Assembly (NCBI GenBank): GCA_017506865.1
Contig: JAFCMP010000146.1
Span: 434,001 to 498,000 of the forward strand
Source of the DNA: Tribonema minus
Taxonomy: Eukaryota; Sar; Xanthophyceae; Tribonematales; Tribonemataceae
Direction of reading: 5' to 3'
DNA: 64,000 bases
The translations under genes were made by a program, and so were the position numbers. Below the pieces are notes generated by a model that was not told the origin of the DNA, made no database searches, and saw nothing but the letters and a program-made list of their open reading frames with translations. Positions 1 through 64,000 of the stretch are shown here, in pieces. Within the stretch, counting starts at the first letter, position 1. Each line of letters opens with the position of its first letter.

Positions 1-203
1 TGCCGTCTGACGGCGTGATGGAGTGGGTAACATCCATTGCTGTCGGCCTCGTTCAAGCCGTCAAGGGACACGATCATGAGTTGGCGGGCGCCGTGTCCGA
101 GTTGCATGCAATGAACGCTGCAGATTGCTGTCATGTCGGTTCAACACACGATATACATTTTAACGGCATCCATTTAAAACCGCGCGCAGCATGCACGCCA
201 TCT
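1..203. other. Window edge, no gene recognised
   Basis: This stretch lies 3' of the recombinase gene. Only short ORFs without recognisable features are present. Positions 2-14 form a small hairpin, GCCGTC-T-GACGGC. I see nothing else that I can support. Confidence 0.4.
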
Positions 204-1676
204 TCAGCGCGACATGTACTTTGAGAGACGGGCGCGCTTGGCCTCCAGCTTCTGCTCGTCCACCTCCAGCAGCCGCTTGAGGTGACGCCTGGAGCGCTCC
301 GCCTTGCGCTTGTACCGCTCCGCCTTGTTGCCGTAGTGGATGATGTTCGCGATGAGGGCGTTTTCCGTGTCGTCCGAATCGCCGGCCGCGGCGGCAGCAC
401 CGCCCCCCGAGTAGGCGGTGGCGTCGGCGCCGTCTGCGCCTCCCTCGTCGGCGCCGTCCGCGCCCCCCTCGTCGGCGCCGTCTGCGCCTCCCTCGTCGGC
501 GCCGTCTGTGCCGTCCGTGCCTCCGTCGGCGGCGGCGTCCGTGCCCCCGTCGGCGGAGGCATCCGCGCCACCCTCGTCCACGGCAGCGTCCGTGCCTCCG
601 CCGGCGGCGCCGTCCACGCCTCCCTCGTTCGCGGCGTCCGCGCCTCCGTCGGTGGCGCCGTCCACACCTCCCTCGTCCGCGGCGTCTCCTTCGCCCTCAG
701 CATCGGCCTCGGCGTCAACTGATAACCCATCCTTGAGGCCGAACAGGCGGTAACCCTGGGCGCAATGATAAGCTGGCGCCCGATGCCCCAGGCGCTCCGC
801 CGTCCCGGCGATCGTGTCGGGCTTGCCGTGGTCCTTGATCTCCATGCAGTCGTACATCTGGCGGATGAGGTGGAGAGTGGCGTTCCTGCCGACGAACCAC
901 GCCTTGTACCCGTCGATGACGGCGGCCAGCAGCGGGTACATGGACTTGCCTGTCTTGCGTGACTTGATTGCGTTGCTGGCCCGCTGTTTACACAGTGTGA
1001 CCTGTTTCGGGTCGTCACCCAAAGACGCACGCACGCGCTGAACCGCCGCCATGACGTCGGCGGCAGACGCGAGCAGCAGGTCGACGACGCGCACATCCGT
1101 AGTGCCGTCCCGTTTGTTGACGGCGAACGTTTTGCCTTTCCTGCACAACTTGTGCTTGACCTCGTATTCGCCCGTCTCCACCCACTCGAATTTGCTGCAG
1201 ACGATCTCCATGTGACGCGCGCCGGTGACGATCATGATGGCGACGGACAGTATGTCGATTCCGCATCGCTCTTCCCCCTTCACGACCCGACCCGCCCACT
1301 TCCAGATCTCACGCACCTCGGCAGCCGGGTGCAAGTATTTCCCCTTGGCCTCCCATGATTTCACCAACGCCGCGTAAGCCGCCTTCACTTCCGCCGTCAG
1401 CACAGGGCAGGTGAAATGCTCGTGGAGGCGGTCGCCCCCGGCGATCAGCTGCTTGCGTGCGCTGCTGATGATGTTAGCGTATGTCTCGCGCTTGCACATG
1501 AACCCACCGTGTTGGGCTTTGAACGCCACCCTGTCCGCTTCGGAAAGGAGTTGATATGCCGCGTATATCCTGCTGCGCTCGTCAACATAGGCCAGCAGTG
1601 CGGCGTGCACCGCGGCCTTGTCGGACACGTCTAACTCCAGGGCCGTCATGTGCGCGATCACGTGTTCCTCTGCCAT
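204..1676 (-). CDS. Tyrosine recombinase resembling telomere resolvase (protelomerase)
   Basis: This intronless ORF encodes 490 residues. The start is the ATG at 1676, in a good context (GCCGAGATGG). The upstream in-frame extension has no ATG. A full set of tyrosine-recombinase catalytic residues is visible: Arg154 in VTGARHMEI, a Lys in CRKGK (about 180), His269 and Arg272 in HLIRQMY, His298 in RLGH, and Tyr309 in GYRLFGL as likely nucleophile. The LGH-to-Tyr spacing is 11 residues, not the 9 usual in phage integrases. The TGxRxxEI, IRxxY and LGH..Y layout recalls, from memory, the TelN/TelK/ResT catalytic domain. Such enzymes cut and rejoin DNA at palindromes, leaving hairpin telomeres. The alternative is a Crypton-type or viral integrase. 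Residues about 321-420 are an acidic Asp/Glu/Gly/Ala repeat, and the last 60 residues are a basic coiled coil. Recombinase identity is fairly secure; resolvase function is inferred. Confidence 0.72.
   Translation of the reverse strand: MAEEHVIAHMTALELDVSDKAAVHAALLAYVDERSRIYAAYQLLSEADRVAFKAQHGGFMCKRETYANIISSARKQLIAGGDRLHEHFTCPVLTAEVKAAYAALVKSWEAKGKYLHPAAEVREIWKWAGRVVKGEERCGIDILSVAIMIVTGARHMEIVCSKFEWVETGEYEVKHKLCRKGKTFAVNKRDGTTDVRVVDLLLASAADVMAAVQRVRASLGDDPKQVTLCKQRASNAIKSRKTGKSMYPLLAAVIDGYKAWFVGRNATLHLIRQMYDCMEIKDHGKPDTIAGTAERLGHRAPAYHCAQGYRLFGLKDGLSVDAEADAEGEGDAADEGGVDGATDGGADAANEGGVDGAAGGGTDAAVDEGGADASADGGTDAAADGGTDGTDGADEGGADGADEGGADGADEGGADGADATAYSGGGAAAAAGDSDDTENALIANIIHYGNKAERYKRKAERSRRHLKRLLEVDEQKLEAKRARLSKYMSR
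413..710 (-). repeat. In-frame minisatellite coding an acidic Gly/Asp/Ala tract
   Basis: Imperfect tandem copies of a GC-rich unit (GAC-GGC-GCC-GAC-GAG-type codons on the minus strand) encode repeated Gly-Ala-Asp-Gly and Asp-Glu-Gly-Gly blocks. The block separates the catalytic domain from the C-terminal coiled coil. Copy number probably varies between alleles. It is low-complexity linker sequence, not a catalytic element. Confidence 0.75.
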
Positions 1677-1740
1677 CTCGGCGACAATAGTCCGGCACAA
1701 TATTTTTTCGGAGTGAAGGTGTGCACTCAGCCATAATCGT

Positions 1741-1828
1741 CTCCCACGGAATGCAGGCCTCCCAAAAGAATGCACCGGGGACTTGTGTATTGGGAAGGGG
1801 GGCGGCTCAAGGTCTCCCAAAAGAATGC
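1741..1828. promoter_or_regulatory. Three related direct repeats 5' of the recombinase gene
   Basis: CTCCCAAAAGAATGC occurs at 1759-1773 and exactly again at 1814-1828. A related copy, CTCCCACGGAATGC, is at 1741-1754. They lie 65 to 150 bases upstream of the recombinase start codon. They could be promoter elements or recombinase-binding sites; the sequence alone does not say which. Confidence 0.45.
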
Positions 1829-1853
1829 GCCGACAGAATGCAAGCCAACCGAA

Positions 1854-1922
1854 GAGGGCTAGGGCTAGGGAAGGGCTAGGGCTAGGGCTAGGAGTAGGGC
1901 TAGGGTTAGGATAGGGTTAGGG
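1854..1922 (+). repeat. Degenerate telomere-like array (TTAGGG/GCTAGGG)
   Basis: About eleven units of GGGCTA and GGGTTA type run head to tail for nearly 70 bases, ending in GGGTTAGGATAGGGTTAGGG. TTAGGG is the telomere unit of many eukaryotes. The array lies between the recombinase gene and the palindrome at 2069. It is the densest of several interstitial telomere-like tracts in this window. Confidence 0.8.
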
Positions 1923-2060
1923 CCGGCACGAAAGTTCTAGTGTCAACTTCAATCGGCACGAAAGTTCATAGCTTCAACTTCAACTGGCACAAAAGTTCCC
2001 AACTTCAACTTCAACTGGCACGAAAGTTCCAGTCCCAACTTCAAGTCGCACGAAAGTTCC
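1923..2060 (+). repeat. About 31-bp tandem repeat, GGCACGAAAGTTC plus AACTTCAACTTC
   Basis: Four full units and one partial unit start at 1925, 1953, 1984, 2017 and about 2047. Each has the core GGCACGAAAGTTC, followed by a variable tail rich in AACTTC hexamers. The tail hexamer is the same motif that is dispersed through introns and spacers across the whole window. The array abuts the telomere-like tract on its left and the 28-bp palindrome on its right. Confidence 0.7.
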
Positions 2061-2068
2061 AGCCCCAT

Positions 2069-2096
2069 GGACTATATGAAACGTTTCATATAGTCC
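2069..2096. promoter_or_regulatory. Perfect 28-bp palindrome, candidate resolvase target
   Basis: The left arm GGACTATATGAAAC is followed directly by its exact reverse complement GTTTCATATAGTCC, with no spacer and no mismatch. The bases immediately outside do not extend the symmetry. It lies about 390 bases upstream of the recombinase start codon. Known protelomerase targets are palindromes of this kind. The palindrome is seen directly; its role as a target is inference. Confidence 0.6.
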
Positions 2097-2606
2097 AACT
2101 TGCAGCAGCCATTGCTTGTTGTCGGGCGAGACTCCGCATTGCGGCACAGTACAGGTGATGCTTCTTAGCGTGCTGTATGCTAATGGTGCGCGCAGCACTG
2201 GTGCGGTGGTTGCCAGGGCAGCGTCAATGTTCAGTCCACACAACTCCACAACCTGAACTTGCAAGCGAGACATTTGCCGATGGCCAGTGAATCTACTCTT
2301 TATCTGCAGCACACACACCCTTGTGGCGTGCGCCAGAGGCAAGGTAAGCAGTCACACACACGCACATGTATATACTTTGTGGAGTATATGTGTGTGCTTG
2401 TGCATGTGTTAAGTGTCAGCACTGATGATCATACAGGCAATGTTGCCGCTACCATATCCAATCACGAGGTCCGGCTGCTTAAACGCAGAGAAACAAGAGC
2501 CCCACATGTTCAGCTGCCGGTGCATTTGCATGCCGGAAATATTGGTTGCAGGGGGGTTGTGCGGCACCCTGCCCGTACGCGCAGAATGTACAGATATGCG
2601 TACAGT
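2097..2606. other. Spacer, no gene recognised
   Basis: About 500 bases between the palindrome and the first MITE hold only short ORFs on both strands, without start context or family similarity. A purine/pyrimidine-alternating TGTGTG stretch is near 2385-2405. Confidence 0.35.
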
Positions 2607-2848
2607 TAGGGTTGCCAAAACGGCATTATTGAAAAAATACGGTCAACGTATTTGTAGCGTAAACCATGCTGATCTTGACCACAGCTTTGGGTGCCCTGAG
2701 GTTTATCTTCGGGCTTACTGTGCCAGACGCAAAAATGGTATCGAAGTTCTCCAAAACCTCAATAGGCAGGAGTTTACGGTCAAATTACGGTACGATTTAC
2801 GGAGTATATTTGTAAAAAAGGTACGGTTTTGGCAACCCTACGTACAGT
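2599..2848. mobile_element. hAT-type MITE (234 bp) with 8-bp target duplication
   Basis: The element occupies 2607-2840. Its ends are inverted repeats: TAGGGTTGCCAAAAC at the left and the complement GTTTTGGCAACCCTA at the right. It is flanked by a perfect 8-bp direct repeat, CGTACAGT, at 2599-2606 and 2841-2848. An 8-bp duplication with TAGGG/CAGGG-type ends is characteristic of the hAT superfamily. The interior has no transposase and carries several TACG/AAATACG subterminal motifs, so it is a non-autonomous element. A second member lies at 33,782. Confidence 0.88.
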
Positions 2849-2999
2849 ACACACATTCAAGTTGCCGTCACATCCCACAAGGTGGCTATGCAACCCGCGC
2901 GAAACATGCGCTACTGGCCTCGAGTGTACACGCATGTAAACACTGCACTCTTAATACCCGTGCTTGCATCCCTATGGTAACGGGGGTGGTGGTAGGCGT

Positions 3000-3055
<56 letters not shown>

Positions 3056-4975
3056 GAACTCACACAAGCTGCGCCATGCACTACCCTCCTCTGCCGCGGC
3101 GCAGGTCTGCTGTCGATCTCTGGTGCAGTGCGCTGCGCGCGCTGCGCATCAGAAGTGCCGGTGCCGGACGGAGGCAGCGCTCGGCACGCGCACTGCAGCG
3201 CGCAGCCGCGACTACAATTCGCACCCTGCTAGCCCACAACGCATGCCCCCCCTCGATGCTTGCTGGCGCGACACCATACTTATGTGACAGGCGGCTTGCT
3301 GCAAGCACGAGGAGGGGTGTGTGTATGTGCGCGGAGTGCTGAAGTTGAAGCTGCGGCAATGCTCATTTCAATGTGGCGCGCATCGTTCGTGCCCCCCCGT
3401 GCGCATTGCCTCGCGGCGCGCCGCGTCCTGTGCCAGGGCTGCTTGCGCAGCCCGCGGACGGTGCAGATGCGCAACCGCCGGCCATGAGGTCAGAACAGTC
3501 AAAATGCAAGGCAGGTACTTCGAAGTATATGAATGCACAGTTCAGACCCTTGACGTAGGCCAAGATCCATTTCTGGTCTGGCAGGGCCTGGCAAATTCCT
3601 GCAGGGCCTGGTACCCTTGCAGGTATTCTGGTGGCCTGTGCTTGTGTTCAACAACGTCCAACGCCAACTGCGCACAACAAATCTTTCAGAGATCAGCGCA
3701 GCAGGTGTCGAGGCGATGCGCTGCTGGAGCGCAGCCAACGCTGCCATTGCCGCGCCTGATTTATATGCTGAGATGTCATCAATCAGACACCAACGCCGGA
3801 AGACTGTGTGACATAAGATCCTGCATGGTTATGTTTTTCATCAAAGGTGGGCCGACACCAACTTTCACCTTACACTGCGTGCAGCTGCGACCTTCAAACG
3901 AACGCGCACGCCACCGTGGGGGGACCGCAGCGCTATCCAGCGCGAGCATGACATGAACGGAGCCGCCACTTTGGCGGACGCTTACTTCTGTACCAGCGCT
4001 GCAGTCAAGAGCAGCACTCTTTCCACCTGCCGTGAAACGCACGATGCTAGCTCGCAGTAGGGGGGGGGCAGCAACGACGGTGACAGCCGGCAAGCCTGCC
4101 ACTAGCGCATGCGACATCATCATGAACCGAGGCTATCACAGCAGCCAAGTGTTGCGCGTGCGCAGTGAAGTGAAGGTTAGTGAGGGTCTCTCGAAGAGAA
4201 GTTTTTGGGGGGGGTGCGAGAATAAACCTTCAAACTTCAATCAATCCTGGCACTTTCACACTCTAGGGTGTGTGGGTGGGCCTTGTGGCTTGTGACGGTG
4301 CGAGATTTTCAGGAGCGGTTGATCGGGCACGCTCTCCAGCACTGACTGATCTGTGACGCCAAGGCTTGGGCTGCCACCGGCAGGGCACAAGCGCACAAGC
4401 TGCCTCAAGGGCGCAGGCAGCAACAATTACAGTCCCAGCCACATACCTATGAGCGGATGCTGAGCGCGGCTGCGGGTCGGAAACGTAAGGAACTTCCAAA
4501 ACGCCGCGTGGAGGAGATCGCGTGTGCTTGCAGCCATGAAGCCATTTTTTGCGCTCCTGGGCCGCCAGCGGAGCTCGCGACCTCCAGCGGCGGCTGCCAC
4601 TCCGCTTCCTGGTAAGTGTGAAGGAGCCTGGTGTGCTGTTCCGGCATAGCCCTGCTTTGAATGTGGCAACAACCGAGTCCACGTTTGGCTCCCTGTGTGC
4701 AGGTTGCCGCAGTTAACTAAGTTGAGATACTCAGACCAGACAGATGTGTTCTCATAGCTCAAAGTACACATGGCCAAAGTACACTCTTATGAACATAATC
4801 AGACTTTCTGGTGTGTGACCAAGCGACGTAAGTGATCAACTTTGGTGTGCAGCAGCACTCTTTCTGTGATGCACGCACCTACTTGAGTTCACGGCTTCTT
4901 TCAACGTTCTGTCCACCGGTGTAAGGCTGGTATGGTTCATCACAGCCTCTGCCATGCCACAGCAATACATGTGCT
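2849..4975. other. Long spacer with CAG microsatellite, no gene recognised
   Basis: A pure (GCA)n run of about 18 units is at 2999-3054. ORFs up to about 210 codons cross this stretch, but they start at GTG or TTG, are Cys/Arg-rich and show no domain. A G-run follows GTTTTT near 4200. A degenerate copy of the 5036-5100 segment is at about 4696-4755. Confidence 0.35.
2999..3054 (+). repeat. (GCA)n microsatellite
   Basis: Roughly 18 uninterrupted GCA units, outside any supported gene. Confidence 0.9.
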
Positions 4976-5266
4976 ATGTTGCACGGCATTCTCACTGTTG
5001 CTGCCCCTGTCTGTGCTATCCCTGTCTTGAATCGTGCAGGTGGCGCAGCCAAGTTGATTGAGGTACTGATCAGACCAGACCAGATGTACTCTGGGCAAGC
5101 TCGCAGCGAGGACCTTGTGAGCGACGCTATTGTGGCCGCTATTGCAGAGGCAGGTTTCACTGCAGATGACATACAGGACATCACCATAGATGGCACACAG
5201 CTGCTGCCAACGGATGCTGATGAGCTGGCGAGTAGCTCGGACATCGCAAGGTCAGAATCACCTTGA
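4976..5266 (+). CDS. Small unidentified ORF or exon
   Basis: An ATG-initiated ORF of 96 codons. An acceptor-like GTGCAG ends at 5040, and a GTCAGA donor-like site follows the codons for SSSDIA near 5250, so the true coding part may be an exon of about 70 residues. That part is acidic and even in composition, with VSDAIVAAIAEAGFTADDIQ. I do not recognise a family. It lies just 5' of the ORF starting at 5308 in the same direction, and the two could be parts of one gene. The 5' half is partly duplicated, in broken form, at 4696. Confidence 0.28.
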   Translation: MLHGILTVAAPVCAIPVLNRAGGAAKLIEVLIRPDQMYSGQARSEDLVSDAIVAAIAEAGFTADDIQDITIDGTQLLPTDADELASSSDIARSESP

Positions 5267-5307
5267 AGACTGGACCACAAACGGGTGTTGGCGGCAATGC
5301 TGCCGGA

Positions 5308-5763
5308 ATGCAACCGGCGATGGACGGCCCATCTGACAAGTATGATGGGGTGCTCCGTTACTTCGCGGCCCGCGAGTGTATAGAGCTCAGCCACCGAGTT
5401 CTGGCGCTGTTTGCGAAAAAAGCTGAGAATGTGCCGGAGGTTCAGGCGGAAGCAGGGCGCATGCGCAAGCAGTGGTCTTTGCTGTCACCTGTGTCGCGCC
5501 TTCTGTCCGAGCACGGCATCGACGCAGACGAATTTGACAAGCACGTATCAAACATCAGCAAACTCTATGGGCCTACAGACGTCGCTGAGCCCGACCTCCG
5601 TCGCGCAGAGCTGAGTGCACAGGCATGCCTCTTGCGCCGCGAAGTGCAGGATGCGCAGCCAAACCTGTCACGCTATGCAGACGAGGAGGCGCTCCGGTTC
5701 CGCCTATGGGCCCTTGACAACGTTGACGCCATTCTGTGCGACTCCCCCAGTTCTTCAAGTTGA
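5308..5763 (+). CDS. Hypothetical 151-residue acidic helical protein
   Basis: The ORF runs from an ATG at 5308 (an alternative ATG is at 5320) to TGA at 5761-5763 without an intron. The product looks soluble and helical, with many Glu, Arg and Leu residues (for example HRVLALFAKKAENVPEVQAE), and ends in a Ser-rich tail. No signal peptide, membrane segment or known motif is visible. Codon use resembles the certain exons here (GC-rich third positions), which favours a real gene. An intron with an acceptor at GACAAG (5340) would instead join it to the preceding ORF. I do not recognise the family. Confidence 0.45.
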   Translation: MQPAMDGPSDKYDGVLRYFAARECIELSHRVLALFAKKAENVPEVQAEAGRMRKQWSLLSPVSRLLSEHGIDADEFDKHVSNISKLYGPTDVAEPDLRRAELSAQACLLRREVQDAQPNLSRYADEEALRFRLWALDNVDAILCDSPSSSS

Positions 5764-7295
5764 AGTCTGTCACACCATCAGGATCAGGGGGGTGCTTGGA
5801 GAGCAGCAGCGGCGAAGCACACGGCGTCACCTTGGCAGAAAATGCATTGCCTTGCTTTGTATGTACGTAGGAGGATTCGAGTTTCACCAGAGGCCATGCA
5901 TGTACTTCTATAGGTTCTGCGCCATGCACAGCAACACGCCAAGCACAACGACATCCAATGCACACAGAACAGAAAACCGCATGTCTATGATGGCCTGTTG
6001 TGTTGCATCCACTCGTTTGTATGCCCCGCTTGTTGACGTTTCTCTTGTCCATTGCAATACGCTGCACAGCAACAGCACCAGTCAATGCTGTACAGCTCCA
6101 CAACTTGGGGTCCCCAAAGGCACACATTAATTCCCATGCCATCAGCGACGCTTTTCAGCGCCTAGGGGGACTCTTCCTTTCATTTTTGTCAACGCAAACA
6201 TGATACAGTGGCATGCTCATGTGTAGTGTAGCCTGGCGCGTCAAGCCTTTCGCGTGAGCGTGGACGCCGTGATGTCAGCGACAGAACTGCACACGCCACA
6301 TCAGTGGTTGATAAAAGTACTTTGAGGCCCGCTCGCGCCCTAAGCAATAACAAAGCAACAGAATCACACTCTGACCTGCGTATACTTTTGCGTACACGCG
6401 CGTGTATGGCAACGCAGCGCTGGTATGCCTGAGGCACCATTGAAAGGCATTATGGCCGGCGACTGTTAGAAGCATGCTTTTGATGCGCGCAGATTGAAAA
6501 GCAGTACATGACACAGTGTGTGCAGGCATGCAATTCATTCCCAGTGTGACTCATTGCAATGCAGGGAAAGTCGTGCGCAGTACTTTGCGCAGGATACAAG
6601 TGTGAAACAGAATGCGGGAATGCATGCACTTCAAAGCAGCCAAGGACACGCAGTGCGAATCCAGTCTCAAATTTGTGCATGCATACGTGATGAGTCAGGC
6701 ACCAAGTACAGGAACATCAGAGGGGAGCAAACAAGGTTCGGAGCACAGAACAGCAAAGACAACGACTTCAACGACTCTCAATAGAGCGGGTATTGAGTTT
6801 ATTAATCATGCTTCAATTGTGGAGTGTAGTGTAAGCTCAACTTGAAGTTGGCCACCTCTGATATGCTCAGGGGAGCTGGTGCATTGCATCTGCAACGTCC
6901 TGCATGCACACTGAACGATAACAGACTTACAGCTCAAGCGCTCCCTGCGCCAGGCAACAGGCCCAAAGAAACCCTGTCAAAGGTTCACGGTAGAACCCTC
7001 AGGCCGAGTCCTGTGTAGCATGCATGACAGTATGAGGGGCCCAAGCAAGAAGCGGTGACGTCAGGTTCACTGACTGCGCCAGTGCTACCCCGCTGCAGCG
7101 TTGCCGTTGCATATGCGCCACAGTACTGTATCTCCAAGACACCTCGTCACGCCAGTAGCGTGCTCTCTTCGAGAGTGGCTGAGAGGCGCAACCAGCAGGC
7201 ATGGCCATGCGGGCCGTCCCGCTGGAGCGGTCTTGACAGCAGCGCAGCGCTGATGACTCTCTCACTTGTTTACTCACTCTCTACAAAGACGCTTC
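5764..7295. other. Spacer, no gene recognised
   Basis: About 1.5 kb between the ORF ending at 5763 and the 3' end of the plastid-protein gene. Only short ORFs rich in Cys, His and Ser appear on either strand, and composition is less GC-rich than in exons. I see no RNA gene or element ends. Confidence 0.35.
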
Positions 7296-8432
7296 TCACT
7301 TCTTCTTATCGTTGCCGGTCTGCTTGGCGGCATCCGACTGCGCCTTGCGCTTCTTGATCATATAGCCCAGGGGGTCAATCGTGTACAGGGTCACCTCTCT
7401 CTCTGCCACCTCCCGCGTGACCCCCTCAATCCTCATCATGTCCTGCAACAGCGATGGCAACACAGCTGTCAACAAACTGCTGTGCGGCGTGTGTGATTAT
7501 CATCAAGGCTCCTGGTACAAGCGTGCGTGGTATTCACAGGAGTGGTCAGCGTGCATGCCGTGCTATTGAATGACGCAGGAACTGAGATTGAAGTTTGGGC
7601 AAAGTCATCGCCATTTGCGGCTGTCTGAAAAAGAGAGACGTCAGAAGTTGCAACGATACACAGATATGCAATGTCATGTGCAGGGTCTGACACCCATATG
7701 CTGGCAGCTGCAGCGCTCAGTGACACAGCAGGTAGCACTGCAGCGGTCGCGCTGCTGGGCAACAACAACGCCTCGTCTCTCGGCACCTTGCCACTGCTGA
7801 CACACACACGGTGTGAGCATGAGATGCATGAAAAGTGTTCATCTCAGTCAATACTCCGATCAACTTTTGAGAAGTTCGGGGACAGGAGATATGACCGCAC
7901 TCGAAGCGAATGCTTCAGCGTGTACTTGAATATAAGCTTCACGTCAGCAGAGTTGCGGATGTCAGCCGCACTTGTATGGTTTCTTGTAGCTGCTGTTGGT
8001 TGCCTGGGTTTACATCGCGTGTGTGACGACACAAACTGCGACAATGTCAGATTCCCTTGTTGTCAGTGCTGCTCGCTTGTGCACCAAAGGATGGCGCTGC
8101 CACCTATGGAGACAATTTGTTGACAGCATGATCCATCGCCAATGTACTACGCCAGCGAAATGGCAGCATTCATAGCAAAGACCGCTTCAGTCGCTTCTAG
8201 TAGACAGTCCCACCTCTATCCATTTGGCGCGCCGGGGGTCCGCCTCTGCATTCCTCTTGACTTGAGCGCGCTGCCAATCGCCAAACTTCTGAAAGATAGA
8301 CCTGTCCTCACTGTCCTTGGCTGCTCGAAGCTGCGGTTCGCTACCTCTAGTCCGCACCGGGCCGCACACAAACGCGCTTGCCGCCGCTAGAGTCAGCAAA
8401 ATCAGTGGCAAGCATAAGCGTCGCAAGGCCAT
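7296..8432 (-). CDS. Plastid-targeted small protein of unknown function (2 exons)
   Basis: The exons are 8432-8214 and 7442-7296, giving 121 residues. The intron has a GTGGGA donor and a TTGCAG acceptor, and both junctions are phase 0. The N-terminus is MALRR followed by a hydrophobic stretch (residues 7-18) and ASAF at 18-21. Phe directly after a signal-peptide cleavage site is the known marker of stramenopile plastid pre-sequences, so import through the ER into the plastid is likely. The mature part is charged and helical (SIFQKFGDWQRAQVKR), then EGVTREVAEREVTLYTIDP, and it ends in a Lys-rich tail. I recognise no catalytic motif; a structural or assembly factor is possible. It is divergent from the PECT gene, with 151 bases between start codons. 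Confidence 0.72.
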
Positions 8433-8583
8433 GTTTGCACACTGTGTGTGCAAACCACAAACCTCAAGTTGCCACCGCAACCTCAAGAGTTCACTCAGCG
8501 TTCACCTGCATCCGGGCACCGCTTTGAGAAAAGCAGCGACACCAGAGTGGTGGAGGCGGCGCCGACAGCAGTGTTACGTCCCA
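8433..8583. promoter_or_regulatory. Divergent promoter region, plastid protein / PECT
   Basis: Only 151 bases separate two start codons on opposite strands, so both promoters and 5' leaders must share or overlap this stretch, unless unseen upstream exons exist. I see no clear TATA box. Confidence 0.4.
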
Positions 8584-11500
8584 ATGGAGTCCAGCCCCGT
8601 GTGGGCTCAGTTGTGGTCGCTAGTTCCGGTGGTCGGCAACTTCGACATCCACGCCTGGATTCGATGGTTTCTCACATCCAAGATCATCACAGAGGTCAGC
8701 GGAATGCGTGGCGCATCTGGCGGCGATGGCGGTGCAGCACCAACTGCTTTGATGTCTCTTCGATGTGATTATGTACACTAGCTGGTGGGCTGTGCCTCGC
8801 CTGATGCGGCCACTGACGGTTCGCCTCTGAGCAAAACCTCTGTGCCAAGCAATCTCGGATGCGAATGTACTCTCTGCTTGCCACCAACATCTTACTGGTG
8901 CTAGACAAGGTCCAAGCTTTTTAATAATGCAGCAATTGGCGTTTGTGGCACCTCATTGAGCCCAATCGTTATGGCATAGGTGTTCTGTCGTGGCGTTCAA
9001 TCGGATTCGTTAAAAACCCACCACCCAAGTCGCCATGCGAGGACTGCTGTGTATTGTTTGTGTGAGGACAGCACAATGGCCGACACCACCACAGCCGTCT
9101 TGAACGTAGCATGCAATTTCACCACTTGCATTATGTCCACTTCACCAATTTCAAGAAAAAAAAGCACTTCGCCTTGCACCGGGAACAACCGCACCTGACA
9201 TCATTCGCTGTCTAATTTTGCTCTTTGTTGTAATGCCGTTCCCTTGCGCAGATCGTGATAGCGACAGAGAGAGTGCTGAAGTCGGTGGGAGTGAAACCGC
9301 CGTACCCGGATGAGGAGCATGTCGGCATCTGCATAGCTGCGACGGCGGCCACCCTGTTCAGCTACTATGTGTTCTTCGGCAACAGGCATCAGCGCAGGCG
9401 CAAGCGGCTGCAGGCAGAGCTGCGGGCGGCGCAAGTGAGTTTTCTACCTCCTTCTCTTCACAGAATGACACACAGGCATCGCAGTAAAGTCATCACATCG
9501 CAAGCACTTCAACGTCAAATGCAATCTGCAGATTGAGGAATCATCACGCAGTGCGTGGTCACTGATGTATACAATGCCCATGCAGCTTGACCTAAGGAGT
9601 GCAATCAGCTCCTGGAAGCAGAGCAGGCAAAGGCGGGGCTGCTGAGCGCTGCTGATGCACCTGAATGATGCACCTTCCAATAAACCACAGTCAGCAGATT
9701 ATCGTGTACATGAAACAGTACAGCCGACTTTGATGGCCCGTGCTGTACACTGCGCGCCCCTGCACCCCCTACACAATATGACTCTTTGCAGGAGCGCGTG
9801 CAGCTGCTGGAGGAGAAGCTGATGCACCCACCGAATGACGCACCTTCCAACAAACCACCAACCGCACTCATCAAATTATAGTGCACACAGCGTCATACAG
9901 CACCTATGATCGACACTTGCCGTAAACTGTGCTCGCTCTTCCACCTCCGACGGTGACACTTTTCAGGAGCGAGTGCAGCTGCTGGAGGAGAAGCTCGTGG
10001 AGGCGGAGGTCCTGGGGGATGACGCAACCAGCGGGCGGCAGGTGCGCATCTGGATGGACGGGGCGTTTGACATGATGCACTACGGGCACATGAACGCCTT
10101 CCGGCAGGGGCGCGCGCTGGGGACGTACCTGGTGGTGGGCGTCAACAGCGACAAGTCCATCACGGAGTGCAAGGTGCGTTGCGCGAATGCACACTTGCTG
10201 TGTGTACGATCATCAAAATCCACTTGTGGCTGTGGAAATGCCCTGTGTGCTTGGATGGTATCGTGTTGTTGTGGGCTGAAATGTGTCACCTGGAATGCCG
10301 ACACCACCGGAGTGTGCATGGCGCAGTAGATGTGCTGTGCAGTTAGGTGGTCCGTGTTTTTGGCGGCTGACAATGCGTCTCCTGGATTGCCTGCAACACT
10401 GGAGTGCGTGGAGTGGAAAAGAAGCCTGCATTTTGCGTTGTCGACGAAAGCTGTCTGATGTGCAGGAGCAGGTGTGAGTTTTTTGTGCTGCACCTATGTG
10501 TGTTACACTGGCGGCAGGTACATTGCTAGGAAGCAACAGAAGTCATGCAGGGGCACCAAGGCACCCATTCACAAATTGTCATGGTCACTTGGTCATGTGG
10601 CCACATGGCACATGCACGTGCGTTGCGGAAGCGAGATCAGAAACTCTGAGAACTGGAAGCGTCGCAACCTGTCAGGGCGGGGTTGATGAATGAGCAGTAA
10701 AGTTAAGCTCCAGCAGTAAGATCATAGAAGTACACAGTATATTGCTCTGATGCTTTTTATGTCAACAGGTGTGTGGTGATTCCAGTAAGTAGTGGTGGAG
10801 GGATTTGCGCAAACATGTTCAAACCATGAGAGTATGTCAGTGTTTGAGGAATAGTGGTCGTGCACGCACACATGAGCTGCACGCTGGACATCCAAATGGG
10901 GTACAAAATTGTGCTTGGCCGACAACAGCGTGCTCTAGACCAACACGCTGGGGCCATGACTGGGTAGGTATTATAATATACTTCAATTTGTGTACTTCAA
11001 CTAGCAAGGCAGATCAGCAATCACAAAGCAGGCACAGCCTGCCAGCTTCAAGTGGTATCACGCATGTTTTCTGTGGAGCTTGGCACAGCGAAGGTCATCA
11101 AGTGCACTGCAACAGGCAGGAGGGATTGCCAGACCATCGTACAGAATGTAGAGAGAACACCATGCTGCTTTTGCCACTCATGAACGCAGTACCAGTGGCA
11201 CTTGTGAGTATGCCATCGCAGCACAGGCGCACATAATACAAAGGTATCTTGCAAATGCCTATTTGAAGCAATCGGAGAATGCAACTGTGCAAGTGTTGAT
11301 GTCAAGTCAACATCCAGCGCACCGGCGTCGACACTTCTGTGTGAACTTTGAGTGTGAGTATGCATCACAGCTGTATCCACAGATAAGACTTTGACTTTAT
11401 GTTTTTGATATTTTTTACCTCAGCAGTACTTCAGCAGGCGTTGTGGACTATGAGTTAATGACAGTAACCCTAGCCCTAACCACAGCTGCATCTCACCTTC

Positions 11501-14500
11501 CCAGGGCCCAGCCACCAACGACGTCTTCAGCATGGTCAAACCTGAGCTTTTGGACTCTAGCAGTGGCAAATTCAAACGTGAAGTTGTAGGTGCGCGGTGC
11601 CTGCAGACACACCGTACTTCATCAGTGACCTCTGCTGATACCCCTGTGCACCTACTGTACCGATTGTAGACGCCATCAATACAAGCCATCCCTGACACCC
11701 CCCTCCCCCCCCCCCCCCCCCCCCCCCCGCCGTGCCCCCCCCCGTTTCGCGCTGACACAATGCACACACACCCTTCGTGCCGCCGCACTCTGCAGGGCCC
11801 CCCCGTCATGAACGACGCGGAGCGGCTGATGGCGGTGGAGGGCTGCAAGTTTGTGGACGAGGTGGTGACGGACGTGCCGTACGTCATGGACGCAGAGTAC
11901 ATAGCGCACATCATGGACAAGTACAACATTGACTTTGTCGTGCACGGCGACGACCCGTGCATTGTCAACGGCCGCGACGTCTACGAGACCGCCAAGGCCA
12001 TGGGTGAGAGACAGCATCGCTGCTTGCTTGTCGCAGAGAGCGGTTGCTGGTAGCAGTAGTATTTGAATACGTGATTGTCATCGTTGTCATGCATGCTCAA
12101 CGGCCGCGACGTCTACGAGACCGCCAAGGCCATGGGTGAGAGACAGCTTCGTTGTCACAGGGAGCGGTTGCTGGCAGCCACAGCGAGGCACGGACGGCAG
12201 TAGTTGTTTGAATGAAACATAAATGTTGTCGTCGTGAACGGCCGCGACGTGTACGAGACGGCCAAGGCCATGGGCAAGAGAGAGCATATGTGCGAGCGGT
12301 CACAGAGGGGCATGAATGATAGCGCTCAGTTGAGTCAGATGAGTCGTTGGTGTGCACTGTCAGCGGGCTCTGGGTGCGTGCGAGACGGCGAAGGCCATGG
12401 GTGAGAGAGAAAGTTTTTGCTACCGGCAGAGTCAGTGGCGGCGCGCTGTGCAGCAGTGTTCAGCGTGCAACAGCGCGCTTTTGATGATGTGGAATGCCCC
12501 AGCAGCGCTTGCCATAAAGTGCACTCAGCACGCAGTTGAAGGCGGCGGCACACAGGCGCAGCGGCGCGCGCGCGGTGTATTCGTAGCGAGGCGGCGAGCA
12601 GCGCGTGTCAGAGAGTGCTTCGCGTGCGGCCAGAGTTCAACATGTGTTGTTGAAGTGGCGTATACCGCAGAAGTGCATCAGCACTCAGGGCGAAGTACAA
12701 TGCTAGCGCGCCCTCGCATGCGCGCAGGTGTACGGATGCGCCATCAGCATCCCCGCCGCCCTGCGCGCCGAGTGTGGGGTGGATCTAGTCTACTGACTGC
12801 TGCGCATGCGCGCGCTGCACGGCGACAGCATGCTAGAGTGGGCACCACCGACATGCTGTACACTCAGCAGGTGGACTGTGATTGTGCTCACATGTATCAG
12901 GCCGCGCCTTGTTGTTCCATGGAAGACAACAGATCTACTGGACAATTTTCCAGTGCAAATGACATGCTGTTCGCATATGCAGGTGCTCATTCGCGGTGCA
13001 GGGGCAGCGCGATCAGGGCAGGCTGCCATAATCAGCGCGAGCTTGAATTCTGCCGCAGCCGCCCCGTCTGTTGCATATATGTGGCATTACTGTTACAATA
13101 GCGCAACTCAGGCGGCGCGTCACTGCCTTGCTTACTTCAAACCACATGTGGTCAACTACCCAATGGCCGCCTGAATCAATGTGCGCACTGTATCAGGGAA
13201 GCATACTGCACAATGACTTCCTCGCGCGTTAGAAATGATACATTGATGCAGCCTGTTCTCATCATCTCACCCTGCCACCTTGGGTTGCCGCTTGTTACGC
13301 CTGCCTGTGTAGGCAAATATCGGAGCATCCCCCGCACGGAGGGAGTGAGCACGACAGATATTGTGGGACGCATGCTCTTAAGAAGGTACGCTGGAACAGC
13401 GGCACTGCCGTTGTAACATTGCGCACAGATGTTGTCGCAGCCATGGGCTACCGGATCTTGCGCATGCATTCGCTCTCAAGTTCAACGTCACTGACCTGAT
13501 AAGCGGCAAGCATTGCTGAATGCAGCCACACATTACCAAGCGCACGCATACTGCTGCACCGTCAGGGTGTGGACCGCCTCGTTTATTCTGCAGTCGGCGC
13601 AACAGCTCTGCTGCTTTGCACGTCCCCAACTGCATGCCTTCGTCGCCTACCGCTCTCACCTGCAGCATAGATGTCTACACAACACTCACTGTGCCCCATG
13701 CGCCCATGCGGCAGTGGCCTCCAATGAATAACGTGCATCTCGATTTCGCCTGGTTTGCAAACAGCCAAGCTTTGCAGCTCCCAGATGTAGCTAACCCACG
13801 CCGGCGCCACGCCACGCAACAAGACATTTGCCCGTGCAAGTAGCAGATACGTTCATGCTCGCAACTTCTGCGTTGCTGCTGTGCAGTGAACAATCAGCAA
13901 CGCGCCACACTCTGGTTGCGCACCGCCAAGCGCCAGCACTGCCGCCCGTACAGTGGTGGCAGCGCACGGCTCAGCCACTGCAAGCGTATACCTCATGTAT
14001 CGCGACCACCGCGCCATCATCCGCGTTGAAGCTGTTTGCTTGTTGAAATTTCTGTCGTTCTCATATCCTCAATTTGTGTATCCACGCAATATCCTAAATT
14101 TGTGTATCCACGCCATGCCTTGCCTGCTGCAGCCGCGAGCACCACAGCACGCGCCTGGGCGACGACAAGAGCGCGCTGCCGCGCCTCGCGTCGGGCAAGG
14201 GCAGCGCCATCGGAAAAGATCAGGGCAGCGCTCAGGTAAGGCCAGCGCCCCTACCTACCTGCCCTGACCATACTATGTACCCCTAACCCTAAAAGATCTA
14301 GGCAGCGCTCAGGCAAAGCCAACGCCCCTACCTACCTACCCCACCAAGGTTAGATAATCAATTGCCGCAGCAGCGGCGACCACGGTTGTTGGTGGAAGGC
14401 ATTTGCGGCTACCCACACCTTCTTGTGATTCGTTTCCATGTATGGCAGGCAGTACACTTGCACGCACAGAGCATCTACCACAAAAAGTACTACAAGGTCA

Positions 14501-17500
14501 GCTGGCATTTACTATAGGGCACTTCCAGGCAGGCTGTAAGCACGTGCATACATAGCATCTGCATGTAGCAATACAAGGTCAGCGGCCGATGTACCTCTAC
14601 CTACCCTCACCGTAGTTGTCGGGCACTTCTGGGCAGGCTTTAAGCTCACACGCACAAAGCGTCTGTATGTACCTGGTCAGTGCAGCGCGGCGGCGGCGCA
14701 TTGCCGGCGCCGTCACGAGTGTGCCATGCGCCCTGCATGCCCGCTTGCCTGCGCACTGCGGCGCTTACATCCCGCAGCGCTGCGTAAAATAGATGGCCCG
14801 CATAACTTCAGCATGACGCGCAGCGACTCTCCTCGTCGCCTGCGCCGTCGCCTGACCGCGCGCGGCACCTCCCCTCTTCACCAGCACCTCTCAACGACGC
14901 TAGCACAACAGTGCTGATATGCCTGTGCGTGTGGCACCTCTGCTCTTCACAACACCTCTCAACGACGCACCCACAACAGTGCTGACGCGCTCCTCCCCCC
15001 TCATTGTGCTTGCGTGCTCGTTCCGTGCCTCGTGCCAGATTGCCGTGCGGTCGCAGTTCCTGACGACGAGCCGCATGCTGCGCCTGTTCAGCGCTGGTGT
15101 CAAGGCCCCGCCCAAGGGGGCAAGGGTCGTGTACATAGACGGCGCGTGGGACATGTTCCACGCTGGCCACGTGGCGATACTCAAGGAGGTGGGTGGATGT
15201 GCACCGAGTAGCAGGCAGATGTCGAGAGTTGATGCAATGCTGTGGTGGTGTGTGTGTGTGGGGGGGGGGTAGGACAGCGGATGCTGTAGAGGCGGTGGCC
15301 CGCTGTTGTTGTGCATGTGACTCTGCCATTCCGGGCAAGACAATGGAGAAAGCGCGCACGGTGGTTGCAAGTGGCACCAGTGCAGGTCTTGCTGCACCGA
15401 TTGTTTGCATGTACTTGCAAGTGTGGCTATGGTGAATCTCTGTTGAGATGGCTCTGATGAATGTGCCTGGGCCTGCGACAATCACGATGTCACTGGTCAT
15501 CTCACCCCACAGTGTCAGGAGCTCAAGGAGGGCGCATCCGCAGCAAACATCGACCCATGTTCTCTTCACTCAGGCGTTGAGTATACCACACCCTTCTCAA
15601 GATGGCGGGGCCATGAACAACATGCTGCATTGCACTGATGGCGCCGCGCCGCTCGCTGTAAGCGTCTGGCAACAGTCTTTGTGAAACAGTCCAAACACCA
15701 CTGACACTGCGGCACACGCCTGCATGCTGCCGCAGCGTCCTTGTTGGGTATGTTGGGTATGTCATCGGACGCACCTGTGCTCATGCCCTGTAAGCCTGCA
15801 CTTGCTGCCGCAGCATACGTGTGGGTTATGTTATCGGACGCACCTGTGCTCTTGCCCTATCGGCCTGCACTGCCGCAATGCACTTGTGGCGTATGCGATC
15901 GGACGCGCGCCCTTGCTCACGCCCTATGCATGCGCCTTATCGCAGGCGCGCGCGTTTGGCGACTATCTGATTGCCGGCGTGCACGGCGACGACACCGTCA
16001 ACGCGCGCCGCGGGCTCAACATGCCCATCATGAACCTCAACGAGCGCGTCCTCAGGTGACTCTCCCTTGGCCGCCCAAGCTGTGCGCTGCGTGGTTCCGA
16101 ATACTAGTTGGGGTTAAGGTTGAGCCGTTGCGAGGCCGGCGCGACGCCGTCTCCGTTCTTCAAAGTTGAAGTTTTTTCTGCGCGGTTGTGGTTGGTGATG
16201 TATGTTGTGTACCCTGGGCCTCAACAAATGAGATGTGTGTTGTTTGTTTCAGCAAGTGCACCTTCGGGCGCTTGTCAATCAGCGCAGCAGCACTTGTGCG
16301 CTGTGTCTTGACGGCGCGCGCGGCGTCGCACATTGCGTGCAGAACCATACTCTCTTGTCACGTCTTGCGCGTGAGCTGACGCCACCAGCCTGAGCACGGA
16401 CGTGTGCACATCCCAACCCCTGATGAAAGTGGAGTTGCCGTGCTGCGCGGCGCATCCCTCGATGCACACCACGCCGCACTTGCCCTCAAAAGGTTATTTG
16501 CCTGTGCACGCTCGCAACGGAATCGTCTGCCTGAGCGCTTATGCGCATTGCCCGGCGCCCTCTGTGTGCCGCTGCCGCCGCCGCAGCCCGCTGGGCTGTG
16601 CACAATGCGAACGCGCGTGGCCGGCGCGCAGCGTGCACGGCACGCATTCTTGCTGTCTCGCCGGTCGAAGTGCCGCGACACGCAGTGCTGACGCACATCC
16701 TCTGCTGCCTTGCGCGCTTGCTCCGCCGCCGCCGCCGCTGCCGCCGCTGCTGCCGCAGCGTGCTGGGCTGCGCGTACGTGGACGACGTGCTCATCGACGC
16801 GCCCGCGGACGTGACACGCGAGATGGTGGCGAGTCTCAGCATCTGCGCCGTCATACAGGGCACCGTGAACGACAACGACTGGGGCGACGGCGGCGGTGGC
16901 GACGGCGCGTCCACCGGCAGCGAGAGCGCTTCCGACGAGGGCGACGAGGGGGACGCGGGGGGCAGTGGTGAGTTGAAGTGCACGAGTTGAGGTTGCAGTG
17001 GTGACTAGTGCCGCAGTGTTTTGGTGGCGCGCCCGCGCAGCTTCGAAGGCTGGCGTTGGGTGCTCGAGAACTGAGCGGTGTGATGCTGGGCTGGAGTTGC
17101 CCCTTCGCGCGCCTGCCTGCTGATTGGACGAGGGGTGCTTCAATGGTGGGCTCTGTAATCGCATGCTCATCAACTGTGCTCGACTGCCCGCATTGTCCAG
17201 CCAATGGGTGTTGCATCGGGCACACGACTCAGTGTCCATGTGCCTCAAAGCTGATGGGCAGCAGCGCTGCAGGCTCCTGTGATGTGGCATGTGTGCACTG
17301 TTTGAGGAGCGCCATTGCTGATTGGCCATGTAGCGACAGACGCAGCGCTCCCATGCTGCAAGCTGCTCGCTCGTCTCAACACACCACGACGCACATCGCT
17401 CTCGACGCCGTTGCCACCACCGTCATTGATCGCGCGGCAGGGGAGGAGGTGGCGCTGCGGCGGCGGCGGCGCAAGCAGGTGCGCGACGAGTACGCCGTGG

Positions 17501-18174
17501 CCAAGGCCCTCAACATGTACCACCGCATCGGCAGCCCGAGCTGCCTGACGGTGAAGGAGATCATGGGGCGCATACAGAAGAACCAGGAGGTGCGTGCCGC
17601 TGCGTGCCTGCCTGCGTGCCTGCCTGCCTGCGCTGTCAACTGCACCTGCTGCCTGTGCATGGTTTGTTCTGTCAAAGCTATTCTGTATGTTTGTGTCCGG
17701 GCGAGCCAGGCTTCACCTGCTCTCTGCACATGGTCTGTACTATAAAAGTTATCGTGTATATCGTCTGGGTGAGCCAGGCTCGGACAGTTGAAAGAATCCT
17801 GTACGTCGTCTCGGCAAGCCAGGTTTCGAACAGTTCACTACGCAGTACTTCTACTTCTATGTTAGTTTGAAAGCTTTGCAGCACTCCTACACCATAGTTG
17901 GCGCCTGAAATGGCTGAGCATCATTGCATGTCACGTCTGAAGCATCGCGCCCGGGCACGTCAGTGACAGAGTGCACTGCACTGTATTGAAATCTGCACAC
18001 ACAGCATCACGTGTACACACCACAGCTGTGGCATGTTCGAGTTGTGACTGCCGCACCCCTGCCCCCCCGCGCGCGCAGGCCTTTGAGAAGAAGTTCGCCA
18101 AGAAGAAGAAGGCCGAGGACGAGTACTACAAGGGCCGCTACAATATGAACGCGCCGCCCGCTAGCGCGCCATGA
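8584..18174 (+). CDS. PCYT2: Ethanolamine-phosphate cytidylyltransferase (11 exons)
   Basis: The enzyme makes CDP-ethanolamine from CTP and phosphoethanolamine in the Kennedy pathway. Exons are 8584-8694, 9252-9434, 9967-10173, 11796-12003, 13313-13385, 14133-14235, 15039-15188, 15946-16055, 16759-16967, 17441-17589 and 18079-18174. They total 1,599 bases (532 residues), with every phase matching. A membrane segment (about residues 61-80) precedes a basic coiled coil, as in plant PECT1, so anchoring to ER or the outer mitochondrial membrane is likely. Two cytidylyltransferase domains follow: HYGH at 136-139 with RTEGVSTTD at 244-252, and HAGH at 336-339. The C-terminus is Lys-rich. Exons 3, 4, 6 and 8 have partial duplicates beside their splice sites. 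The first two exons are the least certain, resting on splice sites and the analogy with PECT1. Confidence 0.92.
9598..9860 (+). repeat. Partial copies of PECT exon 3 upstream of the real exon
   Basis: The 33 bases at 9788-9820 match the acceptor and first 31 bases of exon 3 (9965-9997) with about one mismatch. A weaker copy starts near 9599. Both copies continue into a shared tail, GATGCACC...TTCCAA.AAACCACC. Using the 9790 copy as an exon would run into a stop after about 25 codons, so these look like decayed duplicates. Confidence 0.7.
11966..12415 (+). repeat. Four copies of PECT exon 4 3' end including the splice donor
   Basis: The exon end AACGGCCGCGACGTCTACGA through GCCATGGGTGAGAG (about 11966-12011) recurs at about 12096-12142 and 12235-12281, and in shortened form at 12380-12410. 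Copies 2 and 4 keep the GGTGAGAG donor, and copy 3 has GGCAAGAG. Downstream intron sequence (GAGCGGTTGCTGG) is included in copies 1 and 2, so whole units of about 130-140 bases were duplicated. Confidence 0.85.
14214..14345 (+). repeat. Duplicate of PECT exon 6 3' end
   Basis: The exon 6 terminus and intron start at about 14214-14265 recur in mutated form at 14291-14342. CAGGGCAGCGCTCAG becomes TAGGCAGCGCTCAG, and both copies are followed by GC-AA-GCC and CCCCTACCTACCT. In the second copy the donor GGTAAG has become GGCAAA. Confidence 0.65.
14440..14690 (+). repeat. Three imperfect tandem copies of about 110-130 bp in PECT intron 6
   Basis: Each copy contains GGCAGGC-(A/T)G-TA or TAAGC, an ACGCACA/GCATCT segment and ACAAGGTCAGC or CTGGTCAGT. 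They start near 14446, 14528 and 14633. No coding potential is visible. Confidence 0.5.
15763..15945 (+). repeat. Tandem units upstream of PECT exon 8 acceptor
   Basis: Three units of about 50-70 bases each begin with ATCGGACGC and contain CTGTGCTC.TGCCCTAT or its variant. The last unit ends in the functional acceptor TTATCGCAG at 15945. Part of another unit, TTGGGTATG, is at 15744-15758. Confidence 0.65.
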
Positions 18175-20225
18175 CTCGTTGCGCACAGGGGGGGGATGTC
18201 GGGCAGCACCTGATCCCCCTACAGCGGCGGCGGCGGCGGCGCGCCGAATTGCACGCAGCACGCGTCGACATTTTATTAGCGGATGATGTACCAAGGCGCA
18301 CGGCGCAGCGACAGGTGGTGATGCTCAAATCAGCCATACAGTGCGCGCCCCATTGCTTTCCGGTTTGCAAACGAGGGTAGCGTCGCGTGCGCCGGCAACG
18401 GCGAGGCCTTAGGTAGAGGTGTGCGTGGACCTTTATGTGTAGCATGGTGCGGGGTGGCGGGGGTCGACTCGGGGGCTGGCAGTTGAAGTTGCTGCCCCGT
18501 CCCCGCCACCAGCTGGTGCTTGCTGTATGTTTCGCCTTGCATGCTTCTGAGGCCGTAGCAGCGCTGCTGCTGCTGCTGCTGCTGCGGCAGCAGCAGTTTT
18601 TGAACACACCTGGCGTAACAACCTGCATGCGACCCACACATGTCTATACAACATTCTTCGCGTCTTTGCGCTCTGCTGCATGATGGACACAACAAAATGG
18701 CATTCGATTAGTGTACTTTTTATTAATTCTCGCTCAGGGCGCGAAAAAGCCCAGATGATTGGCATCTAGCTGTAAGGAATCTACATGTCGTATGACAGTC
18801 TGAAAGTGTCGCAACGACAACCACTCAAACGCCGCCGCCGCCAAATGGCATCTCGGGGTCCTCCCCTACGTCCTCCTCCATGTGCCCCCCCCCTCTGGAT
18901 TCTGCCATATGTGTCATGACACGGCCAGAGTACGCCATGTGGAGCGCTGCCGACAGTTCCGAGCGTAAGCGCGCCAGGGCGATGCCCTTGAGAGCTTTAG
19001 GGCGCGCTCCTCCGGGCACTGACATCCTGCTGGCATACTCCGTCGCCACAGCCTCCAGCAGCTTCCGCCCCTGCTCCCCGATGCTGCCAAATGACCCTAT
19101 TGCCAAAGTGGCAAGTTTGTAGCAATTCTGATCATAATGACCAGAATAGTGGGTAGTCTTGGCAATTAGTGTACCACTGATTGTATGTGGACAAAAGATC
19201 CTACCGTGTATCACCATTAGACGCCTGCGTTAGGCCATGTTGTTGCAGGCTCCTCCATTCTGTGTGATCGCTTGCCAACTCAAGTTGCTTGCAGGGCTGA
19301 CATCTGCGCAACCAATTACTTGGACTTGAAGTGAAATGATCACGGAGCATAAGTGAAATGATCACGGAGCATTGATTGTTGATTGGACTTTTGCTGATAA
19401 AGCTGATGAAGTACATGAGAGGCGAGATAAACAGAACGACTTGCCTTAAGCATGCAACTAAGTAAAGCAGCACTCTAGAAGCTGATCCCACAAAACAACT
19501 GTCTCTCGTGTATGTGCACGTACGTAGCAGCCAGGAAAAGAAGATCCTGGATATGTCCATGTTTGTCTTGACGTGTCGCGCAAAGCGCACGAGATGAACT
19601 GACAGCGCGACTTGCCTGGAAGAAGCTGTCAGTAATCTCGTAGCAGCCCCAGAAGATCCTGGATGTATGTCTGGATATGCTCATGTTTGTCTTGACGTGT
19701 CAACAACAGCTTGCAATGAGCCGACGATGTAGGCACACACACACCTGGTCAGTCGTCAGGCCTTCTGGACACACACATTGAATCATTTTCGAGATTTTAA
19801 ATGAGTACGCCTGGTTCGCACTGGAGGCCACAGACAGCCGATGCCTCGGCAATGCTGAGGAGAGTATTGCAACGTTGAAGAAGCTTCCTGTTGTGGAATC
19901 CAGCGAGTGATCGCCCGCTCACACGCACCCCATCTTCAACATTGTGTCCGCCTGCTGCACCCCAGTCTATGACTCCGCCCAGAGATTTTTTTTTTAGACA
20001 CATTCGAGCCGAGTTCTTCTAGACAAACACAAGCAAGACGGCGAGACACGCGAGCGTTCAGAGGCCAAACCTTGCGCGCGCGGGAGGTCTAGATCTAGTG
20101 CTGCCGTCGCAGAGGTAGCCGTTCCTGGCAGTGCAGGCTAACCTGGCTCTAGGCTTGGTGCTGCCACGCAGAAGCCAGCTGCACACCGCAAACGAACCAA
20201 ACCACCATCTAGACGGGCAGGCGCC
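18175..20225. other. Spacer with a possible retroelement remnant, no certain gene
   Basis: The stretch holds a CGG run at 18222-18241, a CTG run at 18566-18590, a T-run at 19985 and short ORFs. The one ORF with family-like character is listed separately at 18825-19217. A segment with GAAGATCCTGGAT and CATGTTTGTCTTGACGTGTC is duplicated at about 19541-19578 and 19651-19700. Confidence 0.4.
18825..19217 (-). pseudogene. Possible remnant of a retroelement protein 3' end
   Basis: This is a 130-codon ORF starting at an ATG. Its centre reads IGSFGSIGEQGRKLLEAVA and later ARLRSELSAALHMAYSGRVM. The pattern (Phe-Gly, acidic helix, then RLxxxLxxALxxxxxxxM) resembles the C-terminal tail of many reverse-transcriptase-type ORFs in algal genomes. 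No polymerase motif is present here and nothing upstream continues it. It ends in Gly-rich sequence. It could equally be a chance ORF. Confidence 0.22.
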
Positions 20226-23200
20226 ATGGCCGGCGAGCCACCGCTCTCCTCGTGCGAGGTGTGCCACTGCTCCAGGGCACATGTCAGGGTGCAGGGCTGT
20301 GGCCACGTGCTGCATGGCGGCTGCGCGGGCTCGAGCTGGCCGCTTTCAGAGTGCCCCGTATGCCAAGCGCCCTGCGCCAGCCTTGAGATGCTCAACAAGC
20401 TCAGGAGGGAGAGCGCGCCTGCCTCCAGCGTGCGCCACGGGCGCTGGACATTGGAGGAGGAGCGCTACGCCGACGCCCTGATCGAGGACTTCGTTGCCGG
20501 CCGCCTGCTGTTGCCATCTGAGACGAAGCTGGTGCATTTTCTGAAGGGAGTGCTGCATCGCACCCCTGCTGGCGTCAACCGTAAGTTTCCCAAGTGCAAG
20601 TCCCTGTGCTACGGCGGCTTTAAGGGACCTGGCACGGCGTGGAGGGCCCGCCAACAGCAACTCCAAGAGCTCGAAGGCATTCACTTAATTGCCGCCATGC
20701 AGTGCACCGTCGGCACCTCCCATGATGGCGAGCTAGCCGCCGCTCTCACTTGCGAGTGGCAACGCCTGCTGGCGGACTTCTGCGTCGAGGTGGAGCAGCC
20801 ATTCGAAGGCTCCGCGGCCTGGGCGAAGGCCAACAGGTCCCGCCGCAACAGGAAGGTGCGACAGCTGCGCCAGCAGCAGGAACAGCGGGCGCAGGACGGC
20901 AACGATCTGGCCGCCTCAGGGTCTGTTGTGCACATTCACACGGATGACTCTGACGGCAACGAGGTGGGCGCGGTGACCCCGCCGCCGCTCAGCGTCACAA
21001 GCGCGACCACCCCTCCGCCGGCCTCAGATCGTGGCCACGTCGAGCCGCCGCCGCCGCCGCAGCAGCAGCGGATTTCACCTGCTGCCGCCACTGCCAGCGG
21101 CAGCGGCAACATGCCAGGTGCCTGGGCTTGCGTGACAGCAGCAGATCAGGGCGCTGGCGCAGGTACCAAACGCTCGCGCTCCATGAGCAGCGGCAGTGGC
21201 GGCAGCGGCGGCGGCGAAGCTCTGTTGCTGGATAGCGCAACGCCGGCGGCGGTCGTGGCTGCTGCGGACGATGCGCTGGCGGCGCACGGCACGCTTGTGC
21301 CGTGGCCGCTGCACATGTCGGATCAGGGCGCGCTGGAACCGGTGAGTGGCGATTGTGCGCGTGCGCTCTGGTGTCGTCAGAGTATTGCAGGGCCCCCAAG
21401 CTAGGGTTTTTCGGAGATTGCATTGCAGCGCGTATCGTATGCTTTCAAGCAGGTGTTGTTGTGCCGCAAACTGCTTCATGCACGTGCATGCATTTATGCA
21501 TTCCAGGTGATGTCCTCTCTTGGTTGCCATAAGAGTGCGCAATGAGACTACACAATCAACCCTCTTCTGCGCCACTGCTCCCGCTTGCCTCGTTTCAACT
21601 CACACTCTACTGGGTACGTCAGCCCCCTTGCCAACTGAGCCGCAGGGCCCATGCACTGCCATGTTGCCGGCCTTGCCTGATGCATGTGAACACAGTCCAA
21701 AGCCCGCATCTCTTTGCATGACAGCAGTGCTCAACCACAGTGCATTTCCGCTGCGCGCCGTCCGCCCGCTGCCACGCAGGCCGACCACGACGAGTGCGGC
21801 AGCAGCAGCGACAGCAGCGCGTCTCAGCACAGCATGGCAGTGAAGCTGGAGCACTGCGCGCCCGTGCAGCCGCAGCAGCAGCAGCAGCAGCAGCGCTCGA
21901 CCTCAGCGCAGCAGCAGCAGCAGCGCACGACATCAGTGCTGCAGCAGCAGCAGCAGCAGCAGCAGCGCGAGCACAACGAGCGCTGCCTCGACATGTGGCG
22001 CCACAAGCGCGCCCCCGTCAGCGCGCGGCGCAACTTCTTCGACGAGTCCCTGTTTGACCAGATGTGCAGCCTCATCTACAACTACAAGGCGCTCAGCGTG
22101 ATGAACCCCAGCTTCATGGAGGACTCCGTCGTGCCCCTCGTGCTGCAGGTGAGGCAGCGCTCCACAGCCGTCAAGTTCTCAGCGACCTAGACCCGAATGC
22201 ACACAAATCCAGGATGCAAACGCATGCACGCCCCACCTGACACGGCCCGCAACACCTACCTGCCCTTCCTCAACCCGCACACTGTTAAAGTCCTGCATCA
22301 AGCTGGACCAACTGGCAGCGTAACCCACTCGTGCCGCCGCCGCCGCCGCCCGCCACAGGTCATGTCTGCATGCTCCGAAGACACGGCCATGTGGCTCATC
22401 GACCTGGGCCAGGACATGACCATCCGCGCCGTGACGGACGGCATCGCGGCGCTCGAGCTGCGCCCGGAGGACCTCGAGGGGCACAAGCTGCGCGCTCTGC
22501 GCGACGTTAACGCCATGTTCCACCCCGACGACCGCGCCGAGTTTGTGCAGCTGCGCGAGCGCTGCTGCCAGGACGTGTCGCAGGTGCGGCGCGACCGCCC
22601 AGTTGAAGTTGAAGTGAAGAGAAACGAATTTCCGCTCGCAGTGGTCGAAGCATGTATGGAAGTGGCGCTCTCTTGTGCATGGGGTGCGCTGGTTCGTCGT
22701 CGCTGCTGCGTCGTGGTGCATTCGTAAAGTGGCCCGGACGTGAGTTGCGGCCTTCGGCTGCCTCTTGTCACGCGCAGCCATTCTGCATCTGCACGTCTGC
22801 GCATGTACCGCTCACGCGCATGGCAAGTGGCGGCGCCGTGCATGGCCTCTTGCTGTATCTCTATCGTGTCTCAGTACGCACCACACACATATCACTGACG
22901 CCTCCCCCCCCCCTTCTTCTGTCCATGCCACTTCAACAGGCCGTCACCGAGTCTGCGGACTCTGCCACCGGCGGCCAGATCCACACGCACGCCCGGCACT
23001 GGCTCAAGCACACCCAGTGCGTCCGCTTCAGGTGCGATAGCGACCTACTTCATTACTGCCCCTGACATGACGCAGAAGTTTGCTTTTGGCCAGGCGCACA
23101 TTAGAGGGTTAGGGGTACAGGTCGGGCTGGGGTTGGGGTTGAGGCTATAGGGCGCGCATCAGCATCAGCGCCCCATTGCTGCTGGTCATGGAGTTGCCAT

Positions 23201-25154
23201 TCAAAAGGCGGCCTCCGTTCAGCATGCTGTGCATCTTTCTCAGCGCACCTTTGGTTGACACGTAGATTCGGTCTCGCCTCAGCCCACTGGTACCTCAGTA
23301 CTTCAGAAGGTAGCAGCAGGCCATCCGCGCCGCCGGGCTGTGACAAGTGCAGCACCATTGCTGCCATATGTACGATCATGTGAGCTGGTGTCCTGGTGTC
23401 AAGCTCCTGCATTGCGCAGCATGTGCGTGTTCTTGCGCACCGTTTCACGTGCCCGGCAGGCGAAGGCGGGGGCTGCTTGCGCTGCATGCTGCTGCACGAA
23501 GTAGTACATGTGCTCAGAAGTACATGTACTCAGGAGTACATGTACTCAGGGCCTGACCCTGTCGCGCCTTTGTGTGCTGGTGTTCTCCCTTTGTGCGACA
23601 GGTGCAACCCCCTGGCCAACGGCTGGGCAGATATGGTCGAGGCGGGCACGGCGCACGAAGACGGCTACGACTGCCTCAAGATTGAGCGCTTCTTCTGCAC
23701 CAATAGGTATGTATGCATGCGCAGCACTTCGGCCATATCATACCCCTCAGAGTGATATGAAGGTGGCATATTGGGGCAAGTAGCTGCTGGGCAGCCCGCC
23801 GCTGCTTAAATGCGAAATGTGCGTGTTGCCGGTAGAACAGGCACGCTGCCGTGATGCACTGCTTGGAACCACACCACAGCAGGCGGTCGCCTGTATGCCG
23901 TGCTAGTCTGGTGGCCCCATCGCTTTCGGTGTTCGCTTGCATCCTCCATGCTGCTTGCTGATCCTAACATTCTGTGCCGTGGTCACTTAGCACGACACGC
24001 GATGACCGCTAGAGTCAGCAGTTGGGGCGAAGGGCTCCCCCCCCCCCCCCGTCCCCCTCGAACGCACCTAGACAGAGCACTCACAGTGCGCTGTTGACCA
24101 ATGGCAAAGCTCCTCCGCACCTCACCCCCCCCCTCCGACTCTCACACTCACACGTGGCCCTGAAACTGCCGTCAAGCTGCACAGCGGCACTCACGCCTAG
24201 ACTTCAATACCTGCATCTGGACTTCAACTCTTGCGCAGGTTCCTGCTGCTGATGGACCGCGTGGTCATGCGCGGCCCCTCCAGCCGCGCGCCGTTCGGCC
24301 CCCCCATGTCGTCATTTTTCACCAACACCTGGCCTGTCCCAGGCAATGCCTTCATCAAGCACGGCAGCTGGGGCCTGCCCAGACTCACGCCCCGCCCTCG
24401 CGGCGGCAGCGGCGACTACGGCGGAATCAAGCGTCACCGCGCTGCCTCGTACGACGCCGCCGCCGCGCCGGTGCGGCAGCAGCTGCCGCCGCAGCATGCG
24501 CGCCTGCCGCCGCACCTGGACGCGCAACACAGCGCTCAGCAGCACCAGCAGCGCTCGTCGCAGCAGCAGCTGTCGCCGGTGCTGCCGTTCTCCTCCGCGC
24601 CCCCCGGCAAGTCCTCGTGGCACGCGCCGCCGCCGCTGCCGACGTACGCGCTGCCGCCGCAGCAGCAGCCGGCGTCGCCGTACCAGCACCATCACATGCA
24701 CGCGCCGTTCGGCAGCTACGGCAGCAGCAGCAGCGTGTTTGGCCTGACCGGCGGCAGCAGCAGCGCAAGCGGCATGATGCCGGCCGCGAGCCTCGCCCCC
24801 GCGGCGCCCGCGCCATCGCTCGGCGACGATGAGATGGCCATCTGGAACCAGCTCTTTGAGTTGATCGGCGCCTCGGAGGCGGGCGCACAAGGCTCTGCTG
24901 CTGCTGCTGCCGTGCCCGCCGCCGCCGCAGCAGCAGCGCGTTTCGCCCCCGAGGCGTTGGACCCGTCCCCGCTCGCGGCGGCGCTGCCGCTGCCGCTGTC
25001 GCCCGCCGCCGCCGCCATCGACGACTGCGACTACGCAGATCTGTCGATGGACGGCGGCGCGGGCTGCAACCCGTGGGATGCTATTCCGCCGGCGGCGGCG
25101 CTGCCGGTAGCGAGCCTGTGGGGCGATCACGACAGCGCGCTCGCCGCGCTGTAG
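20226..25154 (+). CDS. RING-H2 / stramenopile SANT-like / PAS-domain protein (6 exons)
   Basis: Exons are 20226-21341, 21780-22148, 22359-22583, 22940-23031, 23602-23706 and 24239-25154, giving 940 residues with all phases matching. Residues 10-46 form a complete RING-H2 finger (C10, C13, C25, H27, H30, C33, C43, C46), so E3 ubiquitin-ligase activity is plausible. Residues about 70-135 carry GRWTLEEERYADALIEDF followed by KFPKCK, a domain I recall from diatoms and other stramenopiles. Poly-Gln tracts follow. About 505-560 reads WLIDLGQDMTIRAVTDG through FHPDDRAEF, a PAS-like fold. The 300-residue C-terminus is Ala/Pro/Gln-rich. The combination suggests a nuclear regulator. Exons 1 and 2-6 might instead be two genes; the stop-free in-phase junction supports one. 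Confidence 0.68.
21870..21968 (+). repeat. CAG repeats coding three poly-Gln tracts
   Basis: Runs of 7, 5 and 8 Gln codons, nearly all CAG, lie within exon 2 of the RING/PAS gene. They are separated by RSTSA and RTTSV, so the tract itself looks tandemly duplicated. Confidence 0.85.
23498..23552 (+). repeat. Tandem AGTACATGT-type palindromic repeat
   Basis: AGTACATGTACTCAGG and near-copies occur three times in the intron before exon 5 of the RING/PAS gene. AGTACATGTACT is itself a 12-bp palindrome. Confidence 0.7.
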
Positions 25155-27877
25155 AGCGCGCGCCGCGCGTGCGCGCCTCCGCATTCCGCATGTCCGGCGC
25201 TGCCGTGTTTTCATATGGACGAAGGAGCGAGAGTCGGTTACAGCGTTATTGTTTTGTGCCGCGCGGCGCGGCGGCGCGCTGCGCGGCGCCGCTTGCGAGC
25301 ACTCTGTACAAGGCCCCCTGGGCAGGGGGAGCAGGGGCGGGGTAGGTGCAGCGACCACAGAGTCAAGTTGAAGTTGTACCTGCGCCACCGCCTCTACCCC
25401 GGCTCATGAGGGGGGCACGGGCTGCCATGCAGCTAGCTCATCATTCGTTTATCACTTGATCACGCGCATTTTTAGTGCAGAGGAAGAGCGCCACCGATTC
25501 ACGGAAGGTGAGCAGCGGGGGGGGGGGGGGGGGGGGGGCGAACCCCCTCGCCCCCGTCCTGCTCCTTTCTTGACCCCCTTTTCGCACGAAGGACGTGGGG
25601 AGCCTCCGCTCACAGCCCCGCAAAGGTTTGCCCATTGGACGAAGCCTACTCGGCAGGGGGCGTGCGCTACCGAGGTCCCCTGCCTGCGAAAGCCGCGTTG
25701 TGTGTGTGTGTGTGTGTGTGCGCGCGTATGTGCAGCCATCACTTTTAGTTTCAGTAACCAGAGAAAAAATGCCGCTGTGTCAGGTAGCGCGTCAAGCGCG
25801 ACCCCTTGCAGCCCCCCCCCCACACACACACCTTGTCCCCTGCGCCCGTGCGCGAATACGATGCATTTGTTAGTGTGTGGCCGCACTCCATCGCGCAGTG
25901 CGGCCAGAACATTCACGACAGTCCGGCACTCTCTGACGCATGGTTACTTCAATATTGCCCCTCCCCTTCGTTCGCACTTGGCAGCACTAATGCGCCCCCT
26001 CCGTTCCGAAGCGGCGTGTGCATGCAGGTAATCGAAACACACCGGCAGCGATGCGCAATGCACAGCATTTTTCTGAGGTCTTGCTGCTGCTCTATGCTGC
26101 TGCGCTGCTGCCGTTGTGAGCACAGACTTGCTTTGCGTTGCATGTTGGACTCATTGGACTCAAATGATTGGAGTATTTGCCCAACACACAGCAAAAAAAC
26201 ATGTCCTACTTCTGCTGGACTTAAAACTTGCAACCAAATGATGATAGCTTTGGGATTGGCTCACGGGAAAATGTGACCAATCTGACGTATGATGGCGACA
26301 TGGCATGCACAACACATTGCAGTAGATGAATGCTAGGCGCGGTGTGCCTAGCGTCTGATCACCGGCTCTTGGGCACACCATGGCGTACACTTGTGAATGC
26401 TGCATTGTGTTGCAGCACCTCAGGCCGCGTTCAAGCTCTTGGCACAGTGCAGATTGCTGCAAACGATGTGAAGTCGAGAAACACACCTGGCCTCTCATTT
26501 GGGGCCTGTTGCAACAAAAAACTCCGTCCATGAGTGAGTAGGAGCATAAGGGAGGAAGACATGTTGCCCCTGGCAAAGGCAGAGACTGAACGCACACGCC
26601 TGAGAGCAGCATGCGCACATTGTAAGGTGCAGTATCTGCAGTGACGTACACCCCCTCCTGGTCATGGTAGGCCACGTAGCTGCAGGATCTCACACTCATT
26701 TGCCAGGCCTGATGTCGCGGGATTCCGGTTCCTGATGAGGATGTTCATGAGTAACATCAGCATTCGCAGCTGATTGAATGATGAGGCGGCCGTCCTTGAG
26801 GGGTGGCGGTTACGCTGCAGCTGTGCAAAGTGCGCACTCGCCACTGCAAAACAATGTTCAGCAACGAGGCAGCATCTGATAAGGACTGAGTACTGCATTT
26901 GTACCATCCAGGGCACCATTCATCATTCCTGCTGTCAGGTCCCTTGTGGACTCCACAGGCCTCTTGGCATGCTTCTGCCACAAGACTACTCTTACCAAAA
27001 GCGTACACACAAGCCCAACCAACGATCACTCATAACTGAAAATGGTGCCCGGTCAGTGGCCGCGCTGTCAACGCCAACAGACTCAGGCCAGTCCGTCATA
27101 TCAACGCGCAAGGCAACAAAACGGCTGGAGAAGGTGTGTGTCGCGCACAGAGCACCCCTGTCTGATGCAGTTATGCTTGCCCACCAGATTGCTACTGTGC
27201 TTGCATGAGTCGATATGGTTGCCTGTTTGGATGGAACACAGAGCAGACAAGGCATACACCACAATGGACCGGTGACTTGTCAGCACCCCTTCCTGAGAAG
27301 GCAGTCGCAGCAGTGTGCATTACCCGCAATTTGCTGAATTGTACTTCTAACTTCCCCTGGAAGTCTCACAATCAGTCATCACGCGGACTTGTAGCGTGCT
27401 CTAAGCCCTGTAGCACAAGGGGGTGCAGGGCTGCCGCAGCAACGCTCAGCACAGCGCACCGGAGAGCTGTCAGCGGTGCGCGCTTCCATGCCGCTGGATA
27501 CCCAAAACGCGCTGTGGCCCACCCCCCACCTCTGCACTTTGCCTGTTTGTGCTCACGCCTGCCCCTCGAAATGGCTATGGCCATTTAGAATCACGTCAGC
27601 GGCTTTGTGGGAGCGGCGCTGGTGGACTCATGGCCGACGCCGCATAACACAAGTTGAAGTTGAGAGGTCGCTGGGGCTGAAGCAGCGTGCGCAGAAGTCA
27701 GCGGGCGCACAATTTTTTGTACACTTGTGGCGTCTGTGCAGGCGTTGGACACAGGATGTGTCTTTTCCGGTCGCTCCGTTTGCGCTGTTTCTTCCCCCTC
27801 CCCTATGCAACGACGCGCCAATGCGTTGAGGAATGCCCGCACTTCAACTGCAAGTGTCCTGCTCTCGCAGGTCATCT
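25155..27877. other. Spacer between convergent genes, no gene recognised
   Basis: About 2.7 kb between the RING/PAS gene (plus) and RCE1 (minus), which converge. It contains a G-run at 25517-25539, a GT run at 25700-25720, AAGTTGAAGTTG at 25365 and 27651, and scattered short ORFs. A Cys-rich fragment on the plus strand near 26783-26850 (WRLRCSCAKC) resembles a post-SET cluster, but no SET domain precedes it. Confidence 0.35.
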
Positions 27878-30800
27878 TCAAGTGGGGTGCTGGTACTGCC
27901 AGAGGTGGGACGCTGCTGCGGAGGTCTCCGTAAGAGGGTAGAAAAGGCGGAAGAACAAAATCACGCCAACGCCATAGCTCGCCCATATGACCTGCGCATT
28001 TGAACGGCGACCATTGCAACGTCCGTCAGAATCGTTGATGGCCAGCAGAAGGTGGTATGTAGGTCTGGAATGTGCGACATCATCATGAAATGGGGGGCTC
28101 ACTGCAAAGTCTCGCATGATGCTGCGTGCAGGTGGGAAGCCAGAAGAGCGCCTCAGAACATTGGTCGCGCTGTTAGGGTTAGAATTAGGGTCAGTTGTAC
28201 GTGGCACGCGCAGGTCTACTTTGCACTCCATAGATCACATCGTGAGGGTTTCAACCAGGGGAGTGAGCAGTCAAACACTGTGCTACCACCAGCCAACCAC
28301 AACGTATTACGACTGCTCGTTGTTGTTTTCCGACAGGCGCGCATTGAGTACCATGTAGTATTTCTCCAGAGTTGCAACGTGTCAGTCACTCCATGCATGG
28401 TGCTGTGCTTGCGTGCCTGCGGTACTTCAAGGCCGTCCCGCAGCAGCAACACTCTGTCGATGCCACGACGGACATATGTCATGTGGGCATGTGAGCTGTT
28501 TGGACAGAAGAAATCCTACTCTGCCTTGGCTGGGCTCAGAGATGACAAGGGGTCTGCAGGTTTGTGCAACGATGTAGATGGTATGGACTGGTGTGCGGTG
28601 TGCCCCACGCCTGACTGCCCACTGAGTGCAGTGAGCGATTCATGAGTGGGTGAGTGAGTGAGTGAGTGTAGCACACACGATGGCTTCCTCACATAGGTTG
28701 ATGGTCAGGTAAGCGGCTGGCGCAGCTTGTGCAAATCTCACGTGCACAAGCCTCCAAGGCTCTGTTGTGGATGACGCACCAGCGCCACGAGATGGTGGTG
28801 AGTCTTTGGGCGTAACCTCAACAACCACTCCTACGCACAGAAAGCCTCTTGTTTGCTGTCGAGCACAGATCCGCACAGCACACGAACAGTCAAAGTGTGC
28901 TTCTCACAGCAGCGAGTGCGTCGGCCTGAAATGCCTGCGTGCACGCATCGAAGTTTTCATACTGTGTGGGAGAGCGGTGCACTGAACTTGAGCTTCCGGA
29001 TTGTGACGAATTTCATTCTGAAAAGGCCTTGAAGTTGAAGCTGCGCCGATGCTGCCGCCCGCTCACCTTAGCCCACATATGAAGCACAGAAAGTGGCCCC
29101 GACCTCGCGTAATCGCCGGGGGGCACGTTGAAGCTCAAGTCCGGTAGCCCCATGAAGTTGCAGAGGATGTGGCAGGCGGCGGTGGCGCATAGGTGCCCCG
29201 TTCTCAAGTGGATGAGCGCCACGAGCGCCCCAAACACGCTCGTGTAGGAGAGCTGCACCAGCACCGGCACCGCGGCAGCCAAAAACCTGGCAGCAGGCGC
29301 AACAGGCGTGTGGATGAGTGTGCCTGAGCATACTTGCGGCCAGTGCTTCTTTAAACAAAGGCAATTTGCCGCGTCTGCCTGGTCGGGTGGTGATGCTCAA
29401 GCACCATGCACGTATGAGCCAGGCATACCATCACAGCGCTTTGCACGGTAAAGAACCGGGCATATGAGCGTGTAGGTAATCCCGACTGTAGCACACTGCA
29501 GCACCAAGGGGTCGCTTCGTACGACCAAAACAAGAGCAAATCCGGCAAACTATAACCGGAGAAGCGTGCAGCGCCTGACACCACTGCAACATTCTGCAGT
29601 CCATGGCTAAAGTGCGACATTTCACCAGCATACATTAGCGGAACATACTGCAGTGGCTTCGCACACACTCGGTATGACTGCAGCTCGCTGCAAGCAAGTG
29701 ACCCTTGAAGGTGACTCAAAATGGTTGTAGCACAAGGCCGTTGATCCAGCCTGCAGCCACAGCCAGGCTCTCGCTGAATGTGTTCCGCATGCGACAGGCA
29801 AGGCGATACTGCCTGCACTGCGACAAGGTGAAGTACGCACACGCTTTAGACAAGTACGTCAAGGTATGGTACTTGAAATACATGAAGAGACAACAGCCCA
29901 ATGGGCAGCACATGTGCGCCGCGTGCTGGCAATAGTCATGGGATGTCAACATCAACGTCAACATCAACTTACGCACCGCTGTGTGCACTGCACTATTTTT
30001 GTGCAGTAGTAAAGTCCACGTCTTCCATTTTGTAACGTCCCAGGCGTCAACAATGTTACTGCATTGACCAAGGTAGGTAGGTATCGAGATCATGGCATAC
30101 ATACCCTCTGCCGTTGCGCAGGCCCTCGCGAATGTGGTGCGCGTGCGCCAGGCCAAACAGCAGCGGCGACGCGCACGTGATGGCACCTCTGCTGGCCCCA
30201 GCGCTCAGCAGAATGGGCAGGAAGCAGCCACGGAACACAACCTGCGCGAAGCGATGACAGGCGTGGAGGCTAGCTGAAATGCGCAGGATACGTCTTTTAA
30301 GGAGTTTAAAGGTATGGGAGTGTTGCTACTTGTGTGGAATGTCGCGCGACTGACTGCGCGGCGACGGCGGGCGTGAAGGCTGGCTGGAACGCGCAAAAAC
30401 GTGAACTTTAAATCATGAAGTAGAAGTACTTGGAGCGCTGCACTTGCGTGGAGTGCTGCATGACTGACTGGGTGTGGTGGTCGGTGGCAGCAGCTCAGTC
30501 ACTGTGGCTCGCATAACCAGGGCTGGCATGCGCCAGCGACATGGCAGCGGACGCGTAATAAAGGCATCAGCGAGATGGGGTAGACTTGCAGTACATCCAT
30601 GAATGCAGCGTCTCAAGTACAAAAGGCCAAGTAGGGGGCGACCCAGCGCCGCACACAGCTAATCTGCTGACAGCCAATTTGCCACCCTCGTCAGCTGCTC
30701 AGTAGGTGTGCGCTGCAGGGACGCTGGTGTATACGCTAGCGCAGCTGCGCTGGCAACATGCCATGCACGCCGCCGCTACGACGAGACACACAGCAAGGCA

Positions 30801-32912
30801 GCGCAAAGCTGAAGTACGCCGCGAGACACCGCAAGACGGAGCCAAAGTCTCAGCACACTGAGCTACACAAAAACGCACCTACTTCTACCCCTAGCCCTAA
30901 ACCCTAACCCTAATCCTACCCTAACCGTAACCCCACCTCCTCTGTAACAGGGCCCACGAGCAGATTTCGCAGCGTCGCGTACGGCTGCACGGTGGCGCCG
31001 CTGCGCGTCAGCAGATCAGCCGCGGCGGCGCGCAGCAGCGAGCGGCGCCGCTCCGCGGGGCGCGCGTTGCCAAAGACGTCGACGTCTTGCGTGCGGCGTT
31101 TGAATGACATGAGCGCCATGCACATGAGTGGGCCCAGGAACAGACTGCAAGGACAGGGGGTGGAGCAGCAAACAGATAGGGGAGTTGGCAACCAGGGGTA
31201 AACAGTCCGCATTTCATGAAGCTCACGAGCTGCGAGCTATGGCGTGCCTGCGCAGAAGCCAATGGTCACAAATTTGGTGACTGTACAACCAGAAGGGCTG
31301 GGTTTGGTGTGCAGCAGCGTGGAGGTACAAGTGTTGCTTGCAGCGTGAGCTTTGCAACGCACCTGTCAACACGCCTCATCGACGCAAACATCAGTCTGCA
31401 GTGACATGCTCTCCAAATTGAACGGGGGGATTGTATGTGAGAGGAGGGGGCGCGGGGGGCAGAGGGGCTTCAGCATTGGCACATGCACCAACCCACCACA
31501 ACAAAGGATTGTGATAGCTCAGATAAGGAAGAGATGCAAATGACCATCAACGCTTGTTAGTGCTGCGATGGTTACAGTCAACGGGAAAAAGCAAAAGCGC
31601 AAGCTTTTGTCAGCCATGCAACTCAACTTCAACATGACCTGGACGTACACGATGCTTGCTGAGCTATTGGCTCGCGCACATTGGCAAGGCCCGCAGAAGC
31701 ATTCGCTGCTGAGACCTTACTGGCATCCAGGCTGTGACGTCGCCTTCCACTCATTTCTGTTCTGTCTAGAAACGCCAGCAAAGGACGCGCATGTGTACTC
31801 ACCAGCAGATCAATGTCAGGGAGCACGCCACCGCGCAAACCAGCCCCTCCCCTCCTGGCAGCCCAATCCATACATGAAAGTCAGCGGCATCGGGAGACTG
31901 GCGGCACAGACCATGCACAGAAACGCAATGGATGAGCAAGTGGGTGTGTGAGCATAGCGCACTTGCAGGCCGCCAATGCCAACACGTGTCATGCCGCCAT
32001 ATCAGCCGCATCCTTGATAGGGCCCATTGCACATGACAGCCTGAGGCAACGGGTACCAATATTGGCGAGTTTAATGGCGTTGCAAGGCACGACTGCCGAG
32101 TGCATGATTTCGCGCTTGCATGCTGGGTATCGCAGCACCGCTTGTAACATATACTTCGTAGTACTAGTCTCAGATTGCTGTACCCTTTTGAATAAATCAC
32201 CGACTAAGCTTGACGATGGGCATACATGCGGAACAAGACTGTGTGTGCAATGAATGCAACTGGTCGTTGAGCTGTGCTGGCATTCACGCGCATGGCAATT
32301 TGAAGGCCAAGATTTGAATGCAATTCTCAGCGTTATTCCCTTCACTGCTGCATATGAGCGAGCCAGCTCGCATGATACGGCGTAGAGCCCTGTGGGTTCC
32401 CACCTGTGACGGCTTAGCGAGCAGCTTGAGGACCATGACACAAACGGCCGCTGCAGCTGAGACGGATCCAAACCTCGCCAGTATCTGCAGAGCAGCATAG
32501 CATAAAATGGCATACATTGGGCATGCATATTACGTAGATGTTGTTGCCAGGACCTATCCCTCTGAAGCAAAGTTGCAACATGGTGACAGCCCTGCCTTGC
32601 ACACGAATGACAACTGGCCATGCTATCAGACATGAGCAACAAAACAAGCACATACAAAGCCAAGCAATGCGGCAACTGCTGCGGTGCAAAAGCAGCAGAA
32701 GAAGCAGCAGCAGTAACAGCAGCAGCTACAAGATTCATGTCATTGTCAGCAGCATTGCAAGACAGAAAAGCTACCTGTGTTGGGTTGTCTCGTCTGAGGG
32801 CTCGGATGCGTGCAGGGACCATGTACAGGCTGCCGACATATGTGCAGCTGAGCAGGAAGCAGAGAGCCCATCCCTGCCACTGTTGCGCCAGTGGGAAGGT
32901 AACGGGGCCCAT
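27878..32912 (-). CDS. RCE1: CAAX prenyl protease 2, RCE1 (7 exons)
   Basis: The enzyme removes the last three residues (aaX) of prenylated CAAX proteins in the ER membrane. Exons are 32912-32775, 32484-32404, 31897-31803, 31144-30937, 30241-30105, 29286-29067 and 27991-27878. They give 330 residues, close to animal and plant RCE1 length, and all phases agree. Catalytic motifs of the ABI/CPBP family are intact: EExxxR at 173-178 (TEEVVFRG), FxxxH ending at His207 (FGLAHAHH), and HxxxN at His259-Asn263 (HILCNFMG). RTGHL precedes the last motif, as in known RCE1. Several hydrophobic segments are present (YVGSLYMV, LICCLFLGPL, GVILFFRLFYPL). The start ATG at 32912 is 301 bases from the divergent ceramidase start. 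Intron 4 begins with a telomere-like tract. Confidence 0.93.
30888..30934 (-). repeat. Telomere-like tract at the 5' end of RCE1 intron 4
   Basis: CCCTAGCCCTAAACCCTAA and then CCCTAATCCTACCCTAACC lie directly beside the exon 4 donor (exon ends at 30937). Reading on the gene strand, the intron begins GTGGGGTTACGGTTAGGG. The telomere-like sequence therefore starts within the splice donor. Confidence 0.75.
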
Positions 32913-33213
32913 GCTTTGCGCTCTCCTTAGAAGTGCGCAACCAAATCATCAACTTGAAGGTGAAGTTGTCAAACCTCGAACGAACAGGATAGCTGTGCTT
33001 GCTGGCGTGAGAAAGGCTGGTCAGGTAGTGCACATACCTTTTTGATACAGTTCAAAGCGCTTCAATATCACGGGAAGTGCACCGAAGGCAACAAAAGCAC
33101 CAGGGATGCCGGATCCAGTCTTGGTGTTATGCGGAGCCGCAGTGGCCTGTGCAGCTGTTGGGATTGCCAGCCTAGCGCTGAACGGAGGTGCCAATGCTGC
33201 TCTTCCGCTTCGC
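32913..33213. promoter_or_regulatory. Divergent spacer, RCE1 / alkaline ceramidase
   Basis: The 301 bases separate the two start codons and should hold both promoters. AACTTGAAGGTGAAGTTG at 32951-32968 is one of the dispersed AAGTTG motifs. A minus-strand ORF with a hydrophobic segment (AFVAFGALPVILKRF) crosses it, but nothing links that ORF to either gene. Confidence 0.4.
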
Positions 33214-36200
33214 ATGGGATCTTCTGGGTATTGGGGTCATGTGTCATCTTCTATTGACTGGTAAGCTTGTGGGTTGGAGTAAAAATATAGAGCACGCCGC
33301 CTCCATCAAGCTGTGCGTTTATTCTGGGAATATTGTATATATCCCCGGGTACTATGCCATCTTGAGTTCATGCAAAGGTGAAACAGAGCATCGGCCAAGG
33401 GCAGAGGCTTTCAGGGCTGCAGCTCTTTTGTGTGCATCACAAACACTTCGACCCCCGCTGTCCTCAAGCATTGCTTGCTGTTGATCACTGGCGCCGGGGT
33501 GCAGGTGCGAAGAGAATTACACGCACAGCCACTACGTTGCGGAAATCCACAACACCGTGTCCGGCGCAACGGGAGCTGTTGCTGGCGCGATTGGGATGGC
33601 TTGCTGCTACAAGTGCGGCGCGGAGCTGCGGTTCGCGCTGGTGTTTCTCATGCTGACGATCACCGGCATCGGCACGGTGTGCTTTCATGGCGCGTTGCAG
33701 CGGTGGATGCAGGTGCGCGCTGTACTACATAGTGTGCTATTGTGTCACTGGTAGCACAACATATGAATGCATGCTCTTATTTAGGGTTGCAAAACTCCGT
33801 ATGCGTACTTAAGTACGGGGGCGTATATACGTATTTAAATACGTATCTGTGTGAGCAAATACGCCGCAAATACGGTGTTGTCGTAGACCTGTTAACTGCG
33901 CTCCTTTGCTGACGCTGACAGCAGCAGCGAGACAGCACCAGGAACTGGCACGTGCTTTTGAGCGACCTCACGCCTGACCCCTTTGCAAATGCCCACGGAG
34001 TGCTTGACAACACAGTGTGGGCAACGCCGCATCCGCCCCCCTTGCTGCACAGGTCGGCACGCCGCCTTTGCCCTTCCTTCCCCCATTCGATGATCAAATT
34101 AGCCGAACTTCGACCAATGATCGTTTATTCTGTGCACGCGCATTTTTCTTCGACACGACGATGGATGGATGCCACACAGCCGATGGATGGCTGCACAGGC
34201 AGCAATGCTCGCTCGACAGGAATTGTTGCAGGTGCAGCAGCCTCGCCAGCACCGCTACCGCCATCATCAGAGGTGTCTGCCATCACCACCTCACGATTTG
34301 TGCACGTGTAAACGCCACCCTCGTCGTCGTCGTGGCTGCTCGAGCTCCTACACCTAACCCTGACCCTCATTCTTACCCTGCCGTTAACCCTGAGCGCCTA
34401 CTAGTAGACGAGGCATACAGTGCGTCAAACCTCAACTTGAACTTGAGGTTGCACAAAACAGCGAGGGCTTGTCTGCTGTAGCTACACTGCATGTGCCAGC
34501 ATAAGCCCAAATACGCCAAATACGTCAAATACGTACTGCAAATACGGCGTATTTAAATACGGCGTATTTGTGTGGGGAAATACACTTTTTTGCAACCCTA
34601 CTCTTATTGCTTTCGGCGTCCCACGATAGGATAGCGCATGAAGTGCAAGTTTGAGGGCGCAACTCAAACACATGCAGCATCGTTCCAGAGGAGCCTCTCA
34701 TGGCTGGGAGCCTGAGCATTTTTAGCATCACATTGCATGAGAGGGGGAGCTGTGACCATAGCCAAACATGCGCTTTGTGACAAAATAGCATTGTTGACCA
34801 CCACCAGCTGCATTTGACACTAAATGGGGGTCATTGCTGCCGACGATCAATGACAGTGATAGATCAGCATTGCAGCCTTGAACACACCTGTAGTCATTTT
34901 TGGAGTCTGAATATCGTGCATTCCGCCGCAATGAGTTTACTATCAGTAGGGGCTTTGCCCATCCTTGAGAGTAATGCAGAGGTCTGAGGTGCCTCTCAGT
35001 GGCTCTTGCTGTTGAAGGTGTAGTCACAGGTCCATCAGCCTGCCCTGACGCACTCACTGCGCTCGCACGCCGTGCTTGCGATATCCCTGCGCAGATCCTG
35101 GATGAGGTCCCAATGCTGTGGCTCATTGTGGCCGTCATATTCTGCGTGTACGAGCGCAACGTTGCCGCACACGGCGGAAGGCAGTACGGCTTGTGGCTAC
35201 CGCTTGTGCTGGTGGCGTGGGCCACCGTGGTGTCCTGCGTTGCGGTGCTCGTGCACGGGCCGATGCAGGTGCGCACACGCGAGTGTGTAAGTGAGAGGGT
35301 GGTGCGCTGGCATGTTGAGCACAGGGCTGTCGCTTGCTGCGATTCATAGTTGAGGTGCAAGGCCTGGGACGAGACGGAGGCCCTTTGACCACGAAGTACT
35401 TTGAAGCATGCCGCAATCAATGGCATGAACAACTAGACGGCGGCTCTCACCCCTGACTAGGAACATGTTTGTGTACATGGTGCGTATTGACACCCAAAGT
35501 AAGTAGAACTTGAACAATGAAAAGTCAGATGTGAATGTTGCTTACTGCTTGCTCGGCATTGAGGCAACCGATGCTGAAGCGCTGTAGGGCTAGCCTGCCT
35601 GTAAAAGGGCCTGTGCGCGTACCTCTTGCTGCAGCTCGACTGTTAATGTTTGAGTTGGAAAATCTTATGCACTGCTGAGAGCAGCGCATGTATATGCACC
35701 GGTCAGTCAACAAGCGCACAGCCCATCAAAAGCAGCATGCGGAGAACCAACATGCAACGTTTTTCCACAGTTTGCAATGTCGGGTTGTTTGCTATTCAGC
35801 TGCCAAGGCTTGAATTTGGCGACTTTGCGCTGAGCTTGCGTAACATTGTTTTTGTGACCAAGCTCACTACACTGACACGCATACTGGTGATCGCCACGTG
35901 TACACCATGTGGTCCCTCATAGCATAGTTCCACAGGACAAAAGCAGTTTGTATCCCACCACCTCGTCACCTACCCTTGCACGATCTTTTGTTGGCTCGCG
36001 AATAGCTTACACGGTGACAGCTCCAACACGCGCATGCATGACTTCGCCTGCTGACCCAATGCTAATTGGCCCGCTGGCAGAGCATTGCTACCAGCCCCTG
36101 GCTAGCGCCAGCAATCCCCTAGACTACATTAGTGCCGTATGTGATGTACATTGCCATAACGCCATGGTGCGCGTTGCTTGCGTGCACCGCGCTGCTACAG

Positions 36201-37086
36201 GTAGCCTGCTTCCAGTCATCGTTTGCGTGCGCTTTGCTGGTGGCCCTCTATGGCATATACAAGTGAGTCACACGATAATGCAACAGAAAGCGCCGTATGT
36301 TGTTCTGGTCCTGTGCCAGTCATTATCACAGTAAATCGATGCATGCTGACCACCATTGCCATCAATGCATTCCACGGTGTCCTTGCAGCATGGTCAGCGC
36401 GCTCTCTGTCATGGGTCCCTGTGATAAACTGATATGCTGCTGCCGGCGTCTAGGCTGCCAAAACTCACTAGAATTGGTTTTGGTCCCTCATATGGATACC
36501 AATTACGTTTTTGTAACCACAAATGCATGCAATTGACTTTTGAGCATGTAGACCGCATGCACATGCAGGCACTCACACCAATTATTCCTGAGCAGTGCTG
36601 TGTGCTTTCATGACACCACACTCTTCGTTGTGCATGGATGATCACCACTATTTTGCCCTGCGGAACCAGAGTCAGATCAACACATCTGGTGCGGTGCCCT
36701 GAAAATTCTGCCGCCGCCTCTGACAGGAATGCAGAACGTGTGGGCACCAAACGTCTCACCCAGACGCCTGCTCTCACTGAGCAACCTACTAGTCAACTAT
36801 TGTTGCCACCGCGGTGTCGAGATTCATAGGCCACGAGGACAAACCCTTTCAACCACATGCGCTGCCGTGCAGGCAGTACTGCGAGACGACAGACCAGACA
36901 ACGCTCAACATTGCCAGAGGCAGCGCCGCTATGATGGCGGTGGGCGTGCTCTGCTGGTCTGCGGACGGTCTGCTCTGCTCCTACCTGCAGAACCTGCCCT
37001 ACGGCCTGCCCAATCCGCAGCTGCACGCCTGGGGCTGGCACCTGGGCAGCGCTCTGGGATGCTACGGCAAGTTCTTCATGGCATGA
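33214..37086 (+). CDS. ACER: Alkaline ceramidase (5 exons)
   Basis: The enzyme hydrolyses ceramide or dihydroceramide to a sphingoid base and fatty acid in ER/Golgi membranes. Exons are 33214-33260, 33505-33712, 35095-35268, 36201-36262 and 36873-37086, giving 234 residues with all phases matching. The N-terminus GYWG then SIDWCEENY is the family signature, and CEENY is split exactly at the exon 1/2 junction. Active-site residues align with human ACER3: His77 (CFHGAL), Asp88 (ILDEVP) and His215/His220 (HAWGWH). Two departures are visible: Thr73 stands where ACER3 has Ser77, and one extra residue (Gly) lies between the two C-terminal histidines. Five or more hydrophobic segments are present. 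Intron 2 holds an 819-bp MITE. The protein is slightly shorter than ACER3. Confidence 0.9.
33774..34608. mobile_element. hAT-type MITE (819 bp) in ceramidase intron 2
   Basis: The element is 33782-34600, flanked by a perfect 8-bp target duplication, CTCTTATT, at 33774-33781 and 34601-34608. The ends are TAGGGTTGCAAAA at the left and its complement TTTTGCAACCCTA at the right (two extra T inside). Inside each end are clusters of AAATACG/CGTATTT and palindromic GTATTTAAATAC motifs, probable transposase-binding subterminal repeats. The interior has no transposase but contains telomere-like CCCTAACCCTGACCCT at about 34352 and CAACTTGAACTTGAGGTTG at 34432. It belongs to the same family as the element at 2607. 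Confidence 0.9.
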
Positions 37087-37103
37087 AACAGATAAACAGT
37101 GTC

Positions 37104-37245
37104 ACCGCTAAATGGCTTACTTTGATCATCTCATCGCGAGCGGTCTTGCAGTACGATGGATGCGCTGTCCAGTGACCGCTAAATGGCTTACTTTTGATAT
37201 CTCATCGTAAGTCGTCTTGCAGTACGATGGATGCGCTGTCCAGTA
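37104..37245 (+). repeat. 71-bp tandem duplication just after the ceramidase stop
   Basis: ACCGCTAAATGGCTTACTTT through GATGCGCTGTCCAGT occurs twice, starting at 37104 and 37175, about 90% identical. It begins 18 bases after the stop codon and so probably lies in the 3' UTR. Confidence 0.85.
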
Positions 37246-37965
37246 CTGTCAGAGGTTGCAGACTGCAGGCTAGTCGCATTAGTCGGCGCTGTAGTGAGGC
37301 CCAGCATGCGCGCAGCGCTGTGCCCTAGCCCTAACCCCCTACCCTAATACTAAGCAGTCGGTGGCCCCATTGTGCACCGCACTCGCGCTTGCATTGCCAA
37401 TTCTGCAGGCTGGTGCAAGTACCCAAGTTTATGGACACAATGCCTGCAGCATGAGGTCCATATGACTGCTGGCACGATTGGTCACACTTTGCCTATTGCC
37501 ATCATGCAGTGCCGGCATTTCTAGTGCTGAGTTGCCCAATCAGGCGGTCAACCGACAAAGCCCTTCGTCTACTTCTGCGTGGCTGGGTGTGCTGCAAAGA
37601 CAAAAGACGTCCGTTCCAGTTGAGCATATCAAAGTTTGTGACCGACGTGACACGCATAGACTGAGTACTGAGGATTGCAATGCCTGCATAATGTCAGTGG
37701 GTGCGGCAATGCTGGCACCTCTTCGCATGCGTGCTCGCAGTGTAGTGCTTGCTTGAAGTCGCTTTAACATATCATACAATGTGCGTTATGGCTGAGATCA
37801 TACCGGAATATGGCATGTGCCATCAGCGCAAAGCAAACGGCTTGAGCACAATGGGAAAGTCCATGTAACACCCAACGCTGCATTTGCGCCAATGCATTAC
37901 CTTGATTGTTAGGCACAAGACTCCTCTGACTGCGCTCAACACGTTGTGAATGCGCAGGCCTGACC

Positions 37966-38127
37966 ATGGCCGGCGTCAAGGAGAGACTGCAGTTGCTGGG
38001 AAGAAAGCCACACTATCACTGGGTCGCAGGCCTATTCCCCACCGTGTGCACAGACCCTACGCCGACAGATCGGCAGCCCCCTGGCGTCCCCAAAGCAATT
38101 CGGCACCACAAGCAGCACGCGACGTGA
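37966..38127 (+). CDS. Short ORF or first exon, unidentified
   Basis: An ATG in ideal context (ACCATGG) opens a 53-codon frame beginning MAGVKERLQLLGRKPHYHW and ending at TGA. A GTGAGG donor-like site overlaps the stop, so it could be the first exon of a spliced gene. No continuation was found. No family is recognised. Confidence 0.2.
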   Translation: MAGVKERLQLLGRKPHYHWVAGLFPTVCTDPTPTDRQPPGVPKAIRHHKQHAT

Positions 38128-38956
38128 GGTCTGACAACAGCCTGCAGCCTTCCCCACTGACGAAACTGGACTTTCTGCACCGCAACGCGCATGCCCAATG
38201 CTGGCTGATGAACGCAAGGACTCCGGCAGTAACCCCTCTCGAGTTCGTCCTGTACATACCATGACATATAGTGTAGCTGCAGGATGGGTTCATGTTACCA
38301 GCAGCGGATAAGCTGTAATCAGGGGCGACAGCCATACACGTCATCTTGTCTGTTGTACTAAGAGTTCACATACACATACACTCACGCGGCACAATGAGGG
38401 TTTCTGGCCACGGCCTGAGTTGGCAGAGTCAGAAGCCATTCAGCTGGCTGTATACATATCTGTGCAGAAAGGGTTGCAAGCGTTTGAAAAAGTTGCTGTG
38501 ACATATCACACGCTACAGGGTCAGCTGCTGATGCACACAGTTACACTGGTGGCAATGTTTGTGCAGCGACTACAAGAAGATGCAAGTCAATTCTATCCAC
38601 AGTCATGAGCCAGTGGACAATACCTTGTTCCGCATCTCTAGCCCAGTATTGCAGTCCATGCTTATCGTTTTCCTGTTGCTGCTGGCGATTGTTGCTTATG
38701 GGTATATCGGCACGACGCATACAGTTCGATGGCGTTCAGAGATGATATCGGGAGGTCGATATGATACACTCCACGTTCACATTGTGCATCGCTTCTCGTC
38801 ATCTCGCCCCCCGCCCCTGTGGCGTTACAAAAACCGTTGAGGCGGGGTGGGGGGTTCAGATTGAACTTTTTTGGATTTAGCGGTGCATCCACCGCCTACT
38901 TGCTGTCATCTCGGTGACAGTGCCGCAACAGTTCTTGCTGGCCTCCTGTCATCTAC

Positions 38957-39679
38957 ATGACGCCTTCGTGCAATAGAGCCACTGTTCCTGTCGTGCCTCT
39001 GCCATGTCCTGTCGTCCGCCATTACATAAGCGGCGCAGAGGGCCCCAGGGGCTTGTGCTTGGACAGATGTGTGCGCAATGGCGAACGATTGCAGCCCCAG
39101 TGGATTGGTTCAAAGAGGCTTTCATTGAGCTCTCTTGAAGAGGGGAATGCTAGATGGGGACCAACCCCAAAGTTCAAGCCCCATGTTAAGTCACCTGCGA
39201 ATAAATGGCGCACGCACGCGCACAGTTCTCAGTGTTCCCACCCGCAATCTCCTGCACTCTGCCAGCTTGGCAGAAGGGCTCGCGTGCAAGCGGCTTTACT
39301 TCAGAGCTGGCTGGCTGAAAGAGCTGGTGGTGTGATCAGTGATCATGAGGCTCTGTGGGAGGATCAACTTGTGTTGCCCATCTACAGTGGATCAATTGGT
39401 GTTGCCCGTCTACGGTGGGAATTCGCTGCGGCTCCTGCCGCCTTCCTGCTTGCTGCTCATACACAGCAGATGTTCCCGTCCTACTCTTACGTCGCTCGTC
39501 TACCATCTGCTGCCCCCTTTAATTCGCCGCGGGCTCTGATCGTGTGTCCATCCCTTCTGCTGGCAACAGGGAGCTGGCGCGGAGGGTTGAGTACGCAGGA
39601 GCGCAGTGGTGCAAGAACAACAACCAGCGAGCGTGAGGTGCCAGGTGAGGGGCTGTTGCTGCCTCCAGATGCTGTTTGA
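38957..39679 (+). CDS. Hypothetical 240-residue ORF
   Basis: An uninterrupted ATG-started frame of 241 codons. The product is Ala/Leu/Arg-rich and has no visible domain. It contains a short internal tandem duplication at the DNA level (39361-39420). The stretch is GC-rich enough that long random frames occur, so a chance ORF is possible. Confidence 0.2.
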   Translation: MTPSCNRATVPVVPLPCPVVRHYISGAEGPRGLCLDRCVRNGERLQPQWIGSKRLSLSSLEEGNARWGPTPKFKPHVKSPANKWRTHAHSSQCSHPQSPALCQLGRRARVQAALLQSWLAERAGGVISDHEALWEDQLVLPIYSGSIGVARLRWEFAAAPAAFLLAAHTQQMFPSYSYVARLPSAAPFNSPRALIVCPSLLLATGSWRGGLSTQERSGARTTTSEREVPGEGLLLPPDAV

Positions 39680-41940
39680 TTGGTGAAATGGGCTACCAGA
39701 TGTAATCTTCGCAAGTAGGCGACAGAGCCGACGCTACCCATACTCTATCACTGCTGATGCCTTCCTCATTTATACAGTGTTTTTGCTCTGTATGCGTCCT
39801 GCCTGCACGCTTTATGGTGGACACAAGCAGAGAGGAGTCGGCAGCAGCAGCAGCAGCAGCACCATCATTGTGAATCGCCCAATGGCATGTTTGACGCTGC
39901 TGCGGGAGACGTGATGGCGTACTACAAGGCCGACAACTGTTACTTGCTACTGCGTCGCGCTGCCGGGCTGTTTCACGCTCAGCTACTGCAAGCAGCTGCA
40001 ACGAAGGCAGATGCAAATGTCGAGCATGTCTTTCTGGCTTTGAAGAGGAAAAGGATGGCATCATAACGAAAGTGGCTGATGATGAGGACCTCAACGCGCT
40101 GCGGAATGCCACAGCCGGCAACTGTCCGACACTCCTTCTCATCCGACGGCACCGTTACGTGACTTCACACGAGGGTTCTTTTTTGACAGCATCATCACCA
40201 GCTCAGTAGCTTCTACCGAAGACCAGCACCATTGTACAAGCCAACGCGCCCGAAAGCTACATCCAGCTGTCTTAGGCATCTGCTCGCCACGCAAAAATTG
40301 GCGCAATGCTGCTGCCTCTGGAAGACAGTGCACTAGCCAACGCTCGCTGCGTAGGCATGGCTTGTCTGGCCGGTTCAGGACTGCCTGTCGTGGAGTAGCT
40401 TTACAACATTCAAGGTCCCACCCCTACATTCCCGCCAAGCCAGTGTCCCAGTGGTGCCTGGTGCCTGAAGATTCTTGTCATTAATGAATCCCACAAGCCG
40501 ACTGACGCAGAAGTTTCTCTTGCTCGACATTTTTCTTTGGGTCCCAAATGTTGTGTTGTCAAATTGCACATAGTGTATGCTTACTTGGGTTAGGGTCTAG
40601 TGTCAATGCCCGCGCAGAAGAATTAAATGCTGACACACCTATTTGGCATCACTGCAGTTTAGCAGTGAGCTGCACATACGCTGCTGCGGCTGTTGCACGC
40701 CATATGCACCATTGATTTGGCATGTTTCCTTGCTGAGATCATTTGTAGGCCGGCATAGTCACTGTTGCCATGCTGATGCTATGTTCTTTGAAGATACTGT
40801 GGTTCGCAATGTGGTATTCTCAGCCTGACTTTGAGCAAACAAATACTCATCTGCATCTGCAGTGCATTTTTCGATTGATTGAGGACCTCGCTGCACTTGT
40901 CTGCCCTGGTGTTGTTTAGGCTGGTCCACGAACGCATTCTGCAGCGTATGGGCCAGTTGGCCCTGCTAGTTATACGGAGACAAGGTTGGGCATGACGTTC
41001 CTGCACTCTACTGCCAAACAAGATTGCACCCATATATATGGACAAACATGCATCATGCACTCTGCACTGCCTCCACCTCACTATTACTGGACTGCTACTT
41101 TTGTTGTGCCTGTGCTGCTCTGCCCTGTCTTGCTCGCAGGAGCTGGCACTCCTATCGTGGGCTTCACACCAACAGGTATGTAATAAAGAGCTCAAACATC
41201 ATGCTTTCTGGCATCTCTTCAGGACTCCTCAAGGAATGGCCGCAGCCACAGCAGATTCAAGTCTAAGTGACTGCTTACAGTATACATCGTGAACAAACCT
41301 CCAACTGCTGATACTACTTCTATCAAGTTGATGTTCACAGGTTCTGGTGCCAAAGGCAGTGCAATGTGGTGTTGCCCAATGAGTTCGCCCAGGCGCTTGG
41401 ATCCCAAACACGTAGGTAGCCAACAAAGAGCTCTCCAGCTTTGTATATGAAACCTTCAGCAACACCAAACCCTGGTCTCAACAACATCACCACCTGCACG
41501 TTACTGCAGCTGATGTACCTTTCTGATTGCATATCAAGTGGATTCGAAGTTGTCAACATTGATGTTGGGTGCTGACTACTGATCGTGTATTGGGATCAAG
41601 TGAGCGGCCATGATCATATGAATTATAGCATGAATGCCCTGCCTTGTTGTACCATGATATTCATTGCTGCTGGAAGCTTTGGAGCATGGTCACTGCATTT
41701 GATGATACCAATCTGTGCCTGTTTAAAATGTGTCCCTTGCTGCAATTGTGAATGCAGGTTATTGGGACAACTTCACGGATCTACTGCGGCAGGGGCACAT
41801 CAACAGGCCGGATGATAACAGTGATGACCCTTATTGCACGACGGTTCAATAGACAGTACACGAGCGCTTGCAGAGTCCATCTGGCTGTGGACCTGTACAG
41901 GGCCGCACAACTGCTGCCCAGCACTTTCACATCGAGCGTC

Positions 41941-43136
41941 ATGGCTCAGCAGCACCAACTGCAGCTGCATGGGCGCTGCGCAGAGGAGTTTCCGCATTGC
42001 ATCCTGACGGCGACCGACAAGAAGGGGAGACCCCGCATCGTCAGGCTCCTGGGTTGCGCTGTCTCACGACCGACAGCGCATGCTTCAGAGGCGGACGTGT
42101 GCGAGCGGCTGGAGCTGGCAAAGGCGCACGAGGAAGGCACCCCGGTGGCACACATAAAGCTAATCGATGTGGATTTGAACCCTGAAGACTCGTGCTGTAG
42201 TACCAAACACGGCGCTGGTGTGTACCGCGCGTTGCTCATGCCGCGGTGCGTCTGTGCAGTCAGCGCCCAGCCGCAGCTGAGACAAATGGTCATGGCACGC
42301 GGCGGTGCACGCTTTGTGCAGGCGGTCGAGTACATGCACAGCAAACGTCATGTGCACATATACATAAAGGTGAGCTGGTAACTGCAAGAGTGTCAATGGT
42401 TTGCTGACAAACTTGAACAAGTAAACACACGTCATAGAGGGCCGATCACACATGATAATTGCCAAGTGGCACAGCATCCTATTAGAGCCCTCACCTCGCC
42501 CATCCACCATCAAAGTCTGGCCAAAACCATTGACACCTGCAATCATTGAAGGTTATATATACCCTTAATTAGTGCATGTCGGAAGCAAGCTGTTTGACTA
42601 TAAGCAACTGGGTGAGCATTCCACAAGCTTTCTTGCCAAAACAAAAGTACACACCGAAGGTGGTCAGTGTCATGATGGGATGCGTTTCGCCACTGCAGAT
42701 GCGCTCAAGACACATAATCACTTCAATCTAATGCTGCTGAATACTAGATCGCTGTGCCTCTGTATTCCGGCTTTGCCTGTACGCTTGCGTTTGCATGCAG
42801 GGAGCAGATGTATTTGTAGATGCAGATGGCAACTGGTTCCTTGGCGACTTTGGGTCGACCGTGGTCATTGGCGACCCTGTGCACTCATACACGCAATGCT
42901 TCTACCGCAATGACATCCTGCGCCAGCCTGCACAACCGGCGTTCGACTGGTACATGCTGGCTGTGATGCTTGCTGTAGAGCTCCACAAGGAGAAGTGGAG
43001 GGAGCAGCTTCTTGATGGTGATTGCGTCACTGACAGTAAGCTCTGTGCAGCTGCCTCTGCTGCAACACTGGAGGGTTTGAAAGATAACCTGCAGCTAGCG
43101 ATGGAGCGCGGTCAAATAGCTGACGATGCCTCATGA
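41941..43136 (+). CDS. Protein kinase-like protein with degraded catalytic loop (2 exons)
   Basis: Exons are 41941-42369 and 42801-43136 (phase 0 junction), giving 254 residues from ATG 41941. The frame is open further upstream, so earlier exons may exist. Kinase-fold cues are RIVRLLG, YRALLMPRC, an alpha-E-like FVQAVEYMHSKRHVH, then IYIKGADVFVDADGNWFLGDFGS. DFG is intact and HxDxKxxN is recognisable in position. However, the catalytic Asp is replaced by Tyr (HIYIKG) and the Mg-binding Asn by Asp (GAD). No glycine loop or VAIK lysine is seen. GDFGS with NWFLGD recalls kinases common in brown-algal-type genomes. It is either a pseudokinase or the end of a larger, decaying gene. Confidence 0.6.
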
Positions 43137-44508
43137 GCACCCCTCCGTGTATGTATATGCTAATCCACTGACTTCATCCTCAGTCTGTGAATGTACCCGC
43201 ACATGCCTTCTGGTACTGGTTTGCTGCACATGCTACCCTTGATTGTGCGCCATCACTGGCCACTTGCAAAGTGCTGGTCATTCAAAACATGAGCATGTGG
43301 GCACCAGCATCGTGTTGCAGTGCGGGGATTTCTTGACTTTGAGCATGAAGTGCTGGCATGCTTTTCCAGCGAACTCAGAGACTTGGTAGAAATCGATTTG
43401 ACGCGTATTGCGGGTGTGTTTGCATTGTTGGTATTGCCTCCTCTGACTTGATGGCTGCCGTAATTGCGTGTTTCTCGGTGCTTGGATTGTAGTGATATAC
43501 GACTCTGATGTAGAGTGGTTTAACTCATGAGAAGAATCGTGATTGGAGGGGCGGACAACCGTGACGTATGTCAGATCTGAACGTGTATCATTAATCGAAA
43601 GAAGTTCATGAACTTCAAAGCCCTTGTTCAGGTTTAGGGCCCATGATCTTGGGGCATTATGCATAAACCTCACAAGATGAAGAGGGAACCTGTGAAGCAA
43701 AAAACAAGCGCGCCAATAAGAAAGTGGCACTGCTTGGGTCATGTTATGGCTATGCAGACAGGGATGGCACACAAGTTGGCCAACATGCGTGCATCAGCAC
43801 AGTTAATGCAACGGGCTGGTGTCCGAACTGCACCAACATTTTGAGCGTATACGGCGGCTAGGGTTTCTTGGTGAATTTGCCATGAACGTTGAGCAGCTGT
43901 TTCTTTGTTGGTGTAAATCAAGCAAGAGTTACCAGGGGTTGACTCAGCACACAGGCTGCGAGAGCCTGCATGATATCCTTCAAGCTTGTCGCATGTTGTT
44001 TCGTTTTATGATCCAAATTTGTATTTGCGTGTGCACGCGTTGCCACCACGCCTCCCTTCTCCTTCTGCAAACGAAAGACAGGAGGGTAGAGTCTCAAGCC
44101 GTAAACCTCACCAACAAACCTCCCTTCCACCACCACCATTACCACCCACACGGCGGTTACAACGAAACCGCAGGAGCGGATTGGGTGAACGTTGGTCAAT
44201 CAGAGCGGGAGTTGAACCATGTTCGGTGGTGCTGCAGTTACGTTGCGGCTCGTGCGCTCGCACTCTGCCGCATGCGAGACACTCATTACCAGCGAGCGAC
44301 AGTCAGCGAGAGACGCTTACTACCGCAGTAGCGCCCTTCCCTTCCCTTCAGGTCAGGCTTCGCACCCCTCCCCCTCCTTGTGAAGTTTAGAGCCGACCTG
44401 GGTGCATGCCGCGCCACCGCTTCTATCACTTGAGCCTCACTGCAACGCTGCCATTTGCCTTGCTGTCGCAGTCAAGCAGCAGCCAAGCAGCAGCGGACGT
44501 CGGCAACA
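43137..44508. other. Spacer, no gene recognised
   Basis: A minus-strand ORF of 164 codons at 43278-43772 (first ATG 43742) has an even, protein-like composition (YVTVVRPSNHDSSHELNHS) but no recognisable family. A plus-strand His-rich frame lies near 44100-44330. The last 100 bases are probably the 5' leader of the next gene. Confidence 0.3.
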
Positions 44509-45696
44509 ATGTGCTGGAGTCTGGAGGTATCCGTTCTGACAGGCGCAGCGGCCTGGGTAACAGCAGGCTACATCATGAAGCGCAACGTGCGCTGGGACAG
44601 AGCTAGCGCCCTCTTTCTGATGGCAGTCTCCTCGATGCAGTTTGCCGATGCCTTCTTATGGTGGGACGGCATGGCAAAGGGCGCCGACGGCACCTGCAGC
44701 ACCACCAACTGGGTCACCTCCGTCATCTTCATCCCCCTCATCCTGAGGGCGCAGCTCGCGGTGCGGCAGATGGAGATGAGGTTCAAGCTGTTCACCACGA
44801 GCGTAACAATCCTGGTCTGCGCCATCCTGGTGGGACTCATGGCCTTCTCGGGCACCTGGGCACCTGCTGCGGCGTGGCACTACTTCACCAACAGGGCGTG
44901 CTCTACGGCATCTCTTGTGGAGCACTCGAGCCCCCTGTGGGGAGGCATCAACATGCCCATCTTCTGCTTCATCATCTACTTCTGCCTGGCCATGCCCCCC
45001 ATGCTGGCATCAGGTGAGGCGCGCACGGTCAGGCTCTGTGCATTTCTTGCGTATGTTCATGTGCGCTGTTTTGTGCCATCGCCATGGCTCGTCGGCTGAT
45101 CTTGCGAACTGATGTGCAGCGGTAGGTGATTATGCAGCAGCGATGAGCATCTATCACACAGTGTATGATGCCGCTATCATCACGTGGATGTCTCACATAG
45201 CCAATACTGATAAAGCTAGGTGCAAACACTGCCGCAACGCCAAATTCTGAAAGCATTGACGTGTTGATCAGAACTTGCGCATGCCTACCACATTCTGCAC
45301 CAACTTTGCAGCTGCGCCCATGAGCACGGTCATGCATGACACCATTTCGCCGCCCCTGCTCCGCAAGCATCACCAAACCTCTCAGTCAAAACATGCTACG
45401 GATCTCCTGTGCTGAGCGCTGCTGACCACTTTATCGCTTGTTTTTTTGCAGGCCGCGCCCCGGAGTGCCTCCTGTTTGTCGGCATCCTCTCCACCGCGCT
45501 GTCGTTCGAGGACGCCTGGTCGAGCAAGTTCTGCAGCCTCGCGTGCGCGCTCGGCATCTGGTACCTCTTCTACTCAGGCCCGCCCCTGCCGCCCCACACG
45601 CGCGAGCACGTGAAGGAGAAGGGGGCGACACGCAACCCCTTCTTGAAGTTCGCGTACGCGTACGAGAAGTTCTGCTTTGGCACCGCCAAGGCGTGA
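44509..45696 (+). CDS. Multi-pass membrane protein, MCWS family (2 exons)
   Basis: Exons are 44509-45013 and 45452-45696 (phase 1 junction, GTGAGG donor, TTTGCAG acceptor), giving 249 residues. The start at MCWSLEV was chosen because proteins of this uncharacterised family (I recall DUF5765-type proteins of fungi and protists) begin MCWSxE. About seven hydrophobic segments are visible, including SVLTGAAAWVTAGYIM, ALFLMAVSSMQFADAFLWW, VTSVIFIPLILRAQL, FTTSVTILVCAILVGLMAF, MPIFCFIIYFCLAMPPML, ECLLFVGILSTALSF and LACALGIWYLFY. The tail is Lys/Arg-rich and cytosolic. Function is unknown; transporter or membrane-remodelling roles would be guesses. Confidence 0.82.
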
Positions 45697-46831
45697 TGAT
45701 CGGCGGTGGAGACAGAGTAGTGAGATGTGCAGTCGGAGTTGGGTCCCATTTGGGTGGAGTTGGTCGTTGATTCTGGTGTGTCGAAGGCCCTGCCCTCCAC
45801 TGAGTGCAGGTAATCTTTGTTGAGTTGCGCGGGAAGTACATAAATAACATGATTTTAATGTATTTGAGTTGCAAAAATGCTTTTGTTGCAGTGTCATTGG
45901 TGCCCTGCTCATTGAAGTTCCCGGTTCAGACGTGAATAGCTGAATGCGTTTGCATCATAGCTGCATTGAACTGAAACGCAGGCCGCCTCAGGGGTTGCAT
46001 GCGCATCTGATGCGCCTACCTACATGTCCATGCACTTCTTGAAGTACACAGATGTGACGCTTAGGTTTCACATTCCCATAAATTTGTGGTACTGCATACA
46101 TTTGTGGCGTGTTTCACGTCTGCATCATACTTCGAGGTATCAACGTCGCGGGCATGGTCTGGTGCCCCCTGTGTACTCTGTGCTCCACACATCTGAAAAC
46201 TTGTCAGACGTGAGGCATTGTTGCAATTGCTTCAGCATCAGCACTGCGGTCTTGAAGCATCGTTTGTCATCGTAATTAGCGTGGCCAAAGACACTTGCTA
46301 CTGCGACACAGCAAATTCGATGTAGTAATGGCCATTTCACGGCTAAACGAAGCCTAGTGTCCTTGTATCGCCAGGCAGAATGAGCTTTCAGTCTTGACAA
46401 GCGCATTGCTATAAGCGCGCATGATTGTGCCTGGCAACATGTCGCGCCCGCACTCCGGTGTAAGCGATTCAGCAGCTGTACATGATGCTTCAGCACCAAC
46501 GCCTAACCATTCTATTCAAAGTGAAAAAAGGGATGTTGACATGCAGCGACAGAAGTCGAGCAACAGTGGACTGAAACGCACAGGAAGGCAGATTTGCCAT
46601 GTCTGACAGGTGTTGACATTACATTTGGCTCAGTGCGCGCTCACATGCTCAAGATCAGCAATGGCACAGACCAGCGCTCTAATGTCACATGCCCCATGTC
46701 ACCGCGCTCCACATGACTACCACCTGCAACACTTCAGCAGCCGTAATGGCATGCATGAAGCAGTCGCTGGCCCCGTGCATGCTGGTGAATGTGGACGTAC
46801 GCCCCCTAGTTGTCGCCAAAACTGAGTCCAA
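45697..46831. other. Spacer between convergent genes, no gene recognised
   Basis: This holds the 3' ends of the MCWS gene (plus) and of adenylosuccinate lyase (minus). Only short ORFs are present. AT content rises around 45830-46100. No element ends are visible. Confidence 0.35.
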
Positions 46832-49800
46832 TCAGACATTGACGTCATCAGCATTGGCGACTGCCAACAAGTCTTTGTGCTGTGTGAGTATTGGCGTGAC
46901 GCACTCGGCAATGAATTCGTCCACCTGAGGTGCCGCAGCAGAGAGCCGAGCGTGACAAGTGAGCATGCGGCATTGTCTTCAGGGCATTTCCGCAGTTATG
47001 AGGCATGCGTAGTAAAGTAAGCACACTGCAAACACAGCCAGAGAACGCGAGAGGCAGTTCGCGACATTTCAGAAAGTTCTCAGCATTCCGATGAGTGGTT
47101 ATCAACATCCCAATGAATGGTGAGGAGTGATGTTAGCGACATACGCACAAACACTGTCACACGTTACGTGCAATAAGCGCATGACATGGCGGGCCAGCAG
47201 CGCACATTGCCATGCCATGCAGTGGACAGTCACGCGTACACACTGACTGCACATAAACTCACACCAGTGCGTGTTTGCCGGCCGCGAGCAGCACGTATGC
47301 GCACACACACAGCGTTCAACATGGGCCAGATGCAGTGCGTACACACGCCAGCACTGGATCCTGCCACGCCAGCATGTATGCCTGATGCATACATCATTAT
47401 GATCTGGATCCAGGCTGCCTCAGGGCAATTGCAACAGGCCAGCTGCCGATCTCGGCATACGTGGACTCCTGACAAGAGGTTGTGCCAACACGTGCATCAT
47501 CAGCTCTGAAAGAAAACACATGAGCATACATCGCCTCGCGAGGCGCCAGGTACCACACAGAACCTACAGCGCCGACGCCCTGAGATGGACTCCCCCTCCT
47601 CTCCCCTTCCGCTTGTCCGGTTGGCAATCACTTTATCATGCATGCTTGCGCCCGACTTATACTGTATCAAGCACCTGCATAGAGATTAGTCTGCACTAGT
47701 AGTGAGTGCCGTTGCACATTGTTGCGGGGTACTACTGTGTGTACTTCAACATTGTAGTTTGAAGGCGACGCAGTGCTCACCTGCTCTGGGCACCGCCCGA
47801 TGAACAATTGGGGGTCGATGAGGGAGTCAATCCTGTCGTGCACTGCCTTGAAAGCAGGGTCCGCCTTTATCCGCTCCAACAGGTCGTTGGCCTTCCCCTC
47901 CCCCTTCACCACCATGCCCGCCGCCATGGAGTGCACACGGATCAGCTGCGGACACGCACACGGACACAGAGGCGACTGTTACGAAGGAGCTCTGCGTGCC
48001 ATCTTTTGATGCTGCAGACAGGATGTCTGGCACGGTCACATGGCCGTGTGGGCGTAGAGTTGCAGGTCAGGGCAAGTTGGACGTCAATGGTATCAGTGGT
48101 CCCTGAACATTGCCTTTGCCGTCACTTAATGTCGTGGCATGTGCAAGTATGTACATAACCGCCTGCCGCCGCACATACAATGATTACATCGCACGTACAC
48201 GGATGCATCAGACGCGTGCAGCGTGCTCATGGAGTGCAGAGTGGCAAAGAATCAACAGCACAAATTGACAATTGTGGATGGCACCTGCACATCCCTAAAT
48301 GCAGGTCAAAAGCGACTATGAACGGACAGACCGCCATTTCATATACTTCGATGATTTGTGATTTCATATTCGGAGTATGCCATGACAGACATGACAACAT
48401 ATGTACGCAACTCCCAGCCACGGTCAGCAAACCAGCCACGGTCAGCAAAAGTCATTTCCCCAGCTCCGTCAACAAGGCCGGTGCCGACATTGTCTGTGTA
48501 CATCGTTCAACAGGTGTGGACAGTACTCTGTTTCAATCTCATCATACGCCCCCCAATAAGCCAGGGCGCATGTGCTGGTCAGTAACAGCGCCAGTATGCA
48601 CAGATCGCACAGCATGTCGGTGCAGTGACATGCAAAGGCAGCTAGCGTGGTAGCGGACAATGCGGTGTCCAGGGCTAGTACCCTGCTTCTACTTAGGTGA
48701 CTGTGTTAGTGTGCAAGATGGACTCCTCCATACCAGCGCCAGACCAAGCATGACTTCTGCATACGCTGACCGGCCTTCACAGCTTTGCCAACAGAATTCT
48801 GCTTCTCGAATGAAGTATATATAGTGTCATCATAGACTATTGCTTGATGCAAGGTCTCCTACCTCGTGCAGCTCCTGCCTGTCACCGCCCGCCTGCACGC
48901 ATGCCATGAGGATGTTCTCCGTGGCCATGAAGGGCAACTCGCTCATCACGCGCGCGCGGATGACCTGTGCGATGAGCATACATACATACGCACACATTAT
49001 TGAGTGTGATGAGGCAACGCAACGTGCGACGACGGCAGTCATATGGCAGTTGAGCGGGGAAGGTGGCGCACACATCAAGTTGAAGTATGGAAGGAAGTTC
49101 TTGGGTCATCCGAAGCGCATCAGCGACAAACGCGCGGGACAAACAAGATCATGAAGGTTGGTATGGCAGAGTAAGTATGGCTGCGACGGACTATACATGC
49201 CTGTGGCCACTCACGCACTAGGCAGTGTCGACGTTGGAGAAATGCGTGACACAGCCATCGCCAAAACGACTACAGCATTGCTCGTCGTCCCCCGCTGCCA
49301 TGATGTAACTATTCATTCATTCATTCATCAAATTTGCCGCCCGTCCTCCGCACTTCACCCGAAGACGAGCAGCACACAAAGGGAGCAAGCACGCACGTCA
49401 CCGCCGCGCGGCGCGCGCCCAGACGCCACGCACCTGCGGCCACACATGCATGCCGTCGGCAATGTTGTGCAGCAGCGTGACGATGACGTCCGTCGCAAGG
49501 AACGCCTCCGGCAGGATGATGCGGCGGATGGCGCTGTCGTCGAGCGTGCGCTCGAACCACTGCGCGGAGTGCGTCTGCGCGGCCATCGCCGGCAGGCCCA
49601 TGACGTAGCGCGCTGCGGGGGGGGCAAGAGTGCGTGTGCGACCGTGTGCGAGGTGCGGTGTCGGCACGTGCTGGCGGATGTGGTAGGTGAATGAAATGTA
49701 GGTGGATGAAATGTAGGTGGATGAAATGTAGGTGAATGGAATGTGGTCAGACAGAAGCGCTTGCGCGCATGAAAGTGTCCGGTGCGCGCGTCGTGTGTGC

Positions 49801-52800
49801 ATTGCGATGGCACTGTGCTGACGTGATGCTGCATGCTGCATCGAGTATCTTGAGTGGACGTTGATGATCATATTGCTGTCCACGGTAGCCCTCATTGAAG
49901 CGCTTATGCATGCAGGTGTAATTTCAACTGGTGCTGACACTGCTGTGTAGCACACGCTCGCGTGCAACAACGTGTTGTAGCAAACTGGCATAGCTCTCCT
50001 TCCACACATGTGCCTGTGTTTGACTAGGGGGCACCAATGATGATATGCGTACCCACTGGGCAACACGCAACACGATGCTGGACCAATCGGGCTAATGGTA
50101 AAAGCATATGAAATGTCACGCCAGACAACATCAACAAACAGTTCAACTTGAAGTTATTGTTTACATGCAGAGAACGCCGTGACCGTCAACGAATCTGAGA
50201 TGGACAAACAGCGTCTCTGCATGGGCGCTGCTTTCAGTATGAACACCTCTATGCTTACGTTGAACTGGTTGTCCTCAGCACCAGGCGCAGTTGACATACC
50301 TAATGAGCACGTCCGTTCGCTGCGCATGGGGTTGCGCTTGTACGCCATGGCACTGGATCCAATCTGAGTTTTGGCAAAGGGCTCCTCAATCTCCTTGAGG
50401 TTTGCCAGCAGACGGATGTCGCCGCACATCTTGTACGCACTCTGCGACACACCGCTCAGCACCGCCAGCACCTGGTAGTCCAGCTGCACTCGCAAAAAGA
50501 GCAATGGGCACACGAAGAAAATGTCAGCACGGGCTGAGACATACTGTGGTGTGCTGCAGTGTATGCGTAGCCGCATCTAACTAGGGCAAGGACATGGCAG
50601 CTTACGTACACGAGCACCTGTCGCCCAAGCACTTGAGATGTGTAGCTACATCAGAAAGGGCCACATACATGGGCAGCACTGACGTTACCATACGCGAGTG
50701 TCCACCGCATATGCACGGTAAACCACGTTGAATGCATCTATGAAGAAACACCCAAGTGGCAAAAAGTCAAATTCTGGGTTGACACGCAGGCTGCCGTTGC
50801 CAGACCCTACGAGGCACGATCGATTGTGCTGCAATGCTGAGTCAAGTCCTGAGTCTGAGTCATGATAGGAGCCACAATATCAGCGCACTATTGCACAGGT
50901 CAATAGTCCTGCTGACCCCACAGCTGGCATTCTGTTCTGCACACTTTCCCTGGATGCCAATCAGACATTGCGACATGATGTTGTCAGGTGCTGCGTTGTC
51001 CCCAACCCACTGAATCGGGCACATATTGTGGCACGTCAATGAATCTTTCAAAGCATACGGCTATGCGGTGCAAGCCTGAGAAGAACGTAGCCAATAGAAG
51101 TAATAAATTCTGAAGTATGCTTCCTGGCACTCCTACCCATAGCTAGGCGTTGCATCAGCCTGCTGACATGGTGTCGTTGAGCAAAAGGCCTGCAGGTAGC
51201 AGGTCGCTGGACCTGCGGCGTTCGACTGCACTGCGCAGCCGACATGCAGCGCTCAACTCCAAACTAGCCACATACTGCAGCTGCCACGTGTAGTACACAT
51301 GACTCACACAACAAATCTTTGAGTCATGACTCGTCGCATGTAATATGAGGTACGTAGGTATGTAATGTCACTTGCCTTGCGTGTGTACGTCTGACCGGAC
51401 ACGGGGATCCACTTCTCAAACCCCATGAGCTCGCAGACGCGCTTGTTGAGCGCCTTGACCTTGCCGTGGTCGCCGTCAAACAGCTGCAAAAAGGTCGCCT
51501 GCGTGCCGGTGGTGCCCTTCACGCCGCGCATCGGCAGGTCCTCAATGCAGCGCTCCAACTGCGCACGCGCCGGTCAGTATTGCGACAATTTGAAGTTGAG
51601 ATCAAGCAGATTTGATGAGCCACATGTTGACTAAGAGTGATACATGTACCTTGCAAGGTATATGCTGGGTAATGTCATAGCACATGCGCTGACGTGTGTA
51701 TTGGGACTAGCGTCTGTTGATCTCAACACGGTGATTGTGTGACATGAACACGAGTGCGCCATTGGCACAAGGAGTGATCCACCACGGCAGTGACCGTTGA
51801 AGCAGCACACGCTTTGTCGAAGGTGTCTAAGGCTACGTAGGGGCATTGAAGTGCTTGTAGCAGCGAGTTCATGTGGCCAGACGACCTTATGTGGCTATGG
51901 TTACATATGCACAACATTAAGCACACACTTGAACGTCCAAATAGGTCACAAAGACTTGCAAGTCGTCAACTTTCAATCTGGTCAGATATTATCAGGATGC
52001 AATGCAGGACAACATCAGAACACCTGCATTCAAGCTCTGCGGGCGCAGTGCAGATAAAATTGCTGCATAAGACGCGCCGATAGGCACATACTAGCGATGT
52101 GGCCTTGCTTGGGGCCTTGATGATAATCAGTCCGCAAATCCAGTCGAGGTGAATGTAGTTGGGCACTTTTCATCATTGCAGCAGCTGTGTATCAGACGGT
52201 AAGTGTAGTGTTGCCAGCAGTATACGTCAGTGCACTGGCTCATGTGAGGGCGTCAGCAGTGTATCACCAGGTGTTGGCGAGGCCACCATTGCATTCATTC
52301 AATTAATGAGGTTCGTCGCCCAATGATTCTGGGTCTAGGCCACTCGAACACTACTCGTTGGGTGCAATACGCCTCTCTCTAGCATAAGTACGCGGACAGT
52401 CTCTGCTTTGGCAGATCTGTTGCAGATAAGGTGACCCTCTAACACTGCAGTAAAGGCCCTTACTTAAGGGCAATGTGCGCATATCGTCTCAGTGCTCACC
52501 GCAGCCACGTCGAGCACCAGATCCTGCATCCACAGCGTGCAGCGCTTGCCCACGGTGGTGAGCTGCGCGGGCTGGTAGTGCGTGAAGCCCAGCGTGGCCA
52601 GCTCCTTGTGCTTGTCGGCAAACGCGGCCATCACGGCCAGCAGCTTCACCAGCTTCCGCCGCACCAGCAGCAGCGCGTCGCGGATTTGGACTATGTCCGT
52701 GTTGTCGCCAACGTAGCAGCTGCAGCGGCGGGTCAGGCAGCAATGAATTACACATGCGGCGCAGCAGCAGCAGCAGCAGCAGCAGAAGCAGGGAGGTGGC

Positions 52801-53788
52801 GTGAGCAAGACTTTGTCGTGAGGGGTGTGTCGCGGGCGCTGATCATGCGTGGAGCTGCGGGATAGCATGGTGCTATCAGATTCATGTGAATGCGTACCTG
52901 CCGCGTGATGGCATCGTGCACACAAAGTCAGCAGAGAGACAACGCTGAGGCTGATGCTGGGACTGATGGCCAAGAATGCATCAATGTGTACATGAGTCTA
53001 CCATACTCTACGTAATTACAGCTTGCTACCAATCTTATCATTGTGAGCTTTCAGGCATGGACCAAGACGTGCTGCTGGAAGGCAGAATTCAAAACAAATG
53101 TGGTCACTCAAGACAGAGCCTGGACATGAATGTGCGTGGTATTCCTCGTAGCTCACACAATCTGCATAGTGCTGCATTTTTACCTGGTGGCGCCAAGGTG
53201 AATAATGGGCATGGCCTTGGGGCACACTTTGCCAAAGGCATGCACATGACCCATGACATCGTGGCGGAATTCCGCCTCCTGTGCGACCGCGTGAACATTT
53301 CATGTTTGGTGACAATGAGCATGGCTGCTTGACTTTGAGTGGAGGCTGTGCTGCCTGAAAAGTGCTTTCAGCTTTCGTACGCCAAGCACGCAGTCATGTT
53401 GCATGCGTTCAAAGCAGCATTGCAACATCAAAGCAGCAATTGCAACATTGCAAGCCGTCCCAGAGTGTGAGGCGCATTGCAAACACAGCCGATGAGAGAA
53501 AACATGCAATGCAACACGCGCGCACACCTTCTGCTCCGCGTACTCCCAGTCGATGTTGTCGATCTGCGCCTTCATCTCCTCGATCTGCTCGGTAGTGACG
53601 TCAAGGCCAAGCTCTTGCTCCGCTGTTGCCAGCGCAATCCACATGAGCCGCCATGTGCGAAACTTCTTGACGGGAGACCAAACGTACGACATTTCCTTGG
53701 ACGCGTAGCGCTGCACAAGTGGGTGCTCGTACACATTCTTGTCGGCTGTGAACGGCTCGTTCGCCGCGAGCTCTGCAAACGAGGCCAT
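46832..53788 (-). CDS. ADSL: Adenylosuccinate lyase (9 exons)
   Basis: The enzyme cleaves SAICAR and adenylosuccinate, releasing fumarate, in purine synthesis. Exons are 53788-53528, 53278-53184, 52719-52500, 51558-51376, 50483-50300, 49612-49434, 48964-48863, 47945-47781 and 46924-46832, giving 493 residues with all phases in register. Family hallmarks are [22 protein letters not shown] (118-127), [30 protein letters not shown] and [11 protein letters not shown] (295-305), the fumarate-lyase signature with Ala in place of the usual Pro. Also present are [11 protein letters not shown] and [10 protein letters not shown]. Overall it is closer to the eukaryotic type than to bacterial PurB. Intron 4 has a GC donor (AAG|GCAAGT), since no GT site gives the right phase. 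The short ninth exon begins [13 protein letters not shown]. Confidence 0.95.
49677..49744 (+). repeat. 16-bp tandem repeat in ADSL intron
   Basis: Four copies of GGTGGATGAAATGTAG or close variants run in tandem in the intron between exons 5 and 6. Confidence 0.85.
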
Positions 53789-53968
53789 GGCTGCGGCCGC
53801 TGCTCGTGCTCCTGTTGCTATACGAATGGTTGCAGATGTGCTGTGCTGCCCCACAGTTTAAGTGAGACCATGAGATCCAAAATTCAAGTCCGATTTGAAG
53901 TTGCTGTTTGGAAAGTGTTGAAAAAAAAAAAAGGGAAGCTGCAATCGTGTGGGAAGCTCACGTGCAAT
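53789..53968. promoter_or_regulatory. Divergent promoter region, ADSL / NIP30 homologue
   Basis: 180 bases separate the two start codons. The stretch contains TTTGAAGTTG and an A-run of 12 at 53920-53933, which may act as a nucleosome-excluding poly(dA:dT) tract. No TATA box is obvious. Confidence 0.45.
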
Positions 53969-55307
53969 ATGACCAGTATAGGCTTTGTCAGCACCTCCGT
54001 GCTGGAAAGCAAGGATGGCATAGACTTTGGGGATGAGAAAAGGCTGGAGACGGAAGAGGTGAAGGAAGCGGAGAAGCGGGCTCTGGAGGCTGCCAGGTGC
54101 GTTTGTAATCGATAGCACACACTCTCGAGAGTTTTTTGCTTCGCGTTGCAACAGAAAGATTTGGTGATCGTAAGTCAGGCGAAAGCTCGGCATTCAGATA
54201 GCCATACAGGTTGAACTGCACAGGCAGCGCAGCAGCACACTTCCAAGCAGCAGCAGCAGCAGCAGCAGTGACAATGACATCATAAGCTGTTTCTGGCTAT
54301 ACATGCAGAGCGCACACACTGTATGCCTTGCACTTCTGCTCTCGCAAGGGGAGCTGCTCATTATTAGTAGAAGCAATACTTCAACAAGTAGATTTCGCGC
54401 TTGACTTGCCTCATTGTTGAATGCATGCTGCTGACAAGCATTGCATGGAGCTGTTTGATGTCCAAACAAGTACAAGGAACCTGGCTTGATGAAGTCATTG
54501 CTGTTTGTTTAGCTGGCTCCATGCGGCATGGCAACGTGTCCCACAAGCCTGATGAGCGCATGCCATCCTGAGTCCTGAAAGAGCCAACTCAGTTGCCATC
54601 ATGTGGACCACCCATGGGGTATTGCAGCGGGTTGCCATTTCTTTGTCTTGTGACAACATTGCACGTGCTATTGTCAAAGTGCAGTTTTGGTTCATCTTGA
54701 GTGGATTTTCCCACGCCCGCAGTTAGATGCTATCATACAAGCGGCATGACTTCTGAACATGCTCACTTCATCTCATTGCATGCACAGACGGCCGCTGTGG
54801 GAGCAGCTACAGGAGCGTGAGGAAGCCAAGGCAGAGAAGTACGACGAGGTGCGTAAGGCCATATTCGCGCCGCCGAAAGGCCTGGACGAGGAGGACGTCA
54901 CCTTCCTGCAGAGCGTGGAGGAGGCGCGGCGGGCAGCAAAAAAAACAGAGAAGCATAGAGAGGTCCTCGAGATTGAGGCATTTGCGTCCGCGCGCGCCAA
55001 TCAGATAGTCGCTGCTGCGCACGAGATGCGCGCGGTGAGACACGTAGTGGCAGCGCCGAAATCTGAGGACGCGAGGGGGGGCGGGGCGGTTGCGGCTGCG
55101 GCTCCCGTGATTGTGAAACGAAAGAAGGAGAAAGACGGCGGCCACGCCAAGAAGAAGGCCAAGAAGGCAAAGAGTGCATCTGCGCCTGCACCAGCTGTTC
55201 CTCCTCCTGCTGCGGCCGGGCCGGTGGCAAGTGACCATGGCAGTGCCAATGATGGGGGAGGGCTAGGAGGTCTGGTTGCATATGGCAGTGAAGACAGTGA
55301 TGCGTAG
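53969..55307 (+). CDS. NIP30/FAM192A (PSME3IP1) homologue (2 exons)
   Basis: Exons are 53969-54096 and 54788-55307 (phase 2), giving 215 residues. The start ATG has A at -3, and the product begins MTSIGFVSTSVLES, equivalent to the family's short N-terminus before the NIP30 domain. The core RRPLWEQLQEREEAKAEKYD and then GLDEEDVTFLQSVEEARR matches the family pattern (LxExLxxxKxxKxxxxEE, GLDEDEVxFL). A Lys-rich nuclear-localisation-like stretch (HAKKKAKKAKS) and an acidic Gly/Ser tail (YGSEDSDA) follow. In animals the protein binds the PA28-gamma proteasome activator in the nucleus; that role here is by family only. It is divergent from ADSL. Confidence 0.82.
54243..54268 (+). repeat. (GCA)n in NIP30 intron
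   Basis: A short run of about 8 GCA units lies within the single intron. Confidence 0.85.
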
Positions 55308-56035
55308 TGTACATCATATGTACGTGTACATACCAACACAATGTACAAAACTGCAATCCACCTAGGCTATATGCTCAACCCTTTGCGTTCTATTGTGCGC
55401 GCTTGCAGCAACCAGCTGCAGCCATGGGATTGCGATGATGAATTTGGGGAGTGCTACGTGTCTGCATACCAAACATGACACAGAAGTAAAAGTGCAGCAA
55501 GGGGCGCACTTGCTTGCTGTGTGCTTTGGATGTGAATGTAGTTCTGATTCGTGCTATGCATCTAGAAACCTTTTTGGGCTTATTTGCAAGTTCCACCGAG
55601 AGTCACAGTCACCACATAGAAAGTGCAAGATTCCCTGGTTGCTCCCCAGAATCCACCGAGCCCCGCTCTCGCGCCCACTCTTTGCTGCGGCTGTGGCGCT
55701 CCACTCCTACGTACAGCGGCGCCTCTGTCCGAGCTACATAGCGGCTGCCAACGCGCCAAGGGTCATGTGCAAGCCGAGCTTGTCGGTAAGCACTCAACTT
55801 GAAGCCTTCGCCTTCGCGCTGTGTAGTGTAGGTGCACGCTGGTTCCTGCTGTGGATGTTTACAAACGTGACACATCGTGTCAAAAAGCGAATGATGATAT
55901 AACTGCTTTTGGTTGTCACCTTCATAGCGGCCGGGCGCGCTGCCTCGCCGTCCAGCACCGGCGGGCGCGGCACTTGAGAAAAGGCGGTTCACAAGAGATT
56001 CACGCGACACTCGTGCTGCATCTGCGCAGGAAAAC
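55308..56035. other. Spacer and probable 5' leader of UGPase
   Basis: About 730 bases. Frames on both strands are short. GTAAGCACTC near 55787 and CTGCGCAGG just before the UGPase ATG could bound a 5' UTR intron. Nothing else is supported. Confidence 0.35.
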
Positions 56036-59000
56036 ATGACCGCTGAGGCTGCAGCCAAATTCAAGCTATTCCACGACAAGATGGTGGCTGAGGGACTCAG
56101 CGACGCTGCCATACGGGCATTCCGGCACAGCTATACAGCTCTGCTCAACGGTAGTACAGGCATGATCGCAGAGGACAGCATACAGCCCGCCACGAACGTC
56201 CCTTCCTTGGAGGCCGACATCAAGGGGCAGTACGGCAATAGCACAGCTCTGCTTGCTCAAACGGTGGTGCTAAAACTTAATGGAGGCCTGGGCACCAGCA
56301 TGGGCCTGGACCAAGCGAAATCCCTGCTGTCAGTAAAGGGTGACGACACGTTTCTGGACCTGACTGCTAAGCAAGTGCTGCACATGAGGCAGTCATTAGG
56401 AGTGGATGTCAAGTTCGTCCTCATGAACTCTTACAACACTTCCAAGGACACACTCAAGTTCCTGCAGAAGTACCCGCAGCTCTCCAGTGACCCAAACCTG
56501 GAGCTTCTCCAACATAAAGTGCCAAAGATCAATGCCGCTTCCATGGAGCCTGCGGCCTGGCCACAAGCACCACACAAGGTAAGAATGAATGTCGTAAGGC
56601 CTATTGAAAGCAGCCCTTGCTGCGTCAACTGGCTTTGCACTGTGTATGCTTTAGTCTCACAGAATATGCGCAGAGCATGTCAGGAGTGTTGTCACTGGGT
56701 GCCTATGCGTCCAGTTGTGACAAAAGGTTATTCAGCTGCAAGCTGCAAAGTAACAAGCTGCCACCGAATCTCGGAACGAGTCATTGCATTGCCTTGAAAC
56801 ATGAGGCACACGTGCAATGAAAGTGTGCTCAATGCTTGTGTTGTGAGCCCACAAACAAATCACCTGGCCAACCCGTATTCCAGAGTATTCGCCACACCAT
56901 TTGGAGCCACAGCAGAAGCCATGACCCTAGCTCCAGCAAGCGCGGTCACACTATACCCACAGGCAGCATATTGGGCAGTCAACCAAACTGCACGTAGGCA
57001 GAGTGCAGTGCTTTTGCGCACTTTATGTTGTGCTGGTGGATGATGTCATGCAAGTTGAAGTTGAAGTTGTGAACAAGTATGACAGGCTCGGACAGCACAC
57101 CATAACCAAAGCATGCATAGAATTGGCGTATGCGATCTGATGAACATCACGATTGTTAAAGCTGCTGCATTCGAGCGCCACCGAGGCAATGTCAGCTTTG
57201 CCAAGCAGAGCGAGCTGTGTTCCTTAATTGCTAGTGCGCAGCTGGCAGGGGGCGGCTGTCAGGCACATGCACCGCAGCAGTGGATTCAGTTCTGCCTGTT
57301 GGTGTGGTCGTTGCGAAGGTGGTGTCCTTGCTAGAGTGAGCACATGGCTGAGCAGCGCTGGCATGCATGGAACCCCCTTGTTGTGGCAGATGTCCTCGTC
57401 ACAGTGCAAGCAGCGTATGCGCTTACCAGAACGCTAAAGCAATGTGAGGCGCATGAAACAGTGTTGCAAGTCATCTTCTGTTGGAAGTGCATGTATTGGA
57501 GTTTGTCTACCGGCAAGTGTAACTGCCGTAACTGTCGAGCGTGCAACAAAGAAGCATGTAACTGCCATAACCTCCAACAAACAGCATATGACATCACCCC
57601 CACCTGATGCAGGGTCTAATACCGCCCTTCCGTCCCATGCCCACTTGCCCACATGACGAAAGGAGTGGTGTCCCCCCGGTCATGGCGATCTCTATGCGGC
57701 TCTCAGTGGATCCGGCATGTTAAATAAGCTGCTGGCGGAGGGCGTAAAGTACATGTTTGTGAGCAACAGCGACAATCTCGGTGCGACGCTGGATACGGAG
57801 TTGCTGGCGTACTTCGCGGCCAGCGAGAAGCCGCTGGTCATGGAGGTATGCGGCGCGCTGAATGCCGAATCAGTAGGTATACTGCAGTACTGGCCCCGTA
57901 TGAGTGCAAGTCGAGTTTGGCTGCAGCTATGATCGAGTGCATCATAGAAGCATGCACGTAGGGTGAGACCGTTGGCAAGGCTCAAGCCGGCGCAGGCCTA
58001 CTGCGGCTGCGCTCTTAAAGTGCATGGCAGCTGGCGCACCACGATGGAACCATACGCATTCAGGCCTTCATGGTCCAAGCAGTCTGGCAGCATGTTGAAG
58101 TACTGCAATGCAGCTGGCATGCGATAATTAACCGTGCGGGATGTGCAAGCTCAAAGTCACTTCTTACAACACGATACAGATCAAGCAAGCAACATGGAGG
58201 GATGCAGCCCGCACATAAAGTCAAGGACGGTTTGTGTAACTTCAAGTCCTAACTTCCACATTCTGTTATTGAAGTAAGTGGCACTTCAATTTTGGGCAAT
58301 TGAGAGTCCATACTGCAAGTGCATGCTGAACATGTTGCCCAGCTTGCGCTGGTCGTGTAGTCAGCTGATGGTACACTTGGCAGATGCATCCGATGCGACA
58401 GGTGTACTTGAAGCATGTCGTGATTCATTGCCACTCGCTGCATGAGGGCAGCCGAGTCCCGTGTACACCAGCTCCGCGCACACCACCAGCGCAAACTGCC
58501 ACCGCCAATTAGCGCAAGCACCCCAGTTAAGCATGACCAGGGCCACCCAAGTCTGTCGCCCCTTCACCCATCACTGTACCGGCCTGCACCCTCTGACAAT
58601 ATCCATGTCATGGTGGCCCCCTCCGCTCTATCCTAGCTGCGCGCGCGCGCAGGTCAGTGCTCATAGCTTACATACCCCAGTGCGCTCTCTGTGCATATGT
58701 TGACTCGATGCGTCACCGACGCGCCACACGATGCGCAATGCGGTCATGCATATGTTGACTCGAGTCGTCAACGCGCCATGCGATGCGCAATACCTGACAA
58801 ACCCCAGTAATGATCTCTTTGTGCGTATGTTGACTTGAGTCGTTGACGCGCCGCACGATGCTGCGCAATGTGGTCGCGCAGGTGTGCGAGCGCACGGAGG
58901 CGGACATGAAGGGCGGCCACCTGGCGGTGCGCACGTGCGACCGCCGCCTCATCTTCCGCGAATCCGCGCAGTGTGAGGGCGCCGACGCCGCCTCCTTCCA

Positions 59001-60059
59001 GGACATCAAGCGCCACCGCTTCTTCAGCACCAACAACATGTGGGTGCGGCTCGACAGGCTGCGCGAGGCGATCGCCGCCGCGGGGGGGCTCATCCCCCTG
59101 CCGCTGATTCGCAACGCCAAGACGGTGGACCCGCAGGACGACAAGTCGCCGCCCGTGTATCAGCTGGAGACGTGCATGGGCCACGCCATTGAGTGCTTTG
59201 AAGGTGCGTGTGCGTGTGGTGTTGCGTGCGGTCAGTAGAGTGTGTGGGGGGAGGGGGTGCTTTGCGCTGGCATACAGGATGGAGGGCTCAGCGTGGGTTG
59301 TGAGGGCGCGCCCCATCATGATGAAGTCAACGTCATCTGAATTGAAGAGTGACCTGTGACCTGTGCTGTGGGCTTCGTGATATGCGCCCGGTGCTGACAC
59401 CGGCCAGAATGGTAGTACATGGCCTCATGATGCAGCTCATGGAAGGGAGCGGGAGCCAGGTCAAGTGTGCATACACCTCAACTACAGTGTACCTTGCAAA
59501 GCTGCACAACTCCAGAAGTTATGATCTTCAAGTGCTGCGGGCGTTAAGCAGCTGAGATATGTGGCGGCCAGCTGCCACACTTCATGTCTGACCCGCTTCG
59601 TCAACGAGCAAGACGCCCGCCGTCACCTGCTGAACTAACCAGCCAGCACCTCCTCACTCCCCGCGCGCCATCCCTCCCCCCGGCAGGCGGCGGCGCGGTG
59701 CTCGTCCCGCGCACGCGCTTCGCGCCCGTCAAGAAGTGCTCCGACCTACTGCTGCTGCGCTCGGACGCGTACGTCGTCAGCGACGCCTACAACGTGGTGC
59801 TGGCGCCGCACATCCCCAGGGCCCCACTGGTCGACCTCGACGCCAAGAAGTTCAAGCTGGTGAGCCAGCTGGACGCGGCGACGGCGGCGGGCGTGCCGTC
59901 GCTGGCGCAGTGTCAGCGCTTCGCGGTCAGGGGCAGTGTCACGCTGTCGACGGGGTGCGTGATACGCGGCAGCGTGAGGTCAAGAATGACGGCGTGGAGG
60001 CCAAGGCGCTGCCGCCGGGCGAGTACTGCGATGAGACGGTAGACCTGACGGATGCGTAA
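56036..60059 (+). CDS. UGP: UTP-glucose-1-phosphate uridylyltransferase (4 exons, one frameshift)
   Basis: The enzyme forms UDP-glucose for glycans, glycolipids and storage glucans. Exons are 56036-56578, 57663-57845, 58882-59203 and 59687-60059. Motifs are LNGGLGTSMGLDQAK (81-95, nucleotide-binding loop and Lys), PPGHGDLYAALSGSG, SNSDNLGAT (216-224), MKGGHLA and FAPVKKCSDLLLLRSDAY. It is the compact eukaryotic-type UGPase of about 470 residues. In exon 4 the frame ending VTLSTGCVIRGSV runs into unrelated sequence and a stop at 60042. The expected continuation EVKNDGVEAKALPPGEY to 60059 lies in another frame. One base appears to be missing near 59976 (GTGAGGTC), from an assembly error or real mutation. 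Exons 1-3 keep phase. Confidence 0.88.
58690..58885 (+). repeat. Three tandem copies at the UGPase exon 3 acceptor
   Basis: Each copy of about 60-80 bases contains TATGTTGACT.GA.TCGT or GATGCGTC, then ACGCGCC, then CGATG.GCAAT. The first two end in mutated sequence, while the third continues into TGTGGTCGCGCAG, the functional acceptor before 58882. Confidence 0.7.
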
Positions 60060-61441
60060 CGCTGGCGGGGCAGTGGGCCCTCAGATGTTTGGGGGGGGGA
60101 TGGAGGGGGGAGACATGAAGGAGAGGGGAAAGGACGTGCAGGAACAGGGGCATGTCACCCTTGAGATGAGGTGTGTGGGGTGTGTACTGCGCACTGCTGC
60201 ATGAGTACTGAGCATTGCACGCAGAGGCGCCTCGAGGCGCAGCGCGTGAGTCCACGCCATTCGTGTGTGTCGCATGGCGTTGCTGATGTAGCTATACGGC
60301 GCACGCCAGGCGCTGTGCACCGGTACTTGTGCGCAGTGCGGCCGTGTCTACAGTATCATACGCGGGCTGTAAGTGACCGCTTTGCCCAGTTTGGCGACAG
60401 GTGCCGTATACGAGGGACACTGTTACTTCGCGCACTCTGACGTGTATGCAGAACATTGGCAGCTTACTACTTCTACTTAGTGCGCTCTCTCGCCCCCCTA
60501 TCACAGCCATGGGCATGCAAGCGCAAGTGAGTGGCGGTACAGTACGCTGACTCCGTAGATTATGCTCTTTTCGATGCCGCTTCTGTTGGAAGGTGCCATT
60601 TTGGTGGCCACTGCATTCCATCCGTCCCTTTTGTTGAGTGCTATTCGCTGACCCACCGCATTGAACGGTGAGGGCGATAGCACGTTGTGCATCAATTGAG
60701 TTCTGGTCCAGCGATGCGTACCATCACTTTCGTTTCTGCTACGATATTGCTGCTCTGGTGCTTTACGTCATGGACCGGAGCTTTCTAATGACATGACTGG
60801 TATCATATCACCTGATGTATTCTTCATGAAGTGTTTGTGTTTATCAGAAGGTGCCTGTACAGTGCTGCGCAATGCTGCATATGCATGCATGTTAGTGGGT
60901 CATGAAGCGTTGCGTGCCAGCACATCTTGTCGGTTCAAACAGCAAAATGAAGGACATTGTCATGTGCCACAAAAACAAGAGTGCGTCGTTGCAGTTTTGC
61001 CACCTGAGTGTGGGGAAAACCTAGAACGAGAGACAGCAGTCCACGGTCGTTGGTGTCCAAGTGGTAAGTGTTGTGGTTGCACCAGCACAGGCAAAAGCAG
61101 AAAGTACGCTGAGCAGCGCTGCTGTACAGAGCCAACGTGTGTAAAAATCCTCTTTATTTCCTCAACTGTCTCGCCTCTACCCAGATTGTAACTCAGTGTA
61201 TACGACTATGCCGGCTGCTTGCAATGACCACAACTAGCTGGTACACCAATTTGTCACAAAGCTCAGCTCAAACTGTAACCTCAAGCGTTGTGGCCTCTAC
61301 ACTGCGCTGTAATGATTGATGCCAGCCATGGCCAGCTGATGTGTTGTGCGCGCAATGCATGGGGGCACTATTCGTTTGCTCTTTGAACAGCTGGATGTTG
61401 CTTGTTTGCCAGTGACAAGCCTCCTGAATCACTCCGTGGAC
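60060..61441. other. Spacer, no gene recognised
   Basis: A G-run region (60091-60130) follows the UGPase end. The remaining 1.2 kb has only short ORFs on both strands and no continuation of the minus-strand exon at 61442-61602. Confidence 0.35.
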
Positions 61442-61602
61442 CAGTTTCCCTGCCGCTCCAACTGTTGAACTTCGGCGCCAGTGAGGGCCCTTCCCGACTG
61501 CAAGATGCTGTCGCCGTCGCTGCACGCCTTGAGAACCCTGTCCATCCACGAGCTCTCCAGGAACTTGCTCAGCAGCAGCCCTGGCTCCTCCCCCCCTTCC
61601 AT
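61442..61602 (-). CDS. Orphan first exon, DUF4954-like N-terminus
   Basis: An ATG at 61602 opens 53 codons, ending at a GTCCAC donor in phase 2. The sequence includes LLLSKFLESSWMDRV and then GRALTGAEVQQLERQGNW. The motif LTxxEIxxLExQGNxxxxW is, as I recall, the start of DUF4954 beta-helix proteins found in algae and bacteria. Codon use is exon-like. I cannot find the following exons in the 1.4 kb to the UGPase end, so this is a truncated gene, a fragment, or chance similarity. It is divergent from the STK16-like gene. Confidence 0.28.
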
Positions 61603-62005
61603 GCTGAGAGGATGGTGTCTAGTAGAGCCGTAATACGAGTACACAGTTCGTCTCATAGTTCGGGGGGGGGAGACGGAAGTCTGGCAGGCTGCAGCAGCAA
61701 GCATCATGAGGGCCCAAGGGCTCGCTCCCGCGTGGCTGCAGGCGTGCATTTTAGTGCTGGCGTTCTGTGCCAGGACCCACTTGCATCTTTGCAGACAATG
61801 AAAACAAGCCCCTTCTGGGCAAGCAGAACTGCGCTGTGCAAGGCAGTGCACCCCCTCCACACCCAGCCTCCACTTCAGATTGAACTTCAAATATTCAACC
61901 TCAACTTTGAAGTTCGATGGGCAACTTATGTCTGGCAGCGTGCACTCCATGATGCAGCCAATGCCACTCACGGCAGTGGATACTGCATATGATCTGCTCT
62001 GCAGA

Positions 62006-63678
62006 ATGTGGGCTTCGCTGTGGTGGCTGTTGGGTGCGGTGTGGGGAGCACTGGGTTTCACAAGTCAAAATTGGATCACCCTGACGGCTGGAGGCACCAG
62101 GGTCGCGGTCGACGCCGAGCCGTTGGCAGAGGGAGGCTGCAGCTTTGTGTACATGGCGCGGGATGCTGTCAGCGGCAAAGAGTATGCGCTCAAGAAGGTC
62201 AGGAAACACATCCGATCATCTTTCGACCTTGGCGCTAGAAGTCAACGCTGGCAGTAGTTTAGCGAGGCTTTTGAACTTCTATGGCGTTTGCTCAGCTTGC
62301 GTGTGCGATGTGGCCGTGCCGCAGTCCTAGGCAGTTCGACAAAGGCACAGCGGTTCTGCAGCTGATGTGCTTCCTCATCTCAGGGTGCTCAGGTGCATGT
62401 CGAGACTGCTGGTTGCCCACCCCTCCATGTTGCTTTGCTATGTATGAATGTGGCTGACACGACGTGGGCTTGCCGCAGCAGGCAATGGGCTACATAGTTG
62501 TCATCAAGCTTGTCCGTGTTACGTACGACCCCGCGCCTCAGGTCCTGTGCCAAACGATGGAGCAGAAGGACCTGGCAGAGGCAGAAATACGCAGGCATCG
62601 AGCCTTCAACCACCCCAATCTCATGCCCATCTTAGACTGGGGTTTCCGGGAGGCAGGCAGCTTGGGTTCAGCAGCATACATGCTGTTCCCATACATGGCG
62701 GGCGGTACGCTGCGGGATCTGATCAACAGGCGCACGCTAACAGGACTGATATCCGAGCAGGAGGTGCTGGTGATATTCCAGGGGGTGTGCAGGGGGGTGC
62801 ACGAGCTGCACAGCGCGCGGCCGCCGCTGGCGCATCGTGACATAAAAGCAGACAACGTGATGCTGCAGCTGGACGGCACACCTGTTCTGATGGACTTTGG
62901 GAGCATGGTGCCGGCAGACAGAGGCAAGTGACAGTCCACGGGACGCACCATTGCAATATTGGGAGATCGTGCTCTGTGACATGGTCGTGGCAGCATGCAT
63001 CACGTATCTTGTGCAGTGCACAACATGCGCCCCACCAATGGGACATCAGTGGCATATATTATCCAAGAACTCACTCTGTATTGACTGCTGTGATTTATGT
63101 GAACAAGGCACTGGCCTGCTGGCCAGCCGAGCCTTGCGGCGAAACCTGCGTCAGGAAGCAGTGTTGTATGCTCTGTGACAAAACCTGACCCTAACTCAAA
63201 ACCTTGAGCATGACGAGTGCTAGAGCCGCTGTATATGAGTGTATTGCTGGCGATCATGCAAGCTCGACGGGTGACTGACTGCCGCAGGGGCACTTGGAGC
63301 TGCTGTCCAGCGTTATTGCACTAGTTTGTTGCTGTCAGCAAATCATGGTCAATGTAACAGCGCTCTGTGCGATGTTCATGTTCCTCTTGCGACACAAGTA
63401 GCCTCTGACAAGGTCAGGGCGCGCAACGCACACTGTCCCTGCTTCCCCCACGTTGCACTCGCGCAGTCGTCAGGAACCGATCGGAGGCGCTGCTGGTGCA
63501 GGACGAAGCCGCTCAGTACTGCACCGTCTCATACCGGGCGCCAGAGCTGTTTGACGTTGCGTCATCAGCCGTCATCGACGCTCGCACGGACGTTTGGTCT
63601 TTGGGGTGCCTGCTATACGCCCTCGCGTTTGGGTACAGCCCGTTCGAGTGCGAGTTTACCAGCTTCGATCAGCCGCGG
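62006..63678 (+). CDS. STK16: STK16/MPSK1-like Ser/Thr kinase, 3' end outside the window
   Basis: Exons seen are 62006-62197, 62542-62923 and 63467-63678; the C-terminal part of the kinase lobe is missing beyond 63678. The glycine loop LAEGGCSFVYMA (40-51), YALKK with the ATP Lys, HRDIKADN (Asp164), LMDFGSM (182-186) and TVSYRAPELF, then DVWSLGCLLYALAFGYSPFE, give a complete active kinase. FNHPNLMPIL, LMDFGSM and RTDVWSLGCLLYA match the NAK-family kinase STK16, a membrane-associated Golgi kinase. ATG 62006 gives a hydrophobic N-terminus (WASLWWLLGAVWGAL); an in-frame ATG at 61928 is an alternative. There is no N-terminal Met-Gly for myristoylation. Intron 2 uses either a GC donor (GAG|GCAAGT with acceptor 63466) or a weak GTGACA donor with acceptor 63472; both keep frame. 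Confidence 0.88.
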
Positions 63679-64000
63679 GTGAGCGCCGGCAGTGGCTTGT
63701 ACTGTTTGAACGCTGTTGAAGCGTTTGTTAAGCATGCGTGTGTGTGGGTGGCAGAAGGTCTCTGTGAATGATGATGCCCCTGTATTCCTCTGAAGCTGAC
63801 GGGGCTCTGGGTGAGGGCGTGTCAACTGCTTGAAGGAGGGGCCTGCAGGCAGAACAACTCTATTGCGGGTTTATCACAGCTGCTGTCATCACATCCGCTG
63901 ACAGGAGCGTGGCAGAGTGGAGAGTGTTATAGTGTGTTCATCAGGTCGTTGAATCAGCCATACGCCTCTTGTCTTCGATGAGGCTTACACGGAGAATGAG
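63679..64000 (+). other. STK16: Third STK16 intron, cut by the window edge
   Basis: A GTGAGC donor at 63679 opens an intron. No convincing next exon is visible before the window ends. Confidence 0.5.

Follow-up and report, generated by a model that had tools for sequence, protein, structure and literature searches.

At one end of the 64,000-nucleotide stretch of Tribonema minus DNA analysed here (the window) lies a gene for a telomere-resolvase-like tyrosine recombinase (204..1820, minus strand), which is transcribed away from a perfect palindrome, termed P, at 2068..2097. The open reading frame has 538 codons when it is counted from a TTG, and gives a 490-aa product from the ATG at 1676 (minus strand). 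This product carries the whole catalytic set (R154, K180, H269xxR272, H298 and Y309 in the 490-aa numbering), in agreement with the initial annotation, which had described a complete tyrosine recombinase with these residues. Its C-terminal part contains an acidic linker rich in Gly, Ala and Asp, encoded by a 24-bp tandem repeat (422..686, minus strand) and followed by a predicted long helix; in a single-sequence AlphaFold2 model with a mean pLDDT of 42, helix 483-537 is the only confident part. The gene belongs to a family, and in an alignment of nine members from four subfamilies, the first R, the K, the second R and the H are invariant, while the first position of HxxR can be H, G or N. The aligned catalytic Tyr is found in eight of the nine, the exception being the L004 copy, which is cut off upstream of it.

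Positions 1-2097 of the window belong to an element of 19,293 bp (C146:416805-436097) and form its right-hand end, the left end lying beyond the window. The right terminal inverted repeat covers about 310 bp (1786..2097) and its left copy starts at C146:416805; the two are 97% identical over 277 bp, and the same P is found at both ends. A 5-bp target-site duplication, ACTTG, follows the element (2098..2102), with a second copy just before C146:416805. The earlier suggestion that this block is the end of an integrated linear plasmid or virus is supported, in that P terminates a virus-like element that is integrated and has inverted repeats and a 5-bp duplication. The inverted repeat also contains a 31-bp tandem repeat in 4.6 copies (1923..2063), present at the left end too, whose units may be sites for a replication or end-binding protein, and a degenerate TTAGGG/AGGGCT array (1855..1923). 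The latter had been thought to be functionally linked to the recombinase, but it is unremarkable by itself because such arrays are common in this genome, in which (TTAGGG)4 matches 3,071 and 3,991 times, overlapping matches included. Its presence here appears incidental, and a role as a telomere seed is unsupported.

The gene content of the element is that of a virus-like mobile element. It encodes a retroviral-type (rve) integrase (PF00665, E 5.4e-12), a P-loop ATPase with a weak Pox_A32 match (E 0.0012), which is a candidate packaging ATPase, and a helicase of the Herpes_ori_bp/CyRepA1 type, which is a candidate replication helicase. Among the eight ORFs scanned with Pfam (out of 23 listed of at least 150 aa, the remainder mostly overlapping these), we found neither a protein-primed PolB nor a replication-initiator endonuclease family, and the ATPase had no relatives in IMG/VR. 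A 422-aa protein is the candidate for a double-jelly-roll capsid; it has relatives at about 25 loci, 19 of which have an rve gene within 20 kb, but it gave no match in Pfam, PDB, IMG/VR or phage records (best E 0.5). Only two of these capsid-gene loci (C146 and C171) are known to carry the recombinase in the same element. We consider the 19.3-kb element to be a Polinton-like provirus with a putative capsid gene, and because the capsid candidate has no database relatives, the label of virus rests on the gene set and the layout.

The palindrome forms the outermost bases of the element, which reads 5'-TG...CA-3', and it follows the layout TG-N5-TATGA-N6-TCATA-N5-CA. It had been described as a perfect palindrome of 28 bp; the symmetry is indeed perfect, but the length is 30 bp. 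No other even palindrome in the window reaches an arm length of 12, and about 7e-5 even palindromes with arms of 15 are expected from base composition in 64 kb. With up to 3 mismatches allowed, its sequence is found at exactly two sites in the genome, both of them ends of the 19.3-kb element.

The layout is more widespread than the sequence. The pattern TG-N5-TATGA-N6/7-TCATA-N5-CA fits 19 places in the 158-Mb genome: the N6 form is found at 15 places, against 1 for a reversed-pattern control, and the N7 form at 4, against 3 for the control, so that N7 sites are set apart only by their symmetry and context. The five free outer pairs are all symmetric at 17 of the 19 places, and four are symmetric at the other two. 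The centre is N6 in the window element (A), in B2 and in 12 C-type ends, and it is N7 in B1 and in one C-type end; in C, P lies at least 16 kb from the recombinase gene, and perfect symmetry of the whole site is found in A only. P sites with common boxes accompany three recombinase subfamilies (A, B and C), while genes of subfamily D have no P within 1.5 kb. Recurrence of the palindrome near related genes, which had been named as a test, was found, the search covering this same genome. In IMG/VR, the pattern gave at least 120 matches; among those listed, two have five symmetric outer pairs and two more have four, the listed loci gave no tblastn match to the recombinase, and these matches look like chance.

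P stands at both ends of four complete elements, of 19, 20, 93 and 135 kb, each time within a 5-bp duplication, and the repeats just outside the facing P pairs are identical in every case (ACTTG, CTATG, ATAGT and CTTGT). In the seven C-type ends compared, sequence similarity ends at P. Among the pattern matches, nine of the 13 C-type ends, and likewise the B2 end, lack a partner on the same contig. The trinucleotide TGG flanks P on exactly one side at 18 of the 19 places, and on neither side of the remaining one, a lone P without an element (TCCAC-P-TCCAC at C511:437119). This lone P matches the right-hand P of the 20-kb element at 30 of 31 positions and, set between 5-bp repeats, it resembles an excision scar. 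Asymmetric centres have 7 bp in the 20-kb element (TTGCYGA) and read TATGTA or TACATA in the large elements, and the two P sites are direct repeats in all three complete elements that have such a centre. At one end type of the large elements both centre orientations occur (CA five times, TG twice); the idea that orientation is locked to end type, which came from a single-orientation comparison, was therefore dropped. CpG decay is an unlikely source of the asymmetric centres.

Telomere resolvases are known from bacteria, phages and a few giant algal viruses, and the recombinase family resembles them more than it does any other group compared. The ResT/TelK family PF16684 matches all seven family proteins scanned, although at 12.8-19.3 bits (E 0.0009-0.085), under the curated cut-off of 27, and none of the seven matches the integrase families of Pfam. 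When the family profile is compared with 10 phage telomere resolvases, the score is 60.2 (probability 93), while 60 column shuffles reach 20.1 at most; seven lambda-type integrases give 18.0 and Cre gives 15.4, both inside the shuffle range (maximum 19.6-20.1). The comparison covered these three groups. The whole-family score leans on subfamily D, which scores 49 against telomere resolvases, while subfamilies A and B taken together score only 28 and C alone 29, with lambda-type integrases at 34. The catalytic R, K, xxxR, H and Y are collinear with those of telomere resolvases in a forced full-length alignment, in which only box I is confidently aligned. Searches of PDB by sequence and profile found no relatives of the recombinase, and neither the family alignment nor subfamily C found any in IMG/VR. 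On this evidence from sequence profiles, which upholds the telomere-resolvase kinship first proposed, the enzyme appears to be a remote but specific relative of the phage telomere resolvases, and we reject a lambda-type integrase or Cre identity, given the absence of profile similarity above shuffles and of integrase matches in Pfam.

The recombinase is also associated with a second enzyme. A relative of the rve gene lies within 11 kb of 26 of the 33 recombinase loci, where chance would give about 0.009 for each. Because the family travels with an integrase gene in mobile elements, a role at chromosome ends is unsupported, and the domesticated chromosome-end enzyme that had been envisaged is rejected. 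For the 93-135 kb elements, an NCLDV identity is unsupported: none of the 10 PF04451 capsid matches falls on C157 or C519, and five ORFs sampled from 9 kb of the interior gave no Pfam match. In the C519 element, some stretches of the arms recur as inverted copies as far inwards as about 31 kb, but this does not hold for the central 2.8 kb, which argues for long inverted repeats instead of a perfect inverted dimer.

The reading that we favour, with modest confidence, is that the rve integrase inserts the element while the resolvase-family enzyme hairpins or recombines its P ends. The integrase would insert linear element DNA through CA-3' ends, which would account for the 5'-TG...CA-3' termini and for the 5-bp duplications. 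The resolvase-like enzyme would have P as its substrate, with cuts probably on either side of the 6-bp centre; according to the available part of PMC3558466, known telomere resolvases cut 6 bp apart, a spacing that fits the N6 centre. In a joined form, be it a circle or a replication junction, one P would lie between two ends, and its resolution would give two covalently closed hairpin ends, each with half a P. A nick at the hairpin base, between CA and the TGG that comes after P at all of the 18 element ends, would then release a 30-nt 3' tail ending in CA; after strand transfer and fill-in, the inserted element would have a complete P at both ends, enclosed by a 5-bp duplication, which matches the structure observed. 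Finally, a lone P would remain once the element is lost, either because its two P sites recombine or because they are resolved and the hairpins left on the chromosome then fuse. Accessible passages of PMC13221069 describe ResT and a mutant TelA as also capable of Cre-like recombination, and hairpin fusion as the reverse reaction. The two centre orientations at one end type are the outcome that hairpin turnover would give. Several points speak against this reading. C350, the only contig observed to fold back on itself, turns at a sequence other than P; the homology to telomere resolvases is remote; the centres in the 20-kb and large elements lack symmetry, and the direct repetition of their P sites would suit ordinary recombination as well; most C-type ends are unpaired on their contig; few capsid loci are known to share an element with the recombinase; and subfamily D has no P nearby.

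These observations can be read in other ways. The main rival is a Cre- or Xer-like recombinase of resolvase ancestry that joins the terminal P sites, seen as 12-bp arms around a 6-bp centre, and thereby excises or circularises the element or resolves multimers, without hairpins ever being formed. We find this doubtful, though far from negligible. The direct repetition of all asymmetric-centre sites in complete elements speaks for it, as does the lone P within a 5-bp duplication, which is what P x P excision would leave; in addition, two mutations are enough to turn TelA Cre-like (PMC13221069, in the part available), and circularisation is presumed for those Polinton-like viruses (PLVs) that carry a tyrosine recombinase (PMC4642659, likewise in part). 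However, the P of the window is symmetric even in its centre, which would deprive a Cre-like enzyme of direction, and the rival leaves unexplained both the full P at each end after rve integration and the two centre orientations at one end type. The family profile, moreover, places the enzyme closer to telomere resolvases than to either Cre or integrases.

It is improbable that P is merely the end recognised by the rve integrase, the recombinase being a passenger with a different site. Inverted symmetry is unnecessary for an integrase end, P with common boxes is found with three recombinase subfamilies, and the lone scar suggests recombination at P (single-strand annealing being another possible source), even though an integrase alone accounts for the TG...CA ends and the duplications, subfamily D has no P nearby and the recombinase is absent from most capsid loci. 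Less probable still is a parvovirus-like rolling-hairpin replication, in which the terminal palindromes would fold back as primers and the recombinase would only nick or trim. Single-stranded P does fold (-11.4 kcal/mol, z -6.5) and both centre orientations exist, but the ORFs scanned gave no initiator endonuclease and the recombinase keeps its full R-K-R-H-Y set.

In its most complete form, the resolvase-integrase reading describes a two-enzyme end system, hitherto undescribed, in which the resolvase closes the ends as hairpins, and the integrase reopens these at their base and inserts the element, with a full P at each end and a solo P after excision, and which is common to Polinton-like viruses and to the 93-135 kb elements. 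We advance this tentatively, at a little under an even chance. If true, it would be a third solution to the end problem of such elements, beside protein priming and circularisation. What is new is the pairing of a resolvase relative with a DDE integrase in both small Polinton-like and large elements, with a site that is the exact provirus end, and this pairing links two mobile-DNA enzymes in one possible cycle. It offers a directly testable hairpin-telomere system in a eukaryotic setting, solo P sites would allow past excisions to be counted, and the system may bear on the exchange of replication modules among Polinton-like and larger viruses.

Several known systems can be compared with this one. 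Cre-lox and Xer-dif sites have inverted arms around a short centre, and their direct repeats can recombine, but Cre differs in that its profile score against the family is inside the shuffle range. Telomere resolvases (ResT, TelK, TelN and TelA; PF16684) share the collinear R, K, xxxR, H and Y and a palindrome that has a 6-bp centre and lies close to the gene; indeed, the resolvase site annotated for N15 and for phiKO2 stands just before the gene, as it does here. Their sites are, however, of 50-56 bp instead of 30-31 bp, their sequences are very remote, and they make hairpins, which here are proposed. Unlike them, the present enzyme belongs to mobile elements of a large genome, is accompanied by an rve integrase and has its site at both integrated ends. 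Polintons and Polinton-like viruses resemble the small elements in length (19-20 kb), in having inverted repeats that run to hundreds of bases, and in their 5-bp duplications, rve integrase, candidate packaging ATPase and replication helicase; an rve integrase is carried by many PLVs, and a protein-primed PolB by Polintons, though not by every PLV. The portions available of three accounts (PMC4642659, PMC12220804 and PMC10120064) name their integrases as rve or tyrosine recombinases and do not contain 'palindrom', 'hairpin' or 'resolvase'. The initial annotation knew of no algal example of such a resolvase, a claim that has to be qualified, as the accessible text of two papers reports telomere resolvases in coccolithoviruses (ehv387; PMC10222054) and in phaeoviruses, where they also occur in proviral copies within the genome of Ectocarpus (PMC13236599). 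The phaeovirus provirus EVEc of Ectocarpus (PMC13236599) also has a telRL-like palindrome with a 6-bp core in an integrated state; there, the palindrome lies inside the provirus, and excision is attributed, as a proposal, to another tyrosine recombinase that uses attL/attR, whereas in T. minus the palindrome is outermost and the integration, with its 5-bp duplication, looks rve-made.

An open reading frame on the minus strand of the window (204..1820, with an ATG at 1676) encodes the telomere-resolvase-like recombinase, and all the catalytic residues named by the initial annotation are present in its 490-residue product. Between this gene and the palindrome come first a telomere-like array (1855-1923) and then a 31-bp repeat (1923-2063). 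The palindrome was rightly described as perfect but is 30 bp long (2068-2097) rather than 28 bp; it is the sole even palindrome with arms of at least 12 in the whole window. An Rfam search gave no match reaching gathering scores. The feature is real, well bounded and of more interest than first described. Outside it, the window also contains a 234-bp stretch (2607-2840) with a perfect 15-bp inverted repeat (TAGGGTTGCCAAAAC) at its two ends, resembling a short inverted-repeat transposon, as well as 18 perfect AGC repeats (3000-3054) and an ORF matching UTP-glucose-1-phosphate uridylyltransferase (56036-56794; PF01704, E 7.5e-36). In L006 and L012, two pieces extracted from the genome, stretches ending in CAACCCTAG also lie upstream of the recombinase copies there.

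The genome holds 35 tblastn matches to the recombinase, which by our sorting form subfamilies A to D: A is the window copy, B is found on contigs C171 (B1) and C56 (B2), C is about 34% identical to A, and D, with many near-identical copies, is about 28% identical. Neither NCBIfam, PHROGs nor a PDB sequence search gave a match to the window recombinase. PF16684 (ResT/TelK) matches all seven recombinases scanned, always under the Pfam cut-off, and the remaining Pfam families seen (OspC, Casc1_N and DUF4259) each appear weakly in one protein apiece. Against 10 phage telomere resolvases the family-core profile scores 60.2, versus 20.1 for the best of 60 column shuffles, 18.0 against seven lambda-type integrases and 15.4 against Cre, which bears out the earlier view that the enzyme is nearer to telomere resolvases than to integrases. 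The lambda-type integrase profile itself scores 34 against telomere resolvases, and the single subfamilies score 28 (A+B), 29 (C) and 49 (D). Since A+B and C alone fall so far below the whole family, the relation leans on the whole family, and the kinship with telomere resolvases is real but remote. In a forced full-length alignment, confident only around the first arginine, the catalytic residues are collinear with those of telomere resolvases.

Allowing up to 3 mismatches, the window palindrome occurs at two places in the 158 Mb (554 contigs) searched, C146:416805 and C146:436068. The search for further copies that the initial annotation had proposed thus returned an exact copy at the far end of the same element, and palindromes of the same pattern at more places. 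The 277 bp adjoining the palindrome (1821-2097) have an inverted second copy with 97% identity, the aligned inverted repeats extend to about 310 bp, and ACTTG abuts the outer edge of both palindromes. Two palindromes within flanked inverted repeats therefore delimit an element of 19,293 bp that runs from a TG to a CA, whose outermost 30 bp at either end are the palindrome (hereafter P), and of which the window contains the right end only. The 18.2 kb that precede the window on its left (L048, L049) have 23 listed ORFs of at least 150 aa, of which 8 were scanned with Pfam and other databases. Among these are genes for an integrase of retroviral type (rve; PF00665, E 5e-12); a helicase resembling herpesvirus origin-binding proteins (PF02399, E 1e-9; NCBIfam CyRepA1 below cut-off); an ATPase of the P-loop type whose packaging-type matches are weak; and a protein of 422 aa that has no database match and is a candidate for the capsid. 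The candidate capsid gene occurs at 25 places (43 match rows), 19 of them with an rve match within 20 kb. Inside the element, a 34-bp near-perfect palindrome with one mismatched pair (C146:427825-427858; L049 2825-2858) includes the CTTGAAGTTGA word found in the terminal repeats; it is possibly an origin or a second site.

The palindromes of the B genes have TATGA and TCATA boxes at the same spacing from the centre as in A. The pattern TG-N5-TATGA-N6-TCATA-N5-CA occurs at 15 places in 158 Mb, versus one in the reversed control; the N7 form occurs at four, versus three, so that this count says little by itself. All five free outer pairs are symmetric in 17 of these 19 places and four in the other two; among the 120 IMG/VR matches listed, two had five and two had four. 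IMG/VR searches with the recombinase family, subfamily C, the capsid candidate and the ATPase found no relatives. The 19 places comprise 2 of A, 1 of B2, 13 of C type, 2 of B1 and a lone one of B1 type. In 18 of them TGG adjoins P on the inner side only; the lone P has no TGG next to it. No P was found within 1.5 kb of subfamily D genes. On C56 (L004 1152-1194), an extra 12-bp half site (TGACCAGTATGA) adjoins the B2 palindrome and ends exactly at the border of arm and centre; it either marks an insertion that hit an older P or is a by-product of recombination.

Four facing pairs of P have identical 5-bp repeats outside: that of C146, C171:33669-54108 (20,440 bp, CTATG), C157:1057756-1192707 (134,952 bp, ATAGT) and C519:494521-587409 (92,889 bp, CTTGT). 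The C171 element contains a subfamily-B recombinase, an rve match and a capsid-like match, and in the C157 and C519 elements rve and subfamily-C recombinase matches adjoin each other. P-pattern searches found no partner on the same contig for nine more C-type ends and the B2 end; similarity ends at P in the seven C-type ends compared over 1.5 kb. Samples taken up to about 31 kb inward of the ends show the C519 element to have inverted arms of 97-99% identity, and each arm has an rve-recombinase pair; the 2.8 kb sampled in the middle is not inverted. The C157 element has an integrase of Polinton-like type (78%) and pieces of the capsid gene at C157:1074164-1094666, suggestive of the insertion of a small element into the large one.

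The association of recombinase and integrase is seen in each of the four subfamilies. After merging two pairs of matches into 33 loci and using 55 of 73 rve rows, we found an rve match within 11 kb of 26 loci (23 of them within 6 kb), farther away in three, and none on the contig in four (three of these contigs under 50 kb). For 13 kb, each locus would have such a neighbour by chance with a probability of about 0.009, and the 26 loci are not independent, since D copies are often near-identical. Only two of the 25 capsid loci (C146, C171) are known to share an element with a recombinase; the C290 locus has a subfamily-D match about 18 kb off, and the pieces on C157 are within the large element.

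The integrase would account for the TG...CA ends and the target duplication; a full P at both ends is a further fact to explain. Hairpin ends, if nicked after CA at the hairpin base, would yield a 30-nt 3' tail, and its copying after strand transfer would give a full palindrome at each end. Known telomere resolvases make their cuts 6 bp apart (PMC3558466), which fits the N6 centre of P. If the two P sites of an element recombined and so removed it, a lone P should be left behind, and one excision-like case was found: at C511:437119, a B1-type P that matches the right P of the C171 element at 30 of 31 bases has TCCAC on each side and no flanking inverted repeat. Single-strand annealing between the 31-bp repeats could leave the same scar. 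PMC13221069 describes Cre-like recombination by ResT and a mutant TelA, with hairpin fusion as the reverse reaction, so that the scar is compatible with hairpin or Cre-like action.

The orientation of the centres bears on this choice. The two P sites are direct repeats in all three complete elements with an asymmetric centre, and one end type has CA inward in five cases (C30, C224, C112, C519 left, C536) and TG inward in two (C157 right, C412). A third TG is found at the right end of C519, where the arm duplicates the left arm in inverted form. Of the first seven ends, four share about 500 bp or more of sequence by which they could be typed, and three were assigned only from a match lying 1.5-2.2 kb inward. 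By our reasoning on these small numbers, hairpin turnover between a circle and a linear form predicts both direct repeats and both orientations, whereas a fixed Cre-type site predicts the direct repeats only. CpG decay would also produce TG and CA but is an unlikely source of these centres: elsewhere in the repeats, 42 of the 43 cells at positions where CG is the commonest pair still have it, leaving out two gapped cells, versus none of nine centres. We lean, with some reserve owing to the weak subfamily scores and the unpaired ends, towards insertion by the integrase combined with action of the resolvase family on P, perhaps through hairpins. Counting against this are the small number of capsid loci tied to a recombinase, the lack of P within 1.5 kb of subfamily D genes, the turn of contig C350 at another sequence and the lack of IMG/VR relatives. 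Contig C350 (19,056 bp; L018, L019, L070) is a mirror image about position ~9,545, where the 100 bases checked to either side are all complementary (100 of 100), and each arm has a subfamily-D recombinase and an rve match; the sequence at its turn is unlike P, and it may be a hairpin read-through or an assembly foldback artefact.

In narrowly worded searches of open-licence PMC papers, we found none joining protelomerases or telomere resolvases to polintons or polinton-like viruses, and none relevant, judged by title and opening of the abstract, on polintons with terminal palindromes or hairpin telomeres; telomere resolvase with virophage returned only PMC13236599. In PMC12220804 and PMC10120064, Polinton-like viruses agree with the C146 element in size, inverted repeats, short duplication and integrase. 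What we describe is a provirus with resolvase-type sites as its exact ends; the arrangement recurs in elements of widely differing size and comes with an integrase as partner, and there is one scar that looks like an excision. The nearest precedent found, in PMC13236599, is a giant-virus provirus of Ectocarpus with a resolvase, an internal telRL-like palindrome and foldback reads.
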